DNA of 38,555 nucleotides. It comes from Burkholderiaceae bacterium. GTDB taxonomy: Bacteria; Pseudomonadota; Gammaproteobacteria; Burkholderiales; Burkholderiaceae_C. Made by a program: the position numbers and the translations under genes. Numbering within the stretch: position 1 is the stretch's first letter; every line of letters starts with the position of its first letter. The notes beneath the pieces were generated by a model. The model was not told the origin of the DNA, made no database searches, and worked only from the letters and a program-made list of their open reading frames with translations. The stretch lies in NCBI GenBank assembly GCA_024710165.1, contig JANJVG010000011.1, forward strand, positions 1 through 38,555, in the 5' to 3' direction. Positions 1 through 38,555 of the stretch are shown piece after piece.

Positions 1-1241
1 GCCACCGCTGCGAGAGCCCCTGCCCGGTGAAGATCGACTTCGGCGACGTCACCATGAACATGCGCAACCTGCTGCGCAAGATGGGCAAGAAGAGCTTCCG
101 CCCGGGCAACAAGCTGGCCATGGCCATGCTCAACGCCACCAGCCCCGACACCATCAAGCTGCTGCGCGCGGCCATGGTGGGCGTGGGCTTCAAGGCCCAG
201 CGCATGGCGGTGGACCTGCTGCGCAGCGTGGCGCGCAAGCAGACAGCGCGCCCGCCGGCCACCGTGGGCACGGCGCCGGTGAAGGAGCAGGTGATCCACT
301 TCATCAACAAGAAGCTGCCCGGCGGCCTGCCCACCAAGACGGCGCGCGCGCTGCTCGACATCGAGGACAAGGACTACGTGCCGATCATCCGCGACCCGCA
401 GGCCACCACGGCCGAGACCGAGGCGGTGTTCTACTTCCCCGGCTGCGGCTCCGAGCGCCTGTTCAGCCAGGTGGGCCTGGCCACACAGGCCATGCTGTGG
501 CACGCGGGCGTGCAAACCGTGCTGCCGCCGGGCTACCTGTGCTGCGGCTACCCGCAGCGCGGCAGCGGCCAGTTCGACAAGGCCGAGAAGATGATCACCG
601 ACAACCGGGTGCTCTTCCACCGCGTCGCCAACACGCTCAACTACCTGGACATCAAGACCGTGGTGGTGAGCTGCGGCACCTGCTACGACCAACTCCAGGG
701 CTACGAGTTCGACAAGATCTTCCCCGGCTGCCGCATCATCGACATTCACGAATACCTGCTGGAAAAAGGCATCACGCTGGCGGGCGTGAACGACCCCTCC
801 GGTAGTGGGCAGCGCGGCTATCTGTACCACGAGCCCTGCCACAACCCCATGAAGCAGGGCGACTCGATGAAAACCGTGCGCGCCCTGGTGGGCGACAAGG
901 TGCTCAAGAGCGACCGCTGCTGCGGCGAATCGGGCACGCTGGGCGTCACCCGGCCCGACATCTCCACCCAGGTGCGCTTCCGCAAGGAAGAGGAAATCCG
1001 CAAGGGCGAGGCCCAGCTGCGCGCCAGCGGCGCCGTGGGCGCGCAGGACAACATCAAGATCCTGACCAGCTGCCCGAGCTGCCTGCAGGGCATCACGCGC
1101 TACGGCAACGACCTGCAAAACGGCCTGCTCGAAGCCGATTACATCGTGATCGAGATGGCCAAGCAGCTCCTGGGCGAGAACTGGCTGCCCGAGTACGTGC
1201 AGCGCGCCAACCAGGGTGGCATTGAGCGGGTGCTCGTCTGA
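1..1241 (+). CDS. FAD/FMN-binding oxidoreductase with Fe-S and CCG domains, C-terminal part
   Basis: The gene enters from the left edge: the frame is open from base 3 and begins inside a ferredoxin-type cluster motif (HRCESPCP at bases 3-26), so the GTG at 27 is not the real start. About 412 codons are visible. Two cysteine-rich CCG-type repeats follow, one with PGCGSERLF and CCGYPQRGSG, the other with HEPCHNP and CCGESGTLG, as in heterodisulfide-reductase subunit B and glycolate or lactate oxidase Fe-S subunits. In Comamonadaceae this arrangement closes a large single-chain protein with FAD-linked oxidase domains at the front; that front lies outside the window. Expected role: cytoplasmic or membrane-associated electron transfer during oxidation of a hydroxy acid, substrate unknown. 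The HIT gene starts two bases after the stop, so the two probably share a transcript. Confidence 0.85.
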   Translation, partial: HRCESPCPVKIDFGDVTMNMRNLLRKMGKKSFRPGNKLAMAMLNATSPDTIKLLRAAMVGVGFKAQRMAVDLLRSVARKQTARPPATVGTAPVKEQVIHFINKKLPGGLPTKTARALLDIEDKDYVPIIRDPQATTAETEAVFYFPGCGSERLFSQVGLATQAMLWHAGVQTVLPPGYLCCGYPQRGSGQFDKAEKMITDNRVLFHRVANTLNYLDIKTVVVSCGTCYDQLQGYEFDKIFPGCRIIDIHEYLLEKGITLAGVNDPSGSGQRGYLYHEPCHNPMKQGDSMKTVRALVGDKVLKSDRCCGESGTLGVTRPDISTQVRFRKEEEIRKGEAQLRASGAVGAQDNIKILTSCPSCLQGITRYGNDLQNGLLEADYIVIEMAKQLLGENWLPEYVQRANQGGIERVLV

Positions 1242-1243
1242 CC

Positions 1244-1669
1244 ATGGCCCCCACCTGCCCCCTGTGCGCCAGTGATGGCGGCCAGCTGGTCTGGCGCGGC
1301 GAGCAGTTGCGCGTGATCCGTGCCGACGAGGCGGGCTTTCCGGCGTTCTACCGGGTGGTCTGGAACGCCCATGTGGCCGAGTTCTCCGACCTCGACGCCA
1401 CCGCGCGCCAGCACTGCATTAATGCCGTCACGGTGGTGGAGCAGGGGCTGCGCGATCACCTGACGCCCGCCAAGGTCAACTTGGCCGCGCTCGGCAACAT
1501 GGTGCCTCACCTGCACTGGCATGTGATTGCGCGCTTCGATTGGGACAGCCATTTTCCGGCGCCTGTATGGGCCGCCGCGCAGAGGGAACGCGATAGGGCG
1601 CAGGAAGATGCGCTGCGCGCGCGCCTGCCCTTGCTTGACGAGCGCCTGCGCGAAGTTTTGAATCGGTAG
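1244..1669 (+). CDS. HIT family protein (histidine-triad nucleotide hydrolase)
   Basis: A 141-residue protein with the HIT signature H89-L-H91-W-H93-V-I near residue 90. The last histidines form the nucleophile site for hydrolysis of AMP-linked or dinucleoside polyphosphate substrates in this superfamily. An N-terminal CPLC pair could bind metal. It is longer than the 110-120-residue Hint proteins and resembles the proteobacterial diadenosine-tetraphosphate hydrolase-like group. The start at 1244 lies two bases after the upstream stop, indicating translational coupling. The true substrate cannot be read from the sequence. Confidence 0.85.
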   Translation: MAPTCPLCASDGGQLVWRGEQLRVIRADEAGFPAFYRVVWNAHVAEFSDLDATARQHCINAVTVVEQGLRDHLTPAKVNLAALGNMVPHLHWHVIARFDWDSHFPAPVWAAAQRERDRAQEDALRARLPLLDERLREVLNR

Positions 1670-1907
1670 GCGCAGCCTGCTGTCTGTAACTGGTTGCCAT
1701 GCGGGCCATACTGCACCAGTGCTCTTGATACACGGCCGGACCGACGTCGATGATGATGGACGCTGGCAAGGTAGTGAAGTTTGCGAGCGACGTGGGCAGG
1801 TCATACGGGTCGCCTGACATTAAAGGCAAGCGACTGCCAGACGTGGGGCAGCTTGGCCCGCACGTTCAATCCCTCGGACAAGACGCGCACACTTCTCAGG
1901 TGCAAAA

Positions 1908-1973
1908 TGCTATCGAAAATGGAGCTATTAGCGCAAGTAGCATAAGCGCTGAAGGCCAAAAATATCCCAAACA
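1908..1973 (+). repeat. Intergenic hairpin repeat, copy A (degenerate)
   Basis: This resembles the copies at 5834, 17812 and 22531: an opening TGCTAT, an A-rich stretch, AGCTATTAGCGC, then AAGCGCT and GGCCAAAAAT. It is the most diverged of the four and its first stem is no longer clean. Confidence 0.55.
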
Positions 1974-2160
1974 GAGGTGCATCCGGTGTTGGCCCGAACC
2001 CATGCGAATGCAAGAAAACGGCAAGGTTAAAAAACGGGATGATGATTGCAGAACAATGAGGTTCTCGACCCTATTGGTCCTACCGTTTCGATATGCTGAC
2101 AGCAAAAGGTGCAGACGCACATGAAGCAAGGCAGACGGATCGGCCATAGCCTACTCCGAG

Positions 2161-2172
2161 CTTGTCGACAAG
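2161..2172. promoter_or_regulatory. 12-base perfect palindrome upstream of the ATPase gene
   Basis: CTTGTCGACAAG is its own reverse complement and ends 49 bases before the ATPase start. A weak promoter-like pair overlaps it: TTGTCG at 2162-2167 and TACATT at 2186-2191, 18 bases apart. A dimeric repressor could bind here. That is inference, since a single palindrome of this length can occur by chance. Confidence 0.25.
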
Positions 2173-2221
2173 TGAAGCCTGCATCTACATTTTATCAGCT
2201 CAACAGAACAAAAGATGAACT

Positions 2222-3859
2222 ATGAAAATTTTTATCAAGGGATTCAAATCAATTGCTGAAGGTCAGTATGTTGCGATTGGGAAAAAGCTGACATTTTTGG
2301 TAGGGCCAAATTCCGCAGGAAAAAGCGTGGTTTATCACGCGCTCAACAAGTTGCAATCAGAAAACCCTCTTTTTGGTTTGGATGCCTCCGCCCTGCACTA
2401 CAACGGCACACGCAACGAATATGCGCTCCAGCAATCTCTGGGTGTGGAGTGGGTGGACGGGGATGATGTTCTTGAGTCGAGAGTTACGTATTTGCCGGGC
2501 TCTGACTACGAGAATTACGAAGATGCCTTGTCGAATTCTCGAATCAATTCTGCGCAGGCATACTCTTCTAATTTTGATTATGAGGATATAAGTTCACGTG
2601 TAGATGTGAATGTATTAAAAATTAGAAATAAAATTGTCGAATATGAAAGCATGTTTAGTGCGAATTTTCAAGGGGTTGTTCGGGTCAATCAGCAGTGTCT
2701 TTCTCCTATTTCTCTTGCCTTGATGAATAATCATGATATTTTAAGAGTTAATGATGCTTCCAAAGGTTGGGATGGGGCTTATGAATTTCTTTTTAAATTA
2801 TCTACATCGAAGTGTGTCGTTGATTCTCATGAGAGTCTAAGAAAATCCTTTCATGATGTCTTGACTGATTTCTATCGTTCCGGGTTTTTTTGGTGGGATC
2901 CTTTTTTCATTAGGTCAATTGTGGAAGGAGTAGCTATTGGTAAGGAAAGGCAAAGTTTATTAAATCAGTTTTTTCATCATGATGCAGTCATTCGGCGTCG
3001 GATTAAAAAAGTGAATAATGAGTACCTATCAAAAAATCCACTGAAAAATTTTAAACTGGTACTTGTTTCTGCTGATCGTGTTTTGCCTCATCTGGAAGAT
3101 GTGCATTGCACGGTGAGTGAAGAGGTGCCGAAGAATATATATCATGCTTTGGCGCGTTCTTTTGTGGAGCGTGATTGGGGGTTTAGTTATGCTGATGATG
3201 AATATATTGCGAATTTTCCTGGGAGTGTCGATAATCGTGGGATTTTAGCCAATCGAGTCAATGAGGCATTGGTCAATGATCTATTTATCGATAATGGTTA
3301 TCAAGTTCATGTTTCATCCTCTTTAATTCTTCCTAGGGCAGGGGTTGATTGTTTTGTTAAAGAAAACGGCAAGGTTGGTGGCGGAGAGTTTAATGCGGCA
3401 ATCGGGTTGATGGATTCGCATGGACGAAGCCTAGGCTTTGATCAGGTTGGTTCCGGTATCGGCTATGTGCTGCCAGTTCTCGTGGAGGCGCTTAATTCCA
3501 AGAATGCTGGAGCCATGGTTTTTTTGCAACAGCCTGAACTGCACTTGCATCCAGCCATGCAGGCTTCATTATCGGATGTGTTAATTGATGCGGCAGCTGA
3601 CAAGCGGATTCTGGTAGAAACGCACAGTGAGCATATGATTTTGCGAGCCCTGAAGAGGGTGCGTCAAACTTTCAATGAAACGCTGATCGAAAAAAATCTG
3701 CACATGACCTATGAAGATGTCGCAGTGAATTATTTTGAGCCTCAGGGCGACGGGACCACCAAAGTGCATATCATCCGCGTGGCGCCCGATGGTGAATTCA
3801 TCGATCGATGGCCTCACGGATTTTTCGCTGAGCGTGATCAGGAATTGTTTGATGAATGA
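2222..3859 (+). CDS. AAA/ABC-type ATPase, DUF3696-like; candidate defence ATPase
   Basis: A 545-residue ATPase of the SMC/ABC-like AAA group. The Walker A loop GPNSAGKS is at residues 28-35, close to the N-terminus. The ABC-signature-like VGSGIGYVLP is at about 409-418, Walker B with QPELHLHP at about 437-444, and the switch motif ETHSEH at 466-471. The C-terminal end (GEFIDRWPHGFFAERD) looks like the DUF3696 tail. The middle, about 90-350, is unlike anything I recognise and may sense a trigger. Related OLD/AAA15-type ATPases power anti-phage systems such as Gabija, PARIS and Septu; the family resemblance supports that role but does not prove it. Composition is far more AT-rich than the neighbours, with many AAT, TTT and ATA codons, indicating horizontal transfer. 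The stop overlaps the next start by eight bases, so a two-protein unit is likely. Confidence 0.8.
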   Translation: MKIFIKGFKSIAEGQYVAIGKKLTFLVGPNSAGKSVVYHALNKLQSENPLFGLDASALHYNGTRNEYALQQSLGVEWVDGDDVLESRVTYLPGSDYENYEDALSNSRINSAQAYSSNFDYEDISSRVDVNVLKIRNKIVEYESMFSANFQGVVRVNQQCLSPISLALMNNHDILRVNDASKGWDGAYEFLFKLSTSKCVVDSHESLRKSFHDVLTDFYRSGFFWWDPFFIRSIVEGVAIGKERQSLLNQFFHHDAVIRRRIKKVNNEYLSKNPLKNFKLVLVSADRVLPHLEDVHCTVSEEVPKNIYHALARSFVERDWGFSYADDEYIANFPGSVDNRGILANRVNEALVNDLFIDNGYQVHVSSSLILPRAGVDCFVKENGKVGGGEFNAAIGLMDSHGRSLGFDQVGSGIGYVLPVLVEALNSKNAGAMVFLQQPELHLHPAMQASLSDVLIDAAADKRILVETHSEHMILRALKRVRQTFNETLIEKNLHMTYEDVAVNYFEPQGDGTTKVHIIRVAPDGEFIDRWPHGFFAERDQELFDE

Positions 3860-4793
3860 TTTGTACGGAATAGAGCCAGGGGCCTATTTGACTCCCAAGG
3901 AGTGGGGTGCCCAATTGGCTTCCTTTGGTCCGCACACTGGACGGTATGTTTTGGTGTTGCCCGATTACAAAATTTGGAGTGAGGCGGTTCTTTCGCGTTC
4001 CAGTGTGGGTGACTTGGAAAGGGAGCGCATTCGAACAATCCTTAGGCGGGCATTAATTCATTCACCATTTCGGGAGCGTTCGTTTGATCGTTGGTCAATA
4101 ACGGAACGCTGGCTGGAAAATGCGATCCGGTATTGGCGAACGGCAAATTCAAAGCACAAATTTATTTACGTGCATGAAGAGTGTTTTGGTAATTTCTCTG
4201 AAAACCGGCCAGACGATTGCAAAATCTTGTTTTCGGCCGATAACTTCTTGCCATCGTCACCAGCCGATGAAGAAATAGAGACCCAACCTGAAGATTATTG
4301 GAAGGTGTCACAGTGGTTGTGCCGGCTCAGTGCCGAAATTCATTTGATCGACCCCTATTTCAATCCTGTGGCGGGTGCGGATGTACGCAAGGTTTTTGTT
4401 CACTATGTGGAGCAGATCGCACGCTTGAAGAAACCTATCGACGTGCACTTCTGGGTTCGCTGCAGGGAGCGCGACGCTGGAAGCGGCCTGCAGAAGGCAA
4501 GCCAGGAAGTGGAAAGATTGATCAAAGAGGCTGCCAGAGGTGGAAGGAGCGGATTAAGATTTCATTACCATTGGGTATCTGATGACACGTCACGGGACAA
4601 GCTGCATGCGCGTTATCTGTTGACTGAAAAGGGTGGAATTCAATTCGACCAAGGGTTTCAGGTTCTGCGCCCCAGCGGCAAGAGAAATATGGTTTCCCCT
4701 GTGGGGTTGGATCTGCACCGAGAGCTGTTCGACAGGTTCACGAGTGGGAAAAATGCCTTCGATGTCGAGAAAACCGTCAAGGTGGTGGTCTGA
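3852..4793 (+). CDS. Putative effector with PLD-like (MITD1-C-like) C-terminal domain
   Basis: I place the start at ATG 3852, which overlaps the ATPase stop by eight bases; an in-frame ATG at 3735 would lie deep inside the ATPase gene. The 313-residue product has an N-terminal region (about 1-150) that I do not recognise. Its C-terminal part has a hydrophobic strand followed by DPYF (163-170), a strand with HFWVRCRERD (199-208), and a conserved-looking block KLHARYLLTEKGG (250-262) followed by FDQG. That block resembles the HxR...GG...G pattern of the phospholipase-D-like domain at the end of MITD1-type proteins. It is not the canonical HxK(x)4D of catalytic PLDs. It may bind or cut nucleic acid or lipid, or only bind phosphates. 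No signal peptide or membrane segment is visible. Overlap with the ATPase gene argues for a joint function. Confidence 0.6.
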   Translation: MNDLYGIEPGAYLTPKEWGAQLASFGPHTGRYVLVLPDYKIWSEAVLSRSSVGDLERERIRTILRRALIHSPFRERSFDRWSITERWLENAIRYWRTANSKHKFIYVHEECFGNFSENRPDDCKILFSADNFLPSSPADEEIETQPEDYWKVSQWLCRLSAEIHLIDPYFNPVAGADVRKVFVHYVEQIARLKKPIDVHFWVRCRERDAGSGLQKASQEVERLIKEAARGGRSGLRFHYHWVSDDTSRDKLHARYLLTEKGGIQFDQGFQVLRPSGKRNMVSPVGLDLHRELFDRFTSGKNAFDVEKTVKVVV

Positions 4794-4853
4794 AGTAAAC
4801 GAGCGACTGATGTGCGCCAGATAGGGCGCTGTATCGGGGCGACCAGAAGCCGC

Positions 4854-5255
4854 TCAGGAACGCGTTTTGCCCCGGATGCGCAGCGCGATCAGCGGCGCGA
4901 ACAAGGTGACCAGCAGCACCAGCGGCCAGAGGTTGCCGTCTTGGAAGGTGTAGGCCTGCATAAGCTCCTGCCAGGTGTGCCCCCGCACGAAATGGCCAAA
5001 GCCAAACTCGAAACAGAGCGTCAGCAGCAGCCAGAAAACCCCGGTGTGCAGTGCCTGTGGCCTGCTGCGGACCCCGAGCCAGCGCAGGCAGCCCAGCGCC
5101 ACTGCGAGGATCAGGAGCGCCAGCAGCACGCCGCTGACCAGGTAGGCCAGGGTGGTGCCCAGGAGCGGCAGCAGTGCGGCTTCGCGGAAGCCGCCGTTGG
5201 CGATGGCGCCCAACAGAATCAGGAACCAGACCGCGAGGGATTTCAGAAAGCGCAT
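4854..5255 (-). CDS. Small integral membrane protein, unknown function
   Basis: A 133-residue protein with about four hydrophobic segments (near residues 5-25, 30-60, 75-95 and 112-128) and an Arg/Lys-rich C-terminus. I take ATG at 5255 (MRFLKSLAVWF) as the start because the open frame upstream of it is hydrophilic and runs into the divergent gene. No catalytic motif is visible. It faces the ATPase/PLD-like pair tail to tail and diverges from the DUF971 gene. Composition is again GC-rich, so it belongs to the core side of the island boundary. Confidence 0.7.
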   Translation of the reverse strand: MRFLKSLAVWFLILLGAIANGGFREAALLPLLGTTLAYLVSGVLLALLILAVALGCLRWLGVRSRPQALHTGVFWLLLTLCFEFGFGHFVRGHTWQELMQAYTFQDGNLWPLVLLVTLFAPLIALRIRGKTRS

Positions 5256-5381
5256 GGTCGTTGCAGGGGAGGCGCGCCCGGGGGCGGCCACCCCGAGGGG
5301 AGGGACATGCATGCTACAACCGCCGCGCCGCAGTGGGACAATGGCGCCTGGTTTCGGCAATTTTTTGACAGGTATTTCCCC

Positions 5382-5807
5382 ATGGCAGGTCTGAAAGCGG
5401 GCGCGCCCACCCCCCAGTCGATCACGGTGCACGGCCAATCGCGTGTGCTGGAGATAGCGTTTTCCGATGGCGCGGCGTTCCGCATTCCGTTCGAGCTGAT
5501 GCGTGTCTATTCACCGTCGGCCGAAGTGCAGGGCCACGGGCCGGGCCAGGAGGTACTGCAGACCGGCAAGCGCAACGTGACTCTGGAAGGCCTGGAGCCC
5601 GTGGGCAACTACGCCGTCCAGCCCCTGTTTTCGGATGGGCATGACAGCGGCATCTTTTCGTGGGATTACCTCTACGAGCTGGGCCGGCGCCAGCAGGAGC
5701 TGTGGGCGGATTACCTCGAACGGCTGGAGGCCGCAGGTGCCGACCGCGATACGCCCATGCCCGCCAAGGCGGCAGGCCTGTCTGGTTCGGGCTGCGGAAG
5801 CCATTGA
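5382..5807 (+). CDS. DUF971 (GBBH-like N-terminal domain) protein
   Basis: A 141-residue protein. Residues about 10-100 match the DUF971 family, with the typical run from a beta-rich start through FRIPFELMRVYSPSAEVQGHG to DGHDSGIFSWDYLYELG. The same fold forms the N-terminal Zn-binding domain of gamma-butyrobetaine hydroxylase, but here it stands alone. It sits just upstream of ubiE, an arrangement familiar in betaproteobacteria; its biochemical role is not established. I prefer ATG 5382 (MAGLKAG). An in-frame ATG at 5307 would add 25 residues of less typical sequence. Confidence 0.85.
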   Translation: MAGLKAGAPTPQSITVHGQSRVLEIAFSDGAAFRIPFELMRVYSPSAEVQGHGPGQEVLQTGKRNVTLEGLEPVGNYAVQPLFSDGHDSGIFSWDYLYELGRRQQELWADYLERLEAAGADRDTPMPAKAAGLSGSGCGSH

Positions 5808-5833
5808 GGAATGGCTGTGTAGCAACGCTTGGT

Positions 5834-5897
5834 TGCTACCTATTCAGTAGCTGCTCACGCTTTATTGATGGGCGTTTCAAGCACTTTTTGTTCAAAT
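5834..5897 (+). repeat. Intergenic hairpin repeat, copy D
   Basis: The copy lies between the DUF971 gene and ubiE. It has GCTAC at the first arm and GTAGC at the second, against GCTAT/ATAGC in copies B and C, so the pair changed on both sides. A second weak stem (ACGC/GCGT) follows, then AAGCACTTTTTG. Confidence 0.6.
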
Positions 5898-5951
5898 ATC
5901 GATACCCAACGCGTTCGCAGGGTTGTCGCGATACCAGATAGCATTCAAACC

Positions 5952-6683
5952 ATGAGCACCACGCATTTCGGATTCCAGTCGGTCGACGAGAAAGACAAGG
6001 CGCGCCGCGTGCGCGGCGTGTTCGATTCGGTTGCGTCCAAGTACGACGTGATGAACGACCTCATGTCCGGTGGCCTGCACCGCGCCTGGAAGGCCTACAC
6101 CGTGATGGTGGCCAACCTGCGCGAGGGCAGCCAGGTGCTGGATATTGCCGGAGGTACAGGCGATCTGTCCCTGGCGTTCGCGCGCAAGGTCGGCGCCACG
6201 GGCCGCGTGGTGCACACCGACATCAACGAGGCCATGCTGCGCGTGGGCCGCAACCGCCTGATCGACGCCGGCGTGGTGCTGCCCACCCTGGTGTGCGACG
6301 CCGAGAGTCTGCCCCTCCCCGACAACCATTTCGACGTGGTGAGCGTGGCCTTCGGCCTGCGCAACATGACGCACAAGGATGCGGCCCTGAAGGAGATGTG
6401 CCGCGTGCTCAAGCCTGGCGGCAAGCTGCTGGTGCTTGAATTTTCCAAGGTGGCTCAACCGCTGACCAAGGCCTATGACTGGTATTCGTTCAACATCCTG
6501 CCCAAATTGGGCCAGATGATTGCGGGCGACGCCGAGAGTTACCGCTACCTGGCCGAATCCATTCGCATGCACCCGGGCCAGGAAGAACTCAAACAGCTCA
6601 TGCACCAGGCCGGTTTCGGCCATGTGGACTATCACAACATGACGGGCGGCATCGTGGCCCTGCATGTCGGAATCAAATGTTGA
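5952..6683 (+). CDS. ubiE: Demethylmenaquinone/2-octaprenyl-benzoquinol C-methyltransferase UbiE
   Basis: UbiE transfers a methyl group from S-adenosylmethionine to the benzoquinol ring during ubiquinone (and, where present, menaquinone) synthesis. The 243-residue product carries the family entry [16 protein letters not shown] (24-39), SAM motif [11 protein letters not shown] (63-72), acidic motif II at about 89-91, and the family signature [10 protein letters not shown] (132-141). ATG 5952 fits the family N-terminus; a longer frame back to 5829 would run through the intergenic repeat and is rejected. It heads the cluster that also holds ubiJ and ubiB. Confidence 0.97.
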
Positions 6684-6700
6684 AATCCAGGAGACCCCAG

Positions 6701-7714
6701 ATGTTGAAACTTTTGCCCGCCTTGTTCATGGCCGTTCTGATGGCGCTGCACCCCGAAGCCGAAGCCAAGCGCATGGGCGGAGGCAAGTCCTTCGGCCAGC
6801 AGTCGAGCAACGTGACACAGCGCAACGCTACGCCACCAACGTCGCCCACGGCACCCACCCAGAACGCCGCGACGGCGCCCGCCAAGCCCGGTGCGCCGGC
6901 GGCGGCCCCTGCGGCAGCGCCCAAGAAGCCCTGGGGCGCCATGCTGGGCGGCCTGGCGGCAGGTCTGGGCCTGGCCTGGCTGGCCCATTCGCTCGGCATG
7001 GGTGAGGGCTTTGCGCAATTCTTGATGATCGCCCTGCTGGCCGCCGCGGCCTTTGCGGTGTTCAAGATGGTCATGCGCTCCCGTAAGGGCGCTGCTGCCG
7101 CGCAGGGTGGTGCGCCGTTTGCCTTCCAGGGTGCCGGGGCCGGTGCTGGCTCGCCCGCCGAGGCGTCCATGCCCCGCTCCTACAGCCCCGACAAGGTTGG
7201 CAACGATGCGTCAGCCCGTCCCTGGGAGCGCAGCAGCATGGCCTTTGACGCAGCGCGCCAGCCTGCTGGCAGCACCAGCGGCGGCGTGGTGATCGGATCG
7301 GCGCTGTCCGGTTCGCAGAACTGGGGCGTGCCCGAGGGCTTTGACGTGGTTGGCTTCACCGAGGCGGCAAAGCGCAACTTCATCACGCTGCAGGCCGCCT
7401 GGGACCGTTCCGACGTGGCCACGCTGCGCTCCATGATGACCGACACCATGCTGGCCGAGATCCGTGCCCAGCTGGCTGAACGCGAAACGCATGGCGGCGA
7501 CCAGCCCAACCAGACCGATGTGGTCATGATCGAGGCGCAGTTGCTGGGCATCGAAGACCTGGGTGATGCCTACATGGCCAGCGTCGAGTTCTCCGGCATG
7601 ATCCGCGAAGAGCCCTCTGCCGGCCCCAGCCCTTTCCGCGAGGTCTGGAACATGTCCAAGCCCAAGAGCGGCACGAGTGGCTGGCTGGTGGCCGGCGTGC
7701 AGGCCTTGCAGTGA
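6701..7714 (+). CDS. Tim44-like domain protein
   Basis: A 337-residue protein starting at ATG 6701, which has a clear AGGAG eight bases upstream; an ATG at 6677 overlapping the ubiE stop would add eight residues. The N-terminus reads as a signal peptide ending near EAEA. A Pro/Ala/Thr-rich linker (about 40-75) and two hydrophobic segments (about 80-98 and 104-122) follow. Another low-complexity linker leads to a C-terminal globular domain (about 210-337) with the Tim44/MBA1 look (FITLQAAWDRSDVATLRSMMTD). In mitochondria Tim44 tethers the import motor; in bacteria the family's role is uncertain, with proposed roles at the inner membrane. It is inserted between ubiE and ubiJ. Confidence 0.85.
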   Translation: MLKLLPALFMAVLMALHPEAEAKRMGGGKSFGQQSSNVTQRNATPPTSPTAPTQNAATAPAKPGAPAAAPAAAPKKPWGAMLGGLAAGLGLAWLAHSLGMGEGFAQFLMIALLAAAAFAVFKMVMRSRKGAAAAQGGAPFAFQGAGAGAGSPAEASMPRSYSPDKVGNDASARPWERSSMAFDAARQPAGSTSGGVVIGSALSGSQNWGVPEGFDVVGFTEAAKRNFITLQAAWDRSDVATLRSMMTDTMLAEIRAQLAERETHGGDQPNQTDVVMIEAQLLGIEDLGDAYMASVEFSGMIREEPSAGPSPFREVWNMSKPKSGTSGWLVAGVQALQ

Positions 7715-7765
7715 TTTGAGGGGCATGCGCGCCCAAAGCGCGCGGTTCAGGAATAATCGGGGACT

Positions 7766-8335
7766 ATGGCAACACAGTCCCCTTTTTCTTTTCTCGGCGG
7801 CGTTTTTGAACGCATCGCCGCCGGCCCGCAGCCACCCCAGTGGCTGGTGCACGAGGTGCAGCACCGTGTGGTGCTGCTGCTCAACCATGTGCTGATGCAG
7901 GAGAGCGTGGCCATGCAGCGCCTGCAGCCCCGGCGGGGCCGGGTGGTTCGCGTGCAGTGGCGCGACTTTTTCATGGCCTTGCAGATCACGCCTGCAGGCC
8001 TGTTCGACAAGGCCCCCGAGGCTGCTACCCCCGACCTGCGCCTGGAAGTGACCCAAGCCTCGCCCCTGGAACTGGCCCAGACCGCGCTGCGGGGCGACCG
8101 CCCGGCCGTGCGCATCGACGGCGACGTGCAGTTTGCCGGCGACATCCAGTGGCTGGCCGACAACCTGCGCTGGGATCTTGAAGAAGACTTGGCGAGGCTG
8201 GTCGGTGATGTGCCTGCACATACCGTCTCCAGCATGGTGCGCAGCGCCGTTCAGGCACTGCGCAGCTTTGTGCAGGGCCGGGTGTCTCCTGCGGGCGGGC
8301 CGTCGGCGTGGTCTGCGGACCGCACGATTCCATGA
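7766..8335 (+). CDS. ubiJ: Ubiquinone biosynthesis accessory factor UbiJ (SCP2-like)
   Basis: UbiJ is a lipid-binding SCP2-domain protein that helps organise the soluble ubiquinone-synthesis complex. The 189-residue product has the expected N-terminal sterol-carrier-like region (about 20-125, with [34 protein letters not shown]) followed by a short helical and tail region. The ATAAT-containing stretch at 7752-7757 is only nine bases from the start, so a promoter there would give an almost leaderless message. The stop overlaps the ubiB start as ATGA, so the two are translationally coupled. Confidence 0.92.
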
Positions 8336-9900
8336 AGCGCTTTTTCCGTGGCGCCACCATCGTCTGGGTGGTACTGCGCTATGGCCTCGATGAGCTGGTC
8401 CTGACCAGCTTCCAGAAGCCTTGGCTGCGCCTGCTGGCACGCATTGTTTCGGTGGGGCGCGACCTGCGCGCGCCGCGCGGCCAGCGCCTGCGCGAGGCCC
8501 TGGAGCGCCTGGGGCCCATCTTCGTCAAGTTCGGCCAGGTGCTGTCGACCCGGCGCGACCTCATGCCGCCCGACATCGCCGACGAGCTGGCGCTGCTGCA
8601 GGACCGCGTGCCGCCGTTCGATTCTGCAGTCGCCGTGGCCACCATCGAGCGCGCCTTCAAGCGCCCCATTGGCGAAGTGTTTGAGAGCTTCGAGCGGGTG
8701 CCCGTGGCCAGTGCCTCCATTGCGCAGGTGCACTTTGCCACCCTGCTGGACCGCCAGGGGCGGCGCCACGAGGTGGCCGTGAAGGTACTGCGTCCCGGAA
8801 TGCTGCCGGTGATTGAAAAAGACCTGAGTCTCATGCGCATGATGGCGGGCTGGCTGGAAAGCCTCTCGGCTGATGGCAAGCGCCTCAAGCCGCGCGAGGT
8901 GGTCGCCGAGTTCGACAACTACCTGCACGACGAGCTGGACCTGGTGCGCGAGGCCGCCAATGCGGCCCAGCTGCGGCGCAACATGGAGGGGTTGAACCTG
9001 GTCGAGGTGCCGGTGATACACTGGGACTTCTGCCACCCCGAGGTCATGGTGATGGAGCGCATGAACGGCGTGCCCATTAGCCAGGTCGAGCGCCTGCGCG
9101 AGGCGGGAGTCGATATTCCGAAGCTGGCGCGCGACGGCGTCACGATCTTCTTCACCCAGGTGTTTCGCGACGGGTTCTTCCACGCCGACATGCATCCCGG
9201 AAACATCATGGTGAGCCTGGCGCCCGCCACGTTCGGGCGCTATATCTCGCTGGACTTCGGCATCGTCGGCACGCTCACCGAGTCTGACAAGGAGTATCTG
9301 GCGCAGAACTTCGTGGCGTTTTTCCGCCGTGACTACAAGCGCGTGGCCGAGCTGCACATCGAGAGCGGCTGGGTGCCGCCCGAAACCCGAGTGAACGAGC
9401 TGGAGGCCGCGGTGCGAACGGTGTGCGAGCCATATTTTGATCGCCCGCTCAAGGAAATCTCGCTCGGCATGGTGCTCATGCGCCTGTTCCAGACCTCGCG
9501 CCGCTTCAACGTGGAGATCCAGCCCCAGCTGGTGCTGCTGCAAAAAACGCTGCTCAACATCGAGGGCCTGGGCCGCCAGCTCGACCCCGACCTGGATTTG
9601 TGGAGCACTGCCAAGCCTTTCCTTGAAAAGTGGATGCTGGAACAGCTGGGCCCCCAACGGTTCAAGCGCGAGCTGCAGTCCCAGGCGCCGCATTACGCCA
9701 TGATTCTGCCGGCCCTGCCGCGGCTGCTGCACGACTTTTTGCGGCGCCCTCCCGGACGGCAGAACCACAGCGAACTGCTGGAGTTGCTCAGGGAGCAACA
9801 GCGCACCAACCGCCTGCTGCAGGGCTTGCTGTATGCCGGCCTCGGATTCGTGCTGGGTATCATCGTCATGCAGGTGATCGTGCGGGTGCATCTTTTTTAG
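8332..9900 (+). CDS. ubiB: Atypical kinase/ATPase UbiB, ubiquinone biosynthesis
   Basis: UbiB is a membrane-anchored atypical kinase-like ATPase needed for ubiquinone synthesis. The 522-residue product shows the family-defining KxGQ motif (FVKFGQ, 64-69), the alanine-rich loop ASASIAQVH (126-134), the lysine of VAVKVL (151), HADMHPGN and DFG, and two hydrophobic C-terminal segments. ATG 8332 overlaps the ubiJ stop (ATGA), and the protein begins [12 protein letters not shown] as is usual for the family; a GTG at 8308 would add eight residues inside ubiJ. Confidence 0.96.
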
Positions 9901-9954
9901 GGACTTTGTGCCCGCGCCGGTACCCTCAGGCGGTGGCCGCTCCCGGCTTGCGCC

Positions 9955-9960
9955 GATAAT
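9955..9960 (+). promoter_or_regulatory. Possible -10 element for the symporter gene
   Basis: GATAAT lies 45 bases before the symporter start in the 104-base gap after ubiB. No good -35 box is visible at the expected distance, so the assignment is weak. Confidence 0.3.
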
Positions 9961-10004
9961 GCGCGTCGTTTTGTCCAACCTTCACCTTCCTTGCGGAGCG
10001 GCGC

Positions 10005-11459
10005 ATGCTGGTCACCTTCATTGTTCTGTATTTGCTGGCCTCGATTGCCATCGGCCTGTATGCCGCCACGCGCGTCCACAACACGGCCGATTACGCTGTT
10101 GCGGGGCGCAGCTTGCCCCTGGCGGTGGTCATCGCCACCACCTTTGCCACCTGGTTCGGATCGGAGACGGTGCTGGGGGTCTCGGCACGCTTTGTCGACG
10201 AGGGGCTGGGCGGTGTGGTGGAGGACCCCTTTGGCGCCTCCATGTGCCTGATCCTGGTAGGCCTTTTTTTTGCCTACCGCCTGTACCAGAAAAACCTGAT
10301 CACGCTGGGTGATTACTACCGTCTTCGCTTTGGCCGAACCATCGAGGTGGTGTGCTCGGCCATCATCATGTTCAGCTATCTGGGCTGGGTGGCTGCCCAG
10401 ATCACGGCGCTGGGCCTGGTGTTCAATCTGCTGACGCAGGGCGCCATTTCTGTCACCGCCGGCATGGTGCTGGGCACGGTCATCGTGCTGGTGTATACGC
10501 TGTACGGCGGCATGTGGTCGGTGGCCATGACCGATTTTGTGCAGATGATCGTGATTGCGCTGGGCTTGCTGGCCATCGCCTGGTTTTCCGCCGACCTGGC
10601 CGGTGGTGCGGGCAAGGTGGTCGATTTTGCTGCGCGCGAAGGCAAGTTCAATTTCTTTCCCCAGGATGGGGGCCTCAAGGAGTGGACGTTTTTCTTTGCT
10701 GCAGCTATCACCATGATGCTGGGCTCGATTCCGCAGCAGGATGTGTTCCAGCGCGTCATGTCGTCCAACAGTGCCCGCACAGCGCGCATCGGTCCGGTCA
10801 TTGGCGGGGTGCTTTACCTGCTGTTTGCTTTCATTCCCATGTTTGTGGTGGCCTCTGCTGTGCTGATCATGCCCGAGACGGCGCAGGCGCTGCTGAAGGA
10901 TGATCCGCAGAAGGTGCTCCCCACGCTGGTGATGGAGCGCATGCCGCTGGTGCTGCAGATCGCCTTCTTTGGGGCACTGCTCTCGGCCATCATGTCCACG
11001 GCTTCGGCCACGCTGCTGGCACCGTCCACCACGTTCGTCGAGAACATTTTGCGCAATCTGCGCCCTGGCATGAGCGATGCGATGACCCTCAAGGCGATGC
11101 GCATCTCGGTGCTGGTGTTTACCGGCTGCGTGCTGACCTACGCCATCACCATGCAGGGCACCTCCATTTACGACATGGTGTCGGGGGCCTACCAGGTACC
11201 ACTGGTGGGCGCGTTTGTACCCCTCGTGTTCGGCCTCTACTGGAAGCGGGCCACCACGCAGGGTGCCTTGCTGGCCGTGGCGATGGGGCTGGGAGTGTGG
11301 CTGCTGTTTGTGGCCAGTGCATCCTTGTCGGAAGCCTTTCCGCAGCAACTGGCGGGCGTGCTGGCAGCGCTGCTGGGCATGGTGGCGGGGTCGCTGGCGC
11401 CCCAGTTCATTCCCGACCACAAGGGCCATGTGCACCACTACGAAGGCAGTGCGGCCTGA
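10005..11459 (+). CDS. Sodium:solute symporter family transporter
   Basis: A 484-residue polytopic inner-membrane protein with about 13 hydrophobic segments, of the SSF type (proline, pantothenate and sugar symporters). Recognisable landmarks are an N-terminal helix followed by the AGRSLP stretch, LYGGMWSVAMTDFVQM (about 165-180, the family hallmark), and SAIMSTASATLLAPST (about 328-343). It probably couples sodium entry to uptake of a small organic solute; the substrate is not readable. A short cytoplasmic His-rich tail (HKGHVHHYEG) closes the protein. The gene is isolated between ubiB and fmdB with no kinase or regulator alongside. Confidence 0.9.
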   Translation: MLVTFIVLYLLASIAIGLYAATRVHNTADYAVAGRSLPLAVVIATTFATWFGSETVLGVSARFVDEGLGGVVEDPFGASMCLILVGLFFAYRLYQKNLITLGDYYRLRFGRTIEVVCSAIIMFSYLGWVAAQITALGLVFNLLTQGAISVTAGMVLGTVIVLVYTLYGGMWSVAMTDFVQMIVIALGLLAIAWFSADLAGGAGKVVDFAAREGKFNFFPQDGGLKEWTFFFAAAITMMLGSIPQQDVFQRVMSSNSARTARIGPVIGGVLYLLFAFIPMFVVASAVLIMPETAQALLKDDPQKVLPTLVMERMPLVLQIAFFGALLSAIMSTASATLLAPSTTFVENILRNLRPGMSDAMTLKAMRISVLVFTGCVLTYAITMQGTSIYDMVSGAYQVPLVGAFVPLVFGLYWKRATTQGALLAVAMGLGVWLLFVASASLSEAFPQQLAGVLAALLGMVAGSLAPQFIPDHKGHVHHYEGSAA

Positions 11460-11503
11460 CGGCGCAGTTTGCGCTGTGTGGGCAGGGCGGCGGGTGCGCC
11501 GCC

Positions 11504-11509
11504 TATAAT
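11504..11509 (+). promoter_or_regulatory. Consensus -10 box (TATAAT) upstream of the FmdB-type gene
   Basis: A perfect TATAAT ends 34 bases before ATG 11544, in the gap after the symporter gene. The -35 region is GC-rich and poor. It probably starts the fmdB / DUF502 / aspS transcript. Confidence 0.45.
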
Positions 11510-11543
11510 CGAGGGTTTTGCACTTTCCTTCAACACTCTCGAC

Positions 11544-11855
11544 ATGCCTATTTACGCCTACAAATGCGGCTCCTGTGGCCATGCCAAGGATGTGCTGCAA
11601 AAAATCTCCGATCCCCTGCTGACGGTGTGCCCGGCCTGTGGCGCAGAGGCTTTTTCCAAGCAGATCACGGCGGCCGGCTTTCAGCTCAAGGGTTCGGGTT
11701 GGTATGCCACTGATTTCCGTGGGGGCGGCAGCGCCGCGACCTCGTCCTCCGGGGCCTCCGGCGAGTCTTCCGAGGCGGCCGGAACGCCTGCTGCCAAAGA
11801 CTCCTGCGCCAGCTGCCCGGCAGCTGCTGCGAGCAGTGCCGCCTCGGCCAGCTAG
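11544..11855 (+). CDS. FmdB-family zinc ribbon protein
   Basis: A 103-residue protein beginning MPIYAYKCGSCGH, the invariant opening of the FmdB/putative regulatory family. Four cysteines (C8, C11, C29, C32) form a CxxC-x17-CxxC zinc ribbon. The middle keeps the conserved SKQITAAGFQLKGSGWYATDF. The last 50 residues are a Ser/Ala/Gly-rich linker with another CASC pair near the end. Function is unproven; the family is often called a transcription regulator by analogy. ATG 11544 is chosen for the conserved N-terminus; a GTG further upstream at 11469 would place the promoter inside the gene. Confidence 0.92.
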   Translation: MPIYAYKCGSCGHAKDVLQKISDPLLTVCPACGAEAFSKQITAAGFQLKGSGWYATDFRGGGSAATSSSGASGESSEAAGTPAAKDSCASCPAAAASSAASAS

Positions 11856-11863
11856 CCCGGCCC

Positions 11864-12478
11864 ATGGCGCCCCTGCGTAAATGGTTGTTCACGGGCTTGC
11901 TGGTGATCGTTCCGGGAGCGATCACCATCGCGGTGCTCAACTGGATCGTCGGTCTGCTCGATCAGACGCTGCTGATCCTGCCGCAGGCGTGGCACCCCGA
12001 CCGGGTGCTGGGATTCCACATCCCGGGGTTTGGCGTTTTGCTCACCCTGGTGATCTTGCTGGTGGTGGGTGCCACGGCCAGCAACTTTGCCGGGCGCAAG
12101 CTGGTGGAGTGGGGCGACCGGCTGGTCAGCCGCATTCCGGTGGTGCGTTCCATCTACTCCAGTGTCAAGCAGGTGTCCGACACCCTGTTCTCCGAAGGGG
12201 GGAATGCCTTTCGCACGGCGGTGCTGTTGCAGTGGCCCCGCGAGGGTGTCTGGACGGTGGCCTTCATCACCGGGACGCCCGGCGGGGAAGTGGCCTCCTA
12301 TCTGCGCGACGAGTTCGTCAGCGTGTATGTTCCTACCACCCCCAATCCGACGGGGGGGTATTTCGTGATGGTGCGCAAAAGCGACTGCGTCGAACTCGAC
12401 ATGAGTGTGGATGCGGCCTTGCGCTATATCGTTTCGATGGGCGTGGTTGCGCCCGCCGATCCCTTGTCTGAAAAATAA
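11864..12478 (+). CDS. DUF502 family membrane protein
   Basis: A 204-residue protein with two hydrophobic segments (about 7-33 and 50-72), then the DUF502 core with SRIPVVRSIYSSVKQVSDTLF, FRTAVLLQWPREGVWTVAFITG and VPTTPNPTGGYFVMV. This is the full family length. The family is widespread in proteobacteria and plants (COV-like), and its molecular function is unknown. It lies eight bases after the FmdB-type gene and 39 before aspS, an arrangement typical of this bacterial group. Confidence 0.92.
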   Translation: MAPLRKWLFTGLLVIVPGAITIAVLNWIVGLLDQTLLILPQAWHPDRVLGFHIPGFGVLLTLVILLVVGATASNFAGRKLVEWGDRLVSRIPVVRSIYSSVKQVSDTLFSEGGNAFRTAVLLQWPREGVWTVAFITGTPGGEVASYLRDEFVSVYVPTTPNPTGGYFVMVRKSDCVELDMSVDAALRYIVSMGVVAPADPLSEK

Positions 12479-12517
12479 ACCTTGATCAATGCGCCCGACG
12501 GCGCCGGAAGTTCTGCC

Positions 12518-14335
12518 ATGGCCATGCGTTCCCACTATTGCGGTCTTGTGACCGAAGCCCTCCTGGGCCAAACCGTCACCCTGTCGGGCTGGGTGAACCG
12601 CCGCCGCGACCATGGCGGCGTGATCTTCATCGACCTGCGCGACCGCGAAGGTTATGTGCAGGTGGTTTGCGACCCCGACCGCGCCGAGATGTTCAAGGTC
12701 GCCGAAGGCGTGCGCAACGAGTTCTGCGTGCAGGTCAAGGGCCTGGTGCGTGCCCGCCCCGCCGGCACCACCAACGACAAGCTCAAGACCGGCCAGATCG
12801 AAGTGCTGTGCCACGAGCTGAACGTGCTCAACCCCTCGGTCACGCCCCCCTTCCAGATCGACGAGGAAAACCTGTCGGAGACGACGCGCCTCACGCACCG
12901 CGTGCTCGACCTGCGCCGCCCCTACATGCAGAACAACCTGATGCTGCGCTACCGCGTGTCCATGGAAGTGCGCAAGTTCCTCGACGCCAACGGCTTCGTC
13001 GACATCGAAACCCCCATGCTCACCAAAAGCACGCCCGAAGGTGCACGCGACTACCTCGTGCCCAGCCGCGTGCACGATGGCCAGTTCTTCGCGCTGCCCC
13101 AGTCGCCCCAGCTGTTCAAGCAGCTGCTGATGGTGGCCGGCTTCGACCGTTACTACCAGATCACCAAGTGCTTCCGTGACGAAGACCTGCGTGCTGATCG
13201 CCAGCCCGAGTTCACCCAGATCGATATTGAAACCTCGTTCATGGAAGAACAGGACATCCGCGACATGTTCCAGGGCATGATCAAGACGGTGTTCCAGAAC
13301 ACGCTGGGCGTGGACCTGGGCGAATTCCCGGTCATGACCTACCAGGACGCGGCCTACCGCTTCGGCTCCGACAAGCCCGACCTGCGCGTCAAGCTCGAAT
13401 TCACAGAGCTCACCGACGTCATGAAGGACGTGGACTTCAAAGTGTTCTCGGGCGCTGCCAACATGAAGGGCGGCCGCGTCGTCGCGCTGCGCGTGCCTGG
13501 TGGCTCGGTGGAAGGCGGCGGCATCAGCCGTGGCGAAATCGACGCCTACACCGAGTTCGTCAAGATCTACGGCGCCAAGGGCCTGGCCTACATCCGCGTC
13601 AACGAGCTGGCCAAGGGCCGCGATGGTCTGCAATCTCCCATCGTGAAAAACATCCACGACGCCGCGCTGGGCGAGGTCCTCAAGCGCACCGGCGCGCAGG
13701 ACGGCGACCTGATTTTCTTTGGCGCCGACAAGGAAAAGATCGTCAACGACGCCATCGGTGCCCTGCGCCTGAAGATCGGCCACAGCGAATTCGGCAAGAG
13801 AAACGGCCTGTTTGAAGACCGCTGGGCGCCGCTGTGGGTGGTGGACTTTCCGATGTTCGAGCACGACGAGGAAAACGATCGCTGGGTCGCCGTGCACCAC
13901 CCCTTCACCGCGCCCAAGGACGGCCACGAGGACTACATGGTCACCGCACCCGAGAAGTGCATCTCCAAGGGCTACGACATGGTCTTGAACGGCTGGGAAA
14001 TGGGCGGCGGCTCGGTGCGTATCCACCGTGCCGACGTGCAGCAAAAAGTGTTCGACGCCCTCAAGATCACGCCCGAGGAAGCGCAGCAGAAGTTCGGCTT
14101 CCTGCTCGACGCTCTGCAGTACGGCGCACCCCCGCACGGTGGCCTGGCCTTTGGCCTGGACCGCATCGTCACGCTGATGACGGGCGCCGAGTCCATCCGC
14201 GACGTCATTGCCTTCCCCAAGACCCAGCGCGCCCAGTGCCTGCTGACCCAGGCACCCAGCCCGGTGGACGAGAAGCAGCTGCGCGAGCTGCACATCCGCC
14301 TGCGCAACCTGGACGCAGGCAAAACCGCCGCCTGA
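12518..14335 (+). CDS. aspS: Aspartate--tRNA ligase
   Basis: AspRS charges tRNA-Asp with aspartate in the cytoplasm. The 605-residue product has the N-terminal OB-fold anticodon domain (about 1-120, with the [22 protein letters not shown] stretch), class II motif 2 ([16 protein letters not shown], about 218-233), a bacterial GAD insertion in the middle, and motif 3 ([15 protein letters not shown]) near 545. I choose ATG 12518 because GGAAG lies six bases upstream; ATG 12524 and TTG 12482 are alternatives. Whether it also charges tRNA-Asn cannot be told from the sequence alone. A strong terminator follows. Confidence 0.97.
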
Positions 14336-14356
14336 GACGGGCCTTGAGGCAGAATC

Positions 14357-14384
14357 AAGGGCGCCTCCGGGCGCCCTTTGTTTT
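14357..14384 (+). terminator. Rho-independent terminator after aspS
   Basis: AAGGGCGCC (14357-14365) pairs with GGCGCCCTT (14370-14378) around a four-base loop, followed by TGTTTT. The mrr gene begins 12 bases later. Confidence 0.85.
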
Positions 14385-14395
14385 GGGAGTGATCG

Positions 14396-15310
14396 ATGGC
14401 GGTACCAGATTTTCAGTCGTTGATGATGCCCCTCTTGCGCCTTTCTGGGGACGGAGTGGAGCATGCATTCAAGGATGCGGTGGAGGCCATTGCGGTCGAG
14501 TTCAAACTGACGCCTGAAGAACGCCACGAACTGCTTGCCAGCAGCAGTCGAACGACGCTGTTTTATAACCGGCTCGCGTGGGCCAAGACGCATATGACGA
14601 TGGCGGGGCTATTGCAAGCACCACGCAGGGGTGTCTTTTGTATCACCCAAAGGGGGCGTGAGTTGCTCGTCCGCCAGCTGGCGCGGATTGACCTGAAGAC
14701 TTTGCAGCAGTTCCCGGAGTACGAAAGAGCCCGGCGTGGTGATGTACAGGCTTCTGCAGAGAATGTCGTCCAAGTAGTGACTGCCAGTGAGCTGACGCCT
14801 GAAGAAGCAATAGAGCGCGCACATCTTTCGTTGCGCAATGATCTTTCCCGGGAGTTGCTCGAATTCATCATGCAATGCAGCCCGGCGTTTTTCGAGCTCT
14901 TGATCATCAAGCTGATGATCAAAATGGGCTACGGTGGCAGTCGAGAAGAAGTGGGTAAGGCCGTTGGACGAAGTGGTGACGGCGGTATTGACGGCGTGAT
15001 CAACGAGGATCGCTTGGGGCTGGACGCGATCTACCTGCAAGCCAAACGTTGGAGCAATGTGGTGGGGCGTCCCGAGATTCAGCAGTTCGTCGGCGCCCTT
15101 GCCGGTCAACGGGCGAACAAAGGAGTCTTCATCGCCACGTCCCGTTTCACGCAGGATGCGAAGGACTACGCTGCCAACAGCCAATACAAGGTAGTGCTGA
15201 TCGACGGCGAGCGCTTGGCAGACCTCATGATCGAGCATGACCTCGGCGTGTCGGTGGCGGCCACGTACCAGCTCAAGCGCATCGACTCCGATTTTTTCAG
15301 CGAAGAGTGA
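14396..15310 (+). CDS. mrr: Mrr-type restriction endonuclease
   Basis: A 304-residue Mrr-like protein. An N-terminal winged-helix Mrr_N region (about 8-95) is followed by a linker and a PD-(D/E)xK catalytic domain (about 160-285). The catalytic motifs are GDGGIDG (194-200, with D199) and QAK (Q215-x-K217), and FVGAL and GVFIATS support the fold. Mrr cuts DNA carrying modified bases and is known in E. coli for modification-dependent restriction and for a pressure-induced SOS response. GGAG lies seven bases before ATG 14396. The gene is wedged between the aspS terminator and nudB (three bases gap), with lower GC than both, suggesting later insertion. No methyltransferase is adjacent, as expected for a type IV enzyme. 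Confidence 0.88.
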   Translation: MAVPDFQSLMMPLLRLSGDGVEHAFKDAVEAIAVEFKLTPEERHELLASSSRTTLFYNRLAWAKTHMTMAGLLQAPRRGVFCITQRGRELLVRQLARIDLKTLQQFPEYERARRGDVQASAENVVQVVTASELTPEEAIERAHLSLRNDLSRELLEFIMQCSPAFFELLIIKLMIKMGYGGSREEVGKAVGRSGDGGIDGVINEDRLGLDAIYLQAKRWSNVVGRPEIQQFVGALAGQRANKGVFIATSRFTQDAKDYAANSQYKVVLIDGERLADLMIEHDLGVSVAATYQLKRIDSDFFSEE

Positions 15311-15313
15311 GCC

Positions 15314-15835
15314 ATGGCGCCGGAGCAGGGCGGGGTAGCGCACCGCTCTTTCAAGATTCCCGAATCGGTGCTGGTGGTGATCCACACGCCTGCGCTTGAA
15401 GTGTTGCTGATCCGCCGCACGGTGGATGCACCTGATGGTCATGCGTTCTGGCAGTCCGTCACTGGCAGCAAGGATGCGCCGGAGGAAGATTTCCGGGCCA
15501 CCGCCGTGCGCGAGGTGTGGGAAGAAACCGGCATCGACGCCCAGGCGCCCGGTTGCATCCTGCGCGACTGGCGTCTGGAGAACGTCTACAGCATCTACCC
15601 GCAATGGCTGCACCGCTATGCGCCGGGCGTGCGCGAGAACACCGAGCACCTGTTCAGCCTCGAAGTACCGGCCGGCACGCCTGTGACCCTGCACCCGCGC
15701 GAGCATGTGGCATGGCGCTGGCTGCCGTGGCGGGAGGCTGCCGATGCCTGCTATTCGCCCTCCAACGCCGAAGCCTGTCTGCTGCTGCCCCGGTTTGTTG
15801 CGCCGGTTCAGGAAGCGCCAGGTGCGCGAGAATGA
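15314..15835 (+). CDS. nudB: Dihydroneopterin triphosphate diphosphatase (Nudix)
   Basis: NudB removes pyrophosphate from dihydroneopterin triphosphate, the step after GTP cyclohydrolase I in folate synthesis. The 173-residue product has a Nudix box from G51 to G73 with the REVWEETG core (66-73), one residue longer in the first loop than the textbook pattern. Substrate-family marks such as RRTVDAPDGHAFWQSVTGSKD precede it. The gene starts three bases after mrr and lies five before the EEP gene, so the three read as one unit now; aspS-nudB adjacency is probably ancestral. folE is about 2 kb downstream in the same direction. Confidence 0.88.
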   Translation: MAPEQGGVAHRSFKIPESVLVVIHTPALEVLLIRRTVDAPDGHAFWQSVTGSKDAPEEDFRATAVREVWEETGIDAQAPGCILRDWRLENVYSIYPQWLHRYAPGVRENTEHLFSLEVPAGTPVTLHPREHVAWRWLPWREAADACYSPSNAEACLLLPRFVAPVQEAPGARE

Positions 15836-15839
15836 GCCG

Positions 15840-16577
15840 ATGGACAAAGACAACATTTTGCGTGTGGCCACGTACAACATTCACAAGGGCGTACAGGGCA
15901 TCGGCCCGGTCCGGCGGCTGGAAATCCATAACCTGGGGCTGGCGGTAGAGCAGTTCGATGCCGACATCGTCTGCCTGCAGGAGGTCCGCAAGCTCCATCG
16001 GCGTGAGGCACGGTTCTTCCCGTACTGGCCCGATGTGCCGCAGGCCGATTTTCTGGCCCCGGAGGGCTACGAGGCGGTTTATCGTACCAACGCCGTCACG
16101 CGCCATGGCGAACACGGCAACGCCCTGCTGTCGCGCTGGCCTGTGATAGGACACCGCCACGAGGACATGTCGGACCATCGCTTCGAGCAGCGCGGCCTGT
16201 TGCATGTGGAGGTCAATGTCCATGGTCGCCGCATCCATGCCATCGTGGTCCACCTGGGGCTGATTCCGGGCAGTCGCCTGCGGCAGGTGGGGCAGCTTCA
16301 GCGTTTTATCGATCGCGAGGTGCCTGCTGGCGAGCCACTGGTTGTGGCGGGCGATTTCAACGACTGGGAGCCCCAGTTGCGGCGCACATTGGCCGCCTAC
16401 GGCCTGCACGAATACGAGGAGCCTCGCGCCTTCACCTACCCCGCACGGCTTCCGCTGGCGCAGCTCGATCACATTTATGCGCGCGGCCTGACCCCGCTGG
16501 GGCTGCATGTGCCGCGCGGCCGCGCCTGGTGGCGCATGTCCGACCACCTCCCCCTGATCGCCGAATTCAGACTCTGA
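15840..16577 (+). CDS. Endonuclease/exonuclease/phosphatase family hydrolase
   Basis: A 245-residue metal-dependent hydrolase of the EEP (DNase I/APE-like) fold. Visible active-site elements are TYNIHKG (11-17, Asn), VCLQEV with the metal-binding Glu, HGNALLSR, GDFNDW (Asp/Asn) and SDHLPL near the C-terminus (catalytic Asp/His). Family members cut phosphodiesters in nucleic acids, phospholipids or nucleotides; the substrate is not decidable here. The start is ATG 15840, four bases after the nudB stop. The next gene begins one base after this stop and encodes a cardiolipin synthase, so a lipid link is possible. Confidence 0.88.
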   Translation: MDKDNILRVATYNIHKGVQGIGPVRRLEIHNLGLAVEQFDADIVCLQEVRKLHRREARFFPYWPDVPQADFLAPEGYEAVYRTNAVTRHGEHGNALLSRWPVIGHRHEDMSDHRFEQRGLLHVEVNVHGRRIHAIVVHLGLIPGSRLRQVGQLQRFIDREVPAGEPLVVAGDFNDWEPQLRRTLAAYGLHEYEEPRAFTYPARLPLAQLDHIYARGLTPLGLHVPRGRAWWRMSDHLPLIAEFRL

Positions 16578-16578
16578 A

Positions 16579-17796
16579 ATGGCCCAGGAAATCGACTATG
16601 TCCACGACCACCAGGTGCGCCTGCTGCAGGGCGCACGGGAGCTGTTCCCGGCATTGATTTCCGCCATGGATGCGGCGCTGTCCGACATCCAGTTCGAAAC
16701 CTATATTTTTGATTTCACCGGTGACGGTGCCTGCGTGGCCGAGGCGCTGATCCGCGCAGCGCGGCGCGGCGTGCACACCCATCTGGTGGTCGATGGGGTG
16801 GGTACCGGGCGTGTACCCCAGCACTGGGCTGACCGCATGCGTGCTGCAGGCGTGCTGCTGCGGGTGTATTCGCCACTGGGGCCACTGGGCCTGATGCTGC
16901 CGCACCGCTGGCGGCGGCTGCACCGCAAGCTGTGCGTGATCGATGGGCGCTTGCTGTTCTGTGGAGGCATCAATGTGCTGGACGACTACCACGATCCCAA
17001 CCACGGGGAGCTGACAGCGCCGCGCTTTGATTTTGCCGTGCAGGCCACAGGCAGCCTGGTGGCGGTGGCCAGTGATGCGATGGAGCAGCTGTGGTGGCGC
17101 ATGCAGGCGGTGCGCGATGCGCGCCAGCGCCGCCTGTCCGAGGCCATCCGGGCCCTGCGCGCTGCCAGCGCAGCCCACCCTGCAGGAGTACCGCCCGAGA
17201 GCACCCCCCCCATGCGCGCGGCGCTGTTGTTGCGAGACAACGTGCGCTACCGCAGCCGCATTGAAAAGGCCTACCGCCGCGCCATTGGTGCTGCGCGCGA
17301 GGAGATCGTCATCGCCAACGCCTACTTTCTGCCCGGCGGCAAACTGCGCCGTGCGCTGGTGCTGGCCGCACGCCGGGGCGTGCGCGTGCGTCTGCTGCTA
17401 CAGGGGCGCTACGAGTATTTCATGCAGTACCACGCAGCGCGGCCGGTGTATGGCGCACTGCTGGCGGCCGGGGTCGAAATCCATGAATACGAGCCCAGCT
17501 TTTTGCACGCCAAGGTGGCGGTGATTGACGCGCACGGCGCCCGGCCCTGGGCCACGGTGGGTTCGTCCAACCTCGATCCCCTGAGCATGCTGCTAGCGCG
17601 CGAGGCCAATGTGGTGGTGGAGGACGCAGCTTTCGCCATCGACCTGCGCCAGCGCCTTGAATACGCCATGGAGCACGAGGGCCGGCGCCTGGACCCCGCC
17701 CGCTACGCAGGACGCTCGTGGCGCGAACGGGTGCTGGACCGCGTTGCCTTTGCCCTGATGCGTCTGGCGCTGTGGCTCACGGGCAACCGGTATTGA
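16579..17796 (+). CDS. clsB: Cardiolipin synthase B (phospholipase D family)
   Basis: ClsB makes cardiolipin or related anionic phospholipids at the inner membrane. The 405-residue product has two HKD motifs: H115-R-K117-x4-D122 followed by GG, and HAKVAVID at about 311-318 followed by GSSNLDPLS. There are no strong N-terminal membrane helices, as in ClsB rather than ClsA; a hydrophobic C-terminal segment (FALMRLALWLTG) may associate with the membrane. It begins one base after the EEP hydrolase gene stop. Confidence 0.9.
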   Translation: MAQEIDYVHDHQVRLLQGARELFPALISAMDAALSDIQFETYIFDFTGDGACVAEALIRAARRGVHTHLVVDGVGTGRVPQHWADRMRAAGVLLRVYSPLGPLGLMLPHRWRRLHRKLCVIDGRLLFCGGINVLDDYHDPNHGELTAPRFDFAVQATGSLVAVASDAMEQLWWRMQAVRDARQRRLSEAIRALRAASAAHPAGVPPESTPPMRAALLLRDNVRYRSRIEKAYRRAIGAAREEIVIANAYFLPGGKLRRALVLAARRGVRVRLLLQGRYEYFMQYHAARPVYGALLAAGVEIHEYEPSFLHAKVAVIDAHGARPWATVGSSNLDPLSMLLAREANVVVEDAAFAIDLRQRLEYAMEHEGRRLDPARYAGRSWRERVLDRVAFALMRLALWLTGNRY

Positions 17797-17811
17797 GTTC
17801 GCAGGCCTTGA

Positions 17812-17876
17812 TGCTATGAAAATAATAGCTGCTTGCGCTTGATGCACAAGCGCTTGGTGGCAAAAACCCTTAAAAA
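17812..17876 (+). repeat. Intergenic hairpin repeat, copy B (best preserved)
   Basis: Two stems are visible: GCTAT...ATAGC, then GCGCTTG (17835-17841) pairing with CAAGCGC (17847-17853) around a five-base loop. A tail GGTGGCAAAAACCC follows. The repeat fills the gap between clsB and folE and ends 56 bases before folE, so it may act as a transcript-end or leader structure. Confidence 0.65.
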
Positions 17877-17932
17877 CAAGGGGTGAGAATCGCTGTTACC
17901 ATCCGTGCATCTTCAGTCAACCTGCCGCCGAC

Positions 17933-18631
17933 ATGAACCCAGCCCACCCCGACGAAGGAACGCCCGTTTCCGTCAAGATCCGTGAGCGGATCGTCGCGGC
18001 GCGCAAGCGCTTCCATGCCAACGACAATATCGCCGACTTCCTCCAGCCGGGCGAGCTCGAGCAGTTGCTCGACGAGGTCGAAATCAAGATGCAGGGGGTG
18101 CTCGACAGCCTGGTGATCGACACCGCGGGCGACCACAACACCCAGAACACCGCGCGCCGTGTGGCCAAGATGTACCTGGGCGAGGTGTTCAAGGGCCGAT
18201 ACGTGGAGCCGCCCCCCATCACCGAATTCCCGAACGCCGAGCACCTCAACGAGCTGATGATCGTGGGCCCGCTCACGGTGCGCAGCGCCTGCAGCCACCA
18301 TTTCTGCCCGGTCATCGGCAAGATCTGGATCGGTGTCATGCCCAATGAGCACACCAACGTGATCGGGCTGTCGAAATACGCACGCCTGGTGGACTGGATC
18401 ATGGGCCGCCCGCAGATCCAGGAAGAGGCCGTGGTGCAACTGGCCGACCTCATCATGGAAAAAACCCAGCCCGATGGCCTGGCCGTGGTCATGGAGGCCA
18501 GCCATTTCTGCATGTCCTGGCGCGGCGTGCGCGAGATGGACAGCAAGATGATCAACTCCGTGATGCGTGGTGTGTTCCTCAAGGACAGTGCCCTGCGCCG
18601 CGAATTCCTCTCCCTCATTCCTGGAAAGTGA
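17933..18631 (+). CDS. folE: GTP cyclohydrolase I
   Basis: FolE converts GTP to 7,8-dihydroneopterin triphosphate, the first step to tetrahydrofolate. The 232-residue product carries the zinc ligands C120, H123 (in CSHHFCP) and C193 (in SHFCMSWRG), and the substrate-loop GVRE. It is slightly longer than the E. coli enzyme because of N-terminal extension. ATG 17933 lies after a gap containing repeat copy B. The BLUF gene follows seven bases after the stop. Confidence 0.95.
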   Translation: MNPAHPDEGTPVSVKIRERIVAARKRFHANDNIADFLQPGELEQLLDEVEIKMQGVLDSLVIDTAGDHNTQNTARRVAKMYLGEVFKGRYVEPPPITEFPNAEHLNELMIVGPLTVRSACSHHFCPVIGKIWIGVMPNEHTNVIGLSKYARLVDWIMGRPQIQEEAVVQLADLIMEKTQPDGLAVVMEASHFCMSWRGVREMDSKMINSVMRGVFLKDSALRREFLSLIPGK

Positions 18632-18638
18632 ACTGACC

Positions 18639-19061
18639 ATGTTGGTACGCCTGCTTTACGCCAGCCGCGCGGTGGACACCTCGGCCGACGCCATTGAAGC
18701 CATCCTGAATCAGTCGCGCCAGCACAACCCGGGCAGCGGCATCACGGGGGTCTTGTGCTACGGCGGCGGTATTTTCCTGCAGGCCATCGAGGGTGGCCGC
18801 TCGGCGGTCTGCGACCTGTATGGCCATATCCAGCGCGACCCGCGCCACAAGAACGTTGAACTGCTGCATTACGAAGAGATCGCCGAGCGGCGCTTCGGTG
18901 GCTGGACCATGGGCCAGGTCAACCTCAGCAAGATCAACCATTCGATCCTGCTCAAATATTCCGAAAAACCCGAACTCGATCCGTATGCGGTGTCGGGCAA
19001 GGTGTCGTTTGCACTGCTCGAAGAGCTCATGGCCACGGCCTCGATCATCGGTCGGGCCTAG
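18639..19061 (+). CDS. BLUF domain blue-light photoreceptor, short type
   Basis: A 140-residue protein that is essentially one BLUF domain (about 2-95) plus a short helical C-terminus. BLUF binds FAD and shifts a hydrogen-bond network on blue-light absorption. The key residues are all present: Y7 (LLYAS), N30, Q48 (FLQAIEGG) and the W89-x-M91 pair. It matches the AppA pattern Tyr/Asn/Gln/Trp-x-Met. There is no output domain, so it must signal through a partner protein. ATG 18639 starts seven bases after folE ends; a longer in-frame start at 18567 inside folE is rejected. The tight spacing suggests co-expression with folE. Confidence 0.92.
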   Translation: MLVRLLYASRAVDTSADAIEAILNQSRQHNPGSGITGVLCYGGGIFLQAIEGGRSAVCDLYGHIQRDPRHKNVELLHYEEIAERRFGGWTMGQVNLSKINHSILLKYSEKPELDPYAVSGKVSFALLEELMATASIIGRA

Positions 19062-19286
19062 AGCAAGCCTCCCTGAGGCGCTGCGCGCCTTCCCCTCGCG
19101 TTCGCCTTGCGGCGCAAGGAGCGCCGGGGGAGCCACCGGTGCCTGCTCTTGGAAATGGTGGCAGTCCCTGCGCGGTGGCCCTGGTTTGCGCCGCGCCGTA
19201 CAAATGCGCTGCGGGTGATGCAAGGTGCGATTGCTTCCCCACCCTCGCTGCACCATCGCTCCCGGCGGCACCGTGGCACTCTCTCC
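19062..19286. other. 225-base GC-rich gap between the BLUF and EamA genes
   Basis: No convincing gene. The stretch near 19075-19100 (CCTGAGGCGCTGCGCGCC) resembles short GC-rich repeats that I recall scattered between genes in Comamonadaceae, but only one copy is in this window. Confidence 0.35.
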
Positions 19287-20168
19287 ATGTCCCTCACTGC
19301 CTTCGCCCTGATCATCCTGGCCGGGCTGATCCATGCGCTCTGGAACATTGCCGCCAAGAAGGCCGGGGGCGATGCGCGCTTTGCCTTCTTCACCTCGGTG
19401 CTGATGATGCTGTTCTGGGCGCCGCTGGGCTGGTGGCTGGGGCGCGAGGCTGTGCCGCTGTGGGGCATGCTGGAGTGGGGCTTTGTGGTCGCTGGTGGCG
19501 TGTTGCACCTGGCGTATTACCTCATCTTGCTGCGCGGCTACCGCGAGGCCGACCTGACGGTGGTGTACCCGCTGGCGCGGGGCACCGGCCCCTTGCTGTC
19601 TTCGCTGGTGGCCATTACCGTGCTCGGCGAGCAGATATCCAGGCTCGGTGTGCTGGGCGGTGTGGGTGTGGTCGGCGGCGTGTTCCTGATTGCGGGCGGC
19701 CCCGGTCTGTTGCGCGCGGCGCACGACCCGGCGGCGCGGGTCCGTGTGCACAAAGGCATTGCGTACGGGCTGCTCACGGGCGCCTTCATCGCAAGCTACA
19801 CCGTGGTTGACGGGTATGCGGTCAAGGTGCTGTTGATGTCGCCCATCCTTGTGGATTACATGGCCAACTTCGTGCGCGTGGCCCTGCTCGTGCCCGTGGT
19901 GCTGCGCGACCTGCCCACGGCCGCCGTGCTCTGGAGCGCGCAGTGGCGCTTTGCGCTGCTGGTGGCCGTGGTCAGCCCGATCGCCTACGTGCTGGTGCTG
20001 TACGCCATGCGCGAGGCGCCGCTGTCGCACGTGGCGCCTGCGCGAGAGGTGTCCATGCTGTTCGCTGCACTCATTGGCGGCCACCTGCTGGGCGAGGGCG
20101 ACCGGGTGGCGCGTCTGTGCGGCGCGGCGTGCATTGCGCTGGGTGTCACGGCCCTGGCGCTGGGGTAA
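19287..20168 (+). CDS. EamA/DMT-family transporter
   Basis: A 293-residue inner-membrane protein with about ten hydrophobic segments arranged as two EamA halves (about 5-130 and 155-290). Family landmarks include HALWNIAAKKAGG near the start, READLTVVYPLARGTGPL at the end of the first half and an equivalent MREAPLSHVAPAREVSMLFA in the second. Members export or import small metabolites; the substrate is unknown. ATG 19287 is chosen because the open frame before it has non-membrane, Arg-rich character. The DUF429 gene follows four bases after the stop. Confidence 0.85.
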   Translation: MSLTAFALIILAGLIHALWNIAAKKAGGDARFAFFTSVLMMLFWAPLGWWLGREAVPLWGMLEWGFVVAGGVLHLAYYLILLRGYREADLTVVYPLARGTGPLLSSLVAITVLGEQISRLGVLGGVGVVGGVFLIAGGPGLLRAAHDPAARVRVHKGIAYGLLTGAFIASYTVVDGYAVKVLLMSPILVDYMANFVRVALLVPVVLRDLPTAAVLWSAQWRFALLVAVVSPIAYVLVLYAMREAPLSHVAPAREVSMLFAALIGGHLLGEGDRVARLCGAACIALGVTALALG

Positions 20169-20172
20169 CCCC

Positions 20173-21003
20173 ATGACAGCAAGCCCTCTGCTGCTGGGCG
20201 TCGATTTCTCCAGCAGCCCCAGCCACCGCAAACCCATCGCCATGGCGCTGGGCGAGCGCGTGGGCACGCGCGTGCGGCTGCAGTCCCTGCAAACCTTTGA
20301 CACGCTGGACGCCCTGGGCCGCTGGCTGGCTGCGCCCGGCGCTTGGGTGGGCGGGTTCGATCTGCCCTTTGGCCTGCCGCGCGAACTGGTGCAGCAACTG
20401 AGCTGGCCATTGGCCTGGGTCGATTGCATGCAGCACTACCGCCATCTTTCGCGCGCGCAGATCCGCGATGCGTTCGCAGGCTTTTGCGCCGCGCGCCCGG
20501 CGGGCGGCAAGTTTGCGCACCGCGCCACCGACCTGCCCGCAGGCTCCAGCCCCAGCATGAAGTGGGTCAACCCGCCCGTGGCCTACATGCTGCACGCGGG
20601 CGTGCCCTTGCTGCTGGACGCTGGCGTGCATCTGCCAGGCCTGCACGCTGGCGACCCGGCCCGTGTGGCGCTGGAGGCCTACCCCGGCCTGCTGGCGCGC
20701 GAGGTGCTGGGGCGGCGCAGCTACAAAAGCGACGACCGCGCCCTCCAGACGCCCGAGCGCCTCATCGCGCGCAAAGACCTGCTTACCGCGCTGGAACTGG
20801 GAACCACGCGCCTGGGCCTGCAACTGCAACTGCGCGAAGCCCAGCGCCAAGCCCTGGTGCAGGACGCCAAAGGCGACCTACTCGATGCTGTTCTGTGTCT
20901 GCTGCAGGCGGCCTGGGCCGACAGGCAGCACTGTGCGGGCGATGCGCTGTATGGCTTGCCCGCCGCACTCGATCCGCTTGAGGGCTGGATCCTTACGGCC
21001 TGA
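20173..21003 (+). CDS. DUF429 family protein
   Basis: A 276-residue protein opening with LLLGVDFSSSPS, the first-strand acidic motif of the RNase H-like DUF429 family. GFDLPFGLPRELV (about 61-73), EAYPG and a C-terminal DLLDAVLCLLQAAWA continue the family pattern. Conserved acidic residues suggest metal-dependent nuclease or ATPase-like chemistry, but no function has been shown to my knowledge. It starts four bases after the EamA gene. Confidence 0.8.
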   Translation: MTASPLLLGVDFSSSPSHRKPIAMALGERVGTRVRLQSLQTFDTLDALGRWLAAPGAWVGGFDLPFGLPRELVQQLSWPLAWVDCMQHYRHLSRAQIRDAFAGFCAARPAGGKFAHRATDLPAGSSPSMKWVNPPVAYMLHAGVPLLLDAGVHLPGLHAGDPARVALEAYPGLLAREVLGRRSYKSDDRALQTPERLIARKDLLTALELGTTRLGLQLQLREAQRQALVQDAKGDLLDAVLCLLQAAWADRQHCAGDALYGLPAALDPLEGWILTA

Positions 21004-21085
21004 AACATGCCGATGGCATGGACTTCCTTTGCGCCCTGCACAATGACCCGTTCTGCAGCCCGATTCCGATGCCCGAGTCCCCGCC

Positions 21086-21397
21086 ATGATCTGTACTATT
21101 TTGACCCTGCTGCGGCCGCGGCCCCCGCGCGGTCGACGGGTTTGCGCACGCGCTCCCGGGCTGACCGCTGCGAGGACCCTGGCGCGCAACTCCCGCTGGC
21201 TGCTCGCATGCTTGGCTTTGGGCGTGGCAGCCGTGTGGGCCGCACCCGCGCCCTGGTACTACTGGCGCAGCAAGATCGACGGCCACCGCATCTGTGCTCA
21301 GGTCTCGCCGGGCCCTGGCTGGGAGCGCGATGGCGGGCCTTATGAAGGCCCACTGTGCCAGCCCAGGCGCCGTGTGCTCGTCGTGCCCATGCGGTAG
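21086..21397 (+). CDS. Small membrane-anchored protein, hypothetical
   Basis: A 103-residue open frame with an Arg-rich N-terminus, one hydrophobic segment (about 37-56) and a short tail containing YYWRSKIDGHRICAQVSPG and GPYEGPLC, with two cysteines that could pair outside the membrane. The tail looks like a real conserved small protein rather than a shadow frame. The first 35 residues are less convincing, so the true start may lie nearer the membrane segment. No function can be assigned. Confidence 0.5.
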   Translation: MICTILTLLRPRPPRGRRVCARAPGLTAARTLARNSRWLLACLALGVAAVWAAPAPWYYWRSKIDGHRICAQVSPGPGWERDGGPYEGPLCQPRRRVLVVPMR

Positions 21398-21452
21398 CCG
21401 CCCGCAGGGCCATGCAAAATAGGCACGACCTTCCATCTCTCGCGGACTCTCC

Positions 21453-22094
21453 ATGCCTACCCTGGAAACCCTGATCGCTTTCTTCGGCGTTGCCGTCCTC
21501 CTGGCCCTTACGCCCGGGCCTGACAACATTTTCGTTTTGCTGCAGTCGGCCCAGCGAGGCTGGCGTGCAGGCCTGGCCGTGGTGGTCGGCCTGTGTGGGG
21601 GCATTCTGGTGCATACCGCTGCGGTAGCGCTGGGGTTGGCAGCGGTGTTTGCGGCCTCGGCCGTGGCCTTCACTGCGCTGAAGTTCTGCGGTGCTGCCTA
21701 TCTGGCCTACCTGGCCTGGGGGGCCTTGCGTGCGCCTGCTGCGGTGGCATCGCAAGACGATTCACCGGCATCGGTACCCGGGCCTGTCAGCCACTGGCGC
21801 ATGGTGGGGCGCGGCATGGTCATGAATCTCACCAACCCCAAGGTGCTGGTGTTCTTCCTGGCCTTCCTCCCGCAGTTCGCCGATCCGGCGCTTGGCAGCG
21901 TGGCGCCGCAGCTCATGGTGCTGGGCATCGTATTCATGGTCGCCACGCTGTTGACCTTCGGTGCCATTGCCTGCTTCTCGGGGATTTTTGGCACCCTCTT
22001 GCAGCGCTCGGCGCGTGCGCAGACCGTGCTCAACCGGGTGGCGGGTCTGGTGTTCCTGGCCCTGGCGCTGCGGCTGGCAACGTCAGAGCGGTAG
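21453..22094 (+). CDS. LysE/RhtB family exporter
   Basis: A 213-residue inner-membrane protein with about six hydrophobic segments. The family hallmark TPGPDNIFVLLQSAQRG (about 23-39) follows the first helix, and the NPKVLVFFLAFLPQF stretch (about 128-142) is typical of the second half. LysE/RhtB proteins export amino acids such as lysine, threonine or homoserine; the substrate is not readable here. No LysR-type regulator is adjacent. Confidence 0.9.
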   Translation: MPTLETLIAFFGVAVLLALTPGPDNIFVLLQSAQRGWRAGLAVVVGLCGGILVHTAAVALGLAAVFAASAVAFTALKFCGAAYLAYLAWGALRAPAAVASQDDSPASVPGPVSHWRMVGRGMVMNLTNPKVLVFFLAFLPQFADPALGSVAPQLMVLGIVFMVATLLTFGAIACFSGIFGTLLQRSARAQTVLNRVAGLVFLALALRLATSER

Positions 22095-22191
22095 CCCTGG
22101 AAACCGCTGTTGACCGATTGCGACACTCGAAAAGCCGTATGAAATCTGAGCTTGCGCCACTTCGGTACCTTCACCTTTCGGGGTGGCGCGG

Positions 22192-22505
<314 letters not shown>

Positions 22506-22530
22506 TGGGATATTGAGTCAAATCCGGCCC

Positions 22531-22579
22531 TAGCCCTTTTTGGTAAAGCGCTTGTAGCTATCAAAATAGCAGCAATCAG
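22531..22579 (-). repeat. Intergenic hairpin repeat, copy C (inverted, shortened)
   Basis: Read on the minus strand it has GCTAT, four bases, ATAGC, then ACAAGCGCTTTACCAAAAAGGG. The first stem is intact; the left arm of the second is lost. It lies between the convergent YfhL-type and pth genes and overlaps the last codon and stop of pth. Confidence 0.6.
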
Positions 22580-23187
22580 AGTTCCACCTCGCGCCGAGGT
22601 GGCTTGGGCCGGGGCGGTTGGGTGGTGTGCACCAGCAAGGTCGCCTTGTCCATGTCGCCCGCGAGCAGGGCGGGCCAGGCTTTGAGACTGTGCGTGATGC
22701 TGTCTTCGATCAGCACGCGCTGGTCTGGCGCGGGTTTTTTCAGCACCCAGTGCACCACTTCGGACTTGACGCCCGGGTGGCCAATGCCGATGCGCAGGCG
22801 CCAGTAGTCGGACGATCCCAGCTGTGCATGGATGTCGCGCAGGCCGTTGTGTCCGGCGTGGCTGCCGCCGCGCTTGAGCTTGGCCTGTCCAGGGGCGATG
22901 TCGAGTTCGTCGTGCGCCACCAGGATTTCTTCGGGTGCAATCTTGAAGAAGCGGGCCAATGCAGCCACGGACTTGCCCGAGAGGTTCATGAAGGTCTGCG
23001 GCTGCAGCAGCCAGACCGTCTGCCCGTGCACCGTGGCGCGAGCGGCCAGACCCCAGTAGTTTCTTTCGGGCTGAAGGTGCACCTTCAGTTCGCCTGCCAG
23101 CGCGTCGATCCACCAGAAACCGGCGTTGTGGCGGGTGGCTTCGTATTCGGGTCCTGGGTTGCCCAGGCCCACAAAGAGCTTGATCAT
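22576..23187 (-). CDS. pth: Peptidyl-tRNA hydrolase
   Basis: Pth releases tRNA from prematurely dropped peptidyl-tRNA in the cytoplasm. The 203-residue product opens [21 protein letters not shown] with Asn10 and the catalytic His20, and carries NLSGKSV and HDELDIAPG (catalytic Asp), then [13 protein letters not shown]. The start ATG at 23187 gives the family N-terminus; the open frame runs 71 codons further up through rplY and is ignored. It is downstream of rplY on the same strand, the usual rplY-pth pair, separated here by a terminator. Confidence 0.96.
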
Positions 23188-23208
23188 GGCGGCGATTATC
23201 GGATGGCA

Positions 23209-23243
23209 CAAAAACCAACGGCCCACACGAAGGTGGGCCGTTG
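23209..23243 (-). terminator. Terminator between rplY and pth
   Basis: On the minus strand CAACGGCCCAC (11 bases) pairs perfectly with GTGGGCCGTTG around six bases, followed by GTTTTTG. It could limit or tune read-through from rplY into pth. Confidence 0.8.
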
Positions 23244-23287
23244 AGGGGAGGGAGGTCGCCGTGGTGTGGCGACTCGTCCTGCAGGAC

Positions 23288-23914
23288 TTACTTCTTGCCT
23301 TTGCCCTTGCCCTTGGCGGGCGCTGCGTCTGCTGCGGGGGCAGCAACCTCCACCACAGGCGCCACCACTGACACCATGGTGGGGTTCTTTTGTGCGCCAC
23401 GCGTCACGGCGCTCACGCCCCTGGGGAGCTTGACGTCCTTCAGGTGCAGCGAAACGCCCTTCTTCAGGCTGCTCAGGTCCACGGCGATGAACTCGGGCAG
23501 GTCGGAAGGCATGCAGGTCACGTCCAGTTCGGTCACGATAGGGGTGACCATGCACTTGTCCACCTTGACGGCGGAGGATTCTTCAGCGCCGCTGTAGTGC
23601 ACCGGCACCTTCATGTGCAGCTTGGTCTTGGCGTCCACGCGCTGGAAGTCGATGTGCTGGACCATCTGCTTATAGGGGTGGTACTGCACGTCGCGCAGCA
23701 CGACCTTGCTGGTCTGGCCGTTCACTTCCATGTCCAGCACGCTGGAGTGGAAGGCTTCTTTCTTCAGGGCGTACCACAGGGCGTTGTGGTCCAGTTCGAT
23801 GGCCTGGGGTTCGGCGGTGCCACCGTAGACGATGCCGGGCGTGCGGCCCGAATTGCGCAGACGGCGGCTCGCACCCGTACCTTGCTTGGCGCGCTCAAAA
23901 GCGACGAAATTCAT
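23288..23914 (-). CDS. rplY: 50S ribosomal protein L25/general stress protein Ctc
   Basis: L25 binds 5S rRNA in the large ribosomal subunit. The 208-residue product is the long Ctc-type form: an N-terminal L25 domain (about 4-92, with [18 protein letters not shown]) plus the C-terminal TL5-type beta domain (about 100-185), ending in a Lys/Ala-rich tail. ATG 23914 matches the family start [10 protein letters not shown]. It follows prs on the same strand across a terminator. Confidence 0.95.
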
Positions 23915-23963
23915 AACATTCTCCGAGAGAGGTGCACCGCGACCAGTGTCACCTTCGTTTAAG

Positions 23964-23990
23964 AAAAAGGGCGCTCGCAAAAGAGCGCCC
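23964..23990 (-). terminator. Terminator after prs
   Basis: On the minus strand GGGCGCTC and GAGCGCCC (8-base stem, six-base loop) are followed by five T residues, just past the prs stop. Confidence 0.85.
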
Positions 23991-24009
23991 GACTTGCTGC
24001 TTGCGCGAC

Positions 24010-24984
24010 TCAGAACAGGTTGTCCTGGTCTGCAAACAAACTCATCACCGAGTCCCCGCGGGCAATGCGCTGGATCGTCTCCGCGATCAGCGGGGCCACA
24101 GAGAGTTGGCGAATCTTGGCGCAACCGCGTGCGTTGTCGCTCAAAGGAATGGTGTTGGTCACAACCACCTCGTCAAGCGCCGAGCCCTTGGCGATGCGCT
24201 CGATGGCAGGACCCGAAAAAATGGGGTGCGTGCAATAAGCGTAAACCTTCTTGGCGCCACGTTCCTTGAGCACTTCGGCAGCCTTCACCAGCGTACCGGC
24301 GGTGTCGATCATGTCGTCCATGATCACGCAATTGCGACCATCGATTTCTCCGATCACATGCATCACCTCCGACACATTGGCCTTGGGGCGGCGCTTGTCG
24401 ATGATGGCCAGGTCGCAACCGAGCTGTTTGGCCAGCGCACGGGCGCGCACGACACCCCCCACGTCGGGAGAGACCACAATCAGGTCGTCATACTTCTTTT
24501 GACGCAGATCACCCAACAGAACGGGAGATGCGTAGATGTTGTCGACCGGAATATCGAAGAAACCCTGGATCTGGTCGGCATGCAGATCCATGGTCAGCAC
24601 GCGGGAAACGCCTGCGGCCTGCAGCATGTTGGCCACCACCTTGGCCGTGATCGGCACACGCGTCGAGCGTGGACGGCGATCCTGGCGGGCATAGCCAAAA
24701 TAGGGAATGACGGCACTGATGCGTTCGGCCGAGGCGCGCTTGAGCGCATCGACCATGATCAGCAGTTCCATCAGGTTGTCGTTGGTCGGTGCGCATGTGG
24801 ACTGCACCACGAACACATCGCGTGCACGCACGTTCTGGTTGATTTCGACCGTCACTTCCCCGTCAGAGAAGCGTCCAACATGGGCTGCGCCAAGAGTGAT
24901 GCCCAGATCGCGGGCAATCTCGGCCGCCAAGCCAGGGTTGGCATTGCCGGTGAAAACCATGAAGTCGGGATGATTGGCTTGCAT
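24010..24984 (-). CDS. prs: Ribose-phosphate pyrophosphokinase
   Basis: Prs makes PRPP from ribose 5-phosphate and ATP, feeding purine, pyrimidine, histidine, tryptophan and NAD synthesis. The 324-residue product has the ATP/phosphate elements near FSDGE (39-43), the flexible catalytic region YFGYARQDR (95-103), [11 protein letters not shown] (133-143) and the PRPP-binding loop [12 protein letters not shown] (220-231). The start ATG at 24984 gives [17 protein letters not shown], usual for this group; the frame upstream runs through tRNA-Gln and is not coding. Confidence 0.97.
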
Positions 24985-25031
24985 GAGCGTCCCAGCGGTC
25001 TGAAATTGTTGCCTGTACGCGACAAGAGATT

Positions 25032-25108
25032 TGGCAGGGGAGAAAGGATTCGAACCTTTGCATGCCGGAATCAAAATCCGGTGCCTTAACCAGCTTGGCG
25101 ACTCCCCT
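25032..25108 (-). tRNA. tRNA-Gln (TTG anticodon)
   Basis: A complete 77-base cloverleaf including an encoded CCA. AGGGGAG pairs with CTCCCCT in the acceptor stem, the anticodon loop is TTTTGAT (TTG), and the T loop is TTCGAAT. It lies between ispE and prs on the same strand, its usual place in this family, and is probably cut from their shared transcript. Confidence 0.97.
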
Positions 25109-25133
25109 ACACAGGTTAGATACCTGATGGCAC

Positions 25134-25997
25134 CTAACCGAAACTTTTATCTTTTGCCCACCCTGCCAGAGGATGCTGCATCAGATTTTCACATACCTTG
25201 ACCTGCCAGGTGCCGGGGGCACCGCTGAGATCCGTGGCATATTGCATTTTTGCAAACACTGCACTTCCCGAACCCGTCATTCTGCCATGCAATCCGAGTG
25301 TTTCGAGCCATTCGATGGCTTTTTTCACATCAGGGCACAGTGTTTGAGCGACGTTTTGCAAGTCATTTCGACCGAAGTCGTAATGTGTTGCAGCAAAGCC
25401 TAAGATTGTAGCACTATCAGAATCGCGTTTCAAAGCAGGCGATGAAAAAATTTCGCGTGTGTCCAACCCGGCCTCGGGTTTGACCACGGCAAAGCGCGCC
25501 TTGGGTAGTTGTCTTGAACACGTGAGGGGCCAGATGATCTCGCCAATGCCCTCGACCCAGGCATTGTGTCCGCACAGGAAGAAGGGCACATCCGCACCCA
25601 GCGTCACGGCAATACGCTGCAGTTCCGGTACGGTCAGCCGAAGGTTCCACATGCGATTGAGTGCCAGCAGCACGGTGGCGGCATCCGACGAGCCTCCTCC
25701 CATGCCGGCCTGTGCGGGGATGCGCTTGAGCACACCGATGTGCACTCCCTGCGGACAGCCCGTGGCTTGTTGCAGTGCACGCGCTGCGCGCACGCACAGG
25801 TCGTCGGCAGGAAGGGGTGGGCCCAGGTCCTCGCGGCTGATATGTCCGTCCGGGCGCAGTTCGAAGTGAAGGGTGTCGCACCAGTCGATGAGCATAAACA
25901 CCGACTGCAGCAGATGGTAGCCATCGGCTCTGCGGCCTGTAATGTGCAGGAACAGGTTTAGCTTGGCGGGCGCAGGAACATCGTAGAGGGCTTGCAT
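25134..25997 (-). CDS. ispE: 4-diphosphocytidyl-2-C-methyl-D-erythritol kinase
   Basis: IspE phosphorylates CDP-methylerythritol in the MEP pathway to isoprenoids, which supplies the ubiquinone tail. The 287-residue GHMP kinase has [20 protein letters not shown] (9-28), the ATP loop [11 protein letters not shown] (97-107) and GADVPFFL. It is 11 bases downstream of lolB and directly upstream of tRNA-Gln and prs. Confidence 0.96.
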
Positions 25998-26008
25998 GGC
26001 GCGGCGAG

Positions 26009-26728
26009 TCAGCGGTCAAGGATGATGCGTAGCGTGGCGCGGGGCAGCGGGCTGCGGCGAATGGCGGTCAGTCGGCCCTCTTTCAGGTGGCTCAGATCCG
26101 CGCTCCAGCCATCCGCCGTCGATGCCACGCCTTGCAACCAGGCGAACAGCGCAGCAACCGGCAGCTGTGTACCGGTGGATTGCTGCAGCAGGACGTCGAG
26201 CGAGTCGGCAGTCCGGGTCTGGTTGCCAGTAACAAGCACCGCCTTGCCAGGCTCCCACTGAATGCGTGCCAGCACATTGCCCAAGGGGCTGAACAAAACC
26301 AACTGCCCTGAAGCAGAGCTTCCCTGCAGTTCAAAACTTGCCGAAAGCGACTGCGCTTCCTGTTCGTCCATCTGCAATGCCAGCCTGCCGCTCCATTGGG
26401 TGTCTGGGGTCGTGTGGGGTGGGTGAGGCAACAGCTGAGCGCAGCCCGTCAATCCTGTCAGGGCAAGCATGAACAAGCAGAGGAGGGTACTGCGGAGCTG
26501 ATCGGCGCTGGAGACCTTGAGGTCAGGAGCAGGTCGGACCCGGGATGCTGGAAGCGAAAATCGGCGCCATCGACGCCGGTTTGTTCCGTGGTTGCAGGTC
26601 CATGGCCCAGCTATGGGCCAAGAAGATGCTGTGATCCAAGAACGATATTCCCAGAATCGGGCCGCTGCGGCCCATTTGCAGCAGACGATTCCCAGGTCCG
26701 ACAGGCTCCTGGAATGGACCCTGAACAT
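26009..26728 (-). CDS. lolB: Outer-membrane lipoprotein LolB (start uncertain)
   Basis: LolB receives lipoproteins from LolA and inserts them into the outer membrane. The gene's position before ispE and the product fit: a lipobox LTGC (Cys96 of this frame) after a hydrophobic stretch, then WSGRLALQM and a LolB-like beta domain ending LRIILDR; the mature part is about 144 residues. The start is odd. The only usable in-frame start upstream of a full signal peptide is ATG 26728, which overlaps the TPR gene stop (TGATG) but would add about 70 atypical residues before the signal sequence. No ATG, GTG or TTG exists where a normal lipoprotein start should be. An indel in this assembly or strain is possible. 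Confidence 0.75.
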   Translation of the reverse strand: MFRVHSRSLSDLGIVCCKWAAAARFWEYRSWITASSWPIAGPWTCNHGTNRRRWRRFSLPASRVRPAPDLKVSSADQLRSTLLCLFMLALTGLTGCAQLLPHPPHTTPDTQWSGRLALQMDEQEAQSLSASFELQGSSASGQLVLFSPLGNVLARIQWEPGKAVLVTGNQTRTADSLDVLLQQSTGTQLPVAALFAWLQGVASTADGWSADLSHLKEGRLTAIRRSPLPRATLRIILDR

Positions 26729-28488
26729 CAGAGTGTGGCTCCCAGACGCTTGAGCGTCTCGCGCAAAGTTTCATGCTCGGCGTTTAGTCGCTTGCCCTCT
26801 TTCCAGATAGAGATGGCTCGGTCTTTTTCTCCCATGGTCCAGAGCACTTCACCGAGGTGGGCGGCTATTTCGGCATCGGGTCGGGCCTTGAAGGCGGTTT
26901 CGAGCAGGCGCCGTGCCTGGTCCAGGTTGCCCAGGCGGAACTCGACCCAGCCTAGGCTGTCCGTGATGTAAGGGTCGTCGGGGGCGTGACTCAGGGCTTT
27001 GAGAATCAGTTCGCGGGCTTCGGTCAAGTGTATGCCGCGCTCCGCAAAAGAGTATCCGAGCGCGTTGTAGGCATGGTGGAACCCGGGCTTGCGCTGCATG
27101 ATCTGGCGAAGCAGTTGTTCCATCAACCCATGCCGCCCCGTTTTTTCTGCCAGCATCGCCAGTTCGTACACCAGGTCGTCATCGTCGGGGCTGTTGGCCA
27201 CGATGCTTTCCTGAAGAGCAAAGGCTTCGTTAAAGGCGCGCGCATCGCGCAGCAGCTGTACCTCGGCCAGCAGATTCATGCGGCGTGCTTCGTCGGTGGA
27301 CGCTGGCATGCTGCGCAGGAGTGCACGTGCCTCGGTCAGTTTGCCCTGTCGTGCCAGCAGGGACGCCTTGCGCGTCTGCACGCTGAAGAGGTCCTTGTCG
27401 TTGTGGATGCGATTGAGCCAGCCTTCGGCACGGGCGTAGTCTCCACGTTTCTCTTCAATCTGTGCATGCAACAGGTAGGCCGGTGTCATGCTGATCGGAT
27501 GCGGTCCGCTGGTGGAGCCAGGCTGGGCCAGTTCGGCGAAGCGGTGTAGCGAAGCCTCCGCTTCGGCGAGGTTGCCGTCCTGAAGCTGCAACGCGGCCTG
27601 GACCAGCCATGCCTGGGTCAGATCGGGTCTTTCCTGGGTCACTGTCTGGAGCTGCTGCCGAGCTTCCGCATAGCGTTGAAGTTCAAGCAGCAGGCGTGCG
27701 TAGCTCATGCGCAATTCGGGGCTTGGGTTGCCATCCATCAATCCTCGTATCAGAGGTTCGGCTTCAGGGGCGCCACTTTCCATCAACTCGAGCCCCAAAA
27801 CCGCTGGGCCCTCGCTTGTCGGATCCAGGGTCTGGGCCCGCCGGGCCGCATCCATGGCGCCGGCCCTGTTGCCCGCCTGGAGCCGCATTCTGCCCACGGC
27901 CGCCCATGCTGCCGGGCCGGAGGAAGGGTCGTTTAAATGATCTGCCAGTGCCTTTTCCACCACGGCTGCTGCAAGTTGCTTGTCGGATGCCCTGCGGTAC
28001 AGCTGCGGCAAGGCAAGCAGCGACGCCGCTTTAGCTGGAAAAGGCGTCTGGTTAAGTTCCTCTCTCAGCGGGCCCGAGGTTTGTTCGATCCGGTTCAGAG
28101 CAAGGAGAATTTGAAGCACATACCGGTTGGCTTCACGGGATTTTGGCCAGGCTTTTTTCCATGCCTGCGCTGCCGAGAGCGCCGACTCTCCGGACCGGGA
28201 CTGCAAGGCAATGTCTGTGGCGCGTTGGTAAAGCTTTTCGTCATTGCTGCGGCGCGCTGCCTCCAGCAGCAGGGAGTAGCTTGTTTCCGGTTCGCCACTG
28301 CGGTAGAGAATTTCGCCAATCAGGATCTCGTAAAAAAGGGACGCATCCAACAGGGCTTGCGAGGTGTGGACTTCAGCAGCCTTGCCGGAATCCATTCCAG
28401 AACTGGTTTGGGCCGTGGCATTAAAGGAGACGAACACCGATAAAGTGACCAAGGCTAGCGCCAGAATTCGAGAGAATAGGACCATCAA
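26728..28488 (-). CDS. Tetratricopeptide repeat protein, exported
   Basis: A 586-residue protein with an N-terminal signal peptide (hydrophobic 3-22, likely cut after ATA near residue 26) and TPR-like helix pairs across most of its length. Repeats are clearest at about 190-330 and 430-575 (for example HAYNALGYSFAERGIHLTEARELILKAL and DSLGWVEFRLGNLDQARRLLETAF). TPR arrays are protein-binding scaffolds; this one likely acts in the periplasm. It is upstream of lolB, with overlapping stop and start, and diverges from mutM across a 44-base shared promoter region. A role in envelope biogenesis is inference from position. Confidence 0.87.
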   Translation of the reverse strand: MMVLFSRILALALVTLSVFVSFNATAQTSSGMDSGKAAEVHTSQALLDASLFYEILIGEILYRSGEPETSYSLLLEAARRSNDEKLYQRATDIALQSRSGESALSAAQAWKKAWPKSREANRYVLQILLALNRIEQTSGPLREELNQTPFPAKAASLLALPQLYRRASDKQLAAAVVEKALADHLNDPSSGPAAWAAVGRMRLQAGNRAGAMDAARRAQTLDPTSEGPAVLGLELMESGAPEAEPLIRGLMDGNPSPELRMSYARLLLELQRYAEARQQLQTVTQERPDLTQAWLVQAALQLQDGNLAEAEASLHRFAELAQPGSTSGPHPISMTPAYLLHAQIEEKRGDYARAEGWLNRIHNDKDLFSVQTRKASLLARQGKLTEARALLRSMPASTDEARRMNLLAEVQLLRDARAFNEAFALQESIVANSPDDDDLVYELAMLAEKTGRHGLMEQLLRQIMQRKPGFHHAYNALGYSFAERGIHLTEARELILKALSHAPDDPYITDSLGWVEFRLGNLDQARRLLETAFKARPDAEIAAHLGEVLWTMGEKDRAISIWKEGKRLNAEHETLRETLKRLGATL

Positions 28489-28532
28489 CCCATAATAATC
28501 TATGCTTGTAAAACCGTACCAGGGCGCAGTCC

Positions 28533-29348
28533 ATGCCTGAGTTGCCAGAGGTGGAGGTGACGCGCCGCAGTTTTGTGGATGCCATTTCGGGTGCGCGCGT
28601 CCTGATGGTGCAATTGGGCAAAACCTTGCGTTGGCCGCTGGGCTGTGAGCCGGCGATACTCGCCGATCGTGTGGTCACCGGGGTTCGAAGGCGCGGCAAG
28701 TACCTGTTGCTCGATCTGGACAAGGGTATGCTTCTGTTGCATCTGGGAATGTCCGGCAGCCTGCGTTTCACGCCAGCCCCCGAGCCCATGGGTCCCCATG
28801 ATCATTTTGACTTGCTGACCTCGGCGGGGGTGTTGCGGCTGAATGATCCCCGTCGCTTTGGTGCAGTGGTTTATGCCGCCAGTCCTTCGGAACCCGTCGT
28901 GCAGCGGCTGCTCGGCAAGTTGGGCATGGAACCGCTTTCTGATGATTTTCATCAGGATGTGTTTGTGACAGGCTTGCGCGCAAGCCGCGCAGCGGTCAAG
29001 CAGGTTCTGCTGAACGGGCGACTCGTGGTCGGGGTCGGCAATATTTATGCTTCGGAGGCCCTTTTTTTGGCGGGCATTCGTCCCACGACGATGGCGGCTC
29101 GAATCGGTCCGGAAAGAGCGAAAAAGCTGTACGAAGCGATTCGTCAGGTGCTTGAGCTGGCAGTGCAGCGAGGAGGAAGCACGCTGCGCAATTTCTCGAG
29201 TGCCGATGGCAGCGTCGGGCACTTTCAGAGCGAAGCGCATGTCTATGGCAGGGAAGGTATTCCTTGTCGTGTTTGTGGCACCGCTGTGCGCATGGTTCGT
29301 CAGGGACAGCGCAGCAGTTTCTTTTGCCCCCGGTGCCAGCGAGCCTGA
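28533..29348 (+). CDS. mutM: Formamidopyrimidine-DNA glycosylase
   Basis: MutM (Fpg) removes 8-oxoguanine and formamidopyrimidines from DNA and cuts the abasic site. The 271-residue product begins MPELPEVE, exposing the catalytic Pro2 and Glu3 after Met removal; Lys56 is in [10 protein letters not shown]. The helix-two-turn-helix region contains [20 protein letters not shown], and the zinc finger CRVC...CPRC closes the protein. With mutY downstream it covers two arms of the GO repair system. Confidence 0.97.
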
Positions 29349-29674
29349 TGTGTCCAGGCGTTGCAAACTGGCAATTCAACACCAGCCCCTGAGCTTCGCG
29401 ATGCTATATTTTGGCTATGTGTGTGCGTGCCAGTTCATCAAACCGTTTGATGGGTGTTGACCGCGTTGTACTCTTTGCCAAACCGCATGAAATCGATTGT
29501 TGATGACATCCATGACATCCATGACGTTCATCTCGGGAGCGAGGGGGGTGTGCACGAGTCGGTGTCGCGTTCGCGGTTTCAGTCCACAGGGATATCGCGC
29601 TTTGGCTGGCACCCTGATCAGGGTATCGGCGGCTGCCATCAACTGCCGGTGTCGGGCTGAATTCCGGAATCAAC
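29349..29674. other. 326-base gap between mutM and the dynamin-like gene
   Basis: No convincing gene: open frames on both strands are short and without recognisable sequence. It holds a nine-base tandem repeat at 29503-29529. The dynamin-like frame is open only from 29618, after a TGA at 29615-29617. Confidence 0.5.
29503..29529 (+). repeat. Three-copy nine-base tandem repeat
   Basis: ATGACATCC occurs twice in a row, followed by a diverged third unit ATGACGTTC. It lies 146 bases before the dynamin-like gene. Confidence 0.75.
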
Positions 29675-31639
29675 GTGGGACCATCATTCAATAAGCAATT
29701 TGAGTACCACAGTGCGTGGAGGCGTGAGTTCGCCAGGCAACTCAAGCAGTTGGGCGAGTGGATGACCATCCACGAACTGATGGATGCTGCTGTCCAGGAG
29801 GGATTGCAGCGTCTGGAGGGCCAGGTTCGCTCGGACAAGGTGATGGTCGCGTTCGTTGCCGAGTTTTCGCGCGGCAAGTCAGAGCTCATCAACGCCATTT
29901 TCTTTGCAGACTATGGTCGGCGTATCATGCCTGCGAGTGCAGGTCGTACCACCATGTGCCCTACTGAACTGGGTTACGATGCCGCGGTCCCCCATTGCTT
30001 GCGCTTGTTGCCCATCGAAACCCGGCTTCAGAAGCAGAGTCTTGCTGAATGGCGGCTGAGACCCGAACACTGGGTGGAGACTTCTCTGGATGTTGGCGAC
30101 GCCGGCCAGATCGCCAAGTGCCTGGAAAAAGTTGCCCAAGTGCGGCGTGTCAGCGTGGATGATGCCCGAGCCATGGGTTTCTGGCACGATGACCTGCCAG
30201 ACGACAATCCTTCTCAGGATGCGCAGGGTTTGGTAGAGGTGCCCATGTGGCGACACGCACTGATCAATCTGCCGCACCCCTTGCTCAAGCAGGGCTTGGT
30301 CATTCTGGATACCCCGGGCCTGAATGCCGTGGGCGCCGAGCCGGAGTTGACGGTCAGCCTGATTCCCCAGGCGCAGGCCGTTGTGTTCATTCTGGGTGCG
30401 GACACGGGAGTGACGCGTTCGGATCTTTCCATCTGGCGCGAGCATCTTGCATCTACTTCCGAGAGCGCTGAAGCCCGGTTGGTTGTGCTTAACAAAATCG
30501 ACACCCTCTGGGATACCCTGACGTCTCCCCAGCAGATTCAGGCCCAACTGGATCGGCAATGTCAAAGTTCGGCAGAGATGCTAGGTGTCCGGCTGGATCA
30601 GGTGCTACCGGTTTCTGCCCAGAAAGGGTTGGTGGCAAAAATCGCCAGTGACGGCGCACTGCTTGAAGCCAGTGGCCTGCCCATACTTGAAGCAGCCTTG
30701 GCCCGAGGCATCATGGGTCAGCGGCAGACCATACTCCGTTCTGCCATTCGCTCGGGTATCTCAGGTTTGCGCGGGGATACCTTGCGCCTACTCAACATTC
30801 GGCGCAGAGATCTGGACGATCAGATGCTGGAACTGCGGAGTCTGCGTGGCAAGAACGCTGCAGTCATCGGGGCCATGCGCACCCGGATTGAGCAGGAGCA
30901 GCGTGAGTTTGATCTGAGTGCAAGCAAAATTCAGGCGGTTAGAGCAGTGCATCTGAAATTGTTGCGTGATGTGTTTCAGCAATTGGGCACGCAAGCACTG
31001 AAACAGCAGATGTCTCATCTTGTGGGTGCATTGCAGCAAAAGGGGCTCAAACTGGGCGTGCGCAAGCAATACGCAGAGGCATTCAAGGGCATCAAGTCGA
31101 CGCTGGATAAGGTCCAGGCCTCTGCGACCGAGATTCATGCCATGCTTGATGGAAGTTTCCGGCAATTGAATGCCGATTTCGGTTTCTCACTTCAGGTGCC
31201 GGAGGTGCCCAGCCTGGAGTCCTTCGCGCTTGATCTCGACCGTATTCAGCAAGGGCACCTGCAATACCTTGGCCTCGGTCATTCGCTCAAGCTTGTTCAG
31301 CCAGAGTTTGCCGAGCGGTTGGTCCGGGCGCTTGGCATGCGCCTGCGCGCAGTTTTTGAATCTGCTGCCAATGATCTTGAGCTCTGGAGTAAATCAGCGA
31401 CGGCGCAGCTTGATGCGCAATTGCGGGAGCGTAAGAGAGGCTTTTCACGTCGAATCGAGGCAGTGGACCGCATTCAGCAGGCGGCCAGCGGCCTGGAAGA
31501 TCGCATCGCGGAAATTGAGGATGGCGAACTGGCGTTGAAGCGACTGGATCATCGTCTTCAGCAGCTGACAGATCAGATGACGCTTCTTGTCGAAAAGGCA
31601 GTGGATGTCGAGTTTCCAGGTGAGTTTGCGCTCGCATGA
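29675..31639 (+). CDS. Dynamin-like GTPase
   Basis: A 654-residue protein with a dynamin-type GTPase domain. G1 is AEFSRGKSELIN (62-73; the first glycine of the P-loop is Ala), G2 is in GRTTMCP (90-96), G3 is DTPG (212-215) and G4 is NKID (273-276). A long helical region with coiled-coil character follows (about 370-480 and 560-650). No clear membrane-spanning segment is visible. Bacterial dynamins remodel membranes or, as with E. coli CrfC, act near replication forks. I take GTG 29675 as the start because no ATG precedes the GTPase domain in frame after the stop at 29615. The stop overlaps the mutY start (ATGA), so the two are translationally coupled. Confidence 0.85.
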   Translation: MGPSFNKQFEYHSAWRREFARQLKQLGEWMTIHELMDAAVQEGLQRLEGQVRSDKVMVAFVAEFSRGKSELINAIFFADYGRRIMPASAGRTTMCPTELGYDAAVPHCLRLLPIETRLQKQSLAEWRLRPEHWVETSLDVGDAGQIAKCLEKVAQVRRVSVDDARAMGFWHDDLPDDNPSQDAQGLVEVPMWRHALINLPHPLLKQGLVILDTPGLNAVGAEPELTVSLIPQAQAVVFILGADTGVTRSDLSIWREHLASTSESAEARLVVLNKIDTLWDTLTSPQQIQAQLDRQCQSSAEMLGVRLDQVLPVSAQKGLVAKIASDGALLEASGLPILEAALARGIMGQRQTILRSAIRSGISGLRGDTLRLLNIRRRDLDDQMLELRSLRGKNAAVIGAMRTRIEQEQREFDLSASKIQAVRAVHLKLLRDVFQQLGTQALKQQMSHLVGALQQKGLKLGVRKQYAEAFKGIKSTLDKVQASATEIHAMLDGSFRQLNADFGFSLQVPEVPSLESFALDLDRIQQGHLQYLGLGHSLKLVQPEFAERLVRALGMRLRAVFESAANDLELWSKSATAQLDAQLRERKRGFSRRIEAVDRIQQAASGLEDRIAEIEDGELALKRLDHRLQQLTDQMTLLVEKAVDVEFPGEFALA

Positions 31640-32691
31640 CAGAGTTTGAAAGCTCGGTGGCTGAAAGGGTGATGCAATGGCAGCGACTGCACGGGCGCAG
31701 CCATCTGCCATGGCAGCAGACCCAGGATCCCTACAGGGTCTGGCTCTCCGAGATCATGCTGCAGCAGACACAGGTGGCGACGGTTGTTGGCTACTATGGG
31801 CGCTTTCTGGAGCGTTTCCCAGATGTGGCGTCGCTTGCCAGGGCTTCTCAAGATGAGGTTCTCGCTTTGTGGAGCGGACTGGGATATTACAGCCGGGCAC
31901 GCAATCTTCATCGGTGTGCGCAGCAGGTCGTTGCCGAGCATGCAGGCTCTTTTCCCTCATCAGCACCCTTGCTAGCCACGTTGCCGGGTATCGGTCGGTC
32001 AACGGCGGGCGCCATTGCCGCTTTTTGTTTTGCGGAGCGTGTGCCAATCCTTGATGCGAACGTGCGCCGTGTCCTGACGCGAACCCTGGGGTTCGACAAG
32101 GATCTTGCTCTAGCGGCCAATGAACGTAAGCTGTGGGAACTCGCCTATGAACTCTTGCCGAGGGAGGACCTGCAACAGGCCATGCCGCGCTACACCCAAG
32201 GCATGATGGACTTGGGCGCCATGATCTGCCTCGCGCGCAGGCCGTTGTGTGGGCAATGCCCGTTGCAAGCCTGCTGCATGGCTTTGCAGCAGGGCAATCC
32301 AGAGAACTACCCAGTCAGAACACGCAAGCTTTTACGAAAATCAGAATCATGGTGGATGCTGATTTTGCGCGATCCGCTGGGTCGTGTGTGGCTGCAGCGA
32401 CGCGCATCCAAGGGGATCTGGGCGGGACTGCATTCGCCTCCCGTTTTCATGCAGCGCCAAGCGTTGCTCGATAGCATGCCCCCTGAATTATCAGTATCAG
32501 GCATGGTCGAAATGCCCGCTTTTCTTCATGTGCTGACTCACCGCGATCTGCATTTGCATGCTGTGCAGGTGAATGTGAACCGAGGGGCTGTGTTTGCAGT
32601 CGAGGAGGGCGGTGGCTGGTTTGGGCGAGATAGGTGGCAAACTTTGGGCCTTCCGGCCCCGGTTCGTAAACTTCTTGAAGACGTGGCTTGA
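31636..32691 (+). CDS. mutY: A/G-specific adenine glycosylase
   Basis: MutY removes adenine mispaired with 8-oxoguanine. The 351-residue product has the glycosylase core with WLSEIMLQQTQV (about 36-47), the helix-hairpin-helix LPGIGRSTAGAIAAF (about 116-130) followed by the catalytic Asp in ILDANVRR, and a [4Fe-4S] cluster from C-x6-C-x2-C-x5-C in CLARRPLCGQCPLQACC. The C-terminal MutT-like domain (about 230-345) checks the 8-oxoG strand. Its ATG overlaps the dynamin-like gene stop. It ends six bases from the convergent rapZ. Confidence 0.97.
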   Translation: MTEFESSVAERVMQWQRLHGRSHLPWQQTQDPYRVWLSEIMLQQTQVATVVGYYGRFLERFPDVASLARASQDEVLALWSGLGYYSRARNLHRCAQQVVAEHAGSFPSSAPLLATLPGIGRSTAGAIAAFCFAERVPILDANVRRVLTRTLGFDKDLALAANERKLWELAYELLPREDLQQAMPRYTQGMMDLGAMICLARRPLCGQCPLQACCMALQQGNPENYPVRTRKLLRKSESWWMLILRDPLGRVWLQRRASKGIWAGLHSPPVFMQRQALLDSMPPELSVSGMVEMPAFLHVLTHRDLHLHAVQVNVNRGAVFAVEEGGGWFGRDRWQTLGLPAPVRKLLEDVA

Positions 32692-32697
32692 CGTTAG

Positions 32698-33576
32698 CTA
32701 CGGTGCAAAAGACCCTATGCCATCAAGCTCGCGGTGGCGTCGTTGGGTCGGCCAGTGGTTGCTGAAGATTTCGTTCAATCGCTCGACCAAGTACACGGAG
32801 CGGTGTTGCCCTCCTGTGCAGCCGATTGCTACGGTAACGTAGCTGCGGTGATTCAGTGTCATGGCTTCAAGCCAGTGGAACAGAAAGCTTTCTATGTGCG
32901 CCATCATCAAAGCGACATCAGATTGTTGTGCCAGAAAATTCGCCACTTCCGGGTCCAACCCGGTGAGATCACGCAATTCGGTTTCGTAGTGGGGGTTGGG
33001 CAACATGCGCACATCGAATACAAAATCCGCATCGACCGGAATTCCGCGTTTGAACGCAAACGACTGGAAAACAAGTGAAAGCTTGTTTGATGTGGTGGAG
33101 ATCAGATTTTTGACGTAGCTTTGCAATTGCGAGGCGCGGATGTTGCTCGTGTCGATAACGTGTGCTTTTTCCCGCAACTCTGCCAGCAATTCCCGTTCCA
33201 GTTCGATTACCTGAACCAGCGCTCGTTGGCCCGCATTGAGTTCGCCGTGAAACAGTGGGTGACGCCGCCGGGTTTCTGAAAAGCGGCGCACCAGGGTTTC
33301 TGTCGTTGCATCCAGGAACAGCGAGTGAACGGTGTAGCCTTGAGTCTGCAACTCGGTCAGTTTTTCTGGGACCAGCGGTAGCGAAGTGGCGCTACGCACG
33401 TCCATTGCGATCGCCAGGCGGTTGCCGTGATGTTCATGTTCCAGTGCCACAAAGGCAACCAGCAGCTCGGGCGGGAGATTGTCAACGCAGTAGTAGCCCG
33501 TATCTTCCAGTGCCCGCAGAGCGACGGATTTGCCAGATCCCGACATACCGGTGATGAGGACGATTTCTGGTTTCAT
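32698..33576 (-). CDS. rapZ: RNase adapter protein RapZ
   Basis: RapZ is an RNA-binding ATPase-like protein that, in E. coli, guides RNase E to the sRNA GlmZ and so controls amino-sugar synthesis. The 292-residue product has Walker A GMSGSGKS (10-17), [12 protein letters not shown] (28-39), and the conserved C-terminal domain with [16 protein letters not shown]. It overlaps the recN stop (ATGA). Its place beside recN rather than in an rpoN/pts cluster is notable, but mutY/rapZ/recN neighbours seem normal for this family. Confidence 0.96.
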
Positions 33577-35246
33577 GGCGTGGATTTCTGTGGCTCGGAA
33601 GATTGGGCGGCGTTCAGCATTTCTCGTGCATGGGCCAATGACTGAGGTGTGATCTGTTCGCCGCCCAACATGCGTGCTATCTCGGAAACGCGCGCTTGGC
33701 CCTGGACTTCAGCCACTTGACTCGTGGTGGTGCTTCCTCGCGTTTTGGAGACCACAAGGTGGTGATTGGCGTATGCGGCTACCTGCGGAAGGTGCGTAAC
33801 GGCAAGCACCTGGCGTGTACGTCCAAGTTGCTGCATCAGTCGGCCAACGCTGCTCGCAGCAGCGCCCCCCACACCCGCATCCACTTCATCAAAAATGAGG
33901 GTGCCAGCGGATCCAAGTGCACTGGTGGCCACTGCAATCGCGAGGGAAATACGTGAAAGCTCTCCGCCGGATGCTACCTTGGCAATCGGTCGCGGCTCCA
34001 TGCCAGGGTTGCCCGACACCATGAAGGTGATGTCGTCGCAACCATAAGGGCCTGCCTCAGCCGACTTTTTGATGGACACAAGGAAAATGCCACCCGACAT
34101 GCCGAGGCCCTGCATGGCTGCAGTCACCTCATGGGACAATCTTGGTGCTGCCTTTGCACGAAGCAGGGTGAGTGTTCGGGCTGCTTCATGATAAGCGTTT
34201 GCTTGCCTGCTCTCCTCTTCCTGGAGTGTTTCCATGTCGGATGCTGCATCCAGTTGCTGGAGTTCAGTTTTCCAGGATTGCAGCATGACAGGAAGCTCGA
34301 CCGGCGGTCGTTTGTAGCGTCGTGCAAGCGAAATCCAGAGGCTTACCCGGGTATCGAGGTCGGCAAGATGCTCCGGGTCCAGATCGACATGGCGCAGATA
34401 GGCGTGCAACCCGCGGAGTGTCTCATCGGTCTGAGCAAGGCTGGAGGCCAGTGTTTCGGCCAAGTCCTTGAAGGCAGGTTCCAGATGATCCTGTGCCGCA
34501 AGGGTGTCGTGAGCACGCGCAAGGCCAGCTCGGGCACCAACGTCGTCTCCATCGAGCATTGCAATCACCGCCTGCACCGTTTCCAGCAGTTTTTGTGCAT
34601 GGGTCAGGCGTGTGTGCTGAGTGTTCAGCGCTTCCCATTCATCGTCGGCTGGTGCAAGTTTCTCCAGTTCCGAAATTTGCCATTGAAGACGTTCTCGCTC
34701 GCGTAGCAGTGTGCTGTGTTCTGCAGTCGCTTGCTCAATCTTGCTCAGGGATGCACGCCATTGTGTCCATAGCGTGTTGACGATCAGCGTAGAGCTGCCC
34801 GCAAAGGCGTCGAGCAGTGCACGCACGTCATCCGTGCGCATCAGCCTTTGCCAGGCGTGCTGTCCGTGTATGTCCAGCAACTGTTCGCCAAGGGTGCGTA
34901 ATTGCGTGGCAGTAGACGGCGAGCCATTGATCCATGCCCGACTCTTGCCCTGCACATCGATCGTGCGGCGCAGCAGCAGGGTTTCTTCCTGATTGAATCC
35001 TGACTCTTCAAGCCAGTCATGCAGGTAGACAGGGCAGTCGAACTCTGCACAGATATCGGCACTCCGCTCGCCTTCGCGGACAAACGAAGCTTCAGCGCGC
35101 GCTCCCAAGGCGAGTTGCAAGGCTTCGAGTAGAATCGATTTTCCTGCCCCCGTTTCGCCTGTCAGGGCGGTGAATCCCTCCCCAAACTCGAGTTCCAGTC
35201 TCTGCACAATCACGAAATCGCGCAGGACAATCCGTCTGAGCGCCAT
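33573..35246 (-). CDS. recN: DNA repair protein RecN
   Basis: RecN is an SMC-like ATPase acting early in double-strand-break repair. The 557-residue product has N-terminal Walker A GETGAGKS (30-37), a central coiled coil (about 150-370), the signature [15 protein letters not shown] and Walker [13 protein letters not shown]. It lies two bases from the end of nadK and is coupled to rapZ. Confidence 0.97.
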
Positions 35247-35248
35247 CT

Positions 35249-36145
35249 TCAGGATCCTCCTTCGTTCCAGCGGAGTTTTTTGCGCAAAGTGTCAAAGTAG
35301 TTCCAGCCCCTGGGATGCAGAAAGCGGACGCAGTATTCAGACCGGCGTACCAGTATCCGGTCACCATGCAGTAGTGATGCCAGAGACTGCATGTCAAAAT
35401 TGGCGCTGGCATCACGCCCGCTGACTAGTTCGATGGCAATCTCTGCAATGTCGGCCAGGACAATTGGCCGGTTGGATAAAGTGTGTGGGGCGATGGGCAC
35501 CAATACCCAACCCGGGATCGACGGATGCATCATCGGACCACCGGCCGACAGCGCATAGGCCGTTGATCCCGTAGGAGATGCAATGATGAGGCCGTCGGCG
35601 CGCTGGTTGGCAACGAAGTGACCATCCACCTCGACCCGCAGTTCCACCATCCCGGAGGTGGCGCCGCGGTTGACGACCACATCGTTCATTGCAAAAGCAT
35701 CGAAAACGGTGTGCCCCTCCCGTACCACTCGGGCGTGCATCAAGGGTCGATGGTCTTCCTCATATTCGCCGTGCAGCATCGGCGTGAGGGTGGCTTGGTA
35801 GTTTTCCAGCGGGATGTCAGTCACGAAACCCAGACGCCCTTGGTTGATGCCGATCAGGGGTGTCCCATAGCGGGCCAGACGGCGGCCGATACTCAACATG
35901 GTGCCATCGCCCCCCACCACTAGGCCGAGATCGCACTGTGTGCCAATTGCATCGGCGTCGAGAGCCTCGTACTGCGTCATTTCGGCTGTAGCCGCAGTGT
36001 GTTCCTCCATGGATACGTCGCACCCTTGTGTCAACAGGAATTGGGCAATGTCTTCCAGCACTTGCCGTGAACCAGCAGCCCCCGAGCCAGAGACCGCGTA
36101 TTGGTATTTTCCAATCAATGCAACATGGCGGAAATGGGATGTCAT
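35249..36145 (-). CDS. nadK: NAD kinase
   Basis: NadK phosphorylates NAD to NADP. The 298-residue product has the catalytic GGDGTML (78-84), the NE/D-type motif [12 protein letters not shown], and the glycine-rich [15 protein letters not shown] stretch. It heads the nadK / recN / rapZ unit and diverges from hrcA across 28 bases, so both promoters must overlap or extend into the coding regions. Confidence 0.97.
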
Positions 36146-36173
36146 GGTGAAATTACATCATTAAAATCGTGAC

Positions 36174-37178
36174 ATGCTCGATGACCGTGCCAAGTTGTTG
36201 CTGAAAGCGCTGGTTGAACGTTACATAGACGACGGGCAGCCTGTGGGGTCGCGTACGTTGTCGCGTGCCTCTGGTCTAGATCTGTCTCCCGCCACGATCC
36301 GTAATGTGATGGCGGACTTGGAAGAACTCGGGCTGATTGCCAGTCCGCACACCTCTGCTGGCCGAGTCCCAACCGCCAAGGGGTACAGACTCTTCGTGGA
36401 TACCATGCTCACGGTTCAGCGAGAGCACTTCACCTCGCATGCGCTGGCTCCCGAGCAGCCCCAGAAGGTGATTGCCAATGCGGCGCATCTGCTGTCCAGT
36501 CTGTCCCAGTTCGTCGGGGTGGTCATGGCACCGCGGCGGACATCGGTCTTTCGTCATATCGAGTTTTTGCGTTTATCTGAGCGCAGGTTCCTCGTCATCA
36601 TTGTGTCCCCGGATGGTGATGTGCAAAACAGGGTGATTTTTGCCGAAAGTGATTTCACCCAGACGCAGCTGATCGAGACTGCCAATTTCCTCAACGTCCA
36701 CTACGCAGGCATGGCGATGGAGAAGGTGTGCGAGCGGATCAAGACAGAAGTGGAAACTCTCCAGAGCGAGATCGCTTCACTGATGCAGGCTGCCGTCAAC
36801 GTGAGTTCCGAAGCACTTTCCCAGGCACAGGAAGAGGTGGTGATTTCTGGTGAGCGCAACTTGCTGGCTGTCAGTGATTTCTCCAAGGACATGGGCAATC
36901 TGCGACGCGCCTTCGATCTTTTTGAGCAAAAAACCCAGATACTTCGTTTGCTTGATGTATCGAGTCAGGCGGAAGGCGTGCGTATTTTCATTGGTGGCGA
37001 AAGCCAGGTCGTGCCCTTTGAGGAGTTGTCGGTCGTTAGTGCTCCCTATGAGGTGGATGGACAGGTGGTCGGCACTTTGGGTGTGATCGGCCCCATGCGT
37101 ATGCCCTACGAAAGGATGATCCAGATCGTGGACATCACTGCCAGACTGGTTTCCAACGCGCTGAGTCACCATAAGTAA
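36174..37178 (+). CDS. hrcA: Heat-inducible transcription repressor HrcA
   Basis: HrcA represses chaperone genes by binding CIRCE operators and is kept active by GroEL. The 334-residue product has the winged-helix DNA-binding region (about 1-75, with [20 protein letters not shown]), followed by the GAF-like and insertion domains. No CIRCE element is visible in the 28-base gap upstream, so its targets lie elsewhere. The nadK-hrcA divergent arrangement is common in beta- and gammaproteobacteria. Confidence 0.95.
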
Positions 37179-37183
37179 GCCCC

Positions 37184-37189
37184 TACAAT
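37184..37189 (+). promoter_or_regulatory. Possible -10 element for the CAT tRNA
   Basis: TACAAT lies 33 bases before the tRNA, just after hrcA. The matching -35 position (CTGAGT, 37161-37166) is a weak fit inside hrcA. Confidence 0.35.
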
Positions 37190-37222
37190 AAGCCTCTGGG
37201 TTGCAGTAGCAGCGCAGATGCC

Positions 37223-37299
37223 GGGGCGTTAGCTCAGTTGGTTAGAGCAGAGGACTCATAATCCTTTGGTCGCGGGTTCAAGTCCCTCACGCCCTACCA
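37223..37299 (+). tRNA. tRNA with CAT anticodon (elongator Met or Ile2)
   Basis: A 77-base cloverleaf with encoded CCA and anticodon loop CTCATAA. The anticodon stem GAGGA/TCCTT is sound. The acceptor stem ends in a G1-U72 wobble and the T stem has a C-U mismatch. The variable and T arms (TTTGGTCGCGGGTTCAAGTCC) look more like E. coli tRNA-Ile2, whose C34 becomes lysidine, than like elongator tRNA-Met, so the amino acid is uncertain. It is not an initiator, which would show a GGG/CCC anticodon stem. Confidence 0.9.
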
Positions 37300-37310
37300 A
37301 GTAAACAAAG

Positions 37311-37349
37311 GAAACCCTGCTATCTTTTTGGTAGTGGGGTTTTTTCTTT
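37311..37349 (+). terminator. Terminator after the CAT tRNA
   Basis: A 13-pair stem (AAACCCTGCTATC with GGTAGTGGGGTTT, some wobble pairs), a five-T loop and a TTTCTTT tail, 11 bases after the tRNA. Confidence 0.85.
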
Positions 37350-37420
37350 CCTGTTCGATGTAAGGGCGGATGTAAGACGATTTCGGGAATCGAGCCCAGC
37401 ACCAGCCATACACCGGCAAC

Positions 37421-37444
37421 AAAAAAGCCCCACGGCGGGGGCTT
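37421..37444 (-). terminator. Orphan terminator facing out of the IS630 element
   Basis: On the minus strand AAGCCCC and GGGGCTT pair and are followed by a run of T residues. No host gene on that strand ends here; only the transposase reads toward it. It may be the remnant terminator of a gene lost when the element inserted. Confidence 0.65.
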
Positions 37445-37465
37445 CGGTCGGAACAAGGCTAGTCA

Positions 37466-38551
37466 CTAGTGTCCTGAGTTAGAAATTCGCAGACAAAATC
37501 TTTCGACACTTGCAAGGATATCCTCGGCAGACTTGGCCCAGACGAATGGTTTTGGGTTGGCGTTGTAGAGTTCGAGGTATTCGCGGATTGATTTTTCTAG
37601 TTGCCTTGTTGATCTGTGCGTACCTCGGCGGATGTACTTCTGAGTCAATGTGGCGAACCAGCGCTCGACCTGGTTCAGCCAGGATGCAGAGGTGGGCGTG
37701 AAGTGCACGTGAAACCTGGGGTGTCGGGCGAACCATGCTTTGATGCAGGCGGTCTTGTGCGTGCCGTAGTTGTCCATCACCAGATGTACGTCCAAGTCAG
37801 CAGGCACGTTGGCTTCGATGGTGCGCAGGAATTGCAAGAACTCCGTACTGCGATGACGCCTGTGCAACTGCCCAATCACCTCGCCCGTGGCAATGTCCAG
37901 CGCCGCAAACAGCGTTGTTGTGCCATGGCGCATGTAGTCGTGGGTTCGGCGCTCGGGGATGCCCGGTGCCAGCGGCAAAATCGGCTGAGTGCGATCCAAT
38001 GCCTGAATCTGGCTCTTTTCATCCACGCACAACACCATCGCCTTGAGCGGCGGATCAAGGTACAGGCCCACGATGTCACGTACCTTCTCGACGAACAGTG
38101 GATCGCTGGAGAGTTTGAATGTCTCCTGGCGGTGAGGCTGCAAGCCGAAAGCCCGCCAGATCCGGCTTACAGCCGTCTGTGAAACATCCATGGCACGCGC
38201 CATACTGCGGGTACTCCAGTGCGTGGCGCCAGCGGGCACGGCCTCCAGCGTCTTGGCGATGACAGCATCGACTCGGGCATCGTCGATCGTACGCGGTGCA
38301 CCAGGACGCGGCGCGTCAAAAAGACCGTCCAGCCGCAGATCGACAAACCGAGCGCGCCACTTCGAAACCGTCTGCTGCGTGACTCGCTCACGCGCTGCCA
38401 CTACTTTGTTATCCCAACCTTCGGCACAGGCCAGTACGATGCGTGCTCGCAACGCCAGGGATTGCGCTGTCTTGCGCCGCTTGGTCAGTGCGATCAGTTG
38501 TTCGCGCTCCGTCGCACTCAACACCAATGGAGTCTTTGGTCTTCCGCTCAT
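37466..38551 (-). CDS. IS630-family transposase
   Basis: A 361-residue transposase. N-terminal helix-turn-helix domains (about 12-140, with [13 protein letters not shown] and [14 protein letters not shown]) bind the element ends, and a DDE catalytic domain follows: D177 ([11 protein letters not shown]), D260 ([10 protein letters not shown]) and E296 ([10 protein letters not shown]). This is full length for single-frame IS630 members, so it appears intact. The TAG stop is at the inferred element boundary. Confidence 0.95.
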
Positions 38552-38555
38552 AGCC
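37469..38555 (-). mobile_element. IS630-family insertion sequence, right end outside the window
   Basis: The element's left end is placed just after a TA at 37467-37468, because IS630 elements insert at and duplicate TA. The other end and inverted repeat are past 38555, so the boundary is inferred from the transposase position and not confirmed by repeat comparison. Confidence 0.65.

What the first reader, a model, noticed from the sequence alone, without database searches (positions are those of the whole stretch)
29675..31639. Dynamin-like GTPase coupled to mutY and flanked by mutM
The gene lies between the two GO-system glycosylases and its stop overlaps the mutY start. E. coli CrfC, another bacterial dynamin, associates with replication forks and the nucleoid. 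A dynamin with a role in oxidative DNA damage or nucleoid organisation is a reasonable but untested idea. The P-loop's first glycine is Ala.
Basis: partly seen in the sequence, partly recalled or inferred. Interest (0 to 1): 0.6.

Follow-up and report, generated by a model that had tools for sequence, protein, structure and literature searches.

The report
mutM-linked bacterial dynamin GTPase
Next to a gene for repairing oxidised DNA sits a gene for an uncharacterised dynamin-type GTPase; surveyed relatives show that this pairing is old and specific, while a sister version of the same GTPase sits beside a membrane-protein gene, but what either does is untested.

Summary
The gene at 29675-31639 is real: an intact 654-aa dynamin-like GTPase between mutM (28533-29348) and mutY (31636-32691), with a 4-base ATGA overlap into mutY. 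The window is Comamonadaceae by its nearest named relatives. The P-loop alanine is a family trait, not decay (74 of 74 mutM-branch proteins; G3- and G4-like motifs in 179 of 179 checked). Among 179 fetched loci there are two branches. In the window's branch, 70 of 73 fetched loci lie next to mutM and the other three have mutM 6-12 kb upstream on the same strand; mutM-linked members, a few outside this branch included, span 29 family-level groups. In the sister branch, 85 of 94 lie just 3' of yggT (proC-yggT-(yggU)-dynamin) and none beside mutM. The mutY link is secondary (5 family-level groups). A conserved extended -10-like motif suggests that dynamin-mutY has its own promoter in Comamonadaceae. 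The model resembles BDLP and mitofusin; similarity to CrfC is confined to the G domain. Nothing found shows a DNA-repair function. Best reading: a solitary BDLP-type mechano-GTPase at the inner membrane, perhaps within oxidative-stress physiology; a nucleoid or repair role is possible but rests on gene order alone.

The parts
28533..29348 (+). mutM (fpg), formamidopyrimidine-DNA glycosylase; the conserved partner gene
   Evidence: NCBIfam TIGR00577 E 7.7e-78, above cut-off; Pfam
29402..29412 (+). TGCTATATTTT, putative extended -10 promoter element of the dynamin (TATATT at 29405-29410)
   Evidence: within 2 mismatches in 78 of 92 distinct spacers (87 of 105 with duplicates) vs 17 of 1840 (24 of 2100) mononucleotide shuffles. 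The generic promoter scan does not report it
29413..29674 (+). leader, about 218 bp longer than in close relatives
   Evidence: motif to start 262 here vs 44 in L002 and L060; no full second copy in the genome, only a 39-base 82% match; no Rfam hit at gathering scores
29675..31639 (+). dynamin-like GTPase, 654 aa, GTG start; G1 AEFSRGKS 62-69, G3 DTPG 212-215, G4 NKID 273-276; predicted helical stalk 335-644
31636..32691 (+). mutY, A/G-specific adenine glycosylase, overlapping the dynamin stop by 4 bases
   Evidence: NCBIfam TIGR01084 E 1.4e-97, above cut-off; sequence

Best explanation
It is a solitary BDLP-type bacterial dynamin of the 'mutM branch' of a two-branch family found here in the class that holds the window (GTDB sense, Burkholderiales included). 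Shown by computation: an intact G domain with a family-specific alanine P-loop, a predicted long helical stalk, old adjacency to mutM, and a sister branch beside yggT. Inferred: it binds and hydrolyses GTP, self-assembles through its stalk, and works as a mechanochemical or tethering enzyme at the cytoplasmic face of the inner membrane. Its expression overlaps that of the GO glycosylases because both serve growth under oxidative stress: MutM and MutY clear oxidised bases, and the dynamin maintains the membrane, or the membrane-nucleoid contact. In this family it is expressed mainly from its own promoter together with mutY. A direct part in base excision is not proposed.
For: Fold: the AF2 model (33 sequences, mean pLDDT 76.8, pTM 0.50) matches BDLP first by Foldseek (E 2.6e-14, TM 0.37) and mitofusins first by VIA-align (Z 17.8, 354 aligned, rmsd 6.5). 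DTPG- and NKxD-like motifs in 179 of 179. Branches: mutM beside 70 of 73 loci of the window's branch, yggT beside 85 of 94 of the other, no overlap (Pfam identity of sample neighbours). The mutM link survives changes of outer neighbours: 16 loci have a GldG-like gene (PF09822) upstream, and ferredoxin-like and CTP_transf_like (coaD by my reading) genes follow in about 30 loci. It is the only dynamin found in the genome: the other two PF00350 matches are Era (over its own NCBIfam cut-off) and, by my reading, an MnmE-like GTPase. YggT is an integral membrane family (general knowledge), which points the sister branch at the membrane.
Against: No membrane-binding tip was recognised: no stretch stands out in hydropathy or helical moment across 27 proteins, and the highest 19-residue hydropathy, 1.43, lies in the G domain. 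Most bacterial dynamins exist as operon pairs (PMC6104087, passages), and this one has no partner dynamin. Gene order is the only evidence for a link with oxidative damage. 104 of 200 order genomes have no match (E 0.001) while 197 of 200 have mutM, so mutM works without it. The frame carries three stops in one incomplete genome, G029. The model is of moderate confidence and long-helix matches can be inflated (note).
Confidence: 0.4

Rival explanations
1. Nucleoid or DNA-repair role: the GTPase organises or tethers the chromosome, or recruits MutM/MutY to damaged DNA, in the manner proposed for E. coli CrfC.
For: Old and specific linkage to mutM, in five family-level groups also to mutY. CrfC is a dynamin-like protein reported to bind the sliding clamp (PMC6374313, passages). 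The sister branch sits beside yggT, and the related YlmG affects nucleoid distribution in chloroplasts and cyanobacteria (PMC2923531, passages).
Against: Only the G domain resembles CrfC (24%, E 4e-05). No clamp motif like CrfC QLALP near the N-terminus; the only loose hits are QGHLQYL at 526 and QMTLL at 634. Pfam shows no DNA-binding domain at E 0.001. A 2026 paper places YlmG1 in the chloroplast envelope with a role in preprotein translocation (PMC13399175, title and start of abstract in the listing).
Confidence: 0.2
2. Gene-order inertia: the dynamin is an unrelated housekeeping or membrane gene kept next to mutM because this block rarely rearranges.
For: lolB and the TPR gene upstream of mutM are also conserved in many order-level loci. 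A conserved promoter-like element separates the dynamin from mutM in Comamonadaceae.
Against: mutM-dynamin adjacency also holds where the upstream genes differ (16 loci with a GldG-like gene) and in 7 of 11 loci outside the two main branches; in f178 the pair is split by about 6-12 kb yet keeps strand and order.
Confidence: 0.25
3. Signalling GTPase: like RdcA it senses GTP level and regulates a partner enzyme, without membrane work.
For: RdcA (=CrfC/YjdA) is a soluble dynamin-like GTPase that activates the diguanylate cyclase DgcE (PMC6510439, passages). No membrane tip was recognised here.
Against: No RdcB relative found in the window's genome (without a positive control). No cyclase among the nine sample neighbours identified by Pfam; most neighbour clusters were not identified.
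Confidence: 0.13

Closest known systems
BDLP and mitofusin-type dynamins (BDLP 2j69/2j68, mitofusin 1/2, Cj-DLP1/2 5owv/5oxf, IniA 6j72, SynDLP 7zw6)
   Same: N-terminal helix, G domain, long helical stalk returning to the neck (model)
   Different: About 12-20% identity in the structural alignments; alanine at the first P-loop position; solitary gene; no recognised paddle
E. coli CrfC / YjdA / RdcA
   Same: Dynamin-like G domain; no membrane segment recognised in either (CrfC: PMC6374313 and PMC6510439, passages)
   Different: 24% identity over the G domain only; CrfC has Gly in the P-loop and an N-terminal clamp motif; no RdcB relative found here
LeoA / LeoBC dynamins (PADLOC models)
   Same: Best PADLOC match LeoBC, E 1.3e-08; LeoA 8.1e-04
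   Different: Beside mutM, no paired dynamin; neighbours were not screened for defence genes
yggT-linked sister branch of the same family (this work)
   Same: Similar length and motifs, about 30-39% identity to the window protein
   Different: 85 of 94 just 3' of yggT, 0 of 94 beside mutM; P-loop mostly AxxxxGKT (66 of 88 read)

Membership tests
Bacterial dynamin-like protein (dynamin superfamily) | Dynamin_N domain with G1, G3 and G4 motifs | tested here: met
   Pfam E 1.9e-14; DTPG- and NKxD-like patterns in 179 of 179. G1 is AxxxxGK(S/T): the first Gly is replaced in 74 of 74 of the mutM branch
Bacterial dynamin-like protein (dynamin superfamily) | Large G domain plus long helical stalk | tested here: met
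   AF2 model and Foldseek/VIA matches; moderate confidence (pTM 0.50)
Bacterial dynamin-like protein (dynamin superfamily) | Lipid-binding tip | tested here: inconclusive
   No hydrophobic or amphipathic peak at the tip; sequence alone cannot exclude it
Bacterial dynamin-like protein (dynamin superfamily) | GTP hydrolysis, oligomerisation, membrane remodelling | not testable with these tools
   needs protein
Operon-paired bacterial dynamins (Cj-DLP1/2, LeoA-BC and the like) | Second dynamin beside it | tested here: not met
   No other dynamin in the draft genome (94% complete): the other PF00350 matches are Era and an MnmE-like GTPase on other contigs
CrfC/RdcA | Sequence relationship beyond the G domain | tested here: not met
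   The significant BLASTP alignment covers residues 55-329 only, 24%
CrfC/RdcA | N-terminal clamp-binding motif (QLALP type) | tested here: not met
   Pattern scan finds no such motif in the N-terminal part; motif from PMC6374313
CrfC/RdcA | RdcB partner | tested here: inconclusive
   No match in the own genome, no positive control

The most novel reading that the evidence does not exclude
A dynamin family with two ancient branches couples chromosome care to the inner membrane: the mutM branch serves repair of oxidised DNA (a dynamin partner of the GO system), and the yggT branch serves nucleoid or envelope organisation. The mutM branch would be the first dynamin known to me (recall) to act with base-excision repair.
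Probability: 0.12. Interest if true: 0.85.

Novelty: new variant of a known kind. Interest (0 to 1): 0.5.

Why it matters
Functions of bacterial dynamins are known in few cases. A family with two mutually exclusive, conserved gene partners (mutM or yggT) gives direct, testable leads, and 19 of 91 order genomes with fetched loci carry both versions, so they can be compared in one cell. If the mutM branch matters for oxidative damage, a mechano-GTPase would join a well-studied repair pathway.

Tried and rejected
A mutM-dynamin gene fusion, suggested by long open frames (977-1097 aa in family f10; 1017 in G302), was rejected: by the coordinates, mutM and dynamin are in different frames in L140, L141, L142 and L143.

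Decay of the P-loop was rejected: the alanine is conserved. A defence-island reading was not supported: the PADLOC match is weak, though neighbours were not screened. PHROGs gave nothing useful. Rfam found two tRNAs only. The long leader is not a repeated element of this genome. The generic promoter scan did not report the extended -10 site, and its promoter count is not above shuffles (1 found, mean 1.9). In 69 spacers of the window's branch, only 9 come within 1 mismatch of TGNTATAAT, four of them Comamonadaceae, so the promoter claim is for Comamonadaceae only. An inner stop first noted in G290 lies at the very C-terminus (623 aa read to the first stop) and is no sign of decay; I had read it as such and withdraw it.

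Paper searches that turned up no report of a mutM-, mutY- or yggT-linked dynamin: (open PMC library only; capped listings of up to 20; titles and starts of abstracts seen).

Limits: the tree is FastTree with long branches and an unknown root. Dropped before the counts: L145 (wrong stretch), L309 (508 aa, left out of the tree), fragmentary or weak matches, and one full-length match, G319:C1:837505, not fetched; one search shows mutM just upstream of it. Six sister-branch proteins gave no P-loop to the pattern, their rows beginning late. The 31 loci were picked by me, mostly with the motif, so that column profile is biased. The 105 spacers hold duplicates from two searches; one search gives the figure for 92 distinct ones. 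Loci are related, so counts are not independent. Neighbour genes come from simple ORF clustering, not gene calling. The phylum search found members only inside the class (24 of 249), but the number of sampled genomes outside it is not printed. Thirteen order genomes have no mutY match at E 1e-30; none of them appears with a mutM-linked dynamin, but they are related and this was not tested further.

Full report
What is there. The ORF 29675-31639 is intact and starts at a GTG that is the only start listed for its frame near the match. It is a dynamin-family protein (Pfam Dynamin_N 1.9e-14). MutM precedes it and MutY follows with an ATGA overlap. No other dynamin was found in the 3.83-Mb draft genome: the two further PF00350 matches are Era and an MnmE-like GTPase. 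The best named relative is Simplicispira lacusdiani, 82%.

Synteny among close relatives. Of 80 named loci, the best 80 of 577 found, 79 have mutM immediately upstream and 79 have mutY immediately downstream, both in 78. The exceptions are L111, Verminephrobacter, where no mutM was found in the 8 kb held upstream, and L114, a contig end. The exact ATGA overlap occurs in 49 of 80; of the other 30 with mutY, 27 have a possible mutY start overlapping or within 30 bases of the dynamin stop, and 3 lie further off. The mutM stop to dynamin start gap, from match ends, is about 39-339 bp, median 105, n=79; it is 326 bp in the window.

Synteny beyond. Searches found the family in 35 of 40 near relatives, 96 of 200 order genomes, 65 of 232 class genomes (E 0.001; the own genome counted in each), and 24 of 249 phylum genomes at E 1e-40, all 24 within the class. 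I fetched 180 stretches and used 179. mutM lies within 3 kb upstream on the same strand in 77 of 179, 76 of them within 437 bp; mutY follows in 15. On the tree (178 loci plus the window), the branch holding the window has 73 other rows, 70 of them beside mutM; in the other three, all of group f178, mutM lies about 6-12 kb upstream on the same strand. A branch of 94 rows has no mutM neighbour; 85 have yggT within 1.5 kb upstream, 85 proC within 3 kb, 50 yggU within 1 kb. Of the remaining 11 rows, 7 have mutM. The linked label needs 5 changes on the tree against a shuffled mean of 58; near-relatives inflate this contrast. By gene neighbours, 91 order genomes with fetched loci divide into 48 mutM type only, 19 mutM and yggT types, 18 yggT type only, 3 mutM plus another, and 3 another only (members without either neighbour, such as those of f178, count as 'another' here). 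mutM types occur in 29 family-level groups; mutM plus mutY in five (f1, f8, f10, f172, f184).

Which linkage is the core one? mutM. mutY is present in only part of the order-level loci. In f8, two genomes without a match to the dynamin have mutM and mutY directly adjacent (G343, G404), so the gene between them can be absent. In L111 and in G634 (L335, 1.5-kb flank only) dynamin-mutY is seen without mutM next to it. The upstream neighbour of mutM varies (TPR/lolB or a GldG-like gene), as does what follows the dynamin (mutY, or convergent ferredoxin-like and CTP_transf_like genes), while mutM-dynamin stays.

Expression. A motif TGCTATATTTT sits in the mutM-dynamin spacer of 47 of 105 Comamonadaceae loci exactly and of 87 of 105 with up to 2 mismatches, against 24 of 2100 mononucleotide shuffles. 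Duplicates removed, it is 42 exact and 78 of 92 within 2 mismatches, against 17 of 1840. It reads as an extended -10 element (label from general knowledge), mostly 17-60 bases before the start codon. In 31 loci that I selected, the flanks are far less conserved than the motif. Hence dynamin-mutY probably has its own promoter in this family; the generic scan does not report the site. In the window about 218 extra bases lie between this motif and the start; they are not repeated in the genome beyond one 39-base 82% match.

Protein. The P-loop alanine is present in 74 of 74 of the mutM branch; in the sister branch 83 of 88 readable P-loops also have alanine and 5 have glycine. G3- and G4-like motifs are present in all 179. 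The model has an N-terminal helix, a G domain and long stalk helices (335-436, 462-502, 543-644), closest to BDLP by Foldseek and to mitofusins by VIA-align; parts of the G domain are modelled at low confidence. No obvious lipid-binding tip was seen.

Interpretation. Identity as a dynamin and the two-branch gene-order pattern are well supported. Function is inferred. The membrane reading rests on the fold and on the yggT neighbour of the sister branch; it is weakened by the absence of a visible paddle and of a partner dynamin. I therefore put 0.4 on the membrane reading, 0.25 on gene-order inertia, 0.2 on a nucleoid or repair role and 0.13 on signalling.

Noticed in passing
L140-L319, yggT-branch loci such as L306, L262, L299: A sister dynamin branch lies just 3' of proC-yggT-(yggU) in 85 of 94 loci; a metX-like or Rng-like gene (labels from reading the protein) follows in some.
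   Followed up: partly
window 29413-29674: Leader between the putative -10 and the dynamin start is about 218 bp longer than in close relatives and is not a repeat of this genome.
   Followed up: partly
window 37466-38551: IS630-family transposase at the window edge, near tRNA-Met and hrcA.
   Followed up: no
G029:C142:2226-3881: A dynamin match with three inner stops in a small, 68% complete genome suggests loss in some lineages.
   Followed up: no
L185, L193, L212, L256, L265 and others: ABC-2 permease, GldG-like (PF09822) and DUF4340 genes precede mutM-dynamin in 13-16 loci.
   Followed up: partly
L320 9136-12239 (E. coli MG1655): RefSeq now names b4109 (CrfC/YjdA) rdcA and b4110 (YjcZ) rdcB, regulators of a diguanylate cyclase.
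   Followed up: yes
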